DNA from: Candidatus Thorarchaeota archaeon
GTDB lineage: Archaea; Asgardarchaeota; Thorarchaeia; Thorarchaeales; Thorarchaeaceae
Direction: 5' to 3'
Length of the DNA: 64,000 nucleotides
Assembly (NCBI GenBank): GCA_021498125.1
Contig: JAIZWL010000001.1
Location: 1,452,676 to 1,516,675, forward strand
Part shown: in pieces, positions 1 to 64,000 of the stretch
How the letters are laid out: each line of letters begins with the position of its first letter
How positions within the stretch are numbered: position 1 is the first letter of the stretch
Made by a program: the position numbers and the translations under genes
Notes under the pieces: generated by a model
What the model saw: the letters and a program-made list of their open reading frames with translations, nothing else
The model's database searches: none
What the model was told of the DNA's origin: nothing

Positions 1-706
1 CAAGGTGTGCTGAGATTTTTGGAACCTTCAACTGACCACGCAAGATCTCACGAGCCATGTTGAGCCCTTTTTCAACATACGTGACAAATTGCTGTGCATT
101 CGCATTGGCCAGTGCGGCCTTTAACTCAGTGACTACAGCGTTCTCTGCTGAAGCAAATGATTCAAGATTAATTGACTTGAGAGCACTCTCCAGCATCTGA
201 GGTATTTGACTGAGTCGGACTGTGGCCGGAAACTGAAGTTTTGAGGCATTCTTTGACATGAACGCTCGTGCTGTCTGGAATCCTTTATCCTCCATACCGA
301 TCATTAGGTAAATGAGGCTGGCCGTCACTGCGAGAGCGACTCCTTTTTCGGTCTCCTTTGGTTCGCCCCACATTAGATATTCATCTGACGCCAGATAGAG
401 ATCCTCGGCAGCAACCGCGTAGGAGCGGATTGCCTTGTCCGAGTCGGCTATGTCAGAATACACATCTCCTGCTTTACACATGTTCAGGGCCGCGTTCTTG
501 AAACTCTTTGAGTCTCTATATTTTGTTGCAGCTTTCTCATACGCATCGGCAGCCTGAATGTAGAGTTTCTTTGCTCCTTCGTAGTCCCCCTTTTGTTCAA
601 GGGTCTCGGCGGCAGTGATATACTTCTGTCCCGCCTCTACAAAGGACTGATTTAGAGACTCCTTCGTTGCCTCTTCTATTAATCGTCTAACACCTTCGTC
701 CGACAT
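1..706 (-). CDS. TPR-repeat protein resembling alpha-SNAP (3' end outside window)
   Basis: The frame is open from an ATG at 704-706 to the left edge (235 codons, no stop). The translation is all-helical and alanine-rich. It has TPR-like helical pairs at about residues 18-110 (AAETLEQKGDYEGAKKLY, AADAYEKAATKY, AALNMCKAGDVYSDI, AIRSYAVAAEDLY), a spacing reminiscent of soluble NSF attachment proteins. In eukaryotes alpha-SNAP recruits the AAA ATPase NSF to SNARE complexes. Whether this protein has such a partner is unknown; the only AAA ATPase here is CDC48, five kb away. The TPR-like fold is what the sequence supports; the SNAP resemblance is an inference from helix pattern. The C-terminus is missing. 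Confidence 0.7.
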   Translation of the reverse strand, partial: MSDEGVRRLIEEATKESLNQSFVEAGQKYITAAETLEQKGDYEGAKKLYIQAADAYEKAATKYRDSKSFKNAALNMCKAGDVYSDIADSDKAIRSYAVAAEDLYLASDEYLMWGEPKETEKGVALAVTASLIYLMIGMEDKGFQTARAFMSKNASKLQFPATVRLSQIPQMLESALKSINLESFASAENAVVTELKAALANANAQQFVTYVEKGLNMAREILRGQLKVPKISAHL

Positions 707-784
707 ATTGTTTACACCTCAGTTGTGACTCTGCCCCGAGTAGTATCTACTGACGATAACTGGGGCACATGTGCCGTTATTGGA

Positions 785-1075
785 CTAGTATACTTCTCTT
801 GGAGATCGCTTCAGTCGATCAGGAAGCGCTCCACCGTGGCCTTCGATGACAAGCTCGTATCCTCTTCCGATACGGCCCTTCTTTGCGGTCTGAAATCCTG
901 ACTTTTCGATAGATCGTGCATTACGTTCGGCAGCACGTCTCTGGATCATACTGACGCCAGTCGGTACAGTCAAGATGAGCTTCTTTTGAGCATCATCGAC
1001 CTTCAATGTTATTGGTGTGGTAGGCTCACCAGTACACTCGTGAAACAGGTTGTCTCGATATTCTAGGATCGTCAT
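785..1075 (-). CDS. Small basic conserved-looking hypothetical protein
   Basis: A 96-residue soluble protein that I do not recognise. The N-terminal half looks like beta strands (ITLKVDDAQKKLILTVP). The second half is a basic helix (IQRRAAERNARSIEKSGF) followed by a glycine-rich strand (KKGRIGRGYELVIEGHGG). There is no signal peptide or membrane segment. Codon use matches the neighbours and there is no competing frame, which supports a real gene. The basic helix and compact size would suit a nucleic-acid or ribosome-associated protein, but nothing in the sequence proves this. Confidence 0.55.
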   Translation of the reverse strand: MTILEYRDNLFHECTGEPTTPITLKVDDAQKKLILTVPTGVSMIQRRAAERNARSIEKSGFQTAKKGRIGRGYELVIEGHGGALPDRLKRSPREVY

Positions 1076-1261
1076 TTTTCCAATCCCGTCCTAATCCTTG
1101 GTGGGTGTATGTTTCTTGACTTTACTACATATTAGCATTGTGTGCGCTTGCAAATCATTCGACGGCGATTCCATCTAGCCCCGATGCTGTTGAAAATCAC
1201 AGAATGAACTGTGTTGGGATCAGCTCACCGAGACAGATGATGCGAGAGAAAAAGTAACAGG

Positions 1262-1297
1262 TGGCCCAAGAAACGAACAGTATCCGTTCTAGGGCCA
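1262..1297 (-). terminator. Hairpin, likely terminator of the small membrane-protein gene
   Basis: TGGCCC (1262-1267) pairs perfectly with GGGCCA (1292-1297). A second stem, GAAC/GTTC, sits inside the loop. Read on the minus strand, the hairpin lies just past the stop of the gene at 1319-1594 and is followed by a T-rich stretch (complement of the A-rich run at 1249-1254). This is a plausible terminator, but no terminator rule is firm for archaea. The rest of 1076-1261 shows no gene. Confidence 0.4.
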
Positions 1298-1318
1298 TTT
1301 AGGTGATATATGTACTGA

Positions 1319-1594
1319 TTAGTCCGGCGGGGGTGGAGGCGGTGGAACATCGTCCTGTCGTGTGTCGATCGGTGCAAGGACTGAATCGCGTTTCTTCTTG
1401 GTGAAGAAGAATCCGATAAGGATGAGGACCAGACCCACTACGGCAATCAGTGCACCAAAAAGTCCGGTGTTGGCCCCGAAAGGCTCTGAGCCCATACGTG
1501 GCAGGAGTGCAACGACTGCACCTGCAATGAGCACCAATACACCAAGGCAGACTGGTCCAGAACGAATGTGTTCACGCCATGTAAGGTATGCCAT
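1319..1594 (-). CDS. Small two-helix membrane protein with proline-rich tail
   Basis: A 91-residue protein with two hydrophobic helices at about residues 16-32 (VCLGVLVLIAGAVVALL) and 44-64 (LFGALIAVVGLVLILIGFFF). A basic stop-transfer segment (TKKKR) follows, then an acidic tail ending in a run of prolines. Both termini are probably cytosolic, and the poly-proline end could be a docking site. The family is not recognised. An overlapping plus-strand frame (1362-1598) is its shadow. Confidence 0.6.
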   Translation of the reverse strand: MAYLTWREHIRSGPVCLGVLVLIAGAVVALLPRMGSEPFGANTGLFGALIAVVGLVLILIGFFFTKKKRDSVLAPIDTRQDDVPPPPPPPD

Positions 1595-1688
1595 TTGATA
1601 GATTCTCCCATTCGAGACCCTTTACTAATGTCTCGTCTGATTGTAAATTGAATCAGTCCGATTGATTTAAGATTGTCGGCGATGTTGT

Positions 1689-2579
1689 CTACGCATCCAC
1701 ATTGAACGTGACCCTGCATCCGGTCGATGAGGCATTGATGTGTATCTTGACCCCTGTGATCTCACTGACTCGTTTTGCAAGAGCCTCATGGAATGCACAG
1801 GGATACCCCTTCGGAATTCTCTGTCGGGTGGGGTCGATCTCGTTCGCCACGGTCATGATCATACAGGGTCCGGTCTCAATCGATGCCCCTTCAGTAGTCA
1901 CCGGCACCTGATTCTCGTCAGAGCAACTCTGGATTAACGTGGCAAACCCCCTGACTATTTCCTCTGCATTATTGTTGGCACTCCATTCGTGAATGAGATC
2001 CTCAATGACTCCGTTAAACATCGCATCGAGATGTCCCTCTGGGAGTTGCCCTCCATAGATTGCCATGTTCAATACGAGATGCGCCCTTGCTCTGGCTGCA
2101 CTATTCCATAGAGCCTTTCCACCAAGAGGCTGTAGCTTGGGAACATAGCCAATGGGTGCGATGTCTGAGCCGACAGCGGAAGTGTCTTCGACTGTCTCGG
2201 GTACTGGTGTGGCCTCAGCCGTATCTGTGGCTGTGACTGTTTCAGTGGACCCACCACCCACTCGTGTTCCATCGCTTCTGATCAGGTCCGGTACCTCAAA
2301 ATCTGGGCAGACCCCCGACTCCTGATATCTTCTTGCGAATTGCATTAATCTTCCTGCACACATTGCTACAGCGTGCCGGCTGAGACCCTCAATTCGTGCA
2401 TGCCCATAGATTACTCCTACAAGATTCTCAAGATCTAAATTGTTGATGGTCTTCTCAGCCAGGATTTTTTTCCCTCGGACCACACGGACAGCCCATTTCT
2501 CATCCATGACCCCTGCTTGGGCCGCATAGCTGGTATGGATAATTCCTACAAGTGGTGAGATCGGATAAAAGTAACTCAT
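1689..2579 (-). CDS. Hypothetical protein with cysteine-containing C-terminal domain
   Basis: 296 residues, not recognised. An N-terminal domain (1-105) carries short strands and helices. It is joined by a low-complexity Thr/Val/Glu linker (about 108-140) to a C-terminal domain (about 150-296). The C-terminal domain has conserved-looking cysteines in GPCMIMT, GYPCAFHEAL and TGCRVTF plus a nearby His, which could form a metal or ligand site. The GYPCAFHEAL pattern faintly recalls small-ligand-binding (V4R-like) domains, but I cannot support that assignment. No membrane segment is visible. Confidence 0.6.
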   Translation of the reverse strand: MSYFYPISPLVGIIHTSYAAQAGVMDEKWAVRVVRGKKILAEKTINNLDLENLVGVIYGHARIEGLSRHAVAMCAGRLMQFARRYQESGVCPDFEVPDLIRSDGTRVGGGSTETVTATDTAEATPVPETVEDTSAVGSDIAPIGYVPKLQPLGGKALWNSAARARAHLVLNMAIYGGQLPEGHLDAMFNGVIEDLIHEWSANNNAEEIVRGFATLIQSCSDENQVPVTTEGASIETGPCMIMTVANEIDPTRQRIPKGYPCAFHEALAKRVSEITGVKIHINASSTGCRVTFNVDA

Positions 2580-2667
2580 GTGCAGTCCCTCTATATTATT
2601 CGTCGTTCAATAGTCCGTCTACATCTTGTTCCTGAAAAGCCTATCGTAGGTGTGTCTTCGTCGGTCA

Positions 2668-5196
2668 TCATGACTTGAATTGTATCTTCAAAGTGATTAT
2701 TGCATGAGCATCGACCTGAAGCGTACACGAGTTGCCGTTCGAGGGGATCTCTCCGATATCTCTCTCAATGATATCGACCAAACGAATTCTCTCAACAGGT
2801 CTGTCAAACTTCAAGGTTGCAGTCCCCGTGACTCCTTCTGGCTCATAGAGTCTGAGAATGATCTCGTTTGGAGCCTCACCTGGCCTCAGGCTTGAGACCG
2901 CCAAGTCCATGTCTTCGATCGTCAGTGCTGAACGGCTTGACGACTCTGTTCCTGATGAGTCCAAAGGAATTGCAATGAGAGGAATTCTGTGTTCTGTTGC
3001 TCTCTGCCAAATCTTAGCATCCTTCCAGTTTCCAGAATGCGGCATCAAGGCATACTTGAAGGTATGTTGTCCATTCTCCAGTGCGGTCTTGGCCTCTGTC
3101 ACGTCATCATCGATACCGCGTGAGAGATGATCAACGCTTCTGAGCAGTGTCATTCGCAGCATTCCATCAGTGAATGAGAACTCATGGAGTCCAACGGTCG
3201 ATATGGCAACACCATTGTCGGGCCCACTACAATCGACCCAATCAAGGGCAGCAAAGGTACCTCTTGCTGGCTCGGTCCAGCCGCTCTCGTCTCTTACTGT
3301 GAGGCGCTCCTCAGTTCCGAACTGGGCTCCTACAGTGACACGTTCGGCAAAGATCGTCAACGGGAATACTACTGACACACGTTTGTCTTGGCCCCTGAAA
3401 TCAAGGCGGGTCTCACAATCAATTCTGTCAAGGCCATGGTAGAGGCAAACTCTTTGGGTACGTCTTGACCCCGCAACATCCCCCGTGACTTCAACTGTCG
3501 CACGAATGGGCCCCGATTCAACTATCTTCACTTCTCCTGACATTCTGAGAGTTGTGAGATCGGCATCAGGAGATGCCAGCTCGCTTCGAGAATATCGATA
3601 GAGGTCTCCGACATCATTCTCGATGTGAAGGTAATTGCCTTCCTTTCTCAATGCCTCAAATCGATGTTGCTTGTCAAATATTCTGGTTATGGCTCCACTG
3701 AACAGGTCAAACTCGATGGCATATCTCTCAGACTCGACCCAAGAGGTTCCAGTCTTGATGAATGACTCAAATTCAGGAGGGCTCTCTGACGGTACGATCT
3801 TGAAGACTTTGTGGCCCATGCTGGGAACATCCTTTGCGATGAACAACATCTCAACAATTCCATCGTCGCCCTGTTCCAAGATCTGATACGGAAGTCCCTC
3901 TTTGTGTTCCGTTTCCTCTTCTTCTCCCTCTTCAGTCGTTTCATCGTTCTCGGCCATGACCTTAAAGTGTTCTGAATTCAGGCTGGAGAGATCAATCGCT
4001 ATTCTTACAATACCATTTCTCTTCCAAGGTAGAGGATTGAAGGCTGCAACGTTCACACCCTCTTGTGCGGTCTTAAGATCAGCAGAATAATCTGCGATTG
4101 CGGTTTCAAGGAGCTGTTCTGTCTGTTCAATGGCCTTTTCGAATCGTTTGACCGCAAGCATGTACGGTCCATCACCAATGACACCCCTGATGATGTTGTG
4201 ATCCTGATTGAATAGCAAGATCCGCCAGAGATCATCTAGGGCATTGTTGTGGTCAATATTCCCCTTTAATGCAAGATAGAGTTCTGTGAGGTAGAGCAGG
4301 GTTTCCAGTCTTCTGTTCATGATCTTCAGGCCAACGCGCGAACTGAGTCCACCTACGCGAACTGGAATGAAGCGTCCTGCTGTGAGATTCTCTGTGATCG
4401 TTGCAAGACCGGACTGGACTGTCTTCAGCTTCTCTGCATACTCTCTCGGTGTGACTATGACTGCTCTCATATCCGGGAACGTTCGGTTCCACTCTCTGAC
4501 AATATCTGCAAGGTGTGGCGCCGGAGGAACAAGTTCTCCGCCAATCGGAATAAACAGGTTCTGTGATGATGCTCTCTTGTTTATGTCCTCAACAATTCCA
4601 AGCATCATGGTAAACGCCTCTCTCATATTCTCTGAGAGCCATGAGGCGCACTCGTATCCTGCGGAGAGCCAGACCACGTTCACACGACTGCCGTCTGGTC
4701 CTTTCCAGATGAACTCGCTGGGCGCATCAAATGGCATACCTCTCCAAATGAAGTAGGTGTCCATGCCAGACTGACGCAGGATCTGAGGCATCTGCGAGCA
4801 GTGTCCTGATGTGTCAATTGCCCAGCCTGACCTCACCTCGATGCCAAAGGCGTTGTGGAAGAATTTGACACCGTAGAGGAACTGACGCGCAATGGACTCT
4901 CCATCGGGAATCACAAAGTCCGGTTGGACGTAGGTTCCCCCAACGATCTCGACACGCCCCTCAAGGATCCGTTGATGCAGTGCGTCCCAGTAATTTGGAA
5001 AGAGCCGTTTGAATCCTTCAAGAAGTGTTACCTGCTCGATGCAGAACTTGTGAGTATCATCAACCTCCAGAAAGTCCAAGATGCTCTTGATGTTCCAAGA
5101 GGCTATGCTAATGTTGTGTTCGTAATCCTTTATCCTTGAATTATCAAAATGCAGGAACGGACAGAGGTTGACGATCCAGCGTAATCCCATAGCCAC
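2668..5196 (-). CDS. GH38 family alpha-mannosidase
   Basis: An 842-residue glycoside hydrolase of the GH38 type, which removes alpha-linked mannose using a zinc ion and an aspartate nucleophile. Visible landmarks are an HxD pair (H16, D18) where the family has its first zinc ligands, and the nucleophile block GWAIDTSGHCSQMPQIL with D128. The C-terminal beta-rich part contains the typical VGLHEFSFTDG...LLRSVDHLSRG stretch. There is no signal peptide, so it is probably cytosolic, like the lysosomal/cytosolic branch used in glycan turnover. The HxD lies only 16 residues from the chosen ATG, shorter than most homologues, but no upstream extension is evident. It stands alone; the glycan-assembly genes lie more than 20 kb away. 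Confidence 0.85.
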   Translation of the reverse strand: MAMGLRWIVNLCPFLHFDNSRIKDYEHNISIASWNIKSILDFLEVDDTHKFCIEQVTLLEGFKRLFPNYWDALHQRILEGRVEIVGGTYVQPDFVIPDGESIARQFLYGVKFFHNAFGIEVRSGWAIDTSGHCSQMPQILRQSGMDTYFIWRGMPFDAPSEFIWKGPDGSRVNVVWLSAGYECASWLSENMREAFTMMLGIVEDINKRASSQNLFIPIGGELVPPAPHLADIVREWNRTFPDMRAVIVTPREYAEKLKTVQSGLATITENLTAGRFIPVRVGGLSSRVGLKIMNRRLETLLYLTELYLALKGNIDHNNALDDLWRILLFNQDHNIIRGVIGDGPYMLAVKRFEKAIEQTEQLLETAIADYSADLKTAQEGVNVAAFNPLPWKRNGIVRIAIDLSSLNSEHFKVMAENDETTEEGEEEETEHKEGLPYQILEQGDDGIVEMLFIAKDVPSMGHKVFKIVPSESPPEFESFIKTGTSWVESERYAIEFDLFSGAITRIFDKQHRFEALRKEGNYLHIENDVGDLYRYSRSELASPDADLTTLRMSGEVKIVESGPIRATVEVTGDVAGSRRTQRVCLYHGLDRIDCETRLDFRGQDKRVSVVFPLTIFAERVTVGAQFGTEERLTVRDESGWTEPARGTFAALDWVDCSGPDNGVAISTVGLHEFSFTDGMLRMTLLRSVDHLSRGIDDDVTEAKTALENGQHTFKYALMPHSGNWKDAKIWQRATEHRIPLIAIPLDSSGTESSSRSALTIEDMDLAVSSLRPGEAPNEIILRLYEPEGVTGTATLKFDRPVERIRLVDIIERDIGEIPSNGNSCTLQVDAHAIITLKIQFKS

Positions 5197-5281
5197 TCAC
5201 ATCCTTGATTGAGGTCTTGCACTCTCGATGTTAGCAAGGTGACCTTATAGGGATATTTCCTCTGTGTTCATTCCCCTAAAT

Positions 5282-5317
5282 AAAAAAAAAGAATCGGCCA
5301 GCAGATTCTACTGCTGG
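5282..5317 (-). terminator. Intrinsic-like terminator downstream of cdc48
   Basis: CCAGCAG (5298-5304) and CTGCTGG (5311-5317) form a perfect 7-bp stem with a 6-nt loop. On the minus strand it is followed seven bases later by an unbroken run of nine Ts (complement of 5282-5290). It sits about 30 bases past the cdc48 stop, so it fits that gene's 3' end. Confidence 0.65.
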
Positions 5318-5346
5318 TCCGGCGGGCCCTTTTCAGGGGCGTCGCT

Positions 5347-7530
5347 TCAAATGTAACCCGGTGGTTCTTGACGTTGTGGGTTTCTCTTTAGTACTGTTTC
5401 GGCCATTGCCTTGAACTGTCGCAAGTCGTCAGGCGAGATACTTGGTCTGACCTCTTCCATCGCCTGTTCAAAGTGTTTCATCTGCACAGGTTTGGGTTTC
5501 CAGTCGCCTCGTACAGCAGTCATTGCCGCCTCACGGGTCAGATTCTCCAAGTCGGCACCTGAGTATCCCTCCGTCTTCTCAGCGAGGGCTTCCAGATCGA
5601 CATCTTTGTGCAGTGGCATATTCTTGGTATGTACCTTGAGAATTGCCAGTCGTGCCTCCTTGTCAGGTGGCGGTACGAAGACGATGGAGTCAAATCTACC
5701 CGGTCTCAGCACGGCCGGATCGAGAATGTCTGCTCGGTTGGTCGCTCCAATGACAAGCACGTTCTGGAGCGATTGCATGCCATCAAGTTCTGCAAGGAAC
5801 TGGTTGACTATTCTCTGTGATACTCCCGTGTCGTCAGATCTTCCACGTGCCATCATTATTGCATCAATCTCGTCAAAGAACAGGACACATGGCGCAGTCT
5901 GACGTGCCTTCTTGAAAATCTCTCGAACTGCCTTCTCGGACTCTCCAACGTATTTGTTGAAAATCTCCGGGCCTCTGATCGAGATGAAGTTGGCCTCGCT
6001 CTCTGTGGCCACTGCCTTTGCCAACAGTGTCTTCCCGTTCCCTGGTGGGCCAAAGAGAAGTACACCCTTGGGTGTTCTGATACCCATCTCTTCGAAGATC
6101 TCGGGATGCTTCAGTGGTGCCTCTACAGCCTCACGCAGTTGGGCCTTCACCTTTTCAAGACCACCAACATCGTCCCATCGGACGTTTGGCTTCTCGACAA
6201 GGACCTCCCGAAGTGCGGAAGGTGAGACCTCTGACAGGGCACTCTCAAAGTCGTCTTGGGTGACATAGAGATTATTCAGGACATCCGGAGGAATGTCTCC
6301 CGTGTCCGGATCAACATGCGGTAATGCTCTTCGAAGCGCCTTCATGGCTGCCTCTCGTGCAAGTGCTGCTAGGTCTGCACCAACGAAGCCATGCGTGATC
6401 GCGGCCAGCTTTTCAAGGTCTATTCCCTCTTCCAGTGGCATTGATCTCGTATGGATCTGCAAGATCTCAAGACGACCCTTCTTGTCAGGAACGCCTATCT
6501 CAATCTCGCGGTCAAACCTACCTGGCCTTCTGAGTGCCTCATCAACGTCATCGGGTCGATTTGTAGCACCGATGACAATAACCTGACCTCTGGCAGCCAG
6601 CCCATCCATGAGTGAGAGTAATTGGGCCACGACTCGTCGCTCGACTTCTCCAGTGACCTCTGCTCGCTTAGGTGCTATGCTGTCCAGTTCATCAATGAAT
6701 ATGATGCTGGGTGCGTTCTTCTCGGCGTCTTCAAAGACCTCTCGCAATTTCTGTTCGGACTCGCCATAGAACTTGGACATGATCTCTGGGCCATTGATGA
6801 CCTTGAAGGTCGCACCTGATTCATTGGCCACTGCCTTTGCGATCAGAGTCTTACCTGTCCCTGGTGGGCCATGAAGCAACACTCCCTTTGGTGGAGTGAT
6901 TCCCAGACGTTTGAACAGCTCTGGGCTCTTCATGGGCAACTCGATCATCTCACGGATCTTCTGAAGCTCCTTGCCCAGTCCGCCGATGTCTTCGTAGGTC
7001 ACTTGAGGCACGCTGACCTCTTCAGGCTTGGCCGGCTCGGTGAGAACTTCTACCTGAGTTCGTGGACCGATCCGTACGTGTTTACCGGGTGATGCAGCAG
7101 TGACCGTGAAGTGAAGACCCTGACCGATTGAAGCAATGACGATGAGGTCTCCTCTAGTCACCGGTTTGTTCAAGATCTGGTGTTTGACGTAATCCTCAAA
7201 ACCTGCTGGAAAACGCACCTTCTGGCTGGGTGCCAATACAACTCGTGTGGCCTCTTGTACATTGGCCTGACTGACTTCTACCATCTCCCCGAGCTTGACC
7301 CCCGCATTGGATCGGATGAGACCGTCCATGCGGATCATCTCAAGGACCTCATCCTCTTGCAGCGCAGGCCAGCATATCGCCACGGTCTCTTTTGCTCCCT
7401 TGAGCAGGACGTAATCACCCGACCTGACTCCTAACTTACTTCTGACATCTGAATTGAGCCGTACAATGCCGCGACCCTGATCCTTGGGCATCGCGGCGGC
7501 TACTTTTAATCTCACACTATTCTCCGACAT
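5347..7530 (-). CDS. cdc48: CDC48/VCP-like double AAA+ ATPase
   Basis: A 727-residue CDC48/p97/VAT homologue, a hexameric unfoldase that extracts and unfolds proteins for degradation or remodelling. The N-terminal double-psi barrel and 4-alpha-beta domain (about 1-180) precede the D1 ring, with Walker A GPPGTGKT (221-228) and Walker B IIFIDE (276-281). The D2 ring follows, with Walker A GPPGNGKT (494-501) and Walker B FFDE (551-554). Arginine-finger-like RPGRFD motifs close each ring. The length matches archaeal VAT. The gene begins just downstream of the small heat-shock-like gene (19-bp gap), so both are probably transcribed from the promoter near 8135 as a proteostasis operon. The C-terminal tail ends in PGYI. 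Confidence 0.97.
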
Positions 7531-7548
7531 TGTTTTCTATCCCCCTTT

Positions 7549-8001
7549 TTATTCATACTTAAGTTCGCCTTCAGTCTTTGCATGCAAGCCTTTTGCCTTT
7601 ACAAGGTTGAGTTCTGCAACTCCGTTTCTGAAGGAGATCGAGGACTTTTTCACATCAATCTTTGACTTCATCTCAAATTCCATTGGTTCTGTCTTGTCAT
7701 CCGCAAAGGTGAGGATGACTCTACTACCCTTTACTCTTACAGTTGGGCCCTCGTTCCCAGGTATCTCGTCGATGAGCAGAATGATTCTGTCGTCTAACTC
7801 TATTCTCTCTGCTCTGGGCCCTTGCGGTCTCATATCATCTCTTTTCGTCTCTATCTCCGGTATTCCCCCGACCATTGGGCCTGTCGTCGTCATCATTGTG
7901 AATCGGAAGGTGGCATTCCCATCGGGACCCATCGGTACGGGGCCTCCAAAGAATTGTTCCATCATTTGGCGTACTATCTTATCGAAATCATCACTTATCA
8001 T
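7549..8001 (-). CDS. Hsp20-like small heat-shock (alpha-crystallin fold) protein
   Basis: 150 residues from ATG 7999-8001. I chose this start over an in-frame ATG 36 nt upstream because a perfect SD (GGAGGT, complement of 8009-8014) sits 7 nt before it. After an N-terminal segment (ISDDFDKIVRQMMEQFFGG), the protein has strand-rich sequence typical of the alpha-crystallin/CS fold (RIILLIDEIPG, VRVKGSRVILTF, SSISFRNGVAELNL). Such proteins bind unfolding clients and often sit next to cdc48 in archaea. There is no canonical C-terminal IxI motif, so it may be a divergent member. It is the promoter-proximal gene of the hsp20-cdc48 pair. Confidence 0.75.
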   Translation of the reverse strand: MISDDFDKIVRQMMEQFFGGPVPMGPDGNATFRFTMMTTTGPMVGGIPEIETKRDDMRPQGPRAERIELDDRIILLIDEIPGNEGPTVRVKGSRVILTFADDKTEPMEFEMKSKIDVKKSSISFRNGVAELNLVKAKGLHAKTEGELKYE

Positions 8002-8092
8002 AGGGCATACCTCCATGTGAAGCCCCGGGGCGGACAATGCCGCCCTGAGTCACCGAAGGGGCTTCTGTGTTCTGTTTCCCTTTCAAGTCCAT

Positions 8093-8140
8093 CTAGGGAC
8101 TAAATGTTCACTAGTACTAGGGACCAAATGGTATTTAAGA
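8093..8140 (-). promoter_or_regulatory. Promoter with tandem operator in front of hsp20-cdc48
   Basis: On the minus strand a TATA-like element (TCTTAAATAC, complement of 8131-8140) is followed downstream by two direct copies of a 14-bp word. In plus-strand terms these are CTAGGGACYAAATG at 8093-8106 and 8117-8130, spaced 24 bp (start to start). The expected transcription start (about 25 bp past TATA) falls between or on the copies, so a protein binding them would block initiation. The position resembles archaeal heat-shock repressor sites, but the sequence itself is not one I recognise. Confidence 0.55.
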
Positions 8141-8224
8141 TTTTTGAAATGTCACAAGTGATCGTGACAGTGACGAGGGTCGCGGACAGTCGCAGGCAGT
8201 GATGGGCGCGAATTCCCAGTGATG

Positions 8225-9622
8225 TTACTCTTCTTCTTCTGCTCCCTTTTCTTTTCGAAGGATATCCCTTGCAATGATCACTCCTGAGACCGATGCCTGC
8301 ATGAGACCACGAGTGATTCCGGCACCATCGCCTGCTGCATATAGGTTCTCGATCTTCGACTCAAGATGCTTGTTCAGTCTAATCCTTGAGGAGTAGAACT
8401 TGACCTCGATGCCATAGAGAAGTGTACCATCATCGGCGACACCGGGGCATAGTTTGTTGAGGGCGTCAAGCATTTCGAGAATTGAGCTCAGGTGTCTGTA
8501 GGGAAGTGCAAAGCTCAGATCGCCAGGTGAGGCACTTGGCAATGTCGGTTTGATCGGAGATCGTTTGATCCGTTCATGGGTGCTCCGCTTGCCGCGTTTG
8601 AGATCGGCCAGCCGCTGCACGAGGACACCATCCCCAAGCATGTTAGCGAGACGGGCAACATGCTGACCATATGCAATAGGTTCCTTGAAGGGAGCTGTGA
8701 ACTTGGTAGACACGAGCAGTGCAAAATTGGTGTTGGGTGTCTTCATATGTGCGTAAGACTGACCGTTCACGGTGAGGATCTCATCATAGTACTCAGTGGT
8801 GACAACGCCTCCCGGATTGAAACAGAACAATCTAACCTTATCGTCGAATTGTTTGGAATAGTAGACGAGTTTTGGTTCATATAGGGAATCCGCGATGTCC
8901 TTCATTACTGGTGCCGGAATCTCTACTCTGACTCCGATATCAACATAATTGTTTTCTGTTTCAAGATCAAGCCGTTCGGCCTGATGAGAGAGCCATTCAT
9001 TACCGACACGGCCCGGGGCAGCCACGACATACTTTGCATGGAGCACTGTTCCACCGTTGGTTTCGATCCCCGTGACGCGACCGTTTTCGACTTGGATGTC
9101 TTTAGCCTCTGTATCAAAGAGGACATCGACCTTTTTTGAGACCGCCTGATACATTGCGCCCATTACGTTGATACATCCCTCGCGCCCCATATGACGTACT
9201 TTCTGCGGGATGAGTTCAAGTCCGACCAGTGCAGCCTTACGCGACCATTCTTCGGTCTCGTCTTCTTTATCTCCATAGAGTTCATCAGGTGCGCCGTAGT
9301 CGCGATACTTTTTGTCAACATACTCGATCATCTCCATCAGATTCTTCTCGCCGAGAATCTCGTCCAGCCAACCACCGACTCGGGTGGAGATAGTAAGTTT
9401 GCCGTCAGAAAAAGCTCCAGCACCACCCCATCCAGCAAGGATGTGGCATGGGTTACATTTCTTGCATCCTCTTGCTGCCTCAGAGTTTGGGCAGTATCGC
9501 TTCTTGATAGGTTTCCCCTTCTCGATCATTACAATTTTCAAGTCGGGTTGATGCTCGATGAGTTCGAGGGCGCAGAAAATTCCAGCGGGACCACTGCCCA
9601 CAATAGCAACGTCATAGTTCAA
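8225..9622 (-). CDS. FAD-dependent dehydrogenase (COG2509-type NAD(P)/FAD oxidoreductase)
   Basis: 465 residues. The N-terminal Rossmann fold binds FAD (VGSGPAG, residues 8-14; IEKG after strand 2). It is followed by a cysteine-rich insert, CPNSEAARGCKKCNPCH, and a GWGGAGAFSDGKL motif, both typical of this uncharacterised dehydrogenase family. A C-terminal FAD-contacting motif is present (LYAAGDGAGITRGLMQASVSG). The substrate is unknown; the cysteines could bind iron-sulfur or act in redox. The acidic Glu-rich end (KGAEEEE) is the natural C-terminus. It has its own start about 100 nt from the next gene and is not obviously co-transcribed. Confidence 0.85.
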   Translation of the reverse strand: MNYDVAIVGSGPAGIFCALELIEHQPDLKIVMIEKGKPIKKRYCPNSEAARGCKKCNPCHILAGWGGAGAFSDGKLTISTRVGGWLDEILGEKNLMEMIEYVDKKYRDYGAPDELYGDKEDETEEWSRKAALVGLELIPQKVRHMGREGCINVMGAMYQAVSKKVDVLFDTEAKDIQVENGRVTGIETNGGTVLHAKYVVAAPGRVGNEWLSHQAERLDLETENNYVDIGVRVEIPAPVMKDIADSLYEPKLVYYSKQFDDKVRLFCFNPGGVVTTEYYDEILTVNGQSYAHMKTPNTNFALLVSTKFTAPFKEPIAYGQHVARLANMLGDGVLVQRLADLKRGKRSTHERIKRSPIKPTLPSASPGDLSFALPYRHLSSILEMLDALNKLCPGVADDGTLLYGIEVKFYSSRIRLNKHLESKIENLYAAGDGAGITRGLMQASVSGVIIARDILRKEKGAEEEE

Positions 9623-9722
9623 CGATGAGCACTCTCTCAGGGGGAATAGCTTACCGTGAGCGCGCTGGATTCAGTCCGCTCTTAAGGATTTGCCTCAGGG
9701 TATTTTGCTCCGATTTTTCCTT

Positions 9723-10691
9723 CTATCTCACCGAAATTCGATAAAATGTTGCTGAGCCGTATTTGATCTCCGTCACTGAAGGGTTGGATTCCAGCTCCTG
9801 TACGATCTCTTTCAAGGTCTGTTCTGTGTCCAGAGTACCTTCACGTTTGAGTAACAATGTCCTGATGTCTTCGATCCGCATCGGGTGGCGACTGATGATG
9901 TCCAGTACTGCCCGTACTGGGTTCTCCCTCAATGATACGAAATCACCCTCTGGGAGATAGTCTATTCTGTTCGCTGCGAGGATCTCTTTTGCTCTTGCAA
10001 CTCTTTCTTCGTCCGGAATTTCCACCCATTGCTCGGCAGGTGGTCTGACAGGCGTGTTGACAAAAATTCTGTCTGGTTGAAGATCACGCGCGAGGTCTGC
10101 GATGGCCATTAGTGCCTCGTCACTGTCATTGAGACCCTTCACCAGCATGACTTCCAAATAGAGCATTCCTGTGAAGATCTTTCGGAACTGTCTGTATCCC
10201 TCTATTCGCCTTTCAAAAGTGAGCCTGCTCAGGGGTCGATTGATCCGTCTGAGGCTCTCCTGATCCCAACTATCAAAGTTCAGCATCACCACATCCGCCT
10301 GAGCAACCTCCTCTCGCACATCTCTCTCAAAGAGGAGTGCACCATTAGAGATGACTGCAACAGGTTTCGATTGGAGTGCCTTTATTCTCTGGATGAGTGT
10401 GCCAAGTTCCGAGTAGAGTGTTGGTTCTCCATCGCCAACGATCGTGATGATATCATATTGATTCGGTTGGATCTGTTCAAGGTATTGTTTTAATTGTTTA
10501 ATTATATCGTCTACATCATAGAATGTCTGACGTTGGCGTACATAATGATGCGTCCGACCAAGCTGGCAGTACACACACGAATAGTTGCACGCCTTGTTGG
10601 GGATCGGACTGACTCCTAACGATTGACCTAGGCGACGCGAGGGAACGATTCCAAAGACGTTTGGGGTTTCAGCCTTTTCTGGTTCTGTCAT
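9723..10691 (-). CDS. Radical SAM protein with C-terminal winged-helix-like domain
   Basis: 322 residues. The radical SAM 4Fe-4S motif CNYSCVYC (CX3CX2C, about residues 35-42) is preceded by FGIVPSRRLGQSLGVSP, a signature of the COG0731-like radical SAM group that includes wyosine-synthesis relatives. The GDGEPT motif (SAM-binding GGE equivalent) follows the first beta strands. The last 75 residues look like a winged helix (ISRHPMRIEDIRTLLLKREG). The reaction is unknown. It lies between a dehydrogenase and a HepT-like gene without clear operon partners. Confidence 0.8.
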   Translation of the reverse strand: MTEPEKAETPNVFGIVPSRRLGQSLGVSPIPNKACNYSCVYCQLGRTHHYVRQRQTFYDVDDIIKQLKQYLEQIQPNQYDIITIVGDGEPTLYSELGTLIQRIKALQSKPVAVISNGALLFERDVREEVAQADVVMLNFDSWDQESLRRINRPLSRLTFERRIEGYRQFRKIFTGMLYLEVMLVKGLNDSDEALMAIADLARDLQPDRIFVNTPVRPPAEQWVEIPDEERVARAKEILAANRIDYLPEGDFVSLRENPVRAVLDIISRHPMRIEDIRTLLLKREGTLDTEQTLKEIVQELESNPSVTEIKYGSATFYRISVR

Positions 10692-10785
10692 GGTCGTATG
10701 TGATTATGAGCACATGCAGATAATAATGTAGGTATGGCTGCACTATCTCTGCTGTTATTTTTAATATTTAACGCAAGATTTGCCC

Positions 10786-11211
10786 TCAGAGATAGGGCAA
10801 TGACGCTGTGATCTGTTGCACAAAGGTATCCGCATCTACTATCAACATTGGAACAGACCTGATGATACTGCTCTCATCAACGTCTTGAAATTCATGGAGA
10901 ATACCGTTGGCAAGTTCTACAAATTTCATGAGGCTCTCGGCAAGATCATTCTTTATCACACCGTTTTGACTGATAACCATGAGGGCGTCCTTGTGCGTCA
11001 TTGGTTTTGACAATCTCTTGTGTGCAATGATGTGGATTGTAACATCACTGATTGCGTGTGTGATGATCTCAATTGTTCGTTCCGCCAAGCGAATACCTCG
11101 CCAAGGTTCCTCTGTTTCTTCTTCAAGTGTTTGCTTGATCCATTTTAGGTGTTCGATTTCTTCTTGGATTCGCCTCAACCTGCGTTTGATGTAATTTGTA
11201 TCTACAGCCAT
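10786..11211 (-). CDS. HepT-like (DUF86-type) helical protein without the catalytic arginine
   Basis: A 141-residue all-helical protein whose layout resembles HepT/DUF86, the RNase component of MntA-HepT pairs. A basic coiled-coil start (RRLRRIQEEIEHLKW) leads to a central AERTIEIITHAISDV helix and then the region where HepT carries RNxxxHxY. Here that site reads ANGILHEF (101-108), so the His is kept but the Arg is Ala and the Tyr is Phe. It is therefore unlikely to be an active nuclease of that type. No nucleotidyltransferase (MntA) partner lies beside it. Assignment is from pattern only. Confidence 0.5.
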   Translation of the reverse strand: MAVDTNYIKRRLRRIQEEIEHLKWIKQTLEEETEEPWRGIRLAERTIEIITHAISDVTIHIIAHKRLSKPMTHKDALMVISQNGVIKNDLAESLMKFVELANGILHEFQDVDESSIIRSVPMLIVDADTFVQQITASLPYL

Positions 11212-11490
11212 TTTATTTTGTCACCAAGTATCTCATTCATGTGCTCTTAACTATTTTGGATTATATTTCTGATTTCGTGAACATAACTATTTGGAGTCAC
11301 TACCAGATAGGATCATGTTTCCACAGTCAAACATTCCAATCGCGTTCTATTTTTAATATTTCCAACATACTCAACTATAGATTTGTGTCACTAGTGTATT
11401 GAAATCCCGATATACTATGACGATTCCCTGATAAATACGAATATAACTACAGTTGACAAACCCTGAAAGTGGCGGAATAGCCCGGTGATT

Positions 11491-12393
11491 ATGATGGCAA
11501 CATGTTCTCTCTGTGGAAAGGAAGACCTGTGTTATACATGTCCTTACTGTCATGGTGTCTTTTGTGCCGAACATCGATTACCTGAGAGTCATGGTTGCCC
11601 AAGCCTGCATCTTGTCCGTGATCATGCGCGACAAAAAATCATGGAGTCTTTCTCACCAATCCCAATGGCCGAAGAGTACGGGATGAATACTGGCAATCAG
11701 CGCCCTCGCAGGCGACGCAGTGCGCCCGGCAGAAAAAGGTTCTCCTCCACAGAGATGCGTCATCTATTAATCTCTATCCTTCTAGTTATTCTTGTGTCTG
11801 TTTCACTTATGGGGGATCCGCCATTTGGTTTTATAAGTGGCTTTTACAAAATGGGGCAATATTTTGCGTTTGGTTTGGGATGGTTTCCCGTGACTTTAAT
11901 TTCTATTTTTGTTACCTCATTTCTTGTCCACGAATTTGCTCACAAGTTCACGGCACAACATTATGGACTCTGGAGCGAATTTAGAATGACCGCGCAAGGT
12001 TATTATCTCTCTGCTCTTGCAATTCTGTTTTCAATCCCTATCTTCGGTACAGGGGTCATGTATTCCAGTGGAAGCCGTTCTACTAGAGAAGATGGCCTGA
12101 TTAACCTTGCAGGCCCCTTATCGAATGCGGTTCTTGCTATAATCACTACAATAATTGCATTCATTATCATTGGTACTACCGGTGCGCTAGTTATCCCACT
12201 TGGATATATGTTGGTATATGTAATTCAATTGAATGCTGTTCTGGGTGGATTCAATATGATTCCCTTTCAACCATTTGATGGCGCGACAATTTTACACTGG
12301 AATAAGATCGTTTGGGGGGTCTTAACTGCGTTCTTGATTGTGCTATTATTGCTGAGTTTCATCTTCTTACCACGCTTTTACGTATTGCCTTAG
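11491..12393 (+). CDS. AN1-type zinc finger fused to M50 (site-2) membrane protease
   Basis: About 300 residues. The N-terminus is a compact zinc finger with AN1 spacing (CSLCGKEDLCYTCPYCHGVFCAEHRLPESHGC split across residues 5-36). A basic linker (RPRRRRSAPGRKR) follows, then about six membrane helices. HEFAH (about 147-151) and NMIPFQPFDG (about 255-264) are the two zinc-site motifs of M50/site-2 proteases, which cleave substrates inside membranes. The fusion suggests recruitment of ubiquitin- or chaperone-linked clients, as AN1 fingers do in eukaryotes (inference). GTG at 11485, ATG at 11491 and ATG at 11494 are all possible starts; I took the first ATG. The protein sits alone, divergent from the HepT-like gene. 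Confidence 0.9.
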   Translation: MMATCSLCGKEDLCYTCPYCHGVFCAEHRLPESHGCPSLHLVRDHARQKIMESFSPIPMAEEYGMNTGNQRPRRRRSAPGRKRFSSTEMRHLLISILLVILVSVSLMGDPPFGFISGFYKMGQYFAFGLGWFPVTLISIFVTSFLVHEFAHKFTAQHYGLWSEFRMTAQGYYLSALAILFSIPIFGTGVMYSSGSRSTREDGLINLAGPLSNAVLAIITTIIAFIIIGTTGALVIPLGYMLVYVIQLNAVLGGFNMIPFQPFDGATILHWNKIVWGVLTAFLIVLLLLSFIFLPRFYVLP

Positions 12394-12691
12394 TCCATTT
12401 CAGTTACTATGTGCCCGTTGATTGTACACTAGAGGATTGTTGGTATCGCCCTATGCGAGTCTAGTACCATCAGAGTATCCACGAGGATGTCCTAGTCTGT
12501 TGTTCGATCATCCTCTATCATATTTGGATCGGACCCTTGCAAGTCTATGTCCTCTTACCTATACATTACTGGACTTTCTGCTGTTGACGACAAATGCACA
12601 GTGGCAATCAAACGAGTATTTCGTCTGTAATACTGTGCTTCTTAGCATCAGCCTCCTATCGTTTCATGACAGCCGATCAGGAGTCAGAGTC

Positions 12692-14215
12692 TTGCAAGTG
12701 GCGTCCCAGTCAGTTCCGGATATTGTTGAACTATCGGTTTCAGCGTGGTTCTATAGAAACAGGACCATTGCCGGATTTGATAATCCCGCGCGTTCTCTCT
12801 ATGTTTCAATACGCGAGATCATAGAGAACAGTCTTGATGCCTGTGAGGACGCAGGAGTTCTTCCAGCAATTGAGGTGGAGTTGACTCGGACCGAGGAGCA
12901 AGACCCTTCAGAACTCATGACTTCTGGTCCTCAGACATTCCATCTTATTGTGCGTGATAATGGGACTGGAATTCCACGTACTGTTATTCCTCAACTCATT
13001 GGGAAGATGCTTGCTGGTACCAAGTTCACACTCAGGCAGACTCGGGGTACTTTCGGACTTGGTGGCAGTCTTGCCCTGCTCTACGGGCAGGTCACCACCC
13101 AGAAGCCGGTAGAAGTCTTGACCGGGCAGATCGGTGACACTCACTATACTCGTCTTGTCATGCGGCTTGACATCGAAAAGAATCAGCCTGTGATTGTTGA
13201 GGAGGTCCAGATCCCAAAGGATCCGACCGAACACGGAACGACCATCTCCTTCTTCTTAGAGGGGGACTGGTTGCGTAGCAAGAGAAAGATCATCGAGTAT
13301 TTTGTTCAGACCAGCATCATTGTTCCCTATGCCTCGATCCAGTTTAAGAGTCCTGATGGCACGACCTACGAGTATCCGCGTGTGTATACCTCATTGCCAC
13401 GTAAGCCCCGCGAGATGAAGCCACATCCACGAGGGATCGATGTCGAGACCCTGAAGAATATGATTGCACTGACTCGGAAAAAGACTCTTGCATCGTTCAT
13501 GATGGGGTCTTTCCAGCGTGTGGGAAAAACGATATCTGAAGACTTTCTGAGCCGTGCCGGATTAGACCCGGGCCAGTCCCCTTCCACTGTGACCGATGAA
13601 GATCTACTGACTATGATGCATACTCTTACTTCATATGATGCTTTCATCGCGCCCTCCTCGGAGTCGCTGTCACCTGCTGGGAAGGAGTTGCTGGAGGCAG
13701 GTCTCAAGCGGTTAGATCCCGAATTCATAGCTGTGACGCAGAGGTCTCCCAGTGTTCATGAGGGCCATCCGTTCATTGTTGAGACCGCGGTGGCATATGG
13801 TGGTGATCTCCCCCAAGGTATGAGACTCTATAGATTTGCAAATAGGATCCCTCTACTCTACGATGAGGGGTCGGATGTCTCGAATCGCGTCATTCGTGAA
13901 TTGAATCTGAAGAACTATGGTCTCCGGCCAGAGGATCCGCTTGCATTTCTTGTCCATATATGTTCGACACGTGTCCCTTACAAGACCGTTGGGAAAGAGT
14001 ACATTGGTGATGTTGATGCAGTGCGGCGAGAGATCCGATTAGGTCTCAAGTGGTGTCTGAGGAAGATCGGCGAGGATGTCAGACGGCGACACAGAGTTCA
14101 GCGCCGACAGAAGCGCGAGAACAAGCTCCAGCGGTACTACACCTTCATGGCGCATGTGTTGTCAGATGCTACTGGGCGACCTGTGACGATCCGCAAACTC
14201 TTCGATGGAGCGTGA
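12692..14215 (+). CDS. top6B: DNA topoisomerase VI subunit B
   Basis: 507 residues. Topoisomerase VI B is the GHKL ATPase that clamps DNA and drives strand passage by the A subunit. Motifs: N-box REIIENSLDA (E42, N46), G1 VRDNGTGIP (D89), and G2 GTFGLGGSLALLYGQVTT (119-136), in the canonical order, with a helix-2-turn-helix and transducer following. The frame is open from 12422, but the extra 90 residues look non-protein-like. I start at TTG 12692 because AGGAG (12679-12683) lies 8 nt upstream and homologues begin close to the ELSVSAWFYRNR segment. GTG 12698 is an alternative. The 3' end meets the A subunit gene, so the two are co-translated. 12394-12691 otherwise holds no gene. Confidence 0.93.
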   Translation: MQVASQSVPDIVELSVSAWFYRNRTIAGFDNPARSLYVSIREIIENSLDACEDAGVLPAIEVELTRTEEQDPSELMTSGPQTFHLIVRDNGTGIPRTVIPQLIGKMLAGTKFTLRQTRGTFGLGGSLALLYGQVTTQKPVEVLTGQIGDTHYTRLVMRLDIEKNQPVIVEEVQIPKDPTEHGTTISFFLEGDWLRSKRKIIEYFVQTSIIVPYASIQFKSPDGTTYEYPRVYTSLPRKPREMKPHPRGIDVETLKNMIALTRKKTLASFMMGSFQRVGKTISEDFLSRAGLDPGQSPSTVTDEDLLTMMHTLTSYDAFIAPSSESLSPAGKELLEAGLKRLDPEFIAVTQRSPSVHEGHPFIVETAVAYGGDLPQGMRLYRFANRIPLLYDEGSDVSNRVIRELNLKNYGLRPEDPLAFLVHICSTRVPYKTVGKEYIGDVDAVRREIRLGLKWCLRKIGEDVRRRHRVQRRQKRENKLQRYYTFMAHVLSDATGRPVTIRKLFDGA

Positions 14216-14219
14216 GAAT

Positions 14220-15368
14220 ATGTCTGATGGTGAAGTCCTCCGAAGGCATCGTGATGATGTAGTGTCCCTGATCGGGAACGTGCTGGACACGCTTGCTGAG
14301 ACCATTGATGATGGTGCCTTTCCAGAGATCGGATATTATGGTTCTTCCAAAAAGAACGTGAACTATCAACCGGAACATGGTTACATCCCGGTAGACGAGC
14401 GCCCATCGTTCATCGATGGCAGAAAGCTTGAGAGCGCGAAGACCATTGCCTCCCTGATTTACGGTCTCACACGGTTCAAGGAGCATCTTGAACAGGGTAT
14501 GTCAATGAGCCTTCGAGACTTTTACTATATGCACAAGGTCAAGTATGTTCAAGAGGTCCTGAAGATCTCCGACCAGACTGAGACCAATCGACTCATCAAT
14601 CTCTGTGAACGAGTATTACGTATAAGCGGCGAGTCGATTCCGCGAGAGGAGTTTGGCGTTGTCAGTTCACCAAAAGGAACGTTCTACGGTGATGTGACCG
14701 TGACCGATCTCTCCGGCAAGGCCGTCAATTGTGCAGAGGCTGGCGAATACGGCTGGTTCATCTCTTCCCGCCCGTTTGATGTGACGATCCATGATATTAA
14801 TATTAATGCGGCCATTCTGGTCGAGAAAGAGGCAATGGCTCGTAACCTCATCGAGTTGGGCATACCCGAAGAGCTTCACATTGGTGTAGGTTCTCTGTTC
14901 GGTCAACCGGGTAGAAATATGCGCGCATGGATCCGCAGACTTGCTAATGAGGAAGTCCCCATCTTGGTACTGGTTGACATGTCCCCATGGTCACTACGGA
15001 TCTTCTCGACGATCAAGTCAAACTCCATCGAGCTGGCCAACATTCGGGGTCTCGCAACTCCCGAGGCAAAATTACTTGGCCTCACAACCGATGATTTTTG
15101 GAGTCCTAATGGGATGCTCGTGGATATCGAGCACTCACTGGAACAGATGTCAAAGTCAGACATCAAGTGTGCCCAGCAGAATCGGAACATCCCTGCGATC
15201 AGTCAGGACAAGATCCTTCGCCGTGAGAATGAACGGCTCTTACGCGAGCGCCGAAAGGGCGAGCTTGAGGCCTTCAAGGCATTTGGACTGCCGCTTGATG
15301 AATTACGTAAGATGTATATTCAATACATACGCACTAAGGCAAGTAACTTTGGCGTGAAACTCTTATAG
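14220..15368 (+). CDS. top6A: DNA topoisomerase VI subunit A (Spo11-like), Toprim site altered
   Basis: 382 residues. Subunit A carries the winged-helix domain with the nucleophilic tyrosine and the Toprim metal site that cut DNA; Spo11 is its eukaryotic relative. LRDFYYMHKV (98-107) gives the tandem tyrosines at 102/103. The Toprim domain starts with ILVEKEAM (metal-binding Glu). The second motif reads VDMSPWSLRIF, where the family has DxDPWGxxI, so one metal-binding aspartate and the glycine are replaced by Ser. I chose ATG 14220 because GGAG (14207-14210) precedes it; ATG 14205 would overlap the B gene. A coiled-coil gene and a PD-(D/E)XK-like gene follow closely. Confidence 0.88.
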   Translation: MSDGEVLRRHRDDVVSLIGNVLDTLAETIDDGAFPEIGYYGSSKKNVNYQPEHGYIPVDERPSFIDGRKLESAKTIASLIYGLTRFKEHLEQGMSMSLRDFYYMHKVKYVQEVLKISDQTETNRLINLCERVLRISGESIPREEFGVVSSPKGTFYGDVTVTDLSGKAVNCAEAGEYGWFISSRPFDVTIHDININAAILVEKEAMARNLIELGIPEELHIGVGSLFGQPGRNMRAWIRRLANEEVPILVLVDMSPWSLRIFSTIKSNSIELANIRGLATPEAKLLGLTTDDFWSPNGMLVDIEHSLEQMSKSDIKCAQQNRNIPAISQDKILRRENERLLRERRKGELEAFKAFGLPLDELRKMYIQYIRTKASNFGVKLL

Positions 15369-15412
15369 TGCAAATAGCACAGGAGTATTGAATGATTTGG
15401 AGGTAACTCTAA

Positions 15413-16084
15413 ATGTCTGGAGAGCGAGAGGAATTAATCAAGACACTGGACACACTCAAAGAACGAATCACAAAGATCTTGGACGCTCAGGAACAGCTTG
15501 AGGCGGATGCCGAGACCGCGAGAAATGCGCGTCGAGAGGCTGAAGAAAAAGCTTGGGCTGTAGAAGAAAAGGTCAAGGGACTCACTGAGGAGCTAGAGGC
15601 CAAGAAGAGCGAATTAGAAGAGACTTCTACTAAGTTGAAGGCTCTTGAGACCGAGGCTGAAGAACTCCGAAAGAAGCTTGCGGATATCGAGTCGAATCGA
15701 GAAGAGGAAGTCAAAAAGCTCATTGAGGAACGCGACTCACTCAAGAAAGAGATGGATGAGATCACTGAACAGCTGACCCGTGTCTCAGAACTCTATCGCG
15801 AAACTGCCGCAGAGAAGGACAAATTGAAAGAGAAAGTGGATGTCAGCGATCTTCTTGCTATCTATATCACACTTATCGAGACGGTCTTTGGCGGAAAACC
15901 ACACGCTCGTGTCCTCTACACCCTTCACAACACTGGAACCGCTATCCCGCGAAAGAATATCGAGTCCAGTACGGGCATCATGGCCACCGCTGTCATTAAG
16001 GCAATTCACGATCTGCGGAATGCTGGCCTTGTCAGTTATGACGATGAGACCCAAGAGGTCAGACTCATAAAGGACATCTTCTAA
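15413..16084 (+). CDS. Coiled-coil protein with C-terminal winged helix
   Basis: 223 residues from an ATG with a strong SD (GGAGGT about 8 nt upstream). Residues 1-145 are a long, highly charged heptad coiled coil. Residues 155-223 form a winged-helix-like domain (ARVLYTLHNTGTAIPRKNIESS, then ATAVIKAIHDLRNAGLVSY). It starts 44 nt after topoisomerase VI A and is probably in its operon. The shape suits a DNA-binding dimer or a tether for topoisomerase VI (inference). A longer protein of the same design lies at 22811-24280. The specific family is not recognised. Confidence 0.75.
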   Translation: MSGEREELIKTLDTLKERITKILDAQEQLEADAETARNARREAEEKAWAVEEKVKGLTEELEAKKSELEETSTKLKALETEAEELRKKLADIESNREEEVKKLIEERDSLKKEMDEITEQLTRVSELYRETAAEKDKLKEKVDVSDLLAIYITLIETVFGGKPHARVLYTLHNTGTAIPRKNIESSTGIMATAVIKAIHDLRNAGLVSYDDETQEVRLIKDIF

Positions 16085-16123
16085 TCTATCTGTAGCAATA
16101 ATATAACTATAGAGGATAGATGA

Positions 16124-17140
16124 TTGTTCTTGCCACGTAGAGTCACATATCCACCTTCCCTCAAACGGTTTACAAATTCTCATGGCCTGCAGGATAAACT
16201 GCGTTCCATAGTAATGCTTCTCGGAAGCGATGCGGAAGATGTCCTTGCATGGGCTGAGAAAGAGGCTCGGCGAAGAATCGACGAGGGTGAAGTTCCGCAT
16301 GGTACTTCGTTGGGGAAGGTCATCTACGAGATCATTGGCGAGGAGGCGGCGATCCGGCTCGTTCAGCAGAACGATGCGCGCGGGCGTCTGACCACAAAGG
16401 CCGAGGTGAAACAGAAGACCGGGCAAAAGGTGGAGATGCCCCTTCTCTATCGTGAGGCGGGTCTTCGTCATCCACAGGAGGCCAGAAACCTTCGGCATAA
16501 CATATTCCACGAGGCCTTCACAGCATGGGTGGGGAAAGTATTTCCCGATGTTGAGACCAGTGTGCCCAAGACGGGATTTGGAACTGGTCTCACCCCCGAT
16601 CTCATGATCACCCACCACAATCCCGAGTGGACGATCTCTGTCGAGTACAAGGGCTATCGTTCTATAACATTACTCAGCGAGTCTGAGATGTTGAAGGGAA
16701 TGCGCTATCAGGCCGCTTATGGTACTGCTTGGTTGATAACTACAACAAACAAGAGTGTTCATGATCTCTATAGTGGAACCCTCAAGTCCGAAGAACTGGT
16801 CAAGAATGGTATCCCTCGCCTCCAGATGATCGCAAAACGGAAGACCTACACTGCTGAACAGCGCGAGAACCGCGGTATTGCTAAGAAGGGGATCGCCCAT
16901 CTTGATAAACATCGGGACGACCGATTTCGCTGCAAGCTTATCCGTGCCGAGGATCTGGTAGCGTCTTGTAAGGCTGGAAAGCCTCTCAAGGGCCTTGCAA
17001 TCACGACGGGGTTCGAATATGTGCAGATGTTGAAGGATGTGGGTCTTGAGAAAGAGGCTGATAACGTCCTTCGAGTGATGAAGTCCCCCACACATTCGCT
17101 GCACAGTGACACGGTCACATCAGTTCGTCTGATCGAGTAA
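16124..17140 (+). CDS. PD-(D/E)XK nuclease-like protein in the topoisomerase VI gene run
   Basis: 338 residues from a TTG at 16124 (GAGG at 16112-16115 upstream). The central part shows the restriction-endonuclease-fold signature: a proline-aspartate (PDLMI, D159), then a strand with VEYKGY (E174, K176), then a helix and strand (MRYQAAYGTAWLITTT). This predicts a metal-dependent nuclease or a binding-only relative. The N-terminal 120 residues are helical and basic, with a KTGQKVEMPLLYREAG segment. Being 39 nt behind the coiled-coil gene, it likely shares the topoisomerase VI transcript. No match to a named family is claimed. Confidence 0.7.
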   Translation: MFLPRRVTYPPSLKRFTNSHGLQDKLRSIVMLLGSDAEDVLAWAEKEARRRIDEGEVPHGTSLGKVIYEIIGEEAAIRLVQQNDARGRLTTKAEVKQKTGQKVEMPLLYREAGLRHPQEARNLRHNIFHEAFTAWVGKVFPDVETSVPKTGFGTGLTPDLMITHHNPEWTISVEYKGYRSITLLSESEMLKGMRYQAAYGTAWLITTTNKSVHDLYSGTLKSEELVKNGIPRLQMIAKRKTYTAEQRENRGIAKKGIAHLDKHRDDRFRCKLIRAEDLVASCKAGKPLKGLAITTGFEYVQMLKDVGLEKEADNVLRVMKSPTHSLHSDTVTSVRLIE

Positions 17141-17164
17141 TGTACACTTAGGGAAACCTTATCA

Positions 17165-17240
17165 GGACATAGTTTTTAATATACTCACCCGCGATAGCAG
17201 AATGCGCAAATGGTCGCTTCTATCCTCCGGAGGTAACAGG
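17165..17240 (+). promoter_or_regulatory. Promoter and SD of the roadblock gene
   Basis: A TATA-like stretch (TTTTTAATATA, about 17172-17182) lies about 60 nt before ATG 17241. A textbook SD, GGAGGT (17229-17234), lies 6 nt before that ATG. The SD decides the start: the frame is open from a further ATG at 17202, but that one has no SD and falls at about the expected transcription start. Confidence 0.55.
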
Positions 17241-17633
17241 ATGCATAATCAAAGTGCAATGGATGTGTTGCAACTACTCAAGGAACTGCTCAGAGATCTC
17301 TCTCGGACCTCTCCTATCCTTGGAGCGGCAATCTTCTCAATTGAAGGACTCCCACTTGTGAGCTATTTCCATACGACCACTGAAGACGCATCTGTTGCAG
17401 CTATTATTGCTAGTGCTTATGCAGCCGGTGAACAGACAGTTCGTGAACTCCGCCAAGGTAATCTCAAATCCATCATCATTGAGGGGACTATGGGGACCTC
17501 GCTTATTCTTGCGGTCTCTGGTGGTTATCTCCTCACTGTGACCGCACCCGAGAATGCAAAGATGGGACTTGTGTTCCATGATGCAAAACGTGTGGTGCGC
17601 GAAGTTAATCGACTTATTCAAGAGCTGGCGTAG
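17241..17633 (+). CDS. Roadblock/LC7 domain protein
   Basis: 130 residues, essentially one roadblock/LC7 domain: an amphipathic helix (MDVLQLLKELLRDL), strands GAAIFSIEGLPLVSYF, helix ASVAAIIASAYAAGEQTV, then strands LKSIIIEG, SLILAVSGGYLLTVT and a closing helix (DAKRVVREVNRLIQEL). In bacteria and eukaryotes such domains dimerise and control small GTPases (MglB, Ragulator-like complexes). Asgard genomes carry many. No GTPase gene is beside it, but two longin-like proteins, another GTPase-associated fold, lie within 1 kb. The next gene follows 6 nt after the stop. Confidence 0.88.
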   Translation: MHNQSAMDVLQLLKELLRDLSRTSPILGAAIFSIEGLPLVSYFHTTTEDASVAAIIASAYAAGEQTVRELRQGNLKSIIIEGTMGTSLILAVSGGYLLTVTAPENAKMGLVFHDAKRVVREVNRLIQELA

Positions 17634-17639
17634 AAACTC

Positions 17640-18464
17640 ATGGATCTTGCAAACTATCCCTTTGGTATTCACCCATGCTGGTCAAATGATCATACCCGTG
17701 TGTGGGAACGCATTCATCTTCCTGTGGCTCCACGTTGTAATGTGAAATGCATTTTTTGCGATCGACATGGTGGCACCACTTGCAATATGCCCGTTCCAGG
17801 GCGTGCTCTGCGAGTGATGAATGTTGATGAGGCACTCTCACGGTTGAAAGAAGAGTTGGCAAAACGGCCCAATCTAAAAATAGTGGCCGTGTCAGGACCG
17901 GGAGAACCATTGTACAATCAGCAGACGTTCGAGGTCATGGAAGCGGCAACAGAACTCGACTATGATCTTGATTATTGTCTGAGCAGTAACGGTGTCTTTC
18001 TATTGGACTCTATTCCCCGGCTCTCTAAGATCGGCGTTCGCACAGTCACGGTCTCGATGAGCGCGGTTCTGCCTGAGACCGCCGAAAAGGTCTATGAATG
18101 GGTCAAGTTCGATCGTGAGCGTATCTTTGAGGGATTTGGCGAGGCCGTTGTGAAGCGCCAACTCGATGGCATACGCGAGGCCCGACGCCATGGGATACAT
18201 ATTAAAGTGAACTCGGTTCTCATGCCCGGTATCAATCTAGAAGAGATGGGTCTGATTGCACAGGAGATTGCCAAGGCAGGTGCTGAATTTCATAACATAA
18301 TGCCGCTAGTGCCATGTGGGTCGCTCAATGGTACTCGTCCTCCCACTCCTGAGGAGCTTGCAAGAGCACGAGAAATGGCAGCCGAACATCTCGATCAATT
18401 TTTTGAATGCAAGTTATGTCGCAGCGATGTAGTCGGAGTTCCCGGGCATGATACGATTCTCTAG
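17640..18464 (+). CDS. NifB-like radical SAM protein
   Basis: 274 residues. The start HPCWSNDHTRVWERIHLPVAP then CNVKCIFC (C33, C37, C40) closely follows the pattern of NifB, which builds the 8Fe-9S-C core of nitrogenase cofactor. The SAM motif SGPGEPL and a C-terminal CKLCRSDVVG (NifB: CxxCRADAVG) are also present. The NafY-like C-terminal domain is absent, as in many archaeal NifB. No nitrogenase genes are in the window, so a different cluster-assembly or insertion role is possible. It begins 6 nt after the roadblock gene and ends tail-to-tail with the longin-like gene, stops overlapping. Confidence 0.75.
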   Translation: MDLANYPFGIHPCWSNDHTRVWERIHLPVAPRCNVKCIFCDRHGGTTCNMPVPGRALRVMNVDEALSRLKEELAKRPNLKIVAVSGPGEPLYNQQTFEVMEAATELDYDLDYCLSSNGVFLLDSIPRLSKIGVRTVTVSMSAVLPETAEKVYEWVKFDRERIFEGFGEAVVKRQLDGIREARRHGIHIKVNSVLMPGINLEEMGLIAQEIAKAGAEFHNIMPLVPCGSLNGTRPPTPEELARAREMAAEHLDQFFECKLCRSDVVGVPGHDTIL

Positions 18465-19288
18465 TCCAGCCCCGTCAGACTCAGGCATCCAGCATCTAAG
18501 AGTTTGTTGATCAAAAACCAGATCGCATTGGTGTCGTATGGCAGGTCTTCCATGATCGCACTGATCTCTCTCCCACTCCCAAAAGCGTTGAGGATCTCGT
18601 CTACTGCTTCTCCGAACTGTTGTTTCAACGATGCAAGGACAACATCGGAGCAGTCTTGGCTCTTGAGAGTATCTTTCTCAGTCAGCCTCTTTTTGTAGTC
18701 GATCCACCTGTAACGTGCCAGCATCGAGAGCAATGCAACGACCTCCTCATCCGGAAGGTCGATTAAGTTCAGGATCTCTTCTACAGTCTTCTTACCATTG
18801 ATGAATGCTTCAAGCTGTTCCGTCTTCTGGTCAACAACTCCCACACGAAATGGGATTTGGATGCCCATGTTCTTTTTTACTGGAACGAGATTATGTGCTG
18901 GAATGTTGAACGGGAACTCTACAATTATGTCCAAGGCAAGTTCTCTGTATCTGCGAACATCACCCTCGAAACGTTTCAGTTCCTTCCCATACTTTTCTTC
19001 GACCTGAGACAAAATTCTTTTTAATTTCTTCCTGTATGGGGTCTCGTCTGGAACTGGGGTGACGACGAGGAGCACAAGAACGGTCTCGCCGACCTCGATC
19101 AGAATGTCATATCCAGCTTTTCGAATTGTTCTGATGGGCGTGTTTGCATAGATTATTACTGCTGTGACAAATCCTGCTATGAGATCAGGGTCCACTGATA
19201 GTTCGGCATATGGAATACTAAGTATTGATTCTCCGCCCTCCATGCGAATCAATGAAATGTACCGCACTTTTTTGACATCAAGGGACAC
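18461..19288 (-). CDS. Longin-like domain protein with winged-helix repeats (paralogue 1)
   Basis: 275 residues. Residues 1-130 follow a longin-like order: strands RYISLIRMEGGESILSIPY, helix DPDLIAGFVTAVIIYAN, strands YDILIEVGETVLVLLVV, then a long charged helix (YRKKLKRILSQVEEKYG). Residues 165-275 contain two winged-helix-like units (KKTVEEILNLIDLPDEEVVALLSML; REISAIMEDLPYDTNAIWFLI). Longin and roadblock folds often bind small GTPases in eukaryotes and Asgard archaea; winged helices may bind DNA or protein. It is a tandem paralogue of 19412-20266. The fold call is by pattern, not by search. Confidence 0.7.
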   Translation of the reverse strand: MSLDVKKVRYISLIRMEGGESILSIPYAELSVDPDLIAGFVTAVIIYANTPIRTIRKAGYDILIEVGETVLVLLVVTPVPDETPYRKKLKRILSQVEEKYGKELKRFEGDVRRYRELALDIIVEFPFNIPAHNLVPVKKNMGIQIPFRVGVVDQKTEQLEAFINGKKTVEEILNLIDLPDEEVVALLSMLARYRWIDYKKRLTEKDTLKSQDCSDVVLASLKQQFGEAVDEILNAFGSGREISAIMEDLPYDTNAIWFLINKLLDAGCLSLTGLD

Positions 19289-19347
19289 TACTATCGTTCC
19301 CCCCGTATTGTGGCGTTTCGGATGGTGCTTTTGATTGCTTCAACAAG

Positions 19348-19363
19348 ACCTCTATTTAGAGGT
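19348..19363. promoter_or_regulatory. Palindrome over a possible TATA box between longin paralogues
   Basis: ACCTCTA and TAGAGGT flank two bases, giving a near-perfect 16-bp palindrome. Read on the minus strand its centre is TAAATA, a TATA-like word about 60-70 nt before the ATG of the gene at 18461-19288. It could be a repressor site over the promoter. There is no T-run, so a terminator is less likely. Confidence 0.35.
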
Positions 19364-19411
19364 TGTGCGTGAACGCGATGTGTATTAACGTTCCTATAGT
19401 GAACCATCCTT

Positions 19412-20266
19412 TTAGCCCTCCACCTTATCATAAAAATCCACGACGCCCATGTCCAGAAGTCTTCTAGTGATCGTAGTAATTACATCCGCTGTCACGTTGA
19501 CCTCTTCTGCAATCTCGGCCAGCGTCTTAGTACCGTCGCAGAGTTCTACGATGTCGATGATCTGTTCCCCGTACGCTCCAATTAGGAGACTTGGTGGTTC
19601 CGTGACTTTCTTGAGGATCGTATTTTCACGAATCGAGCGTTTGAATGAGACCCACTTGTACTTGTCAAGCAGAGAAAATATGGCGATGCCCTCCATAGGG
19701 TTCAGTTCAGCCGCCTCTATGATCTCTCTGACAGTGCGTTTTCCGTTGATGAACCCCACTACCAATTGTAGTTTCTTATCGGTTTCCCCCACAGCCCATG
19801 GGATTTTGGCCCGGTGGTCTGGTGTGGCATCCGACTCTTTGATCAGCGAGGGAACAAAATCAGGATTGATCTCCCGATATGGAAACACGCTCATTATGAA
19901 GAGTGCAAACTCTCGAAATGGTCGAATATCACCCATCCATGACTTGAGCTGTGATTGGTACCGTGTCTCGAACGTGTTTATGATCAACTTGAGAGCTTCT
20001 CGGTAGGTTCTATCGTCATCGATCTTGTCTGTGATGAGGAGACCTACTGTATGCAATCCCTCCTCAATAATTACAATGTATCCCTCTTTGGAAAACGTTC
20101 TCAGGTCACGGTTCTCAAAAATAATGATTGCAAGAACAAAGCTGGCGACGAGATCGGGATCGACACTCATCTCACGATAGGGGATACCTAGTAGTGGCTC
20201 TCCGCCTTCTTTTCGTACCAATGAGATATATCGGACCTTTTCTGGGTCCAGCCCTACGCCGCTCAT
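19412..20266 (-). CDS. Longin-like domain protein with winged-helix repeats (paralogue 2)
   Basis: 284 residues with the same plan as its downstream neighbour: RYISLVRKEGGEPLLGIPY, the helix DPDLVASFVLAIIIFEN and strands YIVIIEEGLHTVGLLI of the longin-like part, then winged-helix-like units around KRTVREIIEAAELNPMEGIAIF and KTLAEIAEEVNVTADVITTIT. The two proteins differ mainly in the middle (IPWAVGETDKKLQL here). The second winged helix is the more canonical of the pair. Tandem duplication with divergence suggests two related sensors. The neighbouring roadblock gene hints at GTPase or membrane signalling, which is an inference. Confidence 0.7.
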   Translation of the reverse strand: MSGVGLDPEKVRYISLVRKEGGEPLLGIPYREMSVDPDLVASFVLAIIIFENRDLRTFSKEGYIVIIEEGLHTVGLLITDKIDDDRTYREALKLIINTFETRYQSQLKSWMGDIRPFREFALFIMSVFPYREINPDFVPSLIKESDATPDHRAKIPWAVGETDKKLQLVVGFINGKRTVREIIEAAELNPMEGIAIFSLLDKYKWVSFKRSIRENTILKKVTEPPSLLIGAYGEQIIDIVELCDGTKTLAEIAEEVNVTADVITTITRRLLDMGVVDFYDKVEG

Positions 20267-20331
20267 TCTGTGATATGATTGTCAAACATGAATATGAAGC
20301 TACTGGCTGTATGTGATAGGACTTTTGTGGC

Positions 20332-21276
20332 TCACTCAAAAAAGTCAAGGAGTCCAGCCTGCGTTGTCACGTGTGCAGAATTGTCAGGGACCAGTGTATA
20401 TCCTATTATCCCTTTGAGGTCAATGTACTGAAAGGCTGTACCATTACGAGTGATCAAAAAACTTCCTTTCATGCCGACAATCTCTCCCACGATTGAGAGA
20501 TGTTCAATCGAGTTCGATTGTGTTCGCCATGGGAGTGGTCTGGAATCCAGCTCGTCTATTGCGTAATATCGGCTCAGGTCTTCCAACTCTATGTTGTGAG
20601 TGTCAGCAAGATCAGATGGTACCTCTGAGAGTGCGGCCTTGACCAACCGTGCAGCCTCTGCTGCCTCAATCCTTTTGGATAATGCATCTGCTTTCTTTCT
20701 GCGTGATACTACCATTGCGACGTTCTGCAAGGCCCCTATCTTGCTCTCTATCTGACGGGCTATTTTCCCGTCCCTGACCTGCCTTATGATCCCTGCAAAG
20801 TCTGCGCCTTGTTCGACCCAGCGAGTTCTATATCTCTCCTTAGTGGACACTCCCACCTTGACTCTTCCTCCCGCAAAGACCACGATGTACACAACATATT
20901 CTGTATTCTTGCACTGCTCTCTTCGTTGCGGAGTCGCATTGCATACAGAGCCGTTGCAGCGGATGCACTCGGCCAGATAGTCCATCCCCGAACACGGTCC
21001 ACACTGAGTCCCTCGTCCTTGGATAATTGTTCTCTCCGGACATTGATGAGACCGTCCATCACTTCCTCTGAAGCCAACGCATCTCTTTGGACCTGTGACG
21101 GACCACTTGATCTGTTCGCCTCTCTTCAGTTCATAGAACTCCGGCTGGTCACTGTCTGAGGTCCAACCAGTGAGACCGTGCACAAAACCCTGTGCTGTCT
21201 CTCTCCACGTAGGTGAGATGATGTGAAGAGGCGAGTCGATTAGAACCAGAATGTCTTTCCTCCCTGTCCCATCCAT
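20332..21276 (-). CDS. DUF2797 family zinc-binding protein
   Basis: 314 residues from ATG 21274-21276; an upstream in-frame ATG at 21309 would overlap the previous gene by 70 nt instead of 37. A cysteine cluster (CVGF, QCPER, QCGPC, CIRCNGSVC) predicts zinc binding. The following strands and YIVVFAGGRVKVGVSTKER...RWVEQGADFA match the DUF2797 signature, whose fold is related to GIY-YIG domains. The function of the family is unknown. The overlap with amrS suggests translational coupling. Confidence 0.8.
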   Translation of the reverse strand: MDGTGRKDILVLIDSPLHIISPTWRETAQGFVHGLTGWTSDSDQPEFYELKRGEQIKWSVTGPKRCVGFRGSDGRSHQCPERTIIQGRGTQCGPCSGMDYLAECIRCNGSVCNATPQRREQCKNTEYVVYIVVFAGGRVKVGVSTKERYRTRWVEQGADFAGIIRQVRDGKIARQIESKIGALQNVAMVVSRRKKADALSKRIEAAEAARLVKAALSEVPSDLADTHNIELEDLSRYYAIDELDSRPLPWRTQSNSIEHLSIVGEIVGMKGSFLITRNGTAFQYIDLKGIIGYTLVPDNSAHVTTQAGLLDFFE

Positions 21277-22286
21277 TTTGCCCCATGAATGTTCAGATCG
21301 CTTCCGCACTTTGGGCAGGTGCCATCCTTGGCGAGATTGTTCTTTTTCATGAATACGGAATATCGTTCCACTGCCTTAAAACCGCAATTGGGACAGTAGG
21401 TGTTTTCAGTATCCATGCCTGGTACGTTTCCTGAGTAGATGAACACAAGTCCCGCCTCCTTTGCGATCTTGATATGTTTCTCCAATGTACTGGCCGGAGT
21501 CCGTGGCAGATGGGTCATCTTGTACATTGGTGAGAATGCCGTGAAATGCATTGGTGTCAATGGTCCGAGGTTCTCGACCACCCATTCGACAAGTCTTCGC
21601 GTGTCGTCCTCATGGTCGCCGATCTGCGGAATTATCAGGTTCGTCAACTCAATAAAGATGCCTTTCTCTTTCATGCGGAGTAACGATTCGAAGATTGGTT
21701 CGACTTTTGGTACCGCCATGTATTTTTTATAAAACTCGGGGTTTGCACTCCCCTTGAAGTCCACGGTTGCCGCATCAAGGTACGGGGCAATATAGTCGAC
21801 AGCCTCCGTTGTCATGTATCCATTGGTGACGAATGTGTTGAACATACCTCTCTCATGGGCAATCTTTGCTGTATCGTGAGCAATCTCCATGAAGATGGTC
21901 GGCTCGGTGTACGTGTAACTGATTCCATCACACTCGTACTGCTGGGCCAGATCCACGATCTCTGTCGGTGTCAATTGTTGCCCGACTGGTGTCTTCCTCT
22001 GGGATGAATGATAGTTCAGACAGAACTGGCATCTGAAGTTGCATGATGATGTGCTGATCGAGAAGGTTGTGGAGCCTGGTGCAAAATGAAACAGCGGTTT
22101 TTTCTCGATTGGGTCTGCAGCCATGCCATCGATGAGACCATAGACCTCTGTGTAGAGGACTCCATCCTTGACCTTACGCACCCTACAGAATCCGGACTGC
22201 CCCTCACGAATGATGCATCTTCGAGCACAGAGATTACATTGGACTCCATTGTCCAATTTTTCGTAGAGTACTGCCTCTTTTATCAT
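21240..22286 (-). CDS. amrS: AmmeMemoRadiSam-system radical SAM enzyme AmrS
   Basis: 348 residues. An N-terminal zinc/Fe-S motif CNLCARRCIIREGQSGFC precedes the radical SAM cluster CNFRCQFC (C82, C86, C89). The sequence continues with GDHEDDTRRLVEWV and the C-terminal rubredoxin-like pair CPNCGF / CPKCGS, exactly the layout of AmrS (relatives: pyruvate-formate-lyase activating enzymes). Its usual partners, AMMECR1 and Memo, are not in the window. The 3' end overlaps the DUF2797 gene. The reaction is not known. Confidence 0.9.
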   Translation of the reverse strand: MIKEAVLYEKLDNGVQCNLCARRCIIREGQSGFCRVRKVKDGVLYTEVYGLIDGMAADPIEKKPLFHFAPGSTTFSISTSSCNFRCQFCLNYHSSQRKTPVGQQLTPTEIVDLAQQYECDGISYTYTEPTIFMEIAHDTAKIAHERGMFNTFVTNGYMTTEAVDYIAPYLDAATVDFKGSANPEFYKKYMAVPKVEPIFESLLRMKEKGIFIELTNLIIPQIGDHEDDTRRLVEWVVENLGPLTPMHFTAFSPMYKMTHLPRTPASTLEKHIKIAKEAGLVFIYSGNVPGMDTENTYCPNCGFKAVERYSVFMKKNNLAKDGTCPKCGSDLNIHGAKWMGQGGKTFWF

Positions 22287-22379
22287 CAGTCTGATACTTC
22301 CCGATCTTCTTATTCAGTCTTGGTATTAGTCACGTAGCGTATTGTTATAAGTGAATGATACAATAAATGATTGATTCTC

Positions 22380-22847
22380 ATGGCAGACAGTCAAAAGATC
22401 AAGAGAATCGCAAATCTGTTGGACACTGTCAAGGGCCAGTGTGAGCCATTTCTAAAAGAGTGTTCCGAGGCCCGACTACTGGCTATGATGGACCCACAAC
22501 AGGCCATCGAGAAATACATCTCTCTTGCAAGCCAGACCTTGACAAATACGACGATCTCTACCACTCCCTCATGTCGTCCCATTCTCCAAAAGGCGATCTC
22601 AGCCGTCACGACCGGTTCATTGGACACATCCTTTGTCGAGACTCTGGAGCAACTGCGTCAGGTATACCTCATTGATGTATTGCGGCCTGCAGTTCATGAC
22701 TATCTAAAGGACGGTAAGGCATCATTGGCTCAGATGAAGCAGCTCTACGATAGTGCGTTAAAGATCGACAGCCTGTTCCATGTTGCCGTCTTTCTCACCC
22801 GCATGTCATCCTACTTTGGTGATTCCGTTCCTTCAGGTTCACTATGA
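22380..22847 (+). CDS. Hypothetical helical protein
   Basis: 155 residues, all-helical and soluble, with no recognised family (KIKRIANLLDTVKGQ, QAIEKYISLASQTL, SLAQMKQLYDSALKI). I start at ATG 22380; the frame opens nine bases earlier with TTG. An inverted repeat, TATTGT (22340-22345) / ACAATA (22360-22365), brackets a TATA-like GTTATAAG just upstream, consistent with a short leader and possible control. Its 3' end overlaps the convergent coiled-coil gene by 37 nt. Confidence 0.55.
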   Translation: MADSQKIKRIANLLDTVKGQCEPFLKECSEARLLAMMDPQQAIEKYISLASQTLTNTTISTTPSCRPILQKAISAVTTGSLDTSFVETLEQLRQVYLIDVLRPAVHDYLKDGKASLAQMKQLYDSALKIDSLFHVAVFLTRMSSYFGDSVPSGSL

Positions 22848-24280
22848 TGTCCGTTTTCTATGATCAATGTGTCACCATCGATCTTTGCAATGCCTAGCCT
22901 CTCAAAGTCCTCGGCCCATTTGGTCACCTGTGCCGGAGAGATCCCTAACGACCGTCCTATCTCACGAATGGTCATCTGGCCTGTTTCCTCCAGCATGAGG
23001 AATGCCTTCGTCTTTTCTGTGGACTCCATGAGACCCATATAACTCTCTATTCGCCGTTTTGTTGCATCGAGTTCGGCTTTCATCTTGGCATGTTCTTTTT
23101 GGAACCGTTCATTGGCCGCAGTTAACCGCTCGTACTCGCTCTTGATTCGTTCAAGTTCTCTCACACGTTCTCCCGACTGGTATTCGCGGAGCTGTGTCTT
23201 CATCTCGTCAATCTCGCCAAGTCGATCTTTATACCGTTGCATCTCTTGCTTGAGCTGTTCGATCTTTGTGGAATAGTCCTGACATTCCAAGTCTTTCTTG
23301 GCAAGCTGGGCCAATGCCTCTTTGGTCTTTGCCTTGGCCTCTTCAAGTTCTTTGAGTGTCGCGTCAAGGTTTTCCTTGAGCATATCCCTTGATACCTCAA
23401 TATTCTTGATCTGCTGACGTAGCTCTGCGACCATTGCACTGTCTGGTCCCGGTCCAGCCTTCAGTGATGCAATAGTGGACTCCATTGCCTCAACAAGTGT
23501 CTGCGAAGTGGAAAGCTCTGCTTTGAGCCCCTCGATCTCGTCCTCTCGATTTTCAAGAACTTGTTGTGTCAAGCGAAGATCACGGGTCAACTCCTCAATT
23601 CGGCGCTCCATGGCTCTCATCTTTTCTTGTACATCCGGAGGTAGCTCGAACCGTGGCTTCATGCTCAATTCTTGTGTCAAAAATTCCAGTTCTGTAGAAC
23701 TCTTCTGTATATAATCATCAAGACTGGCTTTGATTGCAGCCAGTTCTTCCATTGCCAACCGAATCGAATCCTTGAGTTGGCTTCCTATCTCCCGTACTCG
23801 TTCGAGGATGGGTGTGGCCATTCCTGAAGTGAGGGTTTCCTCTATCGGTGTGAACTCCTCTTCGATGATCGGTGCTACTACTGTCTTCACATAACTCTCC
23901 TGTAAGTTCGTCTTAGCCTTTCTCTTACTACGACCAACAATCGTAGTGCGTAATGACACAAGATTGCCCTTTAGATTGACGAGAAACGTAAGTACGACGG
24001 GCACCAGATTACGTTCGATCGCATCCGTGGCCTCATCAACTGCTGAGATCGCTCTCTCGATCTGGATGAGGCTGTCCCGTACTCGCTCTATACTCTTTTC
24101 CATCTCTAACCGGCGACGCACTTGCTCAGCAGGTTCCACCTTCATGATATCCTCAGTGGCACGCCCTGACTCAACCAGCTTTTTTCGCATCTCCTCGTCT
24201 ACGCCAAGCTCTTCAAGGAGCTCGTCAACTACACTCTTCTCGTCACCAGTTGGGCTACTGTCCTTCTCTTCTCCTGCCAT
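22811..24280 (-). CDS. Long coiled-coil protein with C-terminal winged helix
   Basis: 489 residues. An acidic N-terminus (DELLEELGVDEEMRKKLVESG) and a helical region with a hydrophobic stretch (NLVPVVLTFLVNL, about 92-104) precede a coiled coil from about 215 to 400 with clear heptads. A winged helix closes the protein at about 410-475 (GQMTIREIGRSLGISPAQVTKWAEDF, LGIAKIDGDTLIIENG). It resembles an enlarged version of the protein at 15413-16084, without obvious sequence identity. An SMC-like ATPase is excluded because Walker motifs are missing. A structural or DNA-tethering role is possible. Confidence 0.75.
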   Translation of the reverse strand: MAGEEKDSSPTGDEKSVVDELLEELGVDEEMRKKLVESGRATEDIMKVEPAEQVRRRLEMEKSIERVRDSLIQIERAISAVDEATDAIERNLVPVVLTFLVNLKGNLVSLRTTIVGRSKRKAKTNLQESYVKTVVAPIIEEEFTPIEETLTSGMATPILERVREIGSQLKDSIRLAMEELAAIKASLDDYIQKSSTELEFLTQELSMKPRFELPPDVQEKMRAMERRIEELTRDLRLTQQVLENREDEIEGLKAELSTSQTLVEAMESTIASLKAGPGPDSAMVAELRQQIKNIEVSRDMLKENLDATLKELEEAKAKTKEALAQLAKKDLECQDYSTKIEQLKQEMQRYKDRLGEIDEMKTQLREYQSGERVRELERIKSEYERLTAANERFQKEHAKMKAELDATKRRIESYMGLMESTEKTKAFLMLEETGQMTIREIGRSLGISPAQVTKWAEDFERLGIAKIDGDTLIIENGHHSEPEGTESPK

Positions 24281-24438
24281 TTGGAGACCTCCGCTATGTA
24301 CCGAAGAGGCACAAACTACCCATTGCTTGCGGCCTCATAAATCTATGCGGATTGCTTTTTTTCCACGGTTTGCTAATTTAGTATATCATCCAAAACAATA
24401 AAACCGTTTGAAAAATCTTCGACTTCACCGACTCATAA

Positions 24439-25290
24439 ATGGTGAGCCCCTTGAGACTTAAGATTGAAATGCAGGCCAACATCCATAATCGAGGTTCTTC
24501 TCGGATCAAAGACGGGAAGATGGTCTGGTTTCTTCTTACCGATATGGCGAACCAATTTGTGAGTTCGATCGATGTCTTTCCCCCCGCGCGTGTTGTAGAA
24601 AAGGCGGAACGCAATATGGTGGCTGTCATCAAGGTTCCCGATCTCAGTCCTGGTGAGAGCTTCTCTCCCACCGTCATTCTCAGAATTGACACGACGACTC
24701 GTGACTGGTTGATGGAGACCGTTGACACTCCCGAACCCATCAAACGTAGTATAATTGGCACATATTGTAAGATGCAGAAATACTGGGAGACCGAAGACTC
24801 GATGATCCAGCGCTTGTCTGAGAAGGTTGCCGAACGAAGCCACAGTGATGAGTCCTATGCCCGTGAAGCCATGAAAGTTGTCCGTGAGAGCGTGAAGCTC
24901 AAGACCTACCTTGAGGAGCGACGGGGCGCAGCTCGTGCGGTGCGGGAACGCGAGGGTGACTGTGACGAGCACGCGGACCTCTTTATTGCTCTGACCCGAG
25001 CCGTACAGATCCCTTCGCGCCGAGTTGTGGGACACTATTTTCAGGGCGGTCCTACTCCCGAGCCTCATGCGTGGTGTGAAGTGTTTCTAGATGGAAAAGG
25101 ATGGGTCCCTGTCGATCCGGCTCTGGGTCGGTTTGGTGTATTGACAGAGAGCTACTTTTCTCGGATACGGCAGGGTCTCGTGTCGGAACGGCCGACTATC
25201 CAGTTCAAATACAGTAGAGCAGCTCAGGTTCCCGTTGACATCGAGGAAGATGTCACATGGACGATCCTCCAGAACGGCAATTCCCATTGA
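24439..25290 (+). CDS. Transglutaminase-like domain protein
   Basis: 283 residues. A beta-rich N-terminal part (about 1-95, DUF-like immunoglobulin fold) precedes a transglutaminase/cysteine-protease-like core. The catalytic triad is visible as C175 (REGDCDEHADLF), H210 (PEPHAWCEVFL) and D226 (GWVPVDPALG). Such proteins cut or cross-link peptide bonds, and some bind peptides only; the archaeal substrate is unknown. There is no signal peptide, so it acts in the cytosol. It faces the PD-(D/E)XK gene tail-to-tail with a 2-nt gap. Confidence 0.88.
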   Translation: MVSPLRLKIEMQANIHNRGSSRIKDGKMVWFLLTDMANQFVSSIDVFPPARVVEKAERNMVAVIKVPDLSPGESFSPTVILRIDTTTRDWLMETVDTPEPIKRSIIGTYCKMQKYWETEDSMIQRLSEKVAERSHSDESYAREAMKVVRESVKLKTYLEERRGAARAVREREGDCDEHADLFIALTRAVQIPSRRVVGHYFQGGPTPEPHAWCEVFLDGKGWVPVDPALGRFGVLTESYFSRIRQGLVSERPTIQFKYSRAAQVPVDIEEDVTWTILQNGNSH

Positions 25291-25292
25291 AC

Positions 25293-26024
25293 TCACTCAT
25301 CAAGCAGATTTGCCGCTCGCAGGTTGACGAACATCTCTGCGCCAAAATGCCAGCACGAGTGTGTGTCAAAGATACTGCATTGGATCTTCGGAAGTAATGG
25401 CGCCTCGATCGCGCTCCTCAGCGTCGCTGCCAGATGATGTGCCATCATCTCCCCGTATGCGGCAATCTGCGGTACTGCATTCAAAAATCGTGATTTTGTG
25501 CGTTCCATTGGTCCCGGTTTATAGTCTGCGATCTCGATCGTTCCGTTGACGAACCTCACGAGATCAATGTGCCCCGAGAGTCCCTCCTGTTCTGACCAGA
25601 CCGGAACTTCAATTGCGAGGGTCTGAGGATCATGGTTGAGAAACTCTGTCAGGATCGAGTGGTCGGATGAGTATGACTTGTCGCCGCGTAATCTGTGATA
25701 CTCTCGTATCTTCTTGACAAGATCGTCGTTCACATTCTCACTTATGAGACCCTTGCGTAAGAATCTATTTCGCAGCCCGATCTTCGTTGCATTTGACATC
25801 TTTTTGAGTCGAAGTGATGATGCCCGTCGATAGAACGGTGAAGTAAAGGGTTCTGAAGGAATCTTTCCCTCAACGATCGTGTTGAGGTGTGCCCATAGTG
25901 CTGCAAGGTCTCCCGTGGTCTTGCCGAGCCGTTCGTGATTTGTGACATTCCACTGGAATTTATAGGCGATCTTCCCGTGCTGAAGTTCTCTTCGCACGAT
26001 ATGTTTTTCGTCGGTACTCATCAA
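25293..26024 (-). CDS. PD-(D/E)XK (RecB/Cas4-like) nuclease
   Basis: 243 residues. The core motif GHIDLVRF (D154) followed by IEIADYKPG (D167, K169) and then a helix with PQIAAYGEMMAHHL gives the D-(D/E)xK plus QxxxY pattern of RecB/PDDEXK_1-type nucleases. There are no Fe-S cysteines of Cas4, and no CRISPR locus is nearby. A role in DNA repair is therefore more likely. A second, different PD-(D/E)XK protein lies at 16124-17140. Confidence 0.8.
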   Translation of the reverse strand: MMSTDEKHIVRRELQHGKIAYKFQWNVTNHERLGKTTGDLAALWAHLNTIVEGKIPSEPFTSPFYRRASSLRLKKMSNATKIGLRNRFLRKGLISENVNDDLVKKIREYHRLRGDKSYSSDHSILTEFLNHDPQTLAIEVPVWSEQEGLSGHIDLVRFVNGTIEIADYKPGPMERTKSRFLNAVPQIAAYGEMMAHHLAATLRSAIEAPLLPKIQCSIFDTHSCWHFGAEMFVNLRAANLLDE

Positions 26025-26092
26025 TCCTCGTATTTTACTTCCACACCAATCTTTTTAATTCGACGCCCCCATCCCCAGGTCAGGTGCAGGAA

Positions 26093-26401
26093 ATGACTTA
26101 CGGATTTGTCGTGTTCTATCGGTTCAAACTTATGGATAAAGAGGAGGCCCAACGGTCCAAAAAGTTCTGGGAGACCTTTAGAGCCGAGTCGTGGCCGAAG
26201 GAACTAACCATTATCGGTGACTATCGCCATGCATGGGGCACCGAATGGAATGGTTTTCTTATCATCGAGTCCGAGAATCCACAACTCTTTTTCGAATTCT
26301 GGCCCGAGTTTAGAGAGAAGACCCGTTGGTATGTAGATAATACACGTACCGTTATTGGCTACAAGGGCGATCCCAAAAAGTGGCTAGCATCTGATGATTG
26401 A
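26093..26401 (+). CDS. Small hypothetical protein (dimeric alpha-beta barrel-like)
   Basis: 102 residues, with alternating strands and helices (YGFVVFYRFKLMDKEEAQR, LTIIGDYRHAWGTEWNGFLIIES, NPQLFFEFWPEFREKTRWYV). This pattern suggests a ferredoxin-like alpha-beta fold such as DUF3303, in which short proteins dimerise. I chose ATG 26093, with AGGTG nearby (26082-26086), rather than GTG 26084. The function is unknown. Confidence 0.55.
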   Translation: MTYGFVVFYRFKLMDKEEAQRSKKFWETFRAESWPKELTIIGDYRHAWGTEWNGFLIIESENPQLFFEFWPEFREKTRWYVDNTRTVIGYKGDPKKWLASDD

Positions 26402-26420
26402 GCTCATCATTGAGGACATG

Positions 26421-26463
26421 AAAAAAAAGAGATGGCCGAGGGGGTCGCAGTGACCCCGCTCGG
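26421..26463 (-). terminator. Intrinsic-like terminator of the 26475 gene
   Basis: A GC-rich stem, CCGAGGGGGTC/GACCCCGCTCGG, spans 26436-26463. On the minus strand it is followed by a T-run (complement of 26421-26428), just past the stop at 26475. The strength of stem plus T-run is among the clearest in the window. Confidence 0.65.
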
Positions 26464-26474
26464 GCGTGAGGCTT

Positions 26475-27233
26475 TTACTCTAGTGCAGCGTCTTCCATCA
26501 ACTCGACGATCCATGTGAGATCCTTCTCCAGGATACCATCGCCGCTCTTGTAGACCATCAGTGATCCCGCCTCTGCGTTTATGATGGTCGTCAAGAACGC
26601 CTTGCTAGGATATGAGAATGTTCCACGAAATCTGGTGATCTCGCCCTTGTACTTCCGCTTGTAGAGCCCGATCTCCGCCTCTGTCTGGATGCCATGGCCT
26701 CTGAATTCCATCTGGCTCAGGTTGCCCTTTTCGATCCCAGAGAGGAGTACAGCATCTACGCTCTTTGCGTGAGAGTACAACTTCTCAGTACCGCCGTTAA
26801 GGTTTAGTGGAGTGATGTTGGCGCCCGTCAGTTCCTCGTACATCCGGCAGAACTTGCGCGCGATGCGTTCGGAACCACGAACCTCAATTGTGCCCTTGTC
26901 GAGCTTGATGAACACGTGGCCTCTGTCAACACTCACATAGTGAACTGGTGTGAGATTGCCATCAGCATCGTAGGTCAAGACTCGAACCCTGAATCCTGCA
27001 ACAAAGGTCGCATTGATTCTCTTGCCAGTCGCTTTGACATCAACGAATCCGGCAGCTATGTCGTTCTTCTTTTTCGGTTTGTATGGAACAGCCCGTAAAG
27101 CAGCAGCGACCTGCGTGGCGGATTTGGTCACTCCCTCCTGGCGGTAGAGCTTCACTGAGATTCCTAGACCTGAAACCCTCACAAGTTTAGATCGTTTGGA
27201 AGATTTCTTGGTAGTGGTTGCCTTCTTGCTCAA
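26475..27233 (-). CDS. Hypothetical protein with basic N-terminus
   Basis: 252 residues, not recognised. The first 20 are lysine-rich (KKATTTKKSSKRSK), as in DNA- or RNA-binding proteins. The rest is beta-rich with a repeating strand pattern (FVAGFRVRVLTY, VHYVSVDRGHVFIKL, GTIEVRGSERIARKF; then EMFRGHGI-like and TFSYPSKAFLTTII strands), possibly two similar units. No catalytic motif is seen. A TATA-like TTATAAGC lies about 65-75 nt upstream on the minus strand. The 320 bases between it and the next gene show no ORF of note. Confidence 0.5.
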   Translation of the reverse strand: MSKKATTTKKSSKRSKLVRVSGLGISVKLYRQEGVTKSATQVAAALRAVPYKPKKKNDIAAGFVDVKATGKRINATFVAGFRVRVLTYDADGNLTPVHYVSVDRGHVFIKLDKGTIEVRGSERIARKFCRMYEELTGANITPLNLNGGTEKLYSHAKSVDAVLLSGIEKGNLSQMEFRGHGIQTEAEIGLYKRKYKGEITRFRGTFSYPSKAFLTTIINAEAGSLMVYKSGDGILEKDLTWIVELMEDAALE

Positions 27234-27553
27234 GATACTTCAACTCGCAGTTAGTTTTCCTGTTGGGATAACTTACCTTACCTTCCACTGGAACTTTTAT
27301 GCTTATAAACAGCGCATCAAATTGAGAGATTATGCTGATACTACCCCACGTAATATCCAGACATACATGGAAATATTAGAAGGGTCTTCGGGCCGGAATT
27401 TTGGCGCTTTTTTCGAGATTTAATTTGGCGCCAAATATGTCTGGGCACATAGGGCACATACTTGTGTACTTGAAAAATCACAAGTTCAATCAATTATGGA
27501 TTGATATTAGTTTTAATTCCATTGGCGATTATACTAACGTAAAATCACAGTAT

Positions 27554-28318
27554 TCAGGTAATAGTTTCAACGGTCGTACTCTGACGCTCCCATTCTCGTG
27601 ACCAGTCACGTTCGGCATCTATCAAGTATTTAATATCCCGATATCGAGTTCGTCCTATAATGGTAAAACTCAGAAATAGATTCACAAGCATCAACATCAT
27701 ATATGCCGGAAATATCATGAACAGACCCACTTGTCCTGCACTGCTCGTTTTGATGGCAACAAAAGACCATAACAACTGAAAGATTATAGCTGACAGGTAC
27801 CCTGTTGCCAAAAACATACGTCGCCCACTCTTCATATACTGAAGATAACGTGTTCGATCGTGTTCGGTAATACTACCGACTCGTGGTTCAAGAACATGGT
27901 ACAGAAATTCTTCATTCGACTTGCTGCATGGTAAAGATCCATACGCATACCGTTGATTGTAAGTTGGACTTTCTTGGACAGTAGGTCCATAGTCCGCCCA
28001 CCAACGGCAGTGGGCTACTACAACCTCACCATCATGGTGAAGGTCATATGTGACCTGTGACCGGGAGTATTTAAACTCCTACAAACAATGTCCAAATATG
28101 TCCAAGTTTGGCGTAGCTGTTTGCGACCCTATAATTATAAGAAATACCGGAAAAGACAAACCAGTAGTATGAAACCACTGGATGAAATCAAATGAAAAAA
28201 GGAACAGTTGAACTGGCATTGCCACCAGCCCAACCCCCATGTGAATACGCTTGATGCGTTTTTCTTTTGGCCCCGAAAACAAATATCGTGGAATCGTTCT
28301 GGTTGTTTTGCTCTTCAT
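27554..28318 (-). pseudogene. Membrane-protein gene interrupted by in-frame TAG
   Basis: Two open stretches, 28079-28318 (79 codons) and 27554-27835 (93 codons), are in the same frame. The segment between them (27836-28078) is also open in that frame and codes for plausible protein (DGEVVVAHCRWWADYGPTV). Only the TAG at 28079-28081 separates the parts. The complete product would have about 254 residues with two N-terminal and two C-terminal membrane helices around a soluble middle. A decayed relative of the middle lies at 62491-62690, also with TAG at the equivalent position although its upstream frame differs by one base. The simplest reading is a dying gene; stop-codon readthrough cannot be excluded. 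Confidence 0.55.
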
Positions 28319-28831
28319 CTAAGCAAGCATCCCCATTTCTTTAGTCTATCCATTCTTCATAGAGTTTGGCAATAAAACCCCGCCAGGTTAGCAAGTATCC
28401 GAAGATACTTGACAGATGAAAACACGAACGTCACTAAATATGATGGGGGTAGAACACTAATAATCAAATCGCTCATTCATGGCATATGCCTAAATATCAA
28501 GTCAAGAGCCTCTCACAAAACAAGCTCAGTGCTATTAGTGGTCAGACGCAAGTTCACGCATCCCTCTTTTTCCAACATATAATCAAAGGAATCAACTGAT
28601 CAGTGTAAAAAGCCGAATAATTTAGTAATTTATACGATTCGCCATGATTGGGAGAATGATCAATAGCCACAGAGAAAGTAGACATTCGTGGGCATCGTGG
28701 ATATGAGCTTACATACTCCCATTCCACCTCACGAATGACCTTCAACATCACATGGAGGTTGTTGTTGTTGTCCACTGCCGCTGGTGAGCGGACTCTGGTC
28801 AAACTGTCCAAGAACGTCCACCTTACTACAG
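28319..28831. other. Gene-poor interval, possible remnant ORF
   Basis: About 510 bases without a convincing gene. A minus-strand frame at 28554-28835 (93 codons, ending WKKRDA) overlaps the start of nothing certain and has no SD. Its C-terminal two thirds look protein-like but match nothing I know, so I treat it as unproven. The AT content is higher than in neighbours. Confidence 0.3.
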
Positions 28832-29302
28832 TCAACGGTCAATTACGTATGTATTACTGATGAGGTCTTTGATCATCTCATGGATTCGAGGGGGATCACT
28901 GACAAAGGGTGTGAATGAATGAGTGCGTGCCTCTTCAATGCATGTCGCAATAGATGAGACCTCTTTGCACCAGATCAGGTGACCACGCCGAGCCATCTCT
29001 CCAATGAGCTGTGCCTGATGGCCTTCCATTAGCGACTTGTTCTCGACGACAACCAATCTGAGACCTCGCTTGACGCACTCCATTGTAGTGCCCGCCCCGC
29101 CAGTGCTCACGATGATGTCTGCTTTCTTGTAGGCAGCCTCGAGGGAACGGATAAACCGAAAATACCGAATGTGCTTTGGAATGTAGGAGCCGCGTCCGAT
29201 TTGAGCAATGACAGGTTCGGTGATGGTGCCGTCTCCGACAAGGCGATCCATCTCAATGATGAGCGGATCAAAATGAGCAGTACCGACAGTGACGAATATC
29301 AT
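28832..29302 (-). CDS. Alg13/PssE-like glycosyltransferase subunit
   Basis: 156 residues from ATG 29300-29302, the ATGA overlap start with the preceding gene; the longer frame to 29356 would add non-homologous residues. The start MIFVTVGTAHFDPLI and the later IVSTGGAGTTMECVKRGLRLVVVENKSLMEGHQAQL are hallmarks of the GT28 C-terminal half, as in yeast Alg13. That protein binds UDP-GlcNAc and pairs with membrane-bound Alg14 to add the second GlcNAc to dolichol-PP-GlcNAc. The donor and lipid here are not known; bacterial PssD/PssE use a different sugar. Close coupling to the Alg14-like gene supports a complex. Confidence 0.85.
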   Translation of the reverse strand: MIFVTVGTAHFDPLIIEMDRLVGDGTITEPVIAQIGRGSYIPKHIRYFRFIRSLEAAYKKADIIVSTGGAGTTMECVKRGLRLVVVENKSLMEGHQAQLIGEMARRGHLIWCKEVSSIATCIEEARTHSFTPFVSDPPRIHEMIKDLISNTYVIDR

Positions 29303-29790
29303 AGGAGCTGCCCTCCATAGATCGCTCCCGGTGTCTTGGCTGCAAGTTGGGGCCACTGGACCACGAACAGATTAGTCTTGCCTAAGAGGATTCTTCCCGT
29401 CATGGACATCTCTGTCACTCTGGACATACTCTCAACAAACACGGTCTTGATACCAAGCACACGGGCCGTATAGAATATTGGAACGGTCAGACCTGTACCG
29501 CAGCTGATGACCACGGCGGGGCGAAAGAGAATGAAGTAAATGAACGAGAGCATGAGTGTCACGAGGGTTCTGATGACCGCCATGATCTTGGAGTCCTGTG
29601 GAAGGAGGCGCGGGGGGAGCACTGGAAGCGTCCTTCCGGGGATGCGGACCTTTCGAGGTGTTAGTCGATCAAGTGCACCAATGAGGTACAGATACTCGAA
29701 CTGCGGGCCCAACAAGTCGACTAGGGCAAAGGTCTGTGCGGTATGGCCACCTCGTCCAAGAACAACTGCGATTCGTCTGCTCAATGCCAT
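29299..29790 (-). CDS. Alg14/PssD-like glycosyltransferase subunit
   Basis: 163 residues. The GRGGHTAQTFALVDLL motif and the SCGTGLTVPIFY motif define the Alg14/PssD half of a split GT28 enzyme that holds the lipid acceptor and anchors the complex to the membrane. A hydrophobic helix (VIRTLVTLMLSFIYFILF, about 72-89) fits membrane association. The stop overlaps the partner's ATG, so the two subunits are translationally coupled. In eukaryotes this step is early in N-glycan assembly. The dolichol-kinase-like gene at 50633 and the sugar cluster in between suggest the same broad purpose here. Confidence 0.85.
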   Translation of the reverse strand: MALSRRIAVVLGRGGHTAQTFALVDLLGPQFEYLYLIGALDRLTPRKVRIPGRTLPVLPPRLLPQDSKIMAVIRTLVTLMLSFIYFILFRPAVVISCGTGLTVPIFYTARVLGIKTVFVESMSRVTEMSMTGRILLGKTNLFVVQWPQLAAKTPGAIYGGQLL

Positions 29791-30005
29791 TCCTCACTCT
29801 GACTCTCATACTGCTATAGATAAAGTAAGTGCTTTTTCATATTTTATTGAAGCGTTAGGTATCACAGGATTGAACTCTGTTCTTCAAGTTGCAATTTTTT
29901 ACTATCTTGCACTTCGTCATTACAAGTAGTGGACTTCAACGCATGACGACTTGCATCCGTTTACTACTTATAGTGCGTAGTGAAGGTGACGGTTGAGGTC
30001 CAAAA

Positions 30006-31430
30006 ATGAAAGTGATCAAGCCAGCGAACGTTCACCCGCTCTATTCTGACATTGCAGGAATCGTCGGTGACGACCGTGTCAGTGATAATCAACTGATCAT
30101 CTCAGCGTACAGTAAAGATGCTTCTCATCTGACAGCAGAGCGCCCCGGCATAGTTGTCTTACCCACGACTGTGGAAGAGGTGCAGGCGGTAGTCCGGCTC
30201 TGTGCCTCCACAAAGACCCCACTCATTACTGCTGGTGGCCGTAATGGTATCTGTGGTGCATGTCTTCCACGTGTGAAGGAAGCAGTCATGCTTGACATGA
30301 CCAAGATGGACAAGATCGTTTATCTGAACGAAGATGTCATGACCGTGACCGTGGAGGCGGGTATGAGATGGGCCGAGTTGATCCACCGACTTGACGAGCA
30401 CGGATACAAGCTGGGCTTTCGAGGGCCTTACGGTGGCAATGCGGGTACTGTCGGAGGTTCTGCAAGTAGTAATAGTATTGGCTATGCGGCTTCAAAGTTT
30501 GGACCTACTGCCGAGAGTGTGGTCTCGGTAGAAGTAGTATTGGCCAATGGCGAGGTCTTGCGGACAGGCACTGGTTGGAATCGCACAGCCCAGCTCTTTG
30601 CCCGATATTCTGCTTACAATGATCTGACAGGCCTCTTCATGGGCGATTACGGAACACTTGGTGTAAAGACCAAATTGACTCTGAAAATCTATCCGAAGGC
30701 CGAGATTTTCACGTATGGCGATTTTGGATTTAAGACGCTCAAAGACTCTACTGCTGCATTTCTTGAGGTTCAAAAGTACGGGCTGACGGAGGAGCTTAAT
30801 CTCCTTGCTGATCGGCAGTCCACTGACACATTCTTCCCCGGCTTCTTGGACAGTCATCCTGAGATCCACTCGCTCTTTGCAGCGATCGTTCAAGAGACCG
30901 ATGAGGCACTGGCTCAACGCAAGATGGAACTCATCCGAGAGATCGCATTCAAACATGGGGGAAAGGATCTTGGGAACTTTGCCTCACAGATGCATTGGGG
31001 TGAGATGTTCAATCTTGTTCAGCCATTATTCAATAATGGGTTCTGGCTTAACACCTGTCATCTCCGGCCGATCCCAACAATTCCTATCATCATGGAAAAG
31101 TTGTGGGCGATCTTCAAGAAATACAACATGCCGAAAAATGGCGTCAAGTGGATTGCCAGCGTGCTTGGTTCAGACCGGACCTATGCGACAGGCTGGTTTA
31201 CGATCTTCACGCCTGCGAAAGAGCGCATGGACGAGGTCCTCAAGATCTGGAATGAGATGCTTGACGCCATAATAGACACTGGTGCCTGTCCCTATTGGAG
31301 TGGATTGCTCTGGGAAGACCGTGTGATGAGACGGACCGATCCCGTATTCCTTCAAGTCCATCGCACGATAAAGAAGGCGCTGGATCCTGATAATATTCTC
31401 AATCCACATGTGTTTGAGGAGGTGCACTAA
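30006..31430 (+). CDS. FAD-binding oxidoreductase (GlcD/lactate dehydrogenase-like)
   Basis: 474 residues. An FAD-binding type 4 (VAO/PCMH) domain with RPGIVVLPTTVEEVQAVVRL and the FAD-contact loop TAGGRNG...GNAGTVGGSASSNSIGY is followed by the C-terminal oxidase cap domain ending with DPDNILNPHVFE. These enzymes oxidise 2-hydroxy acids such as D-lactate or glycolate. The substrate here cannot be read from sequence. A TATA-like element (ACTTATAGTG) lies about 35 nt before the ATG. The next gene starts directly after the stop. Confidence 0.9.
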   Translation: MKVIKPANVHPLYSDIAGIVGDDRVSDNQLIISAYSKDASHLTAERPGIVVLPTTVEEVQAVVRLCASTKTPLITAGGRNGICGACLPRVKEAVMLDMTKMDKIVYLNEDVMTVTVEAGMRWAELIHRLDEHGYKLGFRGPYGGNAGTVGGSASSNSIGYAASKFGPTAESVVSVEVVLANGEVLRTGTGWNRTAQLFARYSAYNDLTGLFMGDYGTLGVKTKLTLKIYPKAEIFTYGDFGFKTLKDSTAAFLEVQKYGLTEELNLLADRQSTDTFFPGFLDSHPEIHSLFAAIVQETDEALAQRKMELIREIAFKHGGKDLGNFASQMHWGEMFNLVQPLFNNGFWLNTCHLRPIPTIPIIMEKLWAIFKKYNMPKNGVKWIASVLGSDRTYATGWFTIFTPAKERMDEVLKIWNEMLDAIIDTGACPYWSGLLWEDRVMRRTDPVFLQVHRTIKKALDPDNILNPHVFEEVH

Positions 31431-32999
31431 ATGGAACTGACAAATCTCAGGCAATACCAAGATGAGCTCTGGCTGTGCGCTAGATGTGGCGACTGTTCGT
31501 TGGCTGACAAGACGGTTGCCTCACACAGAGATGTGTATCTCCCTTGTGCAGTGAAGAATGTGCTTGGGTTTGAGGTGTATGACGCACGTGGTCGTATCAT
31601 GGTCATGAACGATCTTCTCGACGGGAATCTTGAGGTCACCGAGGATTTTGTAGACTGGCTCTATACATGTACCACCTGCAAGAGTTGCCAAGAGACCTGT
31701 ACGGCCAATGCCGACGGGATCCGTCTTCCTGAGATGGTGGAGGCACTTCGGCGTGATGTGGTCGCTGCCGGGATCACTGTGCCCAAGCATGATGCGATTG
31801 AGGAGTCGATTGTCCAACATGGAAACCCCTACAAGGAGCCTGCAGAGAAACGCTTGGAACTCTTTGGGGAACGGGACTGGCCGGAGACCGCAGAGGTAGT
31901 GTATTTTGTTGGTTGTACTAGCGCGTACCGTGAGAAAGAGATCGCGCGCACGACCGTCGAGCTACTCGACAAGATCGGAGTTGATTTTACAGTCATGTCC
32001 GATGAGAAGTGCTGTGGATCCGTTCTCCTGCGTCTGGGTCATACCGAGCCCTTTGGTGAACTGACGGAACATAATATTGAGGCGATTAAAAAGACTGGTG
32101 CAAAGACCGTTGTGACAGCTTGTGCTGGATGTTTCAGGACATGGAAGATTGATGTTCCTAAAGAGGGGTACAAGTATCCCTTCGAGGTCATGCACATAAC
32201 CGAGTACATTGACCAGATGGTCCAAGAGGGACGGGTGGGCTTTAAGGCCCCCACGGGTGTAAAGGTCACCTATCATGATCCCTGTCATCTTGGTCGGCAT
32301 GCAGGAGTGTACGAGGCGCCACGTCGGGTTCTCCAGTCCGTTGAGGGGCTTGAACTCGTAGAGATGTTGACCAACCGGCGCTATGCCCATTGCTGTGGTT
32401 CTGGCGGTGGTGTGAAGAGCAGCTTTGGGGATCTTGCCGATGCCGTCGCGGCGAATCGTATTGCTGAGGCTGAGGATACTGGTGCAAAGATTCTTGTTAC
32501 AGCCTGTCCTTTCTGTCACAGAGGGCTTGAAGATGGAGCCAAATATGCTGGAAGTGATATGAAGATTATTGACCTTCCAACTTTTGTGCTACAATATGTG
32601 AGCGAGCATGGAGAAACGAGTGAAGTGTCGAACCCACTAAAAGAGCAATTCATGGAGTACCTGAGAAGACATCCGAAGATCTTTGACGGTCTCAAGAAGG
32701 GCGCAGTCATCGATTACGATATTGACGGTGATCGGTTTCATATTCTTGTGACCGGAAAGAAACAGATCGATGTGATTCCGGTTCGCGCTGAGAACCCTGA
32801 TGTGGAACTGATGTTCTCACCAGCTGCCGTTGAGCGGCTTGTGCAATTTGATAGTGAGGACGAGTATGCCGCACAATTCGGTCGTTTCTTCAAAGAACCC
32901 ACTGATGATGAGTGGATCAAGTTCAATCTTCGGCTCAATATCGTCAAATTGGTGATGAAGGGATACAGGAAGTTTGCACAGAAGGCTGGTCTGCTATAG
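31431..32999 (+). CDS. Iron-sulfur subunit with two CCG domains (GlcF/HdrD-like)
   Basis: 522 residues. The N-terminal ferredoxin-like part carries cysteines CARCGDCSLADK and CTTCKSCQETC for [4Fe-4S] clusters. Two CCG domains follow (VGCTS...CCGSVLLRLG...CAGCFRTW; DPCHLGRH...CCGSGGGVKS...CPFCHRGL), as in the Fe-S subunits of glycolate/lactate oxidases and heterodisulfide reductase. It likely takes electrons from the FAD partner encoded immediately upstream. The acceptor is not encoded here. The C-terminal 130 residues (FDGLKKGAVIDYDIDGD) are an extra domain I do not recognise. Confidence 0.88.
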   Translation: MELTNLRQYQDELWLCARCGDCSLADKTVASHRDVYLPCAVKNVLGFEVYDARGRIMVMNDLLDGNLEVTEDFVDWLYTCTTCKSCQETCTANADGIRLPEMVEALRRDVVAAGITVPKHDAIEESIVQHGNPYKEPAEKRLELFGERDWPETAEVVYFVGCTSAYREKEIARTTVELLDKIGVDFTVMSDEKCCGSVLLRLGHTEPFGELTEHNIEAIKKTGAKTVVTACAGCFRTWKIDVPKEGYKYPFEVMHITEYIDQMVQEGRVGFKAPTGVKVTYHDPCHLGRHAGVYEAPRRVLQSVEGLELVEMLTNRRYAHCCGSGGGVKSSFGDLADAVAANRIAEAEDTGAKILVTACPFCHRGLEDGAKYAGSDMKIIDLPTFVLQYVSEHGETSEVSNPLKEQFMEYLRRHPKIFDGLKKGAVIDYDIDGDRFHILVTGKKQIDVIPVRAENPDVELMFSPAAVERLVQFDSEDEYAAQFGRFFKEPTDDEWIKFNLRLNIVKLVMKGYRKFAQKAGLL

Positions 33000-33140
33000 T
33001 AGTGTTCCATGTTTGGCATATCTGTGTTTGTGATATCTATAGCGTGGCTTTAACTCAAATGAGAATGCTCTCCAAATAGGGCAATGGTTTATTCAAGTCC
33101 AAGTTTAAACTAACCTTTACTTATTTGATATTTTTCCCGC

Positions 33141-34199
33141 TCAATTTTCGCGTGATAGAACGTCTTCCGATTCCCGTGTATTGAACTTGATTTTGAACCA
33201 CGAATGTGTCCTGATTGTACTGATAATATGATTCCATGTCCATTCTGCTGCATAGCCTGCTGCTGGGGCCAACGCGAAATATAGAGGCCACACAAATCTC
33301 AGACTGAAATAAGCCATAAAGAGTCCAGCAAATAACAGCAACAAAAATGGGGAGAGATACAAGATCCACTCGAACTTTGGACGCATGGCTTGGTAATCCT
33401 TCCATAGTACAATCACGGCAACGATTATGGCTGGAAGCCAGAACATGAAGCCAAGCCAGAATGTCTTGATCACTACTTCCGGAATGACCACAAAATTGTA
33501 CAAATTATTCCATTGCCAGTACCAATCTGGTTGAACGCCAATTAAGGACCAAATACCTCTTACTGCTAGATATGCCGCGGCCGATAGTGCCATTGCAATG
33601 CTTCCCTCTATGAAGCCTCGTCGATTTCTCTGGAGGATTGCTCGGAACAACCACGCCACAGCAGCCAATATTGCCACCTCTTTACAGAGGGTTCCGATTA
33701 CTATGACCGGGATGATCAATGAGGCTCTTTCACCACGTTTTATCAGAAGGAGTGCGACCGCTAGGCTAAGCATTGCAGGAACATCTGTTAGTACACATAT
33801 TCCATAGGCTGCTGATATCCAATTGACGGTGGTCAGTCCAGTTCCAACAAATGCCCCAAAGCTGTCCACATCAAATTCTCGGATTAGAAAGTATGTCACT
33901 GGAGCAATTAGTGAATTCAGTACAAGAGTTATTGTAGTCCATACAATGATTGAATCACCAGGGACTAATGATACGATTATTGGCATGAGTGGCCTGTAAC
34001 AGAACGGTGGTACTGCGTTACTTGGCGACAGATTTCCTCTCAGTATATCAATTACTACGAGGTAATGATTACTATCGGGTCTGAGGATTGGAAATCCTAT
34101 AATTATAGAACCCGCCAGCGAAATCAATAGTGTTGCTACAATTGTGATTATGATGTATATCCAGTCAATGCGTGTTATTTTCACAATCAGTCTCTCCAT
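33141..34199 (-). CDS. Multi-pass membrane protein, GT-C glycosyltransferase-like
   Basis: 352 residues with about nine hydrophobic helices. A loop after the first helix contains RPDSNHYLVVIDILRGN and NAVPPFCYRPLMPIIVS, like the first loop of GT-C/PMT-type transferases that act on polyprenyl-phosphate sugars. No unambiguous catalytic DD/DE motif is seen, so family membership is provisional. It lies 4 nt from the GT2 gene cluster (stop of one, start of the next close together) and was probably transcribed with it. Confidence 0.65.
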   Translation of the reverse strand: MERLIVKITRIDWIYIIITIVATLLISLAGSIIIGFPILRPDSNHYLVVIDILRGNLSPSNAVPPFCYRPLMPIIVSLVPGDSIIVWTTITLVLNSLIAPVTYFLIREFDVDSFGAFVGTGLTTVNWISAAYGICVLTDVPAMLSLAVALLLIKRGERASLIIPVIVIGTLCKEVAILAAVAWLFRAILQRNRRGFIEGSIAMALSAAAYLAVRGIWSLIGVQPDWYWQWNNLYNFVVIPEVVIKTFWLGFMFWLPAIIVAVIVLWKDYQAMRPKFEWILYLSPFLLLLFAGLFMAYFSLRFVWPLYFALAPAAGYAAEWTWNHIISTIRTHSWFKIKFNTRESEDVLSREN

Positions 34200-34203
34200 T
34201 TAT

Positions 34204-35034
34204 TCATGTTTTCAGGCCGTATTTTATAAAATATGATAGTCCATAGAAATATCGGACATCTGGGTCATTGGAGCGCCATGGGTTTCCCATTTTTAGCCAT
34301 TCGCTGAGGTATCCTTTGAGAAATTGCAACGGGCAGTCTCGCTTAACGACGCGTTTGATTGACCGTGCTACTACTAAAAGCGTGTTACACCTGACATAGG
34401 CCATTCGTTGCCCCATTAGATATGCGCCCCTTGGGCTATGAACTGCAGTGGGTCGAATTGTCTTTATGGTAAATGATTCATCCCCTACCATTATTCTATA
34501 CCCATGTAGAATTGCCTTGATGTCCCATAGAGTATCAGGATCAAGATCCCAATACCTGTTTCTGGTCAATTTCACTACGCCCCACCGGACTAGTCTTCCA
34601 GTTCCTGAGGGCATTCTCCTCCGGCGATCTCCAAGCACCTGTCCGGAGAAACAGCCGATTTGCGGATCTTTCTGAAGGAGGTCTACTGCGCGTTCAATGT
34701 AGTCCTCTGGGAGTCTTGTGTCGGCATCGATCTTGATGAGGAAGTCGAACTGATTCTTGTCAAGCCAGTCCGAGTTGAGTTCTCGCACTCTTCTAAAAGC
34801 TCGACCTTGCAAGTTGGGGTTTGGAGTTTGTTTTTTATCGCCATATGTTATGGAATAGGATATGTGATGCTTTTTAAGGAGGTCTACAAACACTTGTGTT
34901 GAGTTGTCAGAGGAACCGTCATCGATCAGAATCCAGTATTTGGGAGTGAGGCTCTGGGCCATTATGTTCTCCACAAGACCTGGTATGTTCTTTTCCTCAT
35001 TGAAATACTCAGTGAGGGCAAGTATTCTGACCAT
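34204..35034 (-). CDS. GT2 family glycosyltransferase (tandem copy 1)
   Basis: 276 residues, GT-A fold: LALTEYFNEEKNIPGLVENI, the nucleotide-binding LIDDGSSDNSTQVF, and the DxD DADTRLPEDY. It likely adds a sugar to a lipid or glycan intermediate from a nucleotide sugar. It has no C-terminal membrane helices. It is the least similar of three tandem paralogues; its nucleotide sequence matches the others in patches (for example around 34640-34790), while the C-terminal third is unique. Starts at MVRILALT. Confidence 0.85.
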   Translation of the reverse strand: MVRILALTEYFNEEKNIPGLVENIMAQSLTPKYWILIDDGSSDNSTQVFVDLLKKHHISYSITYGDKKQTPNPNLQGRAFRRVRELNSDWLDKNQFDFLIKIDADTRLPEDYIERAVDLLQKDPQIGCFSGQVLGDRRRRMPSGTGRLVRWGVVKLTRNRYWDLDPDTLWDIKAILHGYRIMVGDESFTIKTIRPTAVHSPRGAYLMGQRMAYVRCNTLLVVARSIKRVVKRDCPLQFLKGYLSEWLKMGNPWRSNDPDVRYFYGLSYFIKYGLKT

Positions 35035-35125
35035 TTGTTCATCAACTATCCTTTGTTTTCACGTATTGTGTTGCATGGTTTCCGATTTTTATATCATTCC
35101 TATAGATTTCTTATGATATTTATAA

Positions 35126-35968
35126 TTATGTGCGTATTCGTATTCCACGCTTTAAGTCCCAACGATATCTTAGGCTGTAGAAATATTTTATATCCGGATC
35201 ATCAGAGCGCCATCGATTATGTGGTTTCAGCCATTCTTTGAGGTATCCTTTGAGAAATTGTAACGGATACGATCGATTGAGAAGTCGTCTAATTAATCTG
35301 GTTATCACGAGAATAGTGTTACATCTGACGTAGGCCATACGTTGTCCCATTAAGTATGCCCCTCTTCCACTAAGAAGACGTGTCGGTCGAGTAGTCTTCA
35401 TGGTGAAGGACTCGTTTCCGACCAAGACCTTGAACCCATGAAGGTGTGCCTTAATGTTCCATAAGGCGTCAGGATCGAGATCCCAGTATTGCCCTCTAGT
35501 CAGCTTGATGACTTCCCAACGTACAAGTTTTCCGGTTCCACATGGCATTTTTCCGAGATATTCACCAAGCACCTGTCCGGAGAAACAGCCGATTCGCGGA
35601 TCTTTCTGAAGGAGGTCTACTGCACGTTCAATGTAGCCCTCTGGGAGTCTTGTGTCGGCATCGAGTTTAATGAGGAAGTCGAACTGATTCTTGTCAAGCC
35701 AGTCCGAGTTGAGTTCTTGCACTCTTCTAAAAGCTCGACCTTTCAAGTTCGGGCTAGGGTTTTGCTTTTTCTCGCCATAGGTGATTGAATATGGCACGTC
35801 GTATTTTTCGAGGAGGTCTACGAACACTTGTGTTGAGTTGTCTGTAGAGCCATCATCGATCAGAATCCAGTACTCGGGAGTGAGGCTCTGGGCCATTATG
35901 TTTTCCACAAGACCTGGTATGTTTTCCTCCTCGTTGAAATATTCAGTGAGTGCCATGACTCTGACCAT
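35126..35968 (-). CDS. GT2 family glycosyltransferase (tandem copy 2)
   Basis: 280 residues using the ATG at 35966-35968, which matches the starts of copies 1 and 3; the frame opens 15 nt earlier with MDGTK. Same GT-A motifs (LIDDGSTDNSTQVF, LDADTRLPEGY). The first 200 residues are almost identical to copy 3 (see the 590-bp repeat), and the C-terminal 80 residues diverge (LLNRSYPLQFLKGYLKEW). The C-terminal variation may set acceptor choice. Confidence 0.85.
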   Translation of the reverse strand: MVRVMALTEYFNEEENIPGLVENIMAQSLTPEYWILIDDGSTDNSTQVFVDLLEKYDVPYSITYGEKKQNPSPNLKGRAFRRVQELNSDWLDKNQFDFLIKLDADTRLPEGYIERAVDLLQKDPRIGCFSGQVLGEYLGKMPCGTGKLVRWEVIKLTRGQYWDLDPDALWNIKAHLHGFKVLVGNESFTMKTTRPTRLLSGRGAYLMGQRMAYVRCNTILVITRLIRRLLNRSYPLQFLKGYLKEWLKPHNRWRSDDPDIKYFYSLRYRWDLKRGIRIRT

Positions 35969-35970
35969 TT
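35381..35970 (-). repeat. Near-identical 590-bp segment, copy in GT2 paralogue 2
   Basis: Pairs with 36651-37240 at an offset of exactly 1270 bp, with only about three base differences noticed (for example near 35453). It ends at the start codon on one side and abruptly at the codon-200 region on the other. Confidence 0.9.
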
Positions 35971-35983
35971 TTGTACCATCCAT

Positions 35984-36395
35984 TAATAGTGACGATCTCT
36001 GTTGGGTTTTCTAATGGTTCGTAACTTAACTCTAACGCAGGAGTGAGTTTTAATTGTCGAATGCGTATTCTCTGATATTTATCCAAGTAGAGGGTTGTAT
36101 TATGAATAACTGTCATTTTATTTTATAGTATTGGCCACACTTATTTTTAAAATACTTCTTCGGGTTGCGGTCTAATTTATCTATGTCCTGTTTTTTAATA
36201 ATGTACTATTTATTTTTATATGGGGGTCGTGTGTAGGTCGTCTGAATCAAGAATTCAGTACTATCAAAATGTGACCGAAGACCGAATCCATGAGTTTTGA
36301 AATTCTATACTGGTTCGATTTACCTGTTTTCTGAAGACAAATATGGAATGCTACCTCTGTTTTTTTTCTCTATTTTCTTGAAGTACAATTAATTA
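35984..36395. other. AT-rich gene-free interval between GT2 paralogues
   Basis: About 410 bases, strongly AT-rich with runs of T/A (for example around 36120-36170), no ORF, and no clear repeat. It presumably holds the promoter of copy 2 and the end of copy 3 transcripts. Confidence 0.6.
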
Positions 36396-37238
36396 TTACA
36401 ATTTCTCTCTTCGGCCGTGTCGTAAATCCCAACGATACTTCAGGCTGTAAAAGTATTTTATATCAGGATCGTTAGAACGCCATCGATTCCATGGTCTTAG
36501 CCATTCGCTAAGGTACCCCTTGAGAAATTGTAATGGGTATGCTCTATCGAAGATTTTTTTAATTAATGACTTGAATACAAGTAACGTGTTGGTTCTGATA
36601 TATGCTGTTCGTTGTCCCATTAAGAAGGCGCCTCTACGACTAAGAAGTAATGTCGGTCGAGTAGTCTTCATGGTGAAGGACTCGTTTCCGACCAAGACCT
36701 TGAACCCATGAAGGTGTGCCTTGATGTTCCATAGGGTGTCAGGATCGAGATCCCAGTATTGCCCTCTAGTCAGCTTGATGACTTCCCAACGTACAAGTTT
36801 TCCGGTTCCACATGGCATTTTTCCGAGATATTCACCAAGCACCTGTCCGGAGAAACAGCCGATTCGCGGATCTTTCTGAAGGAGGTCTACTGCACGTTCA
36901 ATGTAGCCCTCTGGGAGTCTTGTGTCGGCATCGAGTTTAATGAGGAAGTCGAACTGATTCTTGTCAAGCCAGTCCGAGTTGAGTTCTTGCACTCTTCTAA
37001 AAGCTCGACCTTTCAAGTTCGGGCTAGGGTTTTGCTTTTTCTCGCCATAGGTGATTGAATATGGCACGTCGTATTTTTCGAGGAGGTCTACGAACACTTG
37101 TGTTGAGTTGTCTGTAGAGCCATCATCGATCAGAATCCAGTACTCGGGAGTGAGGCTCTGGGCCATTATGTTTTCCACAAGACCTGGTATGTTTTCCTCC
37201 TCGTTGAAATATTCAGTGAGTGCCATGACTCTGACCAT
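36396..37238 (-). CDS. GT2 family glycosyltransferase (tandem copy 3)
   Basis: 280 residues from ATG 37236-37238, fixed by GGAGGTGG just upstream (complement of 37243-37250). The frame is open for 38 more codons, but that part is not protein-like. GT-A motifs and the DAD triad are as in copy 2. The C-terminal part (LLLSRRGAFLMGQRTAYIRTN, KKIFDRAYPLQFLKG) is distinct. Together the three genes probably build one surface glycan with different linkages. Confidence 0.87.
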   Translation of the reverse strand: MVRVMALTEYFNEEENIPGLVENIMAQSLTPEYWILIDDGSTDNSTQVFVDLLEKYDVPYSITYGEKKQNPSPNLKGRAFRRVQELNSDWLDKNQFDFLIKLDADTRLPEGYIERAVDLLQKDPRIGCFSGQVLGEYLGKMPCGTGKLVRWEVIKLTRGQYWDLDPDTLWNIKAHLHGFKVLVGNESFTMKTTRPTLLLSRRGAFLMGQRTAYIRTNTLLVFKSLIKKIFDRAYPLQFLKGYLSEWLRPWNRWRSNDPDIKYFYSLKYRWDLRHGRREKL

Positions 37239-37240
37239 TT
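36651..37240 (-). repeat. Near-identical 590-bp segment, copy in GT2 paralogue 3
   Basis: The partner of 35381-35970. Homology stops sharply at both ends, while flanking promoter and C-terminal sequences differ, which is the pattern of gene conversion or recent partial duplication. Confidence 0.9.
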
Positions 37241-37426
37241 CTCCACCTCCTAGGGATATGTATTGGTGTCGTGTTCCAAATCGTATAGCGGATTCGTTTC
37301 TCATATGTATGATTGTATATTGTACCTTAGGTTGAATAACTAGTGTTTTCACCTAATTGATCACAATTTTAGTCACAATCTCATCGCCGTTCCGAGTCCG
37401 GACTTTAAAAATCTATGGCATAATTT

Positions 37427-37444
37427 GGCTCTGTGTGAAAAGTC
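37427..37444 (+). repeat. Left terminal inverted repeat of the IS
   Basis: 18 bp, perfect match to the reverse complement of 38421-38438. Confidence 0.9.
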
Positions 37445-37494
37445 AATGAGGTAATACAAGACTATGTGACCAGCTTGGCAGCCTCCTATGATTC

Positions 37495-38422
37495 ATGCAC
37501 TACTACTCATCATACGATGCCACCAAGGCTCGTCATTCTCAGTTCTTGCTTGATGCACGTATCAACCTTAGTACTATGCTCCCCAAACGGTCCTCCTCCT
37601 TCGGTCGCCTGCCGGACTGCCCCCTCCCCGCCCTCTTTGTCCTCTTGGGCCTCAAGTTTTATCGATTCCGGCCTCAGCTACAGGGCCTTTGTCGCCCACC
37701 TCTCGCTCATGCCTCAGGTCCTTGAGCGCCTCGGGCTGGCACGGCCCCCCTCCTATTCCATTCTGCAACAGGCACTCCGACGACTGGACACTCGCCTCCT
37801 CCATCGCATGTATCGTCTCCTTGGCAGAGCGCGACCGCCTCCACGGACCGTCGCCGTGGACTATATTCCACTGGCTTCTCCCACTCCACAGGAGGGGAGT
37901 GGTTGTCGCTGCGGTTCAAAAAGACGCTGAGACGGCGATTTACTGCACTCCACGCCGTCGTGGACACCGACACCCTCCTGGTCCTTGCAGCACGGGTCCG
38001 GTCCCGACCCGGGGGCGATGCCAGACACATGGTCGCCCTCCTTGATCAGGTCGTGGCCCCACAACTCGAACGGGTCTACGGGGACAAGGCCTACCTCTCC
38101 CGAAAGGGCGAACGTCCAGTACATCCATGACCGGGGTGCCTATCCCGCCATCGAACCCAAGAGGGGCCTGACGGGCCGGTCGCGTGGGTATCGTGGCTAT
38201 AAGGAGCTGATCAGGGAGTACCGAAGAGACCCCGAGGGCTGGAAGGCCAGACACGCCTACGGGCAGCGGAGTCTGGTCGAGACCGTCTTTGGTATGATGA
38301 AGGTGAGGTTCGGAGGCGGCCTGACCTCACGAGGATTCCGCGAACAACGACGCGAGGTCCTGCTGAAGGTGCTCCTGCACAACATCGAGCGGCTCAACTT
38401 CCTGGAGTGTGATGGGAGGTGA
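37495..38422 (+). pseudogene. IS4/IS5-type DDE transposase, three frameshifts
   Basis: Protein homology moves between frames. Frame 1 (37495 to about 37665) ends in LFVLLGLKFYRF. Frame 2 (about 37665-37860) gives SGLSYRAFVAHLSLM and PSYSILQQALRRL then TVAVD. Frame 1 again (about 37861-38105) gives LYSTGFSHSTGGEWLSLRF, LHAVVDTDTLLVLAARV and VYGDKAYLSR. Frame 2 (about 38105-38422) gives VQYIHDRGAYPAIEPKRG and the catalytic-Glu block QRSLVETVFGMMKVRF. The DDE residues are all still visible (TVAVD, VYGD, SLVE). A lost C near 37860 and an extra G near 38106 would explain two shifts; a third lies near 37665. Not functional as a single protein unless by frameshifting. Confidence 0.8.
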
Positions 38423-38438
38423 CTTTTCACACAGAGCC
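38421..38438 (-). repeat. Right terminal inverted repeat of the IS
   Basis: 18 bp, perfect inverted match to 37427-37444. Confidence 0.9.
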
Positions 38439-38508
38439 GGATATTACGGATACCTTAATTAACAGAATTCTTTTCTCTGTCTTTTGTCCGTGGAGATGTG
38501 CGACAGAC

Positions 38509-39540
38509 GTGGCAAAGAAATGGTTCATGAAGCAGTATTGGCGAATTGGCACAATCAGATCTTTACTTAGTCTAATGTTAGGAATGTTTGTACTGGGGAG
38601 TAGGTATTATCTCTATATTCCAATACTTGCGGATATGGGTCTTATTGGGGCTTTGACTCTTGGATCTTTGCTGACGCTTCTCTTTATGGGCATAGGCTGG
38701 CTCTATGACGAAAAGGCAAAGATGTGGAGTCAACAAGTGCAAGCAACTACTGAAAGAAGCCCCTATCAGTACGTTTCTAATTACAAAGGGTATGCCTTTG
38801 ATTATCCTGTATTTTATGGCTTTCTAATGGTTATGCGTGACGTCTTAAAAAAGATGAATTTGTCCACTGATGCAATTCAAGATTGTATCGTATATCTGAA
38901 CTCGTACTTTAAGCGGGGCCTTTCGAAACATGATATCAATTCAGCTCTTCCAGCCGCAAAAGAATATATCACAGCGCATCCATTTACTGGTGATATCGAG
39001 CCCCATGAAAAACCAATCAGTTTGCGTGCTAGGATCAAACTTAGTTTTCAGATTAACCTTCTTAGGTTGACATGGATACAATCATCAACGGGTCTTGTGC
39101 AGGATGTCTTAGTATTTGGGGTATCCTATGTAATTCTGCTTGTACCCTCTGCAAATCTCACTGTAGATGATGCGCTTTCCTTCGAGTATCTCGTATTAGG
39201 ACTACTCTTTATTTCTCTACCCCTCTTTCTGCTCTTGGTAACACTTGGATGGATTTATGATCGGCGCTTGCGTATTTGGTCTCCAGATATGATTGTTAAG
39301 TTCGAAAGAAATCCCTATCAGTATCTACCAGAGCCTTATCTCCATATCATGTTATTTCCAGTATATATTGCACTTTTCAATACCTTTCGGAAGGTATTTC
39401 TAAAAGAAGGATTGGATACATCCAGCATTGACAAAATACTAACGTATCTCCAACAATATGCGGCTCTAGATGTTGGGCATACGAAAGATATGCAAAAGGC
39501 AAGGGATCTTAGAAACTCGCTAGGGGTGCTTTTTGGCTGA
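38509..39540 (+). CDS. Membrane protein with two tandem ERNPYQY-type units
   Basis: About 343 residues from GTG 38509. The frame is open from 38419, but its first codons lie inside the IS and are not native. Two similar units each have a pair of hydrophobic helices, a GW(L/I)YD motif after the second helix, an aromatic-charged W, and a (E)R(S/N)PYQY(V/L) stretch followed by a soluble helix bundle: GIGWLYDEKAKMW...TERSPYQYV in unit 1, LGWIYDRRLRIW...FERNPYQYL in unit 2. The single-unit gene downstream is a clear relative. The family is not one I recognise. The IS may have displaced the original promoter. Confidence 0.65.
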   Translation: MAKKWFMKQYWRIGTIRSLLSLMLGMFVLGSRYYLYIPILADMGLIGALTLGSLLTLLFMGIGWLYDEKAKMWSQQVQATTERSPYQYVSNYKGYAFDYPVFYGFLMVMRDVLKKMNLSTDAIQDCIVYLNSYFKRGLSKHDINSALPAAKEYITAHPFTGDIEPHEKPISLRARIKLSFQINLLRLTWIQSSTGLVQDVLVFGVSYVILLVPSANLTVDDALSFEYLVLGLLFISLPLFLLLVTLGWIYDRRLRIWSPDMIVKFERNPYQYLPEPYLHIMLFPVYIALFNTFRKVFLKEGLDTSSIDKILTYLQQYAALDVGHTKDMQKARDLRNSLGVLFG

Positions 39541-39546
39541 AGCTTT

Positions 39547-40068
39547 TTGATTGAGGCGATTACATTGAAACTTAGAAAGTGGCTTATGAAACAGCAATGG
39601 CGGATTGTACAGATTCGAGGGATTTGGGGGTTGTTCTATGGGATTCTATTACTTGCTATCTCTTTCTTCAAGTATGTGCCTATATTCGCGAACATGGGTA
39701 CATTAGGGCCATTTGCATTTTCAGCGGTGCTATTAATATTTTTTATGATTCTTGGCTATATCTATGATCGTGTTTTCATTATGTGGGCACCATCGCAAGA
39801 GGTTAGTATGGAACGAAATCCATACCAGTATGTCCCGAGTCCAAAGGATCACATCTTTTGGTTTCCACTCTATGCATCTCTTTTAGAGACCGCTGAGGCA
39901 CTAGCAAAAAAGTATGATGTTGATACCAAGTATATACGGGATGCGCGAGCCTATTATGCAAAGCTGCAGAATCTTCGACCAGAGAGGAATAAGGATCTGG
40001 ATTTTGCAGTCCAACTTCGAGATGAATTTATCAAGGAGCATCCGTTTAAAAATGACATGAAGAAGTAA
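39547..40068 (+). CDS. Single-unit member of the ERNPYQY membrane family
   Basis: 173 residues. MKQQWRIVQIRGIWGLFYG leads into two hydrophobic helices, ILGYIYDRVFIMW and MERNPYQYVPSPKDHI, then a helical tail rich in charges (RPERNKDLDFAVQLRDEFIKEHPF). It matches one unit of the upstream protein in order and motifs, including the HPF near the C-terminus that also ends unit 1 there. It starts 6 nt after the upstream stop, so the two are co-transcribed. A TTG start is used. Confidence 0.65.
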   Translation: MIEAITLKLRKWLMKQQWRIVQIRGIWGLFYGILLLAISFFKYVPIFANMGTLGPFAFSAVLLIFFMILGYIYDRVFIMWAPSQEVSMERNPYQYVPSPKDHIFWFPLYASLLETAEALAKKYDVDTKYIRDARAYYAKLQNLRPERNKDLDFAVQLRDEFIKEHPFKNDMKK

Positions 40069-40084
40069 ACTTGGTCGTTGAATG

Positions 40085-41503
40085 TCACTTACTCACAGAG
40101 ATTAGTCGGTCCAAAAATGCTATTATATTTCTTACTGCATTATGACGGAAGAAGTATTCTGTATCGAATAATTTACTCTCCTTGTGTTCGTGAAGATATT
40201 CTAGTAATTCTTCAGGGGCCGATACCCTCTTTGCATATCCTGATGTTTCTAATTTGCTAAGGAATCCCACACTTGGTGCATCGATTAAAAATGTTCTCAG
40301 ACCAAATGCAAGGCCTTCAAAGAGTGCTGTGGATGAAACTCCAATTTGGATTATTGACTCTGCAAATAATTTGTATAATATTGTCCCACGGCCCTCGATA
40401 ATTTCTATGTCGGAATCAAGCAGTTCCGGATAGCGTTCTCTCCAATTGTGCCATTCACCAGGATGGAGTTTGTATATTATATTATATTCCCCATTAATTA
40501 TTTTGGAAAAATGTACTGCGAATTGTGGGATTGAATTTCCTATTCCCCACTGTGAGATAAATAATATTTGTTTCTTTTTTATTAAGTGGGCATACTTTTG
40601 CATTTGAATCTCCATATAGGGGTATCCTACACTAATTATCCGATCTTTTGGTAGTGGGAACTTGGCTGAATCACACCAATAATCCCCAAATAGGAGAAGG
40701 TAATTCGGAAATGTCCTTTTTGTGGCATGTTCTCCCTCGAATGAATATCCGAGATGCATGGGATAAATGACTCCATGTTGTAATTCCACAACTGGAATCG
40801 CGAGTTCGTTTGCGGCCTCTATTAAGTCCTCTTTGCCATAACCGACTATACAAACTATGGCTTTCGGTTTTATTCGTTTCAGCATTATATTATAGAGTGG
40901 GAGTATGGTCTTTCTTTTGAGAAGCACATTGTATATTAGATCTCTGAGATTCATTTTGACTCCGAATCGGTCATAGATTGTGACTTCAATTTGTCTAATC
41001 AATTTTCTTTCGGCAGGACTAAATCTCAGCTTGCATAGTCCAAGTCGCTTCTTGATTTCTGTAAGTAAAACGAGAAAATCCATGTATCGCATGTTTTTTG
41101 TCTTTGCAGGTGCCCGGTGCTGAAGCCTAAAATCCGGTTCAAGTAATACATAGGATCGACTAATCTTTGCAAGTATTGGATCAACGTATATGTCCCACCA
41201 GTAACCATCTTCAAACATCAGCCGTCTTGGACTGTTCACGAAGAGGATGTCTTTCTTTCTGCAGAGGAACGGATTTTTAAATATATTTACAAATGCACGA
41301 ATATAGAACAGTATGAGATTCTTGTGCGAATGCTTTGTAGCAAATGAGGTAGTGGTTTCTCCCGCGATGTTATTATAAATATAGGTATAGACTCTGAATC
41401 GTATTCTCTCCCAAAAGAAAATCCCGGTTATCCTTTTCGAGAAAAGACTCATGTCTTTCTCAAACTTTAGAAATTCTTCAGACATCTTGTCTATATCCGT
41501 CAT
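40085..41503 (-). CDS. GT-B-like surface-carbohydrate biosynthesis protein
   Basis: 472 residues. The C-terminal half shows two Rossmann-like parts with VELQHGVIYPMHLGYSFEG, then YKLHPGEWHNW and SSTALFEGLAFG, as in CDP-glycerol/polysialyl-type or capsule GT-B transferases. The N-terminal 150 residues are helical and specific. It lies at the edge of the pseudaminic-acid genes, and its likely job is to transfer the CMP- or nucleotide-activated sugar to a carrier. It does not look like PseG, which is shorter and has different motifs. The substrate is not known. Confidence 0.65.
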   Translation of the reverse strand: MTDIDKMSEEFLKFEKDMSLFSKRITGIFFWERIRFRVYTYIYNNIAGETTTSFATKHSHKNLILFYIRAFVNIFKNPFLCRKKDILFVNSPRRLMFEDGYWWDIYVDPILAKISRSYVLLEPDFRLQHRAPAKTKNMRYMDFLVLLTEIKKRLGLCKLRFSPAERKLIRQIEVTIYDRFGVKMNLRDLIYNVLLKRKTILPLYNIMLKRIKPKAIVCIVGYGKEDLIEAANELAIPVVELQHGVIYPMHLGYSFEGEHATKRTFPNYLLLFGDYWCDSAKFPLPKDRIISVGYPYMEIQMQKYAHLIKKKQILFISQWGIGNSIPQFAVHFSKIINGEYNIIYKLHPGEWHNWRERYPELLDSDIEIIEGRGTILYKLFAESIIQIGVSSTALFEGLAFGLRTFLIDAPSVGFLSKLETSGYAKRVSAPEELLEYLHEHKESKLFDTEYFFRHNAVRNIIAFLDRLISVSK

Positions 41504-41701
41504 GGATTCATATCCCTTTCCAATTCTTGGTGCTGATGCTTGTTAGGTCTATTGTTGTTTTTTTCTTAAACCCTGTTCTGTCTTTTTATTTTCTAATCCT
41601 TTCGAGTCAAAGTAGTTGTTCAAGTTTTCGCCAAGAGCCCTAGAAAAAGATTGTCTATGTCCGACGCTAATATATTATATACGGGATGCGTGTGTATCAA
41701 C

Positions 41702-42334
41702 TTACGGTGCTTGCTTTTCCAGAAGGAACATTATGTCAACATTCTCATTGTGGAGATATTTGACCATTCGTTTCTTGACCAGAATTAGATCGGGGAAGGT
41801 TTCTTGGAATACTCGAAGGAAATTATTTTTCCAGAGTCGATTCTTATGTCCCCGATATTCTATCTCCGTGCACTCATCGGCAAAATACTCGAAACACCAA
41901 ATGTATTTTCGGGAAACACGATAGATCTCTTTTATTGCGTTTTGCAAATTCTCTGGGGGAATATGAATAAGGACTCCACTAGTGAATGCAAGATTAAAGA
42001 ACCCCTCCTTGAATGGGATATCATAGATGGAACCTTCTACGATATTAAATTTTTTATTCTCACGCGCAATTTCGATTGCTTTTTTATTGATCTCGATGCC
42101 CCAGAGATTTGTAAAGCCTTGTTTTTCAAGGACCTGAAGTTGATTTCCACGGTTGCAACCTATTTCAAGAATTCTTGCGTCGTGGGGGATTCCCGTCAGA
42201 AATTCTTCATTCAATGAGGTTCGAGTTACTCCCCACTGACTTTTGTAAAACGCATCCCAGTCCCCAACGTTCCGGATGGTGTATTCGTCCCCAAAATTGC
42301 CCTCCCAAAATTTTTCCTGTTCAGTTTTTTTCAT
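41702..42334 (-). CDS. Pseudaminic acid biosynthesis-associated methylase (TIGR03587-like)
   Basis: 210 residues from ATG 42332-42334; the frame opens 162 nt earlier but that extension is not homologous. The start KKTEQEKFWEGNFGDEYTIRN is the family signature; LEIGCNRGNQLQVL is the SAM-binding motif I, and DIPFKEGFFNLAF follows. Members occur only with pseudaminic/legionaminic-acid gene sets. The methyl acceptor is unproven (possibly the sugar or a carrier). It is divergent to the amidotransferase gene, with only 106 nt between them for both promoters. Confidence 0.85.
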   Translation of the reverse strand: MKKTEQEKFWEGNFGDEYTIRNVGDWDAFYKSQWGVTRTSLNEEFLTGIPHDARILEIGCNRGNQLQVLEKQGFTNLWGIEINKKAIEIARENKKFNIVEGSIYDIPFKEGFFNLAFTSGVLIHIPPENLQNAIKEIYRVSRKYIWCFEYFADECTEIEYRGHKNRLWKNNFLRVFQETFPDLILVKKRMVKYLHNENVDIMFLLEKQAP

Positions 42335-42440
42335 TGTAGCAACCACGATTTTTGCGCTATGACGGTGAACTCGGCCAATAAACAACAATCTTATAAACTT
42401 GCCAGTATTGGGTACTCCGCATAATTGAGGTTGATTCTTC

Positions 42441-43529
42441 ATGGAACGCTGTAAGCGATGCACAATGCCTAACACACGTCCGGGATCAATTTTCAAAGAT
42501 GGTGTATGCCAAGCATGTCGTAACTATGACTTGCGTTCTACTGTTGATTGGGATAAGCGAAAACAGGAACTGCGAGAGCTGTGCGACAAGTACCGCAGTG
42601 ATGATGGAAGTTACGACTGTATTCTGCCGGTCAGTGGTGGCAAGGACTCGTATTTTCTTGCACACACTTTGGTTAAAGAGATGGATATGCATCCGCTTCT
42701 TGTTACAGTTACGGATAGTTTTACGCATACAAATGCCGGAGTTCACAACCTTCGGAATTTAATCGAAACCTTCAAACTGAACCATTATCTGTATACCATT
42801 AATCATGATCTGTTCAGAAGAGCAACACGAATTGCTTTTGAAGAAACAGGGGAATGTCTGAAATTTGTCGAATATGCAATATATACAATCCCTACACTTG
42901 TAGCTCAGAAATTTGATATTCCTCTTGTTGTTTTCGGGGAGAACTCTGCTTTTGAATATGGTTCAACCGAGACCAATTTCTATGATGCCACCCCCGTAGT
43001 ACAGGCCATGTCTGATGCCTTAGAGAAAGACCGTGACTGGTGGGTGAAGCATGGTCTGACCAGTCCTGAGGTCAGTTCTATTCAACTAGATAAGAACAAG
43101 GATCTTCCTATAGTCATATACATGAGCTACTTTATCCCTTGGAGCAGTGTTCGTAATCGTTCTGTTGCTAAGAGATATGGGTTCAGAGATCTGACTCATG
43201 AATGGATTCGTGAGGGTTACATAGAGAACTTTGAACAAATAGACTCGGTCGCCTATATGGTGCATCTTTGGATGAAATATCCGAAATTCGGTTTTCAACG
43301 AGTTTCCGATATAGCTAGTAGACGAGTACGAGAGGGGCGTCTTACACTTGAAGAAGCAAGGCGTCTTATTCGTGAGGGTGATTCAATCCTTGATCAGCGG
43401 GCACTACAAGATTATATCGACTTTCTGGGTTATACCGAGAAAGAGTTCTGGGATATTGTGGAAAAGTTCTGGAATCGGGACATTTTCGAGCAGCGCGATG
43501 GCGAATGGGTTCTGAAAACGCCTCTCTGA
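42441..43529 (+). CDS. N-acetyl sugar amidotransferase (PseA/WbpG-like)
   Basis: 362 residues. The zinc-like CKRCTMPNTRPG and CQACRNY cysteines and the ATP-pyrophosphatase loop PVSGGKDS (63-70) place it in TIGR03573, which adds an acetamidino group in pseudaminic or related sugar synthesis. It appears to need an ammonia donor (glutaminase partner) that is not recognised nearby. It leads a plus-strand run with a GT2 and PseH-like gene. Confidence 0.87.
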   Translation: MERCKRCTMPNTRPGSIFKDGVCQACRNYDLRSTVDWDKRKQELRELCDKYRSDDGSYDCILPVSGGKDSYFLAHTLVKEMDMHPLLVTVTDSFTHTNAGVHNLRNLIETFKLNHYLYTINHDLFRRATRIAFEETGECLKFVEYAIYTIPTLVAQKFDIPLVVFGENSAFEYGSTETNFYDATPVVQAMSDALEKDRDWWVKHGLTSPEVSSIQLDKNKDLPIVIYMSYFIPWSSVRNRSVAKRYGFRDLTHEWIREGYIENFEQIDSVAYMVHLWMKYPKFGFQRVSDIASRRVREGRLTLEEARRLIREGDSILDQRALQDYIDFLGYTEKEFWDIVEKFWNRDIFEQRDGEWVLKTPL

Positions 43530-43619
43530 CATTCCACAGATTCCTAGAGCATAGAACGTTAATAGGCTGGTGTATTCACTAGATATTCAATCTATGAACA
43601 ATGGGGATGTGTTTCAATC

Positions 43620-44285
43620 CTGAAACCCGCGATAACCGTCATAATTCGAACCTATAATAGTCAGAATACGATACAACGCGCTCTTGATAGTGCTATAAAT
43701 CAAACACTGTCCCCAGACCTCTATAGAATACTGGTGGTTGACGATGGCTCATCTGATCAGACACTGGATATCGTTCAGAGATACAAGAATATCGATGTTC
43801 TTCTGTGCGATCACCGGGGTGCGGTTCAAGTTCTAAATAGTGCTCTTAAGAAAGCGACCACTCCCTATTTTATATTACTTGACTCAGATGATTGTTTTGA
43901 GCCGCGTATTCTAGAGAAACAGTATAATGCACTTCTCAGGGATCCATCTATTGACTTTGTATATTGCGACTACTATGAAGTCATAAATGGGATTAAGAAG
44001 ATTGTTTCCGTCAAGGATAATCTCTTCCATACACTCGCGGCAGGCATTATGCATTCAATGAAACTTATACGGCTGCACGGGTATTATGATGAGACCTTGG
44101 TCTTCCCTGAGTACGATTTTTTGATGAAAATACTCCCCACAGCACGAGGATATCATATTCCCGAGCCATTATACACCTACTACAGAATGGATACTAGTCT
44201 GACCTCAAAAAAGGATCTTGTTCAGAAAGGTCGAAAACAATTATTTGATAGGTATGGGAAACAACTATCAATACGGGACTTTTAG
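43620..44285 (+). CDS. GT2 family glycosyltransferase with no standard start codon
   Basis: About 221 residues. The fold core begins LKPAITVIIRTYNSQNTIQRALDSAINQT, split here only by quoting: the GT-A start ITVIIRTYN, then LVVDDGSSDQT and LLDSDDCFEP. No ATG, GTG or TTG precedes the conserved strand in this frame before a stop at 43563. The nearest reasonable start is CTG 43620. An ATG at 43607 is in another frame, so a one-base deletion is the alternative. Beginning at ATG 43734 would remove strand 1 and the UDP-binding loop. Its C-terminal part has a PEYDFLMKIL acceptor-type motif. Confidence 0.75.
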   Translation: MKPAITVIIRTYNSQNTIQRALDSAINQTLSPDLYRILVVDDGSSDQTLDIVQRYKNIDVLLCDHRGAVQVLNSALKKATTPYFILLDSDDCFEPRILEKQYNALLRDPSIDFVYCDYYEVINGIKKIVSVKDNLFHTLAAGIMHSMKLIRLHGYYDETLVFPEYDFLMKILPTARGYHIPEPLYTYYRMDTSLTSKKDLVQKGRKQLFDRYGKQLSIRDF

Positions 44286-44296
44286 GAGCGAGTGAA

Positions 44297-44785
44297 TTGG
44301 AAGCGCCAAGTTTGAATGATGGATACGTTTTCTTGGATTCTGTTAAAGATGAAGATCTTGAGCTGCTTCTAGCTTGGAGATCGCATCCTGATGTGTATCG
44401 CTACTTCCATGCACAGAGTTCTCCGTTACATTGGGACGAGCATTACAAGTTCTGGACTACCCGAAAAGATCGACTTGATTGGATAATATCCGTAGACGAT
44501 GGCATACGTAAACGTAAGGTTGGGAGCGTGAATGTGTCTCACCTTTCAAGTCCCGCACCTGAGATCGGTATTTTCATTGGTGAAGTGACACTTATGGGAC
44601 ACGGAGTTGGGAAACGTTCTCTGAAGCTAGTTCTTCTTTATTTGAAATCTCAGGGATATCTCCGAGCAACAGCCAGAATTGCTGAAGGTAATATTCCGTC
44701 ACAGCGCTTATTTGGATCATTAGGCTTTGTTCGAAAAGAGAAGATCCCCGATGCGGATGCTTATCTTTACGAACTGGTCTTTTGA
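44297..44785 (+). CDS. pseH: GNAT acetyltransferase, PseH-like
   Basis: 162 residues. GNAT fold: LAWRSHPDVYRYF, then EIGIFIGEVTLMGHGVGKRSL (motif A, acetyl-CoA loop) and AEGNIPSQRLFGSLGFVRKEKI. PseH acetylates the 4-amino group of UDP-4-amino-4,6-dideoxy-AltNAc in pseudaminic-acid synthesis, and this domain is the right size and context. A TTG start at 44297 is used, 11 nt after the GT2 stop. Other GNAT substrates cannot be ruled out. Confidence 0.8.
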   Translation: MEAPSLNDGYVFLDSVKDEDLELLLAWRSHPDVYRYFHAQSSPLHWDEHYKFWTTRKDRLDWIISVDDGIRKRKVGSVNVSHLSSPAPEIGIFIGEVTLMGHGVGKRSLKLVLLYLKSQGYLRATARIAEGNIPSQRLFGSLGFVRKEKIPDADAYLYELVF

Positions 44786-44831
44786 CTTTCGCTTGTTTAT
44801 GAACCTTATTTGTCGTATGAACGGTACATGG

Positions 44832-45968
44832 CTATTTCAAGAAAAGTTGAAGTGATTCGAGAACATACTGAATCTCTTCATCGGTGAGTTTGGGGAACAT
44901 CGGCAATGATATGATCCTCTCATAAAATGCCTCTGTCTGTGGCAAGAATTCGTCCTTATAGCCCGACGACCTATAATATGGATGCCAATAAATGGGAATA
45001 TAGTGAACTTGGCAGAATATTCCTCTGTTTTTCAAGAAATTAAATAATTCTAATCGCATTTTTGCATTTTCCACTTTGATCACATAGAGATGATATGCAT
45101 GAAACTCGTAATTTCTCTCTTGAATAATCTCGACCTTGTCGCTGTATTTTTCGAAAAAGTCATTGTATGTTCCTGCTATCTCTCGTCTCTTTTTGATGAA
45201 TTGATCAATTCGTGATAGTTGCGACAGACCGAGGGCGGCCTGAATGTCAGTCAGCCGATAATTATAGCCGAGCTGATGCATCTCTTGATACCATGGTTCA
45301 GTATGTTGTGTTTGGAACTTTCTCTGATCCTTTGTGATTCCATGAGATCTAAGACTTCGGAGAAGTTCATTCATCTCTTTGTCATTGGTAGTGATGACAC
45401 CCCCTTCGCCTGTTGTGATATGTTTCACTGGATGTAGACTGAAGGCGGTAAGGTCTGAATAACGATTGTCCCCTATTTTCGAATCTCTATATTTTGCACC
45501 TATCGCATGACTTGCATCCTCAATGACAAATAGATCATTCTCATGAGCGATTTTAGAAATCTCGGTGCGTTCGACTGGCAATCCCATATAATGCACGGGA
45601 ATGATACCTACGGTTCGCTCTGTAATATGTTGGGGAATCTGTTCGGGGTCAAGTAGACCGCGTTCAGTTATATCTGAAAATACAGGGGATCCTGAGTTAT
45701 AGAGAACGCAATTTGATGTTGCCGCGAACGACATGGGTGTGGTTATCACTTCAGTATTAGGGGCGACTCCCAGAGCTTTTGCAGCAAGATGAAGCGCTGC
45801 TGTTCCACTTGTGACCGCAATAGCATATTTCGCGCCGACATATTTGGCAAACTCTTTTTCAAAGGTGTCGATAAAAGGGCCAGTCGTCAGGAAGTCCGAA
45901 TCCAAGACTTCCATAACTCGTTGTTTGTCCTCCTCGGAGATCCATTGTTTTCCATATGGAATTCTCAT
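44832..45968 (-). CDS. pseC: PseC-like PLP aminotransferase (DegT/DnrJ family)
   Basis: 378 residues. The start IPYGKQWISEEDKQRV and SDFLTTGPFIDTFEKEF are typical of PseC-type sugar aminotransferases. The PLP lysine is in SLHPVKHITTGEGG (K182). It converts the 4-keto sugar made by PseB into the 4-amino sugar. It lies 12 nt after pseB on the same strand. Confidence 0.92.
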   Translation of the reverse strand: MRIPYGKQWISEEDKQRVMEVLDSDFLTTGPFIDTFEKEFAKYVGAKYAIAVTSGTAALHLAAKALGVAPNTEVITTPMSFAATSNCVLYNSGSPVFSDITERGLLDPEQIPQHITERTVGIIPVHYMGLPVERTEISKIAHENDLFVIEDASHAIGAKYRDSKIGDNRYSDLTAFSLHPVKHITTGEGGVITTNDKEMNELLRSLRSHGITKDQRKFQTQHTEPWYQEMHQLGYNYRLTDIQAALGLSQLSRIDQFIKKRREIAGTYNDFFEKYSDKVEIIQERNYEFHAYHLYVIKVENAKMRLELFNFLKNRGIFCQVHYIPIYWHPYYRSSGYKDEFLPQTEAFYERIISLPMFPKLTDEEIQYVLESLQLFLK

Positions 45969-45980
45969 TCTCCCACTTCC

Positions 45981-47018
45981 TTAGAGTAGGTTTAATTTTT
46001 CTAAATACTTTTTAAGATCTTCTTTTGAAAGCACGTGATCCTTTGATGAGTATTCTTTTAGTTCCCCATTTGCCATGTGTTGGCCCTTTTGCATATAGAT
46101 GGGTTGTTCAATTTCGTCTTGATATTTTCTTATGAGTGATGTAATCGCAAAAATATCTTTATATTTATATGTTAAAGGCATCTCATATTCATTGATGAGA
46201 AGCTCGTGAATCTTTTCACCGGGGCGTATCCCTATAATATCAATGGGATTATCTGCATGAAGCAAGTCCTTTAGTACATCAATCAAGTCAATGATGCGTG
46301 TTGACGGAATGAATGGTACAATGACCTCGCCGCCTACACTATAGGCAAGTGCTTTCATGATCAAATCAACAGCCTGATCTGCTGATATGATAAACCGTGT
46401 CATGTCCGGATGGGTTAGCGGGATCGGTTCTCCTCTCTCGATTTTTTCCTTGAAAATTGGAATGATCGAGCCGGTGCTGGCAAGTACATTTCCATAACGT
46501 ACACAGCTTAAGAGCGTCCTTGATTTTCCTTTACTATAATTGGTTTCTGTAAAGATGCGTTCTCCAAGAAGTTTGCATGCACCATACGAGTTCAATGGGG
46601 CGCATGCTTTGTCTGTAGAGATAAACAGGGCATGGCGCACATTATTGGCAACAGCGGCATTTGCCACATTCAAGGTTCCAATAATATTGGTCTTGATCGA
46701 TTCGGCCACATTGTATTCAATCATGTCGATTCTTTTCAATGCGGCTGCATGAATTATTATGTCCACACCTTTTGTTGCGCGTTCCAACCGTGGATAGTCC
46801 CGCACATCGCCTATCAGATTTCGAATGTATGGGTTTTCACCAAATTCGACATTAAAATGAAAATGTTTGACTTCATCTCTACTGAAGACTCTGATGGACT
46901 GAGGGGAGTACCTTAGAAATCTTTTCACGAGGCTCTTCCCAAGGAAACCAGTGCCCCCTGTAATCAGGATTACCCTATCATGCACGAGTTCAGCAATTTT
47001 TTTATCAAAATCAATCAA
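45981..47018 (-). CDS. pseB: PseB-like UDP-GlcNAc inverting 4,6-dehydratase
   Basis: 345 residues, extended SDR. NAD-binding ILITGGTGFLGKSL (18-31), the STDK loop (134-137), active-site NSYGACK (Y145, K149) and VRYGNVLASTGSIIPIF are as in PseB/FlaA1-type dehydratases that convert UDP-GlcNAc to the 4-keto-6-deoxy-AltNAc. The soluble form lacks the membrane helices of PglF-type retaining enzymes. It is followed directly by pseC, the next enzyme of the pathway. Confidence 0.92.
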   Translation of the reverse strand: MIDFDKKIAELVHDRVILITGGTGFLGKSLVKRFLRYSPQSIRVFSRDEVKHFHFNVEFGENPYIRNLIGDVRDYPRLERATKGVDIIIHAAALKRIDMIEYNVAESIKTNIIGTLNVANAAVANNVRHALFISTDKACAPLNSYGACKLLGERIFTETNYSKGKSRTLLSCVRYGNVLASTGSIIPIFKEKIERGEPIPLTHPDMTRFIISADQAVDLIMKALAYSVGGEVIVPFIPSTRIIDLIDVLKDLLHADNPIDIIGIRPGEKIHELLINEYEMPLTYKYKDIFAITSLIRKYQDEIEQPIYMQKGQHMANGELKEYSSKDHVLSKEDLKKYLEKLNLL

Positions 47019-47084
47019 AAGGTACTCACTCTCTGGTTATGTACTATTCCACCAAACACAACAATGGCCGTAATTTGAACTTTG

Positions 47085-47858
47085 CTATGTCATTCTTGTG
47101 TCTACTTCTTTGAAATGCTTCTGTTTGACACCACTGTTGATTGTAGCAATTTCTGGATGGGCGTCTAAAAACTCTATTATTTTGCGATGATCCGCATTAA
47201 TTAGGTCTTCTTTGAAATGATCATAGATGGCTAAAATTAGTCTGTAATCAGTTTCAGTGTCAACGCATAGTCGATATCTTGGTCTGCAATCCGGAGGCTC
47301 CGGGAAGAGATACTCTGTGGTGAAATTCTCTTGATGCGTGTACAAATATGGCATCACATGTTCTCGTTCATATTTTTCGGTGGCCTCTGAAGCTGCTATT
47401 GCCAAGGACTCAAACTTAGCCACTTCGACATCAAATCCCCTCGGATATGCACACTCCTTATTTTCTCCTATGGAAATAGTGAGATAATCCACGTCTCTTT
47501 CGAGAAATGATACAACCGCGTAATCGATGAGTTTCGGAGAGATGACCGGGCAGTCGCCAGTGACTCGCACAACAACATCCGCCTGCTGAGATTTTGCGGC
47601 CTCGAAGAATCTTGAGAGAACATCATCTTCTGACCCGCGAAATACCGCAAAACCAAGATCCCTCACATATTCTGCTAATGGGTCGTCTGACGGATTGGTG
47701 GATGTGGCTAAGATGACTTTATTGACTAGGTGAGCTTGACTCGCCCGTTTTAAGACGAGTTCAACGATCGACCAACTACCTATTTTTTTGAGAGATTTTT
47801 TTGGGAGGCGGGATGAGTTCATCCGTGCTTGGACAATGCACACAATATTTTGAGTCAT
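47085..47858 (-). CDS. pseF: PseF-like CMP-sugar cytidylyltransferase (SpsF family)
   Basis: 257 residues. VCIVQARMNSSRLPKKSL is the nucleotide-binding motif, and VVVRVTGDCPVISPKLIDY is the metal-binding block of SpsF/PseF-type transferases, which join CMP to pseudaminic acid. It lies upstream of pseB and pseC on the same strand, 66 nt from pseB. Other nonulosonic acids are possible substrates. Confidence 0.85.
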   Translation of the reverse strand: MTQNIVCIVQARMNSSRLPKKSLKKIGSWSIVELVLKRASQAHLVNKVILATSTNPSDDPLAEYVRDLGFAVFRGSEDDVLSRFFEAAKSQQADVVVRVTGDCPVISPKLIDYAVVSFLERDVDYLTISIGENKECAYPRGFDVEVAKFESLAIAASEATEKYEREHVMPYLYTHQENFTTEYLFPEPPDCRPRYRLCVDTETDYRLILAIYDHFKEDLINADHRKIIEFLDAHPEIATINSGVKQKHFKEVDTRMT

Positions 47859-47985
47859 TGTTTTTCAATAAATTTTGTATTTGCAAACGTTAATGAGTTT
47901 GTCTATCGAATAAATTGGCTTCATGCTATTCTGTTTCTCCAAGAATCTATATATGATGTTTATAGTTGGATTAGTTGGTGACTAA

Positions 47986-49035
47986 ATGAAGACTATACTG
48001 ATTGATAATATTGCAGTTGGCGATAACCAACCCGTCTTCATTGTTGCTGAGATCTCTGCCAATCATTTACAAGATTATGATCTTGCTGTGAAGCTCATTG
48101 ATGCCGCTGCAAAATCGGGAGCTAATGCAATCAAGTTGCAGACCTATACGCCCGATACTATCACACTCGATTCCGACAACGATTATTTCAAAATAAAACA
48201 GGGGACCATATGGGACGGGCGCACTCTCTATGATCTCTATAGCGAAGCATATACGCCTTGGGAATGGCAGCCAAAACTGAAGAAATATGCAGAGGAGCAG
48301 GGGCTTGTATGTTTTTCGTCACCTTTTGATTCTACTGCCGTAGATTTCCTAGAAAAAATAAATATCCCGGCCTATAAGATCGCTTCTTTTGAAATCACTG
48401 ATATTCCTCTGATCGAGTATGTTGCTTCTAAAGGTAAACCTGTTATTATCTCGACGGGGATTGCTACGACTGAAGATATTGAAGCGGCAGTCCAAGCATG
48501 TAGACGACAACACAACAACGACATAATTATTTTAAAATGCACCTCTGCCTATCCCACCCCACTACAGGAAGTAAATCTGCGAACTATGCCGGACATGAGG
48601 AGCCGCTATGATTGTCTTGTGGGCCTATCCGATCATACTAAAGGGGTTTCCGTTCCTATTGCATCAGTGGCACTTGGGGCATGTATGATTGAGAAGCATA
48701 TAATCTTGGATCGAGATATGGGAGGGCCCGATGCAGCATTCTCATTGGAGCCTGATGAATTCAAATCCATGGTTACAAGTGTACGTGAGGTCGAGGAGGC
48801 TCTGGGTGTAGTTGATTATTCTTTGACCAGTAAGAAGAAGAAGAGCCGAGAGTTTGCGCGTTCGCTATTTATAGTGAAGGATATTGCTGCTGGTGAAAAA
48901 TTAACTCCTGACAATGTTCGTTCGATTCGGCCCGGATACGGTCTTCCCCCAAAATTTCTGAAGGATGTGCTTGGGCGAACAGCGAAAAAAGAAATTAAAC
49001 GAGGCACGCCTCTCACATGGGATCTGCTGGAATAG
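47986..49035 (+). CDS. pseI: Pseudaminic acid synthase, PseI (NeuB family)
   Basis: 349 residues. NeuB domain (FIVAEISANHLQDYDLAVKLI, AIKLQTYTPDTITLD) with the PseI-specific GTIWDGRTLYDLYSEAYTPW and FSSPFDSTAVDFLE. A C-terminal SAF (antifreeze-like) domain carries SLFIVKDIAAGEKLT and VRSIRPGYGLPP. It condenses the 6-deoxy hexose with phosphoenolpyruvate to make the nine-carbon sugar. A TATA-like ATCTATATATG lies about 40 nt upstream. The motif match makes pseudaminic rather than legionaminic or neuraminic acid the most probable product. Confidence 0.93.
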   Translation: MKTILIDNIAVGDNQPVFIVAEISANHLQDYDLAVKLIDAAAKSGANAIKLQTYTPDTITLDSDNDYFKIKQGTIWDGRTLYDLYSEAYTPWEWQPKLKKYAEEQGLVCFSSPFDSTAVDFLEKINIPAYKIASFEITDIPLIEYVASKGKPVIISTGIATTEDIEAAVQACRRQHNNDIIILKCTSAYPTPLQEVNLRTMPDMRSRYDCLVGLSDHTKGVSVPIASVALGACMIEKHIILDRDMGGPDAAFSLEPDEFKSMVTSVREVEEALGVVDYSLTSKKKKSREFARSLFIVKDIAAGEKLTPDNVRSIRPGYGLPPKFLKDVLGRTAKKEIKRGTPLTWDLLE

Positions 49036-49098
49036 TTTTCTAGTTCCGCTTATCATCGCCGACATGTTTATTTTTAATTGCCTGAGTTACTTTCAATA

Positions 49099-49752
49099 AT
49101 GAACAACCCTCTCATTACTCGGCTAAAAGAAAGGATCTTACGTGAGACCTCATTAGTTGCGAATCAGGACTGGCAACGGATTGTTAACACAGATGGGCCT
49201 CCAATTTACAATTATCGCAGGGATCATGTTGCAAGTGTTGTTGCAACTGCCTGTTATCTGGCCAAAGAAGCAGGTGCGGACATGGATGTTGTATTAATTG
49301 CTGCTTGGTTGCATGATGTTGCCAAACCCGGTCTTGGTGGGCCTGATGATCATGGCGTTGAGGGTGCAAAAATTGCCACACAGATTTTGACTGATGAAGG
49401 TATTGATTCAAAAATGATTGAGCGTGTCACATATGCGATCCGCTCCCATGTTGGTCTTGTACGTGATACGCCTCTTGATACTGTCGAGGCTCAGGTATTA
49501 TGGGAAGCTGACAAACTTGTAAAACTGGGGGTGATTGGGTTTATCCATTATGTTATCAATGGGCTTCAGCTTAAACCCGGGATGGGACTGGTGGATCTTC
49601 ATAGCAAGCTGGAAGAGTTTCTCCCGCTTGCAGAAAAAATTGCAGGAAGCATGATTACTCCGCCCGCCAAACGAATGGCAAAGGAGAGGCTTCAGGTTCT
49701 AAAAGATGTTGTTTTATCGTTGAAGCGGGAATTATATTTTGGTGGTGAATAG
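49099..49752 (+). CDS. HD-domain phosphohydrolase
   Basis: 217 residues. HD motif: DHVASVVATACYLAKEAG then AAWLHDVAKPG, H-rich loop DDHGVEGAKIA, and AIRSHVG, with a final Asp in LWEADKLVKLG. Such proteins hydrolyse nucleotide or phosphoester bonds using metal. ATG 49099 is preferred over TTG 49078: the TATA-like TTTATTTTTAA (49067-49077) puts the transcription start at about 49098, so the mRNA would be leaderless. The next gene overlaps its stop. Confidence 0.85.
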   Translation: MNNPLITRLKERILRETSLVANQDWQRIVNTDGPPIYNYRRDHVASVVATACYLAKEAGADMDVVLIAAWLHDVAKPGLGGPDDHGVEGAKIATQILTDEGIDSKMIERVTYAIRSHVGLVRDTPLDTVEAQVLWEADKLVKLGVIGFIHYVINGLQLKPGMGLVDLHSKLEEFLPLAEKIAGSMITPPAKRMAKERLQVLKDVVLSLKRELYFGGE

Positions 49753-50567
49753 ATATTACACGAGATATTCGCACAGTTGGAATTCTAGTAATTGGAAACG
49801 AGGTTCTTGATGGGATCATCTTGGATACAAATTCTAATTGGCTGGCACAGCAACTTGTTGTCTTGGGACTGCAACTCGTGCGTGTGGCCGTTGTGCGTGA
49901 TGATCCTGCCGAAATTGGGGCGGGCTTGGATTTTCTTACGGGAATGTGCGACTTGGTTCTAACATCAGGTGGTCTTGGTCCGACCCATGATGATATGACT
50001 CTTACAGCCATTGCAACAAAATACTCGTTAAATCTGATTGAAGACCCCACTGCCCTTGAAATAGTGCGCAGGCAATATTTGCACTTTTACGAACAAGGCG
50101 TCGTAGATTCTCCGGATATGTTCCCGGCAAGAAAAAAGATGGCCACGATTCCTTATGGAGCTATTCCACTTGATAATCGCGTGGGGGGTGCTCCAGGCAT
50201 ACGTTTAGAGTTGGACGGTACGGTGATCATATGTTTACCCGGTGTGCCTTCCGAGCTCAAGCACATCTTCGAGCAGGAAGTTGTTCCATGGATACGATCA
50301 AATCTTGCTGGAACGTATTATGAAGAAGTAGTTGAGTTTAAGATCCATGACGAGAGCGTTTTCGCTCCATTTATAGACGAGGTGATGAAGAAACACCCCG
50401 GTGTCTATATCAAGTCAATGCCCAAACGTTATGGGACGACCAATGTTCTCAGGGTCTGGGTCTCAGCACGAGGGGACGATTTTGAACAGTTGAAGAAGCT
50501 CGTCCAATCTGCAATCCACGATCTGGCTCATGTATCCGGGGTAGATGTAGTCGACCATCAATCCTGA
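49749..50567 (+). CDS. CinA-N/MoaB-like molybdopterin-binding-fold protein, unusual start
   Basis: About 272 residues. After the proposed start the sequence reads RDIRTVGILVIGNEVLDG, which is the first strand-loop of the MoaB/CinA N-terminal family; DTNSNWLAQQL, LVLTSGGLGPTHDDMT and CLPGVPSELKHIFE follow. The frame has no ATG/GTG/TTG before TTG 49821, which would delete the first strand. The codon at 49749 is ATA, after GGTGGTGA and overlapping the upstream TAG; ATT 49755 is another choice. It belongs to the single-domain archaeal CinA-like group; the C-terminal deamidase domain is absent. Its exact substrate is unknown. Confidence 0.8.
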   Translation: MDITRDIRTVGILVIGNEVLDGIILDTNSNWLAQQLVVLGLQLVRVAVVRDDPAEIGAGLDFLTGMCDLVLTSGGLGPTHDDMTLTAIATKYSLNLIEDPTALEIVRRQYLHFYEQGVVDSPDMFPARKKMATIPYGAIPLDNRVGGAPGIRLELDGTVIICLPGVPSELKHIFEQEVVPWIRSNLAGTYYEEVVEFKIHDESVFAPFIDEVMKKHPGVYIKSMPKRYGTTNVLRVWVSARGDDFEQLKKLVQSAIHDLAHVSGVDVVDHQS

Positions 50568-50632
50568 TCAATGGTGGTCAGCATCTATCTCCGACAGATA
50601 TATCCGTTGGTTTTCTCGTTCCATTTTCGAGT

Positions 50633-51412
50633 GTGAAATTGGTGCAGATTGAACTGGTCATTGAACTTGGTGATCTTGTTGTTTTTACAATAGGCCTCTT
50701 CTACGTGCTCATGGTCTTGACAATTGGTGATTTACTTCGCCGAAAGATGAACTATAGCCCCGACTTTACGAGAAAGGTGATTCACCTCTTTGCGGGCGGT
50801 GCGATCTGGACTGTTCCGTATTATCCTCATCCTTGGATGGCAACGGTATTGGCGGCCACGTTTGTTGGATTTCTTTTGATTGCGGGTTCTGATCGCTTCA
50901 GTCACTATTTTGAGGCGATGGCACGACCCGAAGACTTGGAGCAGGGAAGTGTCCGAGGGCCATTCTGGTATGCGGTTTCATTAACAATTCTTACGGGCAT
51001 CTTCACATTCAGCGGGTATGAACGGCTCTATTTCATCGGAGCGGCAGCAATCCACATCATGATGTTCGGTGATGGTTTCTCTGCACCCATTGGGATTTTG
51101 TACGGGAAAAATCACACACGCACGATTAATGGTTCAAAGAGGAGTTTCCATGGTTCTATGGCCCTATTTGTCTTTGGATTCATTGGGGCCTTTGCTGCAT
51201 TCTGGTATTTTGGTGTGGTGCACTATGGAGCATTTCTGTCAGGTTCTACTATGCTGTTGCCTCAAATGTTGGTCCTTGCCCTTATCGGAGCAGTATCTGC
51301 AACTCTGATCGAACTTGTGAGTCCAAAGGGCACGGACAATACCACAGTACCACTTCTGACTGCACTCATCATGTTCTTGGTGGGTATGTGGATGGGCGTT
51401 GTGATCATCTAG
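50633..51412 (+). CDS. Dolichol kinase / SEC59-like CTP-dependent membrane kinase
   Basis: 259 residues with about seven membrane helices. Family motifs: FTRKVIHLFAGGAIW, then GDGFSAPIGILYGK with a following NGSKRSFHGSMALFV and the C-terminal TLIELVSPKGTDNTTVPLL. These belong to the dolichol kinase/phytol kinase/CDP-diglyceride group (COG0170). The lipid could be dolichol (for glycan carrier recycling) or an isoprenoid alcohol or archaeal lipid. The location beside the sugar genes favours glycan carrier supply, as an inference. Confidence 0.8.
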   Translation: MKLVQIELVIELGDLVVFTIGLFYVLMVLTIGDLLRRKMNYSPDFTRKVIHLFAGGAIWTVPYYPHPWMATVLAATFVGFLLIAGSDRFSHYFEAMARPEDLEQGSVRGPFWYAVSLTILTGIFTFSGYERLYFIGAAAIHIMMFGDGFSAPIGILYGKNHTRTINGSKRSFHGSMALFVFGFIGAFAAFWYFGVVHYGAFLSGSTMLLPQMLVLALIGAVSATLIELVSPKGTDNTTVPLLTALIMFLVGMWMGVVII

Positions 51413-51420
51413 ATGATTCA

Positions 51421-51978
51421 CTAGGAGCCTTCGACGACGAGCCTATAATAGTAGGTCTTACCAGCGGTCCGGCTATCGCGCTCGATTCTGACGACTTGGC
51501 CGGGTTTGGCTCCGAGCACACGAGCAGCGGGATCACTTCTAAGAATCCGTGGGAGTTGTGTCTTGTCTATCCCGTAGTGATTGAGGACTATCTGAATCTC
51601 ATCTTTAGTGGCAATCCTATGCTTGGGGACCAGTTCGTGATCGAAGAGGTCAAAAGACGAATAGTTACCCTGGATCAATTCGACATGGCTCTCTCGTGCC
51701 TGTTTCTTCGCAGCGGGCGTGAATCTGCTGCCTCCGATGAGCATACCCTCTGGAGCTTGAACTTCCTCCATATTCCGGGCAATGTCTTTTACTAAGGCCA
51801 CTCCGACAACACGTGGCTCTTTGAAGATCCACACAACGGATTTTGTGACGACATCATCTTTGACTCTCTCAGGGAATAGCACCCACCGTTCCTCATACTC
51901 GAACAGTTCGTCGGCCTTATAACCCCGGAGTCTCAAGAGCTGCCTAGTCTTGATAACTATGCTTGGTAGATCCACCAT
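51421..51978 (-). CDS. rpo5: RNA polymerase subunit Rpo5/Rpb5 with eukaryote-like N-terminal domain
   Basis: 185 residues. Residues 111-185 are the Rpb5/RpoH core: DHELVPKHRIATKDEIQIVL, then LPRILRSDPAARVLGAKPGQ and TAGKTYYYRLV. Most archaeal Rpo5 proteins consist of only this core (about 80 residues). Here another 110 residues precede it, with the pattern of the eukaryotic Rpb5 N-terminal (jaw) domain: KTRQLLRLRGY (near the N-terminus), VALVKDIARNMEE, and GMLIGGSRFTPAAKKQA leading into the junction SFDLFDHELVP. Length and order resemble eukaryotic Rpb5 (about 210). It is not next to rpoB, where archaeal rpoH usually lies. It is convergent with the dolichol-kinase-like gene, with 8 nt between stops. 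Confidence 0.88.
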   Translation of the reverse strand: MVDLPSIVIKTRQLLRLRGYKADELFEYEERWVLFPERVKDDVVTKSVVWIFKEPRVVGVALVKDIARNMEEVQAPEGMLIGGSRFTPAAKKQARESHVELIQGNYSSFDLFDHELVPKHRIATKDEIQIVLNHYGIDKTQLPRILRSDPAARVLGAKPGQVVRIERDSRTAGKTYYYRLVVEGS

Positions 51979-52001
51979 GTCAAAACACCTGTACAGCGCG
52001 A

Positions 52002-52031
52002 ATATGTTCGCTCTTTAGTGAACATATAAAG
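52002..52031 (-). promoter_or_regulatory. TATA box inside an inverted repeat before rpo5
   Basis: ATATGTTC (52002-52009) and GAACATAT (52020-52027) form an inverted repeat around 10 bases. On the minus strand the distal arm is the TATA element (CTTTATATGTTC), with the expected start of transcription about 25 bp further, close to the ATG at 51976-51978. A protein bound here could control the polymerase-subunit gene. Confidence 0.45.
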
Positions 52032-52167
52032 ATTGTCAAGTAGTAGTCCCCGAAAAATGTCAGTCGCATATGGTGATAGATAGAATCGGTGAGTAGTCGG
52101 ACAGATCCGTAGCAAATTCTAGTGTCTACTTGATTGACACGATTGTGGACTGGAAAAAGAGGAGATC

Positions 52168-52198
52168 GATACATGCAACGTACAACATTACATGTATC
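52168..52198 (-). terminator. Hairpin terminator of the small membrane-protein pair
   Basis: GATACATG (52168-52175) and CATGTATC (52191-52198) pair perfectly over a 15-nt loop. The minus-strand sequence that follows (complement of 52155-52165) is T/C-rich (CTCCTCTTTTTCC). It lies 14 nt after the stop of the gene at 52212. Confidence 0.5.
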
Positions 52199-52211
52199 TA
52201 GACTACCAATA

Positions 52212-52532
52212 TTAAATAAATAGATATAGGAAGATCGCAAAATCTGCAATTGCCATTACTATTATTGTTGTCAATGCAAGCTTGTAGAGATCAATGTCTT
52301 GTCTAAGGGTTCCACGTTTCACCAACACATACCCTAGAGCCATAAACGCGAAAAATAGTATTAATACTACAATTCCATGGCCTGTCCAGTGGTGGCCTGT
52401 TATTGCTATAAAGACCCCTTTGAACTCCTCACTTGATTCTTTTCCAATTGTTATGATCGTATTGGCTATCGATACAAGCATTAATGAAAATAGTGCAGAA
52501 ATTTGTGTGGCTTTAGCCGTTTCATCGTCCAT
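52212..52532 (-). CDS. Small three-helix membrane protein (second gene of a pair)
   Basis: 106 residues with three hydrophobic segments (about 10-30, 48-70, 85-106). A His-rich loop, TGHHWTGHGIVV, sits between the first two, which could bind metal or heme. It follows its partner (52536-53006) with 3 nt between. The family is not recognised. Confidence 0.6.
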   Translation of the reverse strand: MDDETAKATQISALFSLMLVSIANTIITIGKESSEEFKGVFIAITGHHWTGHGIVVLILFFAFMALGYVLVKRGTLRQDIDLYKLALTTIIVMAIADFAIFLYLFI

Positions 52533-52535
52533 TAT

Positions 52536-53006
52536 CTACGCACCACCAAATCCGATTTTTAGTCCCGCAATGATAATTCCGCCCATGCCTTCTATGAGCA
52601 TGACTCCAATTACTAACATTGCTGAAAGAAGGGCTATTGTCTTCCTGAAGTTTGGATCGTTCAATTGTTCATCAGTGACAAAATATCCAATGATTCCCAA
52701 AGCTATCGCAAACCAGAACCCGGAAATAAAAATATGTTCTTTCGTTTCCATTATGAGCGTGTGAGCCCATGCCACTTCTCCAGCCGTGATTATTGCTTTG
52801 TCCGCCCCATAGTATACTACGTACCACCAGCCAGCTATTACATAGGTCAGAGCACTAAAGACAATTAATCCGATACTGTACATTTTGAATCGCTTTGCAG
52901 AGCCACCCCACATACTCTCTCCGAACATCAGTACTGCGAATATCATGACCAGTACCGCTGTAAATACATGGGTTGAACCTGCAAGGATTATCCATACACT
53001 TTGCAT
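52536..53006 (-). CDS. Four- to five-helix membrane protein (first gene of a pair)
   Basis: 156 residues. Hydrophobic helices lie at about 5-28, 43-67, 91-115 and 124-150. Charged and aromatic residues stand near or inside helices (STHVFTAVLV, AGWWYVVYYG, EVAWAHTLIMETKEHIFI), giving several His and Trp/Tyr near the membrane core. That could suit a redox or ion-conducting protein, but no known family is claimed. Translated with the 52212 gene. Confidence 0.65.
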   Translation of the reverse strand: MQSVWIILAGSTHVFTAVLVMIFAVLMFGESMWGGSAKRFKMYSIGLIVFSALTYVIAGWWYVVYYGADKAIITAGEVAWAHTLIMETKEHIFISGFWFAIALGIIGYFVTDEQLNDPNFRKTIALLSAMLVIGVMLIEGMGGIIIAGLKIGFGGA

Positions 53007-53230
53007 ATATGATCACATCCGAGTGTTACACTTCCACCGTTTATTGGATAGTTTCAAAATGTAACTTATGACATATATAGGTTCGCTTAGGTCTCTTTTG
53101 TCGAGTCAGCAGTGTAGGTCTCGTTGGATTTTGTCATTGCCGAAGGTTATTATTTCGGTTTACACATAGTACGAAGATACAAATAGACTGATGCAGAGAT
53201 ATTTCACGACTAGATCCGAGGCGATAAGGG

Positions 53231-53656
53231 ATGGCCGGGTTAACAAAGGGAATGATCGTTGATGTTATGGCAGAGCGTACGATAAGGATCCCTGAGGAAT
53301 TTTATAAGAGCAGTGTGTCGACCGATGTTCAAGCGGCCATAGTGATCTATTTTGAGCGAACAGGCGAGATTCGATTCATTCCGATGAAACGATCGGGTGG
53401 TGCACGTGTACGTTTAGAAGTTGAGAAGGTCAACCCCGCACTGATGCAGACAATGACGCATCTGTTTAAAGAGCTTGACCTCACTGTTCTCTATACTACG
53501 GGATTCTGCTATGAACAGAACCGCTGTATCTATGAAGTATACTTTGCTACTGACAATATTGTTGAGAAGGAGCCGCATATCCGAAAGATCCTTGAGAGCA
53601 TACCTGGGCTCTACGAGAGCGAGTTCGAGATATTAGAAGTCGGAAAACAATGGTAG
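53231..53656 (+). CDS. Small hypothetical protein, ACT-like alpha-beta fold
   Basis: 141 residues, not recognised. Strand-helix alternation (DVQAAIVIYFERTGEIRFIPM, then NPALMQTMTHLFKELDLTVLYTTGFCYEQNRCIYEVYF and a closing EPHIRKILESIPGL helix) resembles ACT-type or ferredoxin-like domains. A preceding stretch (KGMIVDVMAERTIRIPEEFY) may be a strand pair. 53007-53230 holds its promoter and no other gene. Confidence 0.55.
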   Translation: MAGLTKGMIVDVMAERTIRIPEEFYKSSVSTDVQAAIVIYFERTGEIRFIPMKRSGGARVRLEVEKVNPALMQTMTHLFKELDLTVLYTTGFCYEQNRCIYEVYFATDNIVEKEPHIRKILESIPGLYESEFEILEVGKQW

Positions 53657-53676
53657 TGGGCTCTCCGATCTCATTA

Positions 53677-54240
53677 CTATTTGATTCTGAGAGCCACTGT
53701 ATCTTTTGTGCTGGTCGTAACTCTTTCTAGTTTGACCTTCAATAAAGATTCTAAATATCCTCTAACGAACGGTGCCGGATAGAATGGGCTGCCGACGACA
53801 ATAAGGTTCTCATGAAGACTGATTGCGCCCCACCCCTGATCCTGAAGAATTCGAAGGACGAGTTGGTAATTCTTAGGATCTTGTGGGTCTTTCTCATAGA
53901 ATAGTCTTACCACATCTGCTACTGGTGTCTGCGCTCCAGCAGTCACACCTAGTTCATACTGATCAGCAGGGGTGAGTTTTGAAAAATACAATGACGAGAG
54001 AGTCTCGCTCTCCAACACAACTCGACTCGAATCGATGTATATTCCGCGCTCGCTCCATTTGTATACAGTCAGGTCGATAAACCATCTGACCGCATCCTCG
54101 ATCAACTGGGCACGTGACCGTCCAATTCTGTCTTGTACAAGATCATCAATTCGTGAAACCAATGATTGGCTCATTGTGACGCTGATGATTCGTTTTTTGT
54201 CCTCATCTGTAGTATCTTGCTCAGACTGTTTTCGAGCCAT
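53677..54240 (-). CDS. RHH (CopG-like) transcription regulator with C-terminal domain
   Basis: 187 residues. Residues 15-55 form a ribbon-helix-helix unit: the strand RIISVTMS, the first helix SLVSRIDDLVQDRIG and the second helix SRAQLIEDAVRWFIDLTVYKW. The C-terminal 110 residues (ELGVTAGAQTPVADVVRLFYE, NYQLVLRILQDQGWG) are a separate domain that may sense a ligand or pair with another protein. Dimers of such proteins bind operator DNA. It converges on the previous gene with a 20-nt gap. Confidence 0.75.
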   Translation of the reverse strand: MARKQSEQDTTDEDKKRIISVTMSQSLVSRIDDLVQDRIGRSRAQLIEDAVRWFIDLTVYKWSERGIYIDSSRVVLESETLSSLYFSKLTPADQYELGVTAGAQTPVADVVRLFYEKDPQDPKNYQLVLRILQDQGWGAISLHENLIVVGSPFYPAPFVRGYLESLLKVKLERVTTSTKDTVALRIK

Positions 54241-54587
54241 TTGCAGGTTCTCCTCCTGAATGGTGCACTTCCTCTTTCTGCAGTGTTGGTTAATATTCGT
54301 TATTTACCACTACTGAGAATGAACAGGTATCATGTGTTCCTACTATTTCAATCTTCGGAATTCCCTTCCGCCAAGTGTTAATTATAATATTTTACCCCTT
54401 TGATTCTTCAACTGTGTCATTGTTTCACATCCAGTGCTCTTAGTAAGGTGTGCTTTCGTGGGTCCAATATTGTATTAGGGACTGATTCGATAGGCTAGCA
54501 AAGAAACATTCTAAAGTGAATTCTCAGCCACTTAATCAACTGAACAACTGAGGTCTTGATTTGGGCTATTGTGAACTTTGGCTCGAG
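54241..54587. other. Gene-free interval before a small ORF
   Basis: About 350 bases without a plausible gene. It contains the RHH gene's upstream region (a TATA-like stretch around 54378-54388) and AT-rich filler. No repeats were seen. Confidence 0.5.
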
Positions 54588-54839
54588 ATGCGAACACATG
54601 ATCGTGCCTTTAGAGTCGCATTGCTTGTTCCTCTCGGGTTCAATATTCCAGATGATTTTCAGCGTCTTAAGATGCAAGATGAAATACCCGAACGTGAGTT
54701 TTACGTCAGTCAATGGTTCTCAGGCATTTTTGCAGCCAAGACTGCGATGGAAGATGCTGCTATGTTCTATAAAGAGAGTGATATTCAGTTCTTGTTTTTT
54801 AGAGAGATCCGACCTGTGACTCTCACTGTGCCTACCTGA
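54588..54839 (+). CDS. Small hypothetical protein
   Basis: 83 residues from ATG 54588; the frame opens at TTG 54561. The sequence has a helical centre (REFYVSQWFSGIFAAKTAMEDAAMFYKE) and strands at both ends (VALLVPLG, FLFFREIRPVTLT). No family is recognised and there is no membrane helix. Two overlapping frames exist, but this one is free of stops and followed by a clear terminator, so it is the likeliest. Confidence 0.4.
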   Translation: MRTHDRAFRVALLVPLGFNIPDDFQRLKMQDEIPEREFYVSQWFSGIFAAKTAMEDAAMFYKESDIQFLFFREIRPVTLTVPT

Positions 54840-54860
54840 TCTATAGAAAAAGAAAGAGTT

Positions 54861-54876
54861 GAGGGGCAAGCCCCTC
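54861..54876. terminator. Bidirectional hairpin terminator
   Basis: GAGGGGC and GCCCCTC form a perfect 7-bp stem with a 2-nt loop. T-rich bases follow on the plus strand (TAATTTATTTAC) and A/G-rich bases precede it (complement T/C-rich), so it can serve the convergent genes at 54588 and 54897. Confidence 0.6.
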
Positions 54877-54896
54877 TAATTTATTTACTTAGAAAT

Positions 54897-55550
54897 TCAC
54901 GGTGCTGGCCATGGGATGACAAGACCCAGCATAGTTGGCGCAAAGATGACTACTATTCCCACGCCAATTGCAGCAAGTCCGATGATGATGCTGATCGGAG
55001 TCCATGAGAAGATCTTCCCAATGAACTGAATTATTTTTATCAGTAGACCTCCGACGTTGTAGACCACTGCGAAAATGATGAAGCCAATGACCGCCATCCA
55101 CTTCAGTGAAATGATCTGAGTGATGTATGGGCCAATGTACGGGTATGCTGCGTACGGTGCCAGCAGGCCGTAGATTGTGAAAGTTGCAAAGATGGCAACA
55201 GCCAGTGCAAACACAGCCGCGATAGGCATCTTTGATAGTAATCGCATCACCAACGAGAATCCAACGACAACAAGAACTCCAGCCACAATGACTCCATTGG
55301 GATTTGTCACGTACACGACGTATCCTACAAGGATATCCAGTGCGCCCACAAAGAATCCCAGAAAGGAACCGATTTTTACGAGAATGTCAAAGATGGTTCC
55401 CAGCAAGGGAATTGGATCTGTGATGTTCTCGAAAAGCCAGATTGCGGCAAGGATACCCGATCCGATAAGCACCCATCCAACGACCACCGGGTCTTGGAAG
55501 AAGGCCATGATTTCGTCAAGACTAAGGTCAAACACTCCTAGTTGTAGCAT
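54897..55550 (-). CDS. Multi-pass membrane protein (DUF373-like repeats not excluded)
   Basis: 217 residues, almost entirely hydrophobic, with about six helices (WVLIGSGILAAIWLF, IVAGVLVVVGFSLVM, IAAVFALAVAIFATFTIYG, WMAVIGFIIFAVVYNVGGLL, and a final GLAAIGVGIVVIFA). There is no signature motif. It lies 68 nt downstream of the TadC-like gene on the same strand and may be part of its transcript. DUF373-family membrane proteins are one possibility, but I cannot confirm it. Confidence 0.6.
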   Translation of the reverse strand: MLQLGVFDLSLDEIMAFFQDPVVVGWVLIGSGILAAIWLFENITDPIPLLGTIFDILVKIGSFLGFFVGALDILVGYVVYVTNPNGVIVAGVLVVVGFSLVMRLLSKMPIAAVFALAVAIFATFTIYGLLAPYAAYPYIGPYITQIISLKWMAVIGFIIFAVVYNVGGLLIKIIQFIGKIFSWTPISIIIGLAAIGVGIVVIFAPTMLGLVIPWPAP

Positions 55551-55618
55551 TATTCACACCTCGGAGCAACAATGAGAGTCATAGTCACTCGTACTAAAAA
55601 ACCTATGTTCGCTGTGGC

Positions 55619-57142
55619 CTATGAGAGAAGTCCCATCATCGAACCTGCAAATACAAACGACAACCAGTATAAGGTGCCACTGATGAGACCCATTAGTCGC
55701 GGTCTGGAGCCATTTATCATCAATGTGCTCTGATAGCCTGTTGATATAGTCAAAGCCAGTAACGTAATTAGTAGAGGCGCGAGATCCCACATCGATATGG
55801 TTCCAAAGGTCGTGCCTCCTCCTTTGAAGAGTGAGGCCACAAAGAGGAACGGTGCAAGGGCAGATAATAGTCCCAGTACGATCGCACTTGTGAGACCAAG
55901 CAGGTACACCTTCAGCCGTTGTGCAGCAATGATCGACTCTCTCTCCTTTGCAACCGCTGTCCTCTTGATCAACCGTGTGACGATCCTACCTAACCGGATT
56001 CCGGCGTCTGTGGCCGAGGCCTCACACATTCGCCCCATGAGGCGGAACAGATACGCTACACGTTGGCCCAGTGCGAGTGAGGCTGCCTCCTCGATCGCCT
56101 CTTGAAGTGACATCTGTTGCTCATATATCAACTCAAGAAACCTGTCTACGATCGGTCTCACTTCTGGCGAGGCATCATCTCTACTCTGCGCCAATGCAAC
56201 CTCTAATGTATCGCCTGTTCTTAGCCGCTCACTCACAAGCATCAGAAGGTTGAGGAACTCATCATACTCTCGAAGGATCTCTTTTTGCGTGGGTCTAGTG
56301 ATCCCTTCATTCTGTGGTCTATCAAAGTACGCTGCAAAGGCGCGAGAGAATCTTGTTCGCAAGATGGCGTTCAGCCCGACAAGTATTGGGATCAACAGCA
56401 TGACAAGAGGATTTGTGGCAAACCCCGCAAGTGATGCTGCAAGGGTGAACATGATCGGCGTGTAGGTTACCAGCGCAGCAACGATGAGTAACCTGCTCTC
56501 GAGTTCGAGATTCTTGGAACGCAGTACCATATCTGCCTCATACGATTCTCCCGACAAGGCCTCTAAGAGATCTGTCTTTTGTTCCATTGCTGAGAGGACT
56601 GCGGTGATGTATCTTCGAAGGTCATCAGAGGGTTGGTTTCGCGCAAACTCTGAGAGCAGGGTCTCGGGAGATATGCCCTCCATGATCTTTGCTATCATCT
56701 CTTTGAATGCCTGTGAGAGATACGGGTGATCGGATTCCGCGACCATCTCAATGGCGTCGAAGATGGTGCCTCCCGACTGAAAGATGAGCAAGAACTGTTC
56801 GAAGATGATATCCGCTTCTTCAGAGAGACTCAACTTGTATGAATTCATACGATTTACCGGGTATGTGGAAAAGGCAAAATAGACGAACAATGCATTGATG
56901 ACGGCAAGTGGCACGACCGCCAATAATGAGAGTCCCAAGAACTGCCCAACACCAAAGACTGTGATCAATGTGAGAATTGAGTAGAGGTAGCTTCCCGCAA
57001 CTACCTCTTGCGGAGTGATTCGAATGAGCGGTGCCAGAAACCTTGTGGCACGTTCCAGATCATGACTATGCTGGTGTCTTCCTGCACGAGAAAAGATGGG
57101 CATCTTTCCTGCTACATGGCACGCTCGTTCGTATAGTGTCAT
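55619..57142 (-). CDS. TadC/FlaJ-like (T2SSF) platform protein
   Basis: 507 residues. Two T2SSF-type domains, each a cytosolic helical bundle (FEQFLLIFQSGGTIFDAIEMV and LLMLVSERLRTGDTLEVALAQ) flanked by membrane helices, match the inner-membrane platform of archaeal type IV pili and archaella. The partner ATPase and pilins are not visible in the window, so it may be an orphan or belong to a locus beyond it. The N-terminal start at MTLYERAC has no strong SD. Confidence 0.8.
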   Translation of the reverse strand: MTLYERACHVAGKMPIFSRAGRHQHSHDLERATRFLAPLIRITPQEVVAGSYLYSILTLITVFGVGQFLGLSLLAVVPLAVINALFVYFAFSTYPVNRMNSYKLSLSEEADIIFEQFLLIFQSGGTIFDAIEMVAESDHPYLSQAFKEMIAKIMEGISPETLLSEFARNQPSDDLRRYITAVLSAMEQKTDLLEALSGESYEADMVLRSKNLELESRLLIVAALVTYTPIMFTLAASLAGFATNPLVMLLIPILVGLNAILRTRFSRAFAAYFDRPQNEGITRPTQKEILREYDEFLNLLMLVSERLRTGDTLEVALAQSRDDASPEVRPIVDRFLELIYEQQMSLQEAIEEAASLALGQRVAYLFRLMGRMCEASATDAGIRLGRIVTRLIKRTAVAKERESIIAAQRLKVYLLGLTSAIVLGLLSALAPFLFVASLFKGGGTTFGTISMWDLAPLLITLLALTISTGYQSTLMINGSRPRLMGLISGTLYWLSFVFAGSMMGLLS

Positions 57143-57265
57143 CTACATCCTCTGACCATCTTGTCTTCGCGTGGATACTTAAAATACACGACATTCTGAA
57201 TTTGCAACGAGGCTTTGAATTGTGCGCCTCCTTTCATCAGGTGTTACTTGATCGACTCGGATTGT

Positions 57266-57712
57266 CTACTCTACAGGACTTGTCGGTTCAAGCCTTAGCT
57301 TGAGTCCTTTCCTAAATCCAAGAATCGTGACTCCTGCATAAAATATTCCAAACAAATAATGTCCTATGGCCATGTTAACAAGAGTCTTTGGCGTCACCAG
57401 ATCGATAACGGAGTTCCAGAATATTATTAATAGAATTATGCCTGCAAGACCTATAATGACCAGCCCTGTGCCCAGCTCCGATCTCGGTTCACGAATACTT
57501 CCTTCCTCATTGTACCTCTCAGTATAGTATCCCAGAACAATCATGTTGATCGTTGGCATTTCTATGACAGTAAGGAAAATAAATATAACATTGACAAGTA
57601 GTGTCTGGTCACTAGGAGCGCTCTGGAGTCCAATTATTACTAATTGAATAAATACGATAATAAATAGTAAAATCACGCCCGCCCGAAAAAATAATTTTGC
57701 TGAGATATTCAT
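57266..57712 (-). CDS. Small four-helix membrane protein
   Basis: 148 residues with helices at about 10-28, 39-61, 84-104 and 113-131 and a basic, Pro-containing tail (KLRLEPTSPVE). No recognised family; it is probably structural in the membrane. It faces the TadC-like gene region by 124 nt. The interval 57713-57900 shows no gene. Confidence 0.55.
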   Translation of the reverse strand: MNISAKLFFRAGVILLFIIVFIQLVIIGLQSAPSDQTLLVNVIFIFLTVIEMPTINMIVLGYYTERYNEEGSIREPRSELGTGLVIIGLAGIILLIIFWNSVIDLVTPKTLVNMAIGHYLFGIFYAGVTILGFRKGLKLRLEPTSPVE

Positions 57713-57900
57713 TGATTACTACTCCGTTCTTCATACTACTATTGGTTCTTGTATGCAATTTTTGTTCACAATGTGCAAGAGAATTTTCAGATCTTATTCA
57801 TGGAAACGATACCCGTCTCAGATATACATGTTCGGGAGATATTATCGCGCGCTAATTAATAGAATTTTATATGTGCTATTTGCCTGGTTCTCTAATGTTC

Positions 57901-59160
57901 TCAGAAAAAGTCATCTAGCCGGGTCTGTGTCCTGTATTGTACTATGGTATCTGATGCTTCCAAGTAGCGATCAATTGTGTTGATGAGAGTGGCACCAGCC
58001 ATCTCAAGGGCCTCCTCAAGAGTCGTGACCTTTGTTGGTTCCCGTGAGAATGCACGTTTGGCAATCTCTCTAAAGCGCCAGACACCGAGTGGTACCCATT
58101 CTCGCGGATTTACTTCGAGAAAGACCAGCGCCCCGGCCTGTCGTCGGATATCATCCAGATACTTGAGAACAGGAAGGCGAACCGCATAGTATGCTCCGAC
58201 TACATTTGAGGCATAGGTCGATCTGCCCTTTGCATACTCGTGATCCGAGATGACCGAAGGTCGTGGCCCGCTCAACCAGCATTCCAAGACTTCGAATTGC
58301 CATGCGCCTGGCATCATCAGGATAGTGACGGTATTTCCAAGTGCGTGGTCGGAGAAGACGAGAAAATCGTTGATTGATCTGTGGCGAAGTACCTGTCTAT
58401 GCAACCTCTTGGACACAATATCATCAACTGCTGTGATGCTCCATTCTGTCGGGACCAGACGGCGTCTCTTTCCTGTTCCAAGGAGACCTATTGAGAAGAG
58501 TCGTGTCAGATGTTCCTGAGAGATCCCCTCGTCAAATAGAGTGGTCACTGCACTTACTGCCTTCAGGTCCGTGTCAGAAGTCACCTTGTCAACAGGTTTA
58601 GGGACCTTTGGATTATCCTCAAGGGTGAACGACTTGAGCGGTGCTGAAGGCCCCACTGGCAGAGTTCGTTCCGAGAACACACTGGTGAACTCGGGTCGCT
58701 TGAGAAGGAGTGCCTCGGAATCAGTAGGCGCTTCAGATAATGCCATTGTCTGGGTCTCAGCAAGAACACGTGGCGGATCGACCGCTGCGTCAACAGGGAG
58801 AAGTTGTTTAGTCCGAACCAGACGGAATCGGAGTGCCAAGATCTCATCCATTGAGAAGTCGAGCCAGAGATTCGGTTGTTCCATGAGTGCTGCTCGTTCT
58901 CCGCGGATCGGTGGGACCAGCGGACCAGCCAGCACCTTTGGATATCCAAAACTCCCCACAAAGACTGATGGTGGGGACGATCCCTCAAGGCTCATCCCAC
59001 TGACTGCGCTGTCGATCTTGCTCAACGAGAGTGCACGCATGACCAGTGGGCAGGGACGAATCCCACACAGGGCCCTATGGCCCATGCACTTACTGCATAC
59101 TCTCTCGTCAAATGACGGCTGAGACTTTTGATGATCGGCAAGTCGCATCTGTGGCATCAA
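57901..59160 (-). CDS. nreA: NreA-like archaeal DNA repair protein with PCNA-binding tail
   Basis: 419 residues. An N-terminal zinc motif, CSKCMGHRALCGIRPCP, and the following SPPSVFVGSFGYPKVLAGPL are the Nre family signature. The last residues TQTRLDDFF form a PIP box (QxxLxxFF) for the sliding clamp PCNA. Nre proteins protect archaea against DNA cross-link damage. It stands at the end of a divergent promoter region shared with the HTH/Zn-ribbon gene. Confidence 0.9.
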   Translation of the reverse strand: MMPQMRLADHQKSQPSFDERVCSKCMGHRALCGIRPCPLVMRALSLSKIDSAVSGMSLEGSSPPSVFVGSFGYPKVLAGPLVPPIRGERAALMEQPNLWLDFSMDEILALRFRLVRTKQLLPVDAAVDPPRVLAETQTMALSEAPTDSEALLLKRPEFTSVFSERTLPVGPSAPLKSFTLEDNPKVPKPVDKVTSDTDLKAVSAVTTLFDEGISQEHLTRLFSIGLLGTGKRRRLVPTEWSITAVDDIVSKRLHRQVLRHRSINDFLVFSDHALGNTVTILMMPGAWQFEVLECWLSGPRPSVISDHEYAKGRSTYASNVVGAYYAVRLPVLKYLDDIRRQAGALVFLEVNPREWVPLGVWRFREIAKRAFSREPTKVTTLEEALEMAGATLINTIDRYLEASDTIVQYRTQTRLDDFF

Positions 59161-59280
59161 GGCACACTCTTTTCTGGTATGTTGCTAATCCATATTCTTT
59201 GTCTCATATATCTACTTGAACGTATATAGGCATCATGGAGGGAGCACCGAAACTTGAGAGGTTTGAAAGCATTCCAATTC

Positions 59281-59361
59281 AGCACGTGCGGACTCAACTT
59301 GGGACTCCAGTAAAAACAGTTAGCACGTGCGGAATATTTGGTACGTGCTGAAAGTATATCT
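59281..59361 (+). promoter_or_regulatory. Three-copy operator and TATA box before the HTH/Zn-ribbon gene
   Basis: AGCACGTGCGGA occurs at 59281-59292 and 59322-59333, and an inverted version (TACGTGCTGA) at 59342-59351. All three lie in the 120 bases between nreA and the regulator gene, the last one directly before the TATA-like AGTATATC (59353-59360). TSS would be about 59383, so the regulator mRNA is nearly leaderless. The divergent nreA promoter (TATATAC about 59221-59227 on the minus strand) lies farther away. Confidence 0.6.
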
Positions 59362-59384
59362 GTGCAGATGTTATCAAGACACCG

Positions 59385-59690
59385 ATGCAAACTCGTAGAG
59401 AACGAATCGCCCAGCTATTAGAAGAATCGGATCACCCGCTCACAGCACAGGATATTGCAGAAGTTCTTGGTCTTGAGAACCGTAACGTTGTCTTCGAAGA
59501 CATTGAACATATTGCAAAATCTGCAAAACGCGAGGGGAAGCGAGTGCTGATCCGTCCCGCCTCTTGTGGGAAGTGTGGTTACGTATTCACTCCCAAGTCT
59601 GCAAAACGTCCATCACGTTGTCCCAAGTGCAAGTCCGAGTGGATCCTCTTGCCCGGTTATTTGATCCGTCCCGCAGGAAAACGGCAGTAG
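59385..59690 (+). CDS. HTH plus zinc-ribbon transcription regulator (COG3357-like)
   Basis: 101 residues. A winged-helix unit (RRERIAQLLEESDHPLTAQDIAEVLGL then VFEDIEHIAKSAKREG) is followed by a zinc ribbon with CGKCGYVF and CPKCKS. This is the plan of COG3357, a small archaeal regulator class. Its own promoter carries a three-copy element that may be its binding site (autoregulation, inferred). It is divergent to nreA, so a DNA-damage connection is possible. Confidence 0.85.
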   Translation: MQTRRERIAQLLEESDHPLTAQDIAEVLGLENRNVVFEDIEHIAKSAKREGKRVLIRPASCGKCGYVFTPKSAKRPSRCPKCKSEWILLPGYLIRPAGKRQ

Positions 59691-59700
59691 GTCGTTTGTT

Positions 59701-60015
59701 TCAGTCTTTATCCTTTAGGTCAACGACTCTCTTTACGCCTGCACCTGCATGTTTCACATCAGACACCCGTGAGACCACAAAATCCGAGAGTCCATACTCT
59801 GCCTCTTCAACGAAACCATGAACGATGACAGGCATGCCCACACGAGGCAGGAACCTGCACCGATCCATGACCTTTGCTGAGAGCTTGACACTGTACGTCT
59901 GACCTGTCTCCTCATCCTGGACAACAATTGTTGTTGTTCCATACCATCTATGCGTCCCAACACGTGTAGTGGTGCTTCTCCCAACTTCTCTAATGATCCC
60001 TTTTACAACAGTCAT
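59701..60015 (-). CDS. OB-fold-like small protein coupled to the PHP gene
   Basis: 104 residues, all beta (GIIREVGRSTTTRVGTHRWYG, TTIVVQDEETGQTYSVKL, VGMPVIVHGFVEEAEYGL). The strand pattern resembles an OB fold for nucleic acid or nucleotide binding. Its ATG overlaps the stop of the PHP gene, so the two products are likely used together. No family is claimed. Confidence 0.65.
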   Translation of the reverse strand: MTVVKGIIREVGRSTTTRVGTHRWYGTTTIVVQDEETGQTYSVKLSAKVMDRCRFLPRVGMPVIVHGFVEEAEYGLSDFVVSRVSDVKHAGAGVKRVVDLKDKD

Positions 60016-61286
60016 GTTTTTTCACTCCATGGAGCGACCACTTGGCCATACCGGCCTCCACCGCCCGGAATGTATCCGACCTCTCCTGAGCGGTAACTGA
60101 GAATGACTTCACTTATTCTCTTGTTAACATTTGCAATTGGTCGTTCATCAGCCTCTGTCAAGATGTAGGTCTCGGTGCCAACACTTGAGATAAGCTGGTC
60201 GTACAAGCTTCTGACACGTTTAGATGTTGTCGATTTCACACCTAATGAGACTCGGATCAGTTCAGTAAGTGGTGGCATGTGAAGATATGGTGGTCGGTGT
60301 GGTGGTGACTTGCTCTTCACCTCTCCGATCATCTTTGCTCTATCGCGTACACCGAGTCGCAATCTCTTTCCACAGGCTGGGCACTTGATCCTTCTCTCGT
60401 GGATATCGCTGAGCAACTCTGCCTGTTCCTCAGGAGACCCCACACGGAAGTACACATTCATCTCATCGAAACTTGGTGGACCATCTCCCTCTTCGAGAAT
60501 CAGAGTGCGGCGGCAAGAGCTACAGAATGAGAGATAGTATTTGCCAAGGCGTGGATCCAATCCAACATTGAGCGTCGCGCCTCGTCCCCCCTCCCGTTTG
60601 AGGGCCTTTGCTATCTCATCATATGTTGGCTGTTCGACCTCAAGTCTGACAAATTCTCGTCCAAGCTTATTTGGTGTCGGCGAATGCGCGTCGCTTGATG
60701 TGATGAATGTACGGTTTCGAAGTTCTGGAATATGATCCGCGATCTCCGTGTCTGCTGAGAGTCCCAGCTCGATGAAATGGATATGCTGCACCTCTTGACC
60801 ATAGCAGGCTGCGAGTGAGTCGTATTTTCCTTCGCGGAATATTGAACGATATGGTGTGAACGCATGGGCCGGGCCGATGAGACCTCCCGCGTCCCTGACC
60901 AGACCTGCAAGCATCCCCCCATTTACATTTGCACGGGGCCGACCGCCCCACTCATGATCCAGATTTGGGGAATGAGGTCTCAGAAATTCTCTCAGTTGTT
61001 CCACAGCCTCAAAATCAGGCAATAGCACGACATGGTGGATCGCATCCTCATCTTCTATCTCTACGGTGATGATGAAGTAGACATCCTCATACTTGAGACC
61101 TTCATCTGTGGGTTCAAGGGTGGTCCGAAGATGATTCAGCCAATCCGGTTGTGTTGCATCTCCAGTTCCCACCAGCATGACCCCCTTCCGTCTTGCCCCT
61201 GCTGCGATATTTGGAATTGTCATGTCCTTGCTGACACCGATCGAGTGAGGTGAATGAATATGAAAGTCAGCATCAATCTGTAGCAT
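60012..61286 (-). CDS. PHP-domain phosphoesterase with zinc ribbon (TIGR00375-like)
   Basis: 424 residues. PHP metal motifs: DADFHIHSPHS near the N-terminus, later AHAFTPYRS and SSDAHSPTP. After the PHP barrel a zinc-ribbon segment (CSSCRRTLIL, CPACGKRLRL) appears, as in TIGR00375 proteins. A C-terminal RSLYDQLISSVGTETYILTEA segment follows. It probably hydrolyses phosphoester bonds in DNA or nucleotides, with the OB-like partner supplying binding. A 7-bp inverted repeat (TCACTAT/ATAGTGA, 61322-61340) lies just upstream of its TATA-like region. Confidence 0.85.
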   Translation of the reverse strand: MLQIDADFHIHSPHSIGVSKDMTIPNIAAGARRKGVMLVGTGDATQPDWLNHLRTTLEPTDEGLKYEDVYFIITVEIEDEDAIHHVVLLPDFEAVEQLREFLRPHSPNLDHEWGGRPRANVNGGMLAGLVRDAGGLIGPAHAFTPYRSIFREGKYDSLAACYGQEVQHIHFIELGLSADTEIADHIPELRNRTFITSSDAHSPTPNKLGREFVRLEVEQPTYDEIAKALKREGGRGATLNVGLDPRLGKYYLSFCSSCRRTLILEEGDGPPSFDEMNVYFRVGSPEEQAELLSDIHERRIKCPACGKRLRLGVRDRAKMIGEVKSKSPPHRPPYLHMPPLTELIRVSLGVKSTTSKRVRSLYDQLISSVGTETYILTEADERPIANVNKRISEVILSYRSGEVGYIPGGGGRYGQVVAPWSEKT

Positions 61287-61394
61287 TATATGTTCCTCGT
61301 GTTAAATCTGCACGAACCTTCTCACTATCTGAAATAGTGATCATGCTAATCGTGCGAGATTCCTCTTTAGACATTTTGACCCGGTCGGGTCGCA

Positions 61395-62384
61395 TCAGAT
61401 ATTAATAATTACTTTTATGGCATTTGGTTTTGTTGCATACTCGAAAGCGGCAATCCCCTCGTCAATAACAAATTGTTTCGTCACAAGTCGCTTGACTTCG
61501 ATGCGTCCCTTTGCAAGCATGTCCAGTGCAGTGTTGAAGGGGCCACCAAGGCTCCCTACAATTTTGAGACCTCGGTTTACGATCATCGCTGGTGAGATTC
61601 CTCCATTGACTCCGACCAAGCTCTTCAGGGCTACAGTACCTCCTTCTCTCACGATATCCAAGGCTGTGTCCAACCCCTCTTTTGATCCTGTGACATCTAC
61701 AACCAGTCTTGGGCCTGCGCCTTCTGTGTTGTCTAGGATCTTTCGTTTCCAGTCTGCTTGGGTGTTATCAATCACGTGACGTAATCCGAGCTGTCTTGCC
61801 AGTCCAAGCTTCCAGTGATTCTTACCAATAAGATAGACCTCGGCTCCGGCCGCATCATATACCTGTGCAGTGAGAAGCCCTAACCGTCCCGAGCCAATTA
61901 TTGCAACAACCTCGTCTTTTGTAGCAGGTGCGGCCTGTACTGTGGCAATCGCTGATGCTAAGGGTTCTGTGAATGTCCCTTCAATTGCATCAACACCTTC
62001 TGGCAGGACATGGATCATATCTGTGGATACGCTGATATATTCGGCCAGGCCACCGTCCGTTGTCATTCCTAATATTTCTCTATTGACACAGTGTTGACGC
62101 ATTCCATGTCGGCAGTAGTAGCAGCGTTCACAAAAACGAAAGATCTCTGTGGTCACCGGGGTCCCTGGTTTGAGGGAGGGGTCTGTGCTCTCATGTACAA
62201 ACCCTGAGATCTCATGGCCCAAGATGAGTGGGAGATCGGCATTCATTTCACCCTGCCAGATTGCTAGATCCGATTTACATAGCCCTACAGCACGGATCTC
62301 AATTCGGGTCTCGCCCGGCATGAGTGATGGCATTGGTGTGTCCCCAAGTTGGAGTCCATCCCGTGTGAGAATTAGCGACTTCAT
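61395..62384 (-). CDS. Zinc-dependent medium-chain alcohol dehydrogenase
   Basis: 329 residues. Catalytic zinc region GLCKSDLAIW and GHEISGFVHE; structural zinc cysteines CERCYYCRHGMRQHC; NAD(P) Rossmann motif IGSGRLGLLTAQVY. It has the features of sorbitol/threonine-type dehydrogenases. The substrate is unknown. It stands apart from the PHP gene by 108 nt that contain a GACCCGGTCGGGTC palindrome (61378-61391) of unknown role. Confidence 0.88.
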   Translation of the reverse strand: MKSLILTRDGLQLGDTPMPSLMPGETRIEIRAVGLCKSDLAIWQGEMNADLPLILGHEISGFVHESTDPSLKPGTPVTTEIFRFCERCYYCRHGMRQHCVNREILGMTTDGGLAEYISVSTDMIHVLPEGVDAIEGTFTEPLASAIATVQAAPATKDEVVAIIGSGRLGLLTAQVYDAAGAEVYLIGKNHWKLGLARQLGLRHVIDNTQADWKRKILDNTEGAGPRLVVDVTGSKEGLDTALDIVREGGTVALKSLVGVNGGISPAMIVNRGLKIVGSLGGPFNTALDMLAKGRIEVKRLVTKQFVIDEGIAAFEYATKPNAIKVIINI

Positions 62385-62490
62385 TGCTACCGCTATCTAA
62401 ATCTGTCTTCATATGCTATAATCCCTTCGCTCGACTTTAGCGAGCCCTCGTTCCTCTCGCCTGAATCGTTATTTGCTGTTTCGCCTTTAC

Positions 62491-62690
62491 CATTGATTGT
62501 AAGTTGGACATTTTATGTCGGTAGGTTCAGAGTTCGCCCACCAACGGCAGTAGGCACTAACTACCTCACCATCATAGAAGAGGTCATTCGTGAGATATTG
62601 TCGGAAGTAGTTAAACTCCTATTCTCGTGTTCATGAATGTCCAAGTCTTCAGCGGCTGTTGGCAACCCTGCAAGTTCTTGCACCGGGCAT
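62491..62690 (-). pseudogene. Decayed relative of the 27.5-28.3 kb membrane gene
   Basis: The minus strand encodes EFNYFRQYLTNDLFYDG then EVVSAYCRWWANSEPT in one frame, matching EFKYSRSQVTYDLHHDG and EVVVAHCRWWADYGPT of the interrupted gene near 28 kb. Upstream, GLPTAAEDLDI (matching GSQTATPNLDI) is in a different frame, and a TAA follows shortly after NQW. It is therefore a truncated, frameshifted remnant. The rest of 62385-62855 shows no gene. Confidence 0.65.
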
Positions 62691-62855
62691 TAACTATCTT
62701 TGTAAATGTTTAACATACTCTGTAGTAGCATTACGACTTTTTATTCTCTGGCCTAAGAAGATTTATTTGTTGATTGTAGATTATTGTTTTATTAGTGGCA
62801 GGACTCGAATTCAACTTGCCTCGAGCAAATTATTGGTATACGAGGGTATTTACTA

Positions 62856-64000
62856 ATGACATCAGTAGCCGTATTTTGGGATATCGAAAATTGTGCTCCA
62901 CCTAAGAATATACGTGGTTCGCTTGTCGAAGAAAAACTACGTAAATATCTTACAGGTTTAGGGCCAATTAAGCAAATATCTGCTTACGCTCAGATGAAGG
63001 ATTTTCCACATGAATTGAAGCAAGAGCTTCAACATTCTGGTGTACACTTGATAGATGCACCACACCTTTCGGAGAAAGATGTTGTGGATCACATGATTAT
63101 TACAGACATGTATCTTTTTGCGATGAATAATGCACACCCACAAAAGATAGTGCTTATCTCTGGCGATATTGATTATGCATACCCTTTGGCAAGACTAAGG
63201 CAACATCAATATGAGATTATATTAGTTATACCCCCAGTTGGAGCGAATCGAATGCTAATAGAGCAAGCCGATGTAATTCTTGAATGGAATGACATTATGG
63301 GTCGGAGTGGTAGTGCTTCAAAAACAGGGTTCGAAGGCCAAAGAATGCGTTTTGAATTTTTAAGGTCTATTCTTGAAGAAATGGAACAAGATGGCATGAC
63401 TCCTGCAAAAGATTTAAGCGAAATCGAAATACGACTTGATGCAAAATATCCCACTTGGAAACAAACCACGAAGTTCGATTCTATAGAAGAGTACTATGCA
63501 GCCTACGAAAAAGTTTGGGCTTCTACGACAGCTCAAGATTCCTTGGAAAATTCCGATATTGATGAAGAAGATGTTCACGAGGAAGTAGATCCTGATCGTT
63601 ATAGTCCTTTGATAACGGTTTTGCATCAAGCTGAATCACAGGGCACTCGTGAACCCGAATTGGCATGGATTGGTATTGCACTTAGATCATTGATGGATGA
63701 TCCGTTACGTTATCTAGGGATAAAGCGTTTGAAAGACTATGTGTTAGAAGCTCAAGAATATGGAATAGTCAAAGTTAGGCAAGATGGTCTTCAGCATTAT
63801 GTTTCGTTGATTCACAAAGCAGAACGTGAGAAACCCTCCAGTCTTGATGATACAGATTTAGATTTGCTCGAGCAGGCACTTGAATCACTGAGGCAAGATG
63901 AAGTGATTCCTACGAGCAAGGCTGTCTTAGGACGTATGAGAGAACTTGGTGATGGTTGGATTGTTTCCAAGTCATCATATGGAAGTTTAAGGCATCTACT
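62856..64000 (+). CDS. NYN-domain protein resembling MARF1 (3' end outside window)
   Basis: 381 codons to the window edge, from ATG 62856-62858. The start VAVFWDIENCAPP (D9, E11, N12) matches the PIN/NYN nuclease of MARF1/Limkain-type proteins, as do the later KDVVDHMIITDMY and ISGDIDYAYPLARLR (S102-D106). After an acidic linker (about 238-250), two helical-winged segments (PLITVLHQAESQGT...IKRLKDYVLEAQEYGIV and LEQALESLRQDEVIP...KSSYGSLRHLL) resemble OST-HTH/LOTUS modules. Eukaryotic MARF1 cleaves RNA and LOTUS domains bind RNA. The C-terminus is not seen. Confidence 0.8.
   Translation, partial: MTSVAVFWDIENCAPPKNIRGSLVEEKLRKYLTGLGPIKQISAYAQMKDFPHELKQELQHSGVHLIDAPHLSEKDVVDHMIITDMYLFAMNNAHPQKIVLISGDIDYAYPLARLRQHQYEIILVIPPVGANRMLIEQADVILEWNDIMGRSGSASKTGFEGQRMRFEFLRSILEEMEQDGMTPAKDLSEIEIRLDAKYPTWKQTTKFDSIEEYYAAYEKVWASTTAQDSLENSDIDEEDVHEEVDPDRYSPLITVLHQAESQGTREPELAWIGIALRSLMDDPLRYLGIKRLKDYVLEAQEYGIVKVRQDGLQHYVSLIHKAEREKPSSLDDTDLDLLEQALESLRQDEVIPTSKAVLGRMRELGDGWIVSKSSYGSLRHL

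Follow-up and report, generated by a model that had tools for sequence, protein, structure and literature searches.

A pseudaminic acid gene island lacking a recognizable PseG in a Candidatus Thorarchaeota archaeon, and an accompanying GT-B family predicted to transfer nonulosonic acids

Pseudaminic acid is a bacterial-type relative of sialic acid, and the pathway leading to CMP-pseudaminic acid in Campylobacter and Helicobacter consists of PseB, PseC, PseH, PseG, PseI, and PseF. To our knowledge, PseG is treated as indispensable in this synthesis. The window analyzed here, a 64-kb stretch of DNA from Candidatus Thorarchaeota archaeon, carries a Pse island at 41.7 to 49.0 kb with genes in mixed orientation and no recognizable PseG.

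Gene identities were based on NCBIfam and Pfam profile matches and on sequence matches in the PDB. The pseudaminic acid synthase PseI (47986 to 49035, plus strand) scored 513 bits against TIGR03586 (cutoff, 340 bits), and among solved structures it matched 8h2c, annotated as "Pseudaminic acid synthase," with 335 bits, SpsE with 190 bits, and SiaC with 177 bits. The UDP-4-amino-L-AltNAc transaminase PseC (44832 to 45968, minus strand) reached 463 bits against TIGR03588 (cutoff, 423.5 bits). The assignments of PseB, PseH, and PseF fall short of, or lie outside, the corresponding NCBIfam equivalogs. The PseB-type inverting UDP-GlcNAc 4,6-dehydratase (45981 to 47018, minus strand) had 327 bits to TIGR03589, under the equivalog cutoff of 408 bits; its best PDB match was 2gn4 ("UDP-GlcNAc C6 dehydratase," 253 bits), with which its active-site stretch STDKA..PxNxYGA.KL aligns. 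The GNAT N-acetyltransferase (44297 to 44785, plus strand) belongs to PF13302 and is only PseH-like, with 30 bits to TIGR03585 (cutoff, 93 bits) and MJ1062 as its best solved relative (155 bits). The cytidylyltransferase (47085 to 47858, minus strand) had 19 bits to the PseF family TIGR03584 (cutoff, 206 bits) and was instead of the SpsF/KdsB type (CTP_transf_3, PF02348, 109 bits; PDB 6oew, "Cytidylyltransferase," 118 bits), so the PseF step is predicted to be performed by this SpsF-type protein. The island also contains an N-acetyl sugar amidotransferase of the WbuX/PseA type (42441 to 43529, plus strand; TIGR03573, 292 bits versus a cutoff of 203), predicted to make an acetamidino group, and a Pse-associated methylase (41702 to 42334, minus strand; TIGR03587, 199 bits versus a cutoff of 112). 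Since the methylase profile spans residues 57 to 262 of the 264-residue open reading frame (ORF) at 41702 to 42496, the inferred start is the inner ATG at residue 55 and not the ORF end at 42496. A short GT2 glycosyltransferase gene (43620 to 44285, plus strand; PF00535, 94 bits over residues 6 to 116) shows no ATG, GTG, or TTG at its likely beginning in the sequence. The initial annotation had described a near-complete Pse island, with PseB, PseC, PseH, PseI, and PseF homologues, an amidotransferase, and a methylase within 9 kb in mixed orientation. This description holds, as all these genes lie about where it had placed them and PseI and PseC exceed curated cutoffs, except that its "PseF" is of the SpsF type and its "PseH" only PseH-like.

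The initial annotation had also noted that PseG is missing from the island and had proposed a genome search. We used two models, the curated profile TIGR03590 (cutoff, 153.55 bits) and a 16-row archaeal-type profile, and neither gave a match in the genome at E values up to 10; no frame of the window exceeded 6.2 bits with the archaeal-type profile. The genome consists of 14 contigs and is 98.24% complete, so a gene located in a gap is formally possible. Between the two explanations first offered, a PseG elsewhere or another protein, the PseG-free window and genome searches make the former unlikely and the latter the better half, and the hydrolysis step is probably carried out by another enzyme in place of PseG.

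We then considered other Asgard archaea. Nine genomes contained a PseI above 450 bits and formed the strong PseI set; 10 of 227 pass the PseI cutoff when G140 is counted (344 bits), which was left out of the set as its synthase is nearest to the NeuB reference of G009, and in which the PseG search returned two short matches (best E value, 3.4e-4). A credible PseG was absent with either model from six of the nine (G000, G030, G058, G059, G067, and G074), which are Thorarchaeota- and Heimdallarchaeota-like. At E values up to 10, TIGR03590 found nothing in G000, G030, G059, and G074 and only partial matches in G058 and G067 (E values of 0.018 and 0.07), that of G058 falling inside its own GT-B gene; the archaeal-type profile gave only partial matches in G058, G059, and G067 (best E value, 0.0048). 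The same models detected PseG-type sequences in the other three genomes of the set (G098, G135, and G138, the match of the latter being interrupted by a contig end) and in G006 and G041. These positive Asgard cases are putative PseG proteins called on matches below the cutoff, as the curated cutoff was reached by no match in the class (0 of 47) and by none in the ten genomes searched at E values up to 10. The six PseI proteins from genomes lacking PseG formed one tree group, with a support of 93/91 (below the starred level of the tool), beside PseG-bearing G098. We listed the residues kept only in these six proteins, and none could be tied to the active site. The order SpsF-PseB-PseC beside PseI was complete in G058 and G074 and was the same up to the contig ends in G030, G059, and G067. 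Five of the six assemblies are only 78 to 88% complete and three islands are cut inside the module by contig ends; the chance that assembly loss removed PseG from all six is ∼2e-6, a naive figure that takes the completeness values as independent chances. Because the absence recurs in six genomes of one PseI group, it looks lineage specific rather than the result of an assembly gap.

Missing PseG is not unique to this Asgard group. In a search of ten genomes, PseG was not matched in those of L091, L102, L086, and L089, and the matches in those of L112 and L092 were weak and partial, although the islands of all six contain NeuB-type genes. A clear PseB/PseC pair was not seen in the available pieces of these six islands, with the exception of a LegC-like gene in L089.

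The foremost alternative, which we regard as unlikely, is that a PseG has escaped detection because it lies in an assembly gap or is too diverged for either profile. The genome is not closed, and PseG varies widely: the G098 protein has 78 bits to TIGR03590, far from the 153.55-bit cutoff, and matches no Pfam family. The archaeal-type profile, however, gave 251 bits to this same protein (one of its rows) and 273 bits to a copy in the L096 genome that is not a row, whereas nothing emerged from G000, G030, and G074 at an E value of 10. Moreover, PseG lies less than 2 kb from PseI in G098 and G138 and less than 3 kb in four bacterial islands (L186 to L189), but the window has no such frame.

We consider it rather improbable that the island is partial or decaying, or that PseI uses a sugar from another route, so that the product is not pseudaminic acid. 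The broken transposase-like stretch at 37466 to 38422 and the GT2 gene without a standard start are compatible with decay, and a survey cited in a paper on Halorubrum (PMC6137143) counted complete nonulosonic pathways in only six archaeal species. Nevertheless, the PseB, PseC, SpsF, and PseI frames are intact and 59.5 to 71% identical to those of G030 (over 206 residues for PseC), a level suggestive of selection, and six genomes share the core genes up to the points where their contigs end.

Beside the island, at 40085 to 41503 on the minus strand, lies a gene for a protein of an unnamed family with no PDB sequence match and no match to any Pfam family (E value, 0.5), including the NeuC/WecB family PF02350, or to any NCBIfam family (E value, 0.01), including TIGR03590; a first scan of genome contigs with this single protein as the query gave no match. 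A single-sequence model was unusable (predicted local distance difference test [pLDDT] score, 36), and we modeled the protein on an alignment with 61 of 79 listed loci, from which L055 was omitted, the only one of the 80 named loci to lack a GT-B frame longer than 400 residues. The resulting model (pLDDT, 93) has a GT-B fold. Its structural matches include hydrolyzing NeuC, nonhydrolyzing 2-epimerases, and MurG, with Z scores of up to 18.6 for NeuC/WecB (root mean square deviation [RMSD], 4.5 over 320 residues) and of 16.1 for WaaA 2xci (RMSD, 5.2 over 316 residues), tied with many others. The structure search thus indicates a fold and does not tell a hydrolase from a transferase.

A NeuB-type synthase gene lies near the gene of this family in 59 of 80 named loci and is absent from the available piece in the other 21, 5 of which are on pieces longer than 16 kb. 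Genes for GT-B and NeuB-type proteins occur together in 21 of 227 Asgard genomes, against 6.1 expected (uncorrected for relatedness), on different contigs in 8 of these 21; of the 31 Asgard genomes with a GT-B gene, 10 lack a NeuB-type match at a threshold of 1e-60. On the basis of the structure model and the NeuB-type neighborhood, we predict that the protein is a nonulosonic acid transferase. The proposal that it is instead a hydrolase, a PseG analogue on the same fold, draws on the NeuC and epimerase matches, the presence of a family member in all six genomes lacking PseG, and a 15-bit partial match of the G058 member to TIGR03590, but is very improbable, because family members share a genome or an island with PseG (G006 and G098), a NeuC-type hydrolase (G009 and G016; G025 by similarity), or a NeuA-PseG fusion (Methanobrevibacter cassettes), because the family tree shows no grouping by the presence of PseG (the G030 member has that of NeuC-type G016 as its sister, and the G067 member is almost the same as that of G063, whose synthase is below the PseI cutoff), and because the window protein lacks the GxGH motif that is invariant near the N terminus of the 16 PseG rows and occurs elsewhere, at residues 290 and 409, in 2 of 62 family members.

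Four other proteins were weighed as the missing hydrolase, and none of them proved to be a candidate. A TIM-barrel protein encoded after PseC in G058 and G074 is without a match in both G000 and G030; it matched 3 of 20 genomes, all of one genus and the third only partially. The HD-domain protein at 49078 to 49752 (plus strand; PF01966, 44 bits) stays with CinA-, DolK-, and PUA-like genes in G006, G009, and L067, where other hydrolases are present, and is not beside PseI in G030. The Alg13/Alg14 pair at 28832 to 29790, the sole PF04101 match of the genome, is also found close to the island of G041, which bears PseG, and in G016 and L067. The genome has a single strong PF02350 protein, C1:656094, which is WecB (376 bits versus a cutoff of 210, and only 77 bits to NeuC) and for which G030 offers no full-length equivalent. 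As no candidate hydrolase was found, the replacement of PseG is an argument from absence.

The borders of the island are conserved around different cassettes. On the left, a membrane protein with two copies of an ∼150-residue repeat detected by blastp (38419 to 39540, plus strand) is followed by one with a third copy (39547 to 40068, plus strand; 34% and 31% identical by blastp to the halves of the first protein). The first gene is kept beside the GT-B gene, together with the second, in G002, G006, G009, and G016. This membrane family had been taken for an unexplained member of the island, but it is a flanking gene pair (38419 to 40068) that also stays beside other sugar cassettes. A stretch at 37466 to 38422 resembles a broken transposase when judged by eye. 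The right border comprises the HD gene and the CinA-like, DolK-like, and PUA-like genes (names being our labels), and these four stay together with other sugar cassettes in G006, G009, and L067. Three genomes differ in what lies between these flanks: a Pse, a NeuC-type, or a NeuA-PseG cassette. The G009 synthase is a NeuB (408 bits, above the cutoff), the NeuC-type hydrolases of G009 and G016 scored 425 and 419 bits, both above the TIGR03568 cutoff, and the "LegB" and "LegC" of G009 are nearest to PseB and PseC, below the cutoff. Three sugar cassettes at one address suggest switching of surface sugars in Asgard archaea, much as with bacterial capsule types.

The scheme that we favor, with moderate confidence, is that the island makes CMP-pseudaminic acid with the PseG step performed by another enzyme and the GT-B protein acting as the transferase. 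As we infer it from the genes, PseB, PseC, and the GNAT protein would produce UDP-2,4-diacetamido-2,4,6-trideoxy-L-altrose, UDP would be split off by an enzyme not recognizable as PseG, perhaps an unlinked, nonhomologous hydrolase that fills the gap, PseI would condense the free sugar with phosphoenolpyruvate, and the SpsF-type protein would add CMP. The WbuX amidotransferase and the methylase may decorate the sugar, in this presumed order, and the GT-B protein would transfer it to a surface glycan. The product probably carries an acetamidino or N-methyl-acetamidino group. More tentatively, we put forward as possible the combined proposal that an Asgard branch substituted for PseG an enzyme from another family that releases the L-altro sugar from UDP, creating a PseG-independent Pse route, and that the GT-B family represents new nonulosonic acid transferases of archaea and bacteria, serving whichever cassette occupies the locus. 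Six islands that keep the other core steps without PseG point to a new enzyme and narrow the choice of organisms to examine for it. Our literature search, centered on sources outside most subscription journals, returned no mention of a PseG-less pathway, of nonulosonic acid in Asgard archaea, or of sialic acid in Thorarchaeota.

Compared with the Campylobacter/Helicobacter pathway, whose steps are restated in PMC5109656 and PMC13317340, the window has, grouped in a single island, PseB-, PseC-, and PseI-type proteins together with an amidotransferase, a methylase, an N-acetyltransferase, and a cytidylyltransferase, but differs by the lack of PseG, the SpsF type of its cytidylyltransferase, and an acetyltransferase that is no more than PseH-like. 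Bacterial Pse islands of Parabacteroides (L186), Aureibacter (L187), Acetoanaerobium (L188), and Peribacillus (L189) encode PseI proteins 51 to 63% identical to that of the window; within the stretches examined, PseB- and PseC-type genes occur in the first three as well, and L188 has, by eye, an SpsF-like protein. In contrast to the window, each of the four carries a PseG-type gene close to PseI; it is annotated in L186 (as a fusion) and L189, and in L187 and L188 it reaches 116 and 117 bits with TIGR03590, under the cutoff. Four haloarchaeal islands (L081, L083, L088, and L096) share with the window the GT-B family, a PseC-like transaminase (385 to 411 bits; cutoff, 423.5 bits), and, in three of four pieces, an SpsF-type gene, but PseG is present in all four genomes, three of which supplied rows of the archaeal-type profile. 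Their synthases are nearer to NeuB_NnaB (345 to 360 bits) than to PseI (313 to 329 bits), under both cutoffs, which leaves the sugar type unsure; these genomes therefore demonstrate no more than that archaeal PseG can be detected with the profile.

The legionaminic acid island of Halorubrum sp. PV6 (PMC6137143) likewise concerns an archaeal nonulosonic acid for a surface glycan. It differs by using LegG, a hydrolyzing 2-epimerase, and the consulted text of that study does not name the GT-B family described here. Finally, according to PMC12887879, the GT118 pseudaminyltransferase KpsS1 and the Kdo transferases of GT99, GT107, and GT140 adopt modified GT-B or related folds and act on ulosonic acids. 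The family described here has the GT-B fold in common with them and differs by its lack of Pfam and PDB sequence matches, and these families, GT107 and GT118 included, are not among the best 50 structural matches listed for the model. The GT-B family accompanies nonulosonic acid islands in Asgard archaea, haloarchaea, Methanobrevibacter, and Bacillota and is a concrete candidate for the little-known nonulosonic acid transferases of archaea.

The island at 40085-49035 carries genes on both strands. Its PseI and PseC homologues score above the NCBIfam cut-offs, and its PseB homologue reaches 327 bits, below the cut-off of 408. The island also contains a cytidylyltransferase of the SpsF type rather than TIGR03584, a methylase (TIGR03587), an amidotransferase (TIGR03573), a short GT2 protein, a GNAT acetyltransferase (44297-44785, plus strand), and a GT-B protein (40085..41503, minus strand) belonging to no Pfam or NCBIfam family. 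Solved relatives in the PDB were consistent with the assignments of five proteins. PseI matched 8h2c ("Pseudaminic acid synthase"); PseB matched 2gn4, in an alignment that includes the STDKA..YGA.K stretch; the cytidylyltransferase matched 6oew; 2fn6, presumably the Helicobacter PseC, ranked fifth for PseC; and MJ1062 of M. jannaschii was the closest solved relative of the GNAT protein. The latter is only PseH-like (155 bits to MJ1062 versus 30 bits to the PseH model), and MJ1062 may, by this similarity, have the same role. The nine 1-kb intervals between 40 and 49 kb have a G+C content of 37-44%; the three intervals that follow have 45-49%, and the one after them 40%.

The initial annotation described this island as near complete but lacking PseG, the hydrolase that frees the sugar from UDP for PseI, and proposed a genome-wide search. 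We ran this search with two models on the host assembly (3.11 Mb, 14 contigs, 98.24% completeness). TIGR03590 detected no PseG in this genome (G000), even at E values up to 10, and across the class (47 genomes, a single family) its matches were confined to three genomes, G006, G041, and (as a weak piece) G005, and all of them fell short of the cut-off. An archaeal-type profile, made from a 16-row alignment of Asgard, haloarchaeal, Methanobrevibacter, and bacterial loci that included the G006 and G098 sequences, recovered PseG in G006, G041, G098, G135, and G138. At E values up to 10, it had no match in G000, G030, or G074 and only partial matches in G058, G059, and G067 (best E value, 0.0048); the highest score of any frame in the window was 6.2 bits. 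The description of a near-complete island without PseG was confirmed, and neither model found PseG elsewhere in the genome.

We then evaluated PseG content in the wider Asgard set. Among 227 genomes, 45 matched PseI at 1e-60 and 10 scored above the cut-off; nine of these, each above 450 bits, were retained as the strong-PseI set, and G140 (344 bits) was left out. A credible PseG was not seen in six of the nine, namely, the Thorarchaeota-like G000 and G030 and four members of family f6 (G058, G059, G067, and the Heimdallarchaeota-like G074). The other three had PseG-type matches, each short of the curated cut-off. In G098, a full-length match of 79 bits lies near PseI; in G138, one of 46 bits adjoins PseI and is truncated where the contig ends; and in G135, one of 60 bits lies on a contig other than that of PseI. 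A tree of 16 synthases placed the PseG-less six in one group (93/91) adjoining the PseG-bearing G098, and a single loss or replacement of PseG within this branch is the simplest reading. Judged from sequence, the PseG gap is real for the sequenced genome (98.24% complete) and recurrent in the related set.

The window, G058, and G074 carry a complete SpsF-PseB-PseC row next to a divergently oriented PseI; contig ends fall inside this module in G030, G059, and G067. A hexapeptide acetyltransferase adjoins PseI in the four f6 genomes, and the window has its GNAT protein elsewhere in the island. A TIM-barrel protein follows PseC in G058 and G074, and G000 and G030 yielded no match to it; a xylose-isomerase-like TIM-barrel protein (PF01261) is encoded directly after PseC in two f6 Pse islands, at L167:14432-15217 and L168:13951-14730. 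As far as the contigs reach, we saw no non-core gene common to all six PseG-less islands, and therefore a replacement hydrolase is probably encoded outside the island.

The GT-B protein might itself be the missing hydrolase or might instead transfer a nonulosonic acid. It matched no Pfam or NCBIfam family, and a 27-row profile likewise found no PDB sequence. An AlphaFold2 model built with 61 relatives (mean pLDDT, 93.1) adopts a GT-B fold, with structural matches to UDP-GlcNAc 2-epimerases (Z 18.6, rmsd 4.5 over 320), MurG (Z 18.1, 3.9 over 310), TarL (Z 16.9, 4.2 over 298), NeuC (Z 16.4, 4.6 over 314), and WaaA, a Kdo transferase (Z 16.1, 5.2 over 316). Since the matches span all these enzymes, neither the donor nor the reaction can be read from the fold. 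Positions QH, HP, S, and E are invariant in the family alignment and resemble nucleotide-binding motifs known from enzymes of this kind.

Of the 227 Asgard genomes, 31 have a member of the family (1e-10); members outside Asgard come, as their records are titled, from haloarchaea, Methanobrevibacter, Bacillota, spirochaetes, and other groups. Among the best 80 of 167 stretches confirmed in a contig search, 59 carry a NeuB-type synthase with the GT-B gene. Both genes were found in 21 Asgard genomes versus 6.1 expected (P 2e-10, genomes treated as unrelated), on one contig in 13 of the 21 and within ~10 kb in 12 of these. The GT-B gene accompanies NeuC-type islands, NeuA-PseG fusions, and Pse islands both with and without PseG. 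Its tree showed no correspondence with hydrolase content: the PseG-less G030 is sister to the NeuC-type G016, and the PseG-less G067 is almost identical to G063, G065, and G073. A transferase role explains the protein better than a hydrolase role; we consider it a likely nonulosonic-acid transferase and very improbably the missing hydrolase. One of the fusions, L016:9605-11281, joins a NeuA-type cytidylyltransferase to a PseG-type hydrolase, and pieces from Methanobrevibacter, haloarchaea, and bacteria carry similarly sized frames (~545-580 aa) with the PseG part, alongside NeuB and the GT-B gene.

Shared flanks, with a membrane pair and the GT-B gene on one side and HD-CinA-DolK-PUA on the other, enclose three different cassettes, some of whose genes were named by eye: the Pse cassette in G000; a NeuB-type gene (343 bits to NeuB_NnaB, below the cut-off), a NeuA-PseG fusion, and WecB in G006; and NeuB and NeuC above the cut-offs with NeuA-like, PseB/PseC-like, WbuX, HisF, and HisH genes in G009. 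The membrane pair (38419-40068, plus strand) contains three copies of a ~150-aa repeat with an RNPYQYV-like motif, matched no Pfam family above the cut-off, and adjoins the GT-B gene in G002, G006, G009, and G016 also. Between it and a GT2 gene, two transposase-like frames (154 and 145 aa; 37466-38422, plus strand) look, by eye, like a broken insertion element. A split Alg13/Alg14 glycosyltransferase pair (28832-29790, minus strand) is the sole PF04101 match of the genome; such pairs also occur near the islands of G030, G041, and G016 and in the database locus L067.

Our literature search by phrase found no account of a PseG-less Pse pathway and nothing linking Asgard to nonulosonic acid or Thorarchaeota to sialic acid. 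According to excerpts of published reports, Pse was detected in a Methanobrevibacter smithii extract, and complete nonulosonic pathways were found in only six species in a survey of 122 archaeal genomes (PMC6137143); a Methanoperedens enrichment yielded masses of the Pse/Leg type (PMC11337218); and KpsS1 is the founder of GT118 (PMC12887879). The joint presence of WbuX and the methylase in the window island fits the role of PtmH, described in a similar excerpt as required for N-methylated acetamidino legionaminic acid (PMC13317340).

As a weaker control, ten GT-B-bearing genomes were searched with the archaeal-type profile, which gave no match in four, weak partial matches in two, and PseG at 273-322 bits in the four haloarchaeal ones, L081, L083, L088, and L096, of which all but L096 had contributed rows to the profile. 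The transaminases of these four are PseC-like, and their synthases, below both cut-offs, are nearer NeuB_NnaB than PseI, so they bear on how the profile performs rather than on whether Pse islands as a rule contain PseG. For bacteria, we compared ranks 1, 2, 3, and 16 of 53 plasmid records with a PseI match, from Parabacteroides (L186), Aureibacter (L187), Acetoanaerobium (L188), and Peribacillus (L189). In contrast to the window island, all four carry a gene of the PseG type close to PseI. It is annotated as PseG in Parabacteroides and Peribacillus, and in Aureibacter and Acetoanaerobium it scores 116 and 117 bits, respectively, against TIGR03590.

Follow-up and report, generated by a model that had tools for sequence, protein, structure and literature searches.

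The rpo5 gene of the thorarchaeotal genome examined here encodes a two-domain RNA polymerase subunit 5, in which the canonical archaeal assembly domain is preceded by a domain with the predicted fold of the eukaryotic Rpb5 jaw. The reading we favour, with a probability of roughly 0.74, is that a catalytically dead Mrr-type domain was fused to a relocated rpo5 before eukaryotes existed and works as the lower jaw of the polymerase. The support for this reading, namely the architecture, the predicted fold, the profile homology, the loss of a catalytic lysine, the distribution and the genomic context, is shown. The gene lies in a window (the whole stretch of DNA that was analysed, 64,000 nucleotides), and its features are as follows.

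51421..51978, minus strand: rpo5 (long form), two-domain RNA polymerase subunit 5, 185 aa
51655..51978, minus strand: N-terminal jaw-like domain, residues 1-108, Mrr-type / Rpb5-N fold
51424..51654, minus strand: C-terminal assembly domain, residues 109-185, canonical Rpo5/Rpb5-C
51919..51927, minus strand: RGY motif, R18-G19-Y20
51823..51831, minus strand: position of nuclease motif III (Q/E-x-K), here W50-I51-F52, with the lysine replaced by a hydrophobic residue
51706..51723, minus strand: FTPAAK motif, F86-K91, common to human 'MTPSAK' and Mrr 'FTxxA'
52023..52030, minus strand: TATA-box-like TTTATATG, about 45 nt upstream of the rpo5 start, conserved in most aligned relatives

The 185-aa open reading frame 51421..51978 (minus strand) begins with an ATG start codon, and its product is a member of the Rpo5/Rpb5 family, as shown by the C-terminal domain and by the single genomic copy. 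The whole PF01191 model (RNA_pol_Rpb5_C, positions 2-73 of 73) matches residues 110-181 with an E-value of 2.6e-29, the NCBIfam equivalog 'RNA polymerase subunit H' is matched above its cut-off (E 6e-30), and the C-terminal domain matches Rpo5 of P. furiosus with an E-value of 8e-22. The first-pass annotation, which had assigned the C-terminal 75 residues or so to Rpo5/Rpb5 and had noted an extra N-terminal part of about 110 residues that is absent from canonical archaeal Rpo5, was right on both points. There is only one PF01191 match in the genome, which is 98.2% complete, so that the gene is the sole rpo5, as would be expected of a core polymerase subunit; a second, canonical rpo5 was looked for in this genome and not found.

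The N-terminal stretch of about 108 residues is genuine coding sequence, because 27 further Asgard proteins share it, R18, G59 and T87 being almost or fully invariant among them, and because it folds in the AlphaFold prediction with a pLDDT above 90. Contamination or mis-assembly could be ruled out, as the gene is located inside a contig of 1.55 Mb and is also present in other members of its genus and family.

The proposal that this N-terminal part resembles that of eukaryotic Rpb5 came with two suggested checks, a Pfam Rpb5_N search and a structure prediction against Rpb5. Run literally, the Pfam check failed: the window protein alone has no match to Rpb5_N (PF03871) and matches instead Mrr_cat (PF04471), a family with the restriction-endonuclease fold (E 1.6e-5, 25.4 bits against a cut-off of 21), which to the letter amounts to a refutation. 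However, the Mrr_cat match is no contradiction, because the domain is a degenerate Mrr-type fold that links the Rpb5 jaw to precisely that fold. The single-sequence Pfam test is also insensitive for the family of long Rpo5 proteins. Just three of the 28 aligned Asgard members match PF03871 (best E 6.3e-5, 24 bits against a cut-off of 27) and one of 228 Asgard genomes exceeds its cut-off, whereas Mrr_cat is matched by all 28 members and generally more strongly.

The likeness to Rpb5 is supported by the family profile, by HHalign and by the full-length structural model. When the family profile of the N-domain (residues 1-112) was compared with all PDB chains, the best 13 matches were all eukaryotic Rpb5 (human E 4.2e-9, Arabidopsis 1.1e-8, fission yeast 2.7e-5, budding yeast 1.4e-4), with alignments falling inside the Rpb5 N-domain, and no restriction enzymes were found in this search up to E 10. 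Even the window protein alone aligns to human RPB5 through both domains (41-181 vs 66-209). With HHalign, the Asgard N-domain reached 97.5% against archaeal Mrr-type domains and 96.0% (E 4e-9) against eukaryotic Rpb5-N, while eukaryotic Rpb5-N against the Mrr-type domains gave 3.8%; column-shuffled controls did not exceed 1.7% overall and 1.2% for the Asgard-eukaryote comparison. Two properties of the data sets have to be considered here. Choosing the Mrr set by likeness to the Asgard profile biases the Asgard-Mrr value upwards, and the eukaryote-Mrr value is limited by a eukaryotic profile of only four sequences (three fungi and human). By profile comparison, the N-domain is homologous to the Rpb5 jaw, and it bridges this jaw and the Mrr-type fold. 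In raw score, the Asgard profile rates archaeal Mrr-type proteins (41.5 bits) and human Rpb5 (39.4 bits) about equally, and therefore two separate fusions cannot be excluded from sequence alone.

The sequence motifs point to a nuclease fold without its catalytic lysine. Sixteen of the 23 Mrr rows have this motif III lysine, but none of the 65 Asgard Rpo5 rows and none of the four eukaryotes do; its position is hydrophobic in the Asgard and eukaryotic rows, with F in eukaryotic Rpb5. The aspartate of motif II is retained in some Asgard members. The RGY arginine occurs in 62 of 64 aligned Asgard sequences, in 4/4 eukaryotic ones and in two of the 19 aligned Mrr rows. The RGY near the start and the FTPAAK, both named in the first-pass annotation, were thus found and have counterparts in eukaryotic Rpb5. 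With the fold and the Mrr_cat match present but the catalytic lysine missing, we classify the N-domain as a degenerate nuclease fold of the Mrr type (PD-(D/E)xK). It is probably catalytically dead, as inferred from the loss of the lysine.

The second suggested check, the structure prediction, did find the jaw fold. The full-length AlphaFold (AF2) model has a pLDDT of 89.8 (91.3 for the N-domain alone), and its best PDB matches are all Rpb5 of Pol I, II or III (TM 0.81, rmsd 2.4, 206 columns; the superposition with TM 0.81 is that on 8uhd chain E). By fold match of this model, some eukaryotic viruses are also among the carriers of the jaw. For the N-domain alone, the highest TM-scores were obtained with Rpb5 (0.69 and 0.68); those for MspJI and AF1548 were 0.60 and 0.53. 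Ranked by E-value, the fold search with this domain interleaves Rpb5 and Mrr-type endonucleases, with EcoT38I also being matched. SCOP places the N-domain of Rpb5 in the restriction-endonuclease-like fold class. Since the interdomain geometry of the full-length model agrees with Rpb5 as well, both the jaw fold and the two-domain arrangement of Rpb5 are predicted for the window protein, with the caveat that AlphaFold may recall the geometry of eukaryotic Rpb5.

The window protein shares with eukaryotic Rpb5 (RPABC1) the order of jaw and assembly domain, a similar length, the lost nuclease lysine and the motifs RGY and (F/M)TP(A/S)AK. It differs in that it is encoded by an archaeal gene, that its N-domain stays below the Pfam Rpb5_N cut-off and that this domain, shorter by approximately 25-35 residues, has no counterpart of the eukaryotic segment that separates RGY from the first central strand. 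With canonical archaeal Rpo5 (RpoH) the likeness is confined to the C-terminal domain, which is 55-57% identical to that of Thermococcus/Pyrococcus over about 75 residues (fold match); canonical Rpo5 has about 80 aa and no jaw, and in Asgard genomes its gene adjoins rpo2. Mrr_cat proteins such as MspJI and AF1548 have the fold, the sequence profile and the FTxxA motif in common with the N-domain, which in contrast to them has lost the catalytic lysine, gained the RGY arginine and become fused to an RNA polymerase subunit. Rpo13 of the Sulfolobales is an equivalent in position only: it is a separate helix-turn-helix protein of unrelated sequence that sits in a groove beside Rpo5, which is partly filled by the Rpb5 jaw in eukaryotes (PMC2675907).

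The long form of Rpo5 is widespread in Asgard archaea. Across 228 Asgard genomes, it is the prevailing form in about 20 of 29 families, and the short form prevails in about seven; by our count, about 120 Asgard genomes have a match to the full-length profile that spans both domains. In a scan with an alignment of six sequences, the long form was assigned to named lineages that include Thorarchaeota, Heimdallarchaeota, Hodarchaeota, Borrarchaeum and Sifarchaeum. The jaw form was not found in about 165 other archaeal genomes, where the matches, the lowest-scoring ones left aside, cover the C-terminal domain only; every full-length Asgard match outscores every non-Asgard match.

The two forms also differ in genomic location. 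Wherever the contig extends far enough, which it does in all cases but one, the gene for a short Rpo5 (79-100 aa) is directly followed by rpo2, whereas none of the roughly 60 long forms adjoins rpo2. In the genome of the window, rpo2 is located about 1.5 Mb from rpo5 on the same contig, and no remnant of rpo5 was detected beside rpo2 in this genome or in the others checked. The absence from the rpoB operon noted in the first-pass annotation is therefore real, but it is not the oddity it was taken for: within the loci examined, the long form is regularly encoded away from rpo2. We did not find a genome with both a short and a long rpo5. The apparent exceptions G161 (L020) and G167 (L031/L059) are probably mixed bins, with contents unlike those of their own families and high contamination.

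The window gene probably has its own promoter, as the TATA-like TTTATATG element and a TTGACAA-type flank are conserved in most relatives of the Thor family; this is inferred from sequence alone. Most of these relatives also carry a TTGACAAnnTTTATAT-type block upstream of rpo5, and the start codon is preceded by GGTG, a motif resembling a ribosome site.

The phylogenetic resolution of these short proteins is limited. In a tree of 115 columns of the N-domain, the sampled Mrr domains form one group (support 100/98) apart from the Asgard and eukaryotic N-domains, and the eukaryotes form one long branch in which the Asgard sequences are not nested. This tree does not root the eukaryotes within Asgard, and a test of alternative groupings does not discriminate; generally, trees of 80-115 columns do not place eukaryotes inside Asgard. 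The tree of the Rpo5 C-domain has too few columns to split long from short forms or to place eukaryotes. In the Rpo2 tree, lineages with short Rpo5 are scattered among those with long Rpo5, so that about four changes are needed. It is hard to imagine that a shortened gene returned repeatedly to its old operon slot. Hence, either early Asgard archaea had both copies, of which different lineages lost different ones, or the Rpo2 tree is wrong at these nodes.

The main rival to a single old fusion, which we nevertheless regard as unlikely, is that Asgard Rpo5 and eukaryotic Rpb5 each captured an N-terminal Mrr-type domain on their own. The two would then be kin in fold without sharing a fusion, and the Asgard form would be jaw-like in function without being the ancestor of the jaw. 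It is in favour of this rival that all aligned Asgard members match Mrr_cat but few match Rpb5_N, that the Asgard profile does not prefer Rpb5 over Mrr-type proteins in score, and that repeated N-domains in the Rpo5 of two Asgard families demonstrate that such domains can be added. However, independent fusion would require the same fold class to be acquired twice, on the same side of the same subunit and with the same loss of lysine, the RGY arginine being common to both. Moreover, the eukaryotic N-domain is far nearer to Asgard (96%) than to Mrr (3.8%), and the sampled Mrr group excludes the Asgard and the eukaryotic N-domains alike.

We consider it far less probable still that full-length Rpb5 was transferred horizontally from an early eukaryote to Asgard archaea and then spread. 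For such a transfer one could argue that the jaw was previously known only from eukaryotes (plus, by the fold match described here, some eukaryotic viruses), and that a general case has been made for gene flow between Heimdallarchaeia and proto-eukaryotes (PMC12395588). Against it stand the presence of the jaw in about 20 deeply divergent Asgard families and the long eukaryotic branch in which Asgard is not nested; furthermore, the Asgard domain is nearer to the Mrr type than the eukaryotic one, which is the pattern of an ancestral and not of a received form. There is equally little to recommend the idea of an N-domain that acts as an active nuclease or as a DNA-binding add-on off the jaw, for instance one that recruits RNA polymerase to damaged or foreign DNA. 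The clear Mrr_cat similarity and the motif II aspartate kept in some members speak for it, but the motif III lysine is missing in 65/65 rows, and an add-on off the jaw does not fit the Rpb5-like geometry between the two domains of the model.

The favoured reading, a single fusion that preceded eukaryotes, can be put as follows. In an early Asgard ancestor, a copy of rpo5 would have left the rpo2 operon and would have been fused to an Mrr-type domain. The C-terminal domain would dock on Rpo1 as in every archaeal polymerase, and by homology with Pol II (PMC3906176, PMC2675907) the N-domain would serve as the lower jaw where the DNA channel opens at its downstream end. There it may hold the downstream duplex DNA and offer a docking surface for initiation factors, so that the nuclease fold would have been kept for contact with DNA or protein and not for cleavage. 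Eukaryotes would then have inherited the jaw-bearing Rpo5. The placement of the jaw on the polymerase and its contact with DNA are inferred, as are the direction of the fusion and its origin in a single event. Hence, a jaw older than eukaryotes, as suggested in the first-pass annotation, is the best reading but unproven, with a second, independent fusion as the main alternative. A bolder reading, towards which we lean only slightly, is that the Rpb5 jaw of all eukaryotic RNA polymerases stems from an Mrr-type nuclease whose catalytic site was lost, by way of the Asgard fusion, with jaw-less and jaw-bearing copies being sorted differently among lineages. If this is true, the type of Rpo5 marks those lineages that could have given eukaryotes their polymerase.

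A jaw with visible nuclease ancestry in most Asgard families would shift one step in the making of RNA polymerase II to before eukaryogenesis. The combinations of jaw with relocated gene and of no jaw with operon position provide a two-state genetic marker across Asgard, which is of a rare kind, and Asgard archaea offer a simpler system with a single polymerase for testing the function of the jaw.

The Asgard jaw is likely to be a novel observation. Archaeal Rpo5 has been described as lacking the N-terminal domain, which was called eukaryotic (PMC3906176, 2014; PMC2675907, 2009). The paper on heimdallarchaeial ancestry names RPB8 among the polymerase subunits, but not RPB5 (PMC10307638). A 2026 survey of the small subunits of archaeal RNA polymerases, including those of Asgard, modelled Asgard Rpo5 (PMC13257274), and its sections bearing on Rpo5 do not mention an N-terminal jaw. 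There was no report of an Asgard Rpo5 jaw in the literature searched, with supplements and preprints being outside the search.

Several variations of Rpo5 were observed in other Asgard genomes. In families f7 and f8 (L045, L048, L051, L053, L056, L058), Rpo5 has 430-500 aa and carries about three tandem jaw/Mrr-like domains before the assembly domain, the last being the best conserved. Several genomes of the Thor family f1 (L061, L063, L066, L067, L080 and relatives) possess two adjacent, diverged long rpo5 genes in tandem. These genomes may have alternative RNA polymerases; the genome of the window has one rpo5. Long C-terminal tails rich in lysine, proline and alanine, with repeats such as KPKEAAKKTAA, are found in family f6 (L042, L043, L049, L046). 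In f24 and f25 (L052, L054, L055, L057), about 25 extra residues are inserted into the assembly domain shortly before its final strand. Genomes of the Hodarchaeales type encode several stand-alone Mrr-like proteins of 125-146 aa (G052 C1:704848, 953494, 952823 and 3405016; G042 C240 and C66), whose closeness to the Rpo5 N-domain is not shown. Within the window itself, positions 44832-49035 harbour a cluster for the synthesis of a nonulosonic (sialic-like) acid, with genes for a DegT aminotransferase, a polysaccharide NAD-epimerase, a cytidylyltransferase and a NeuB synthase.
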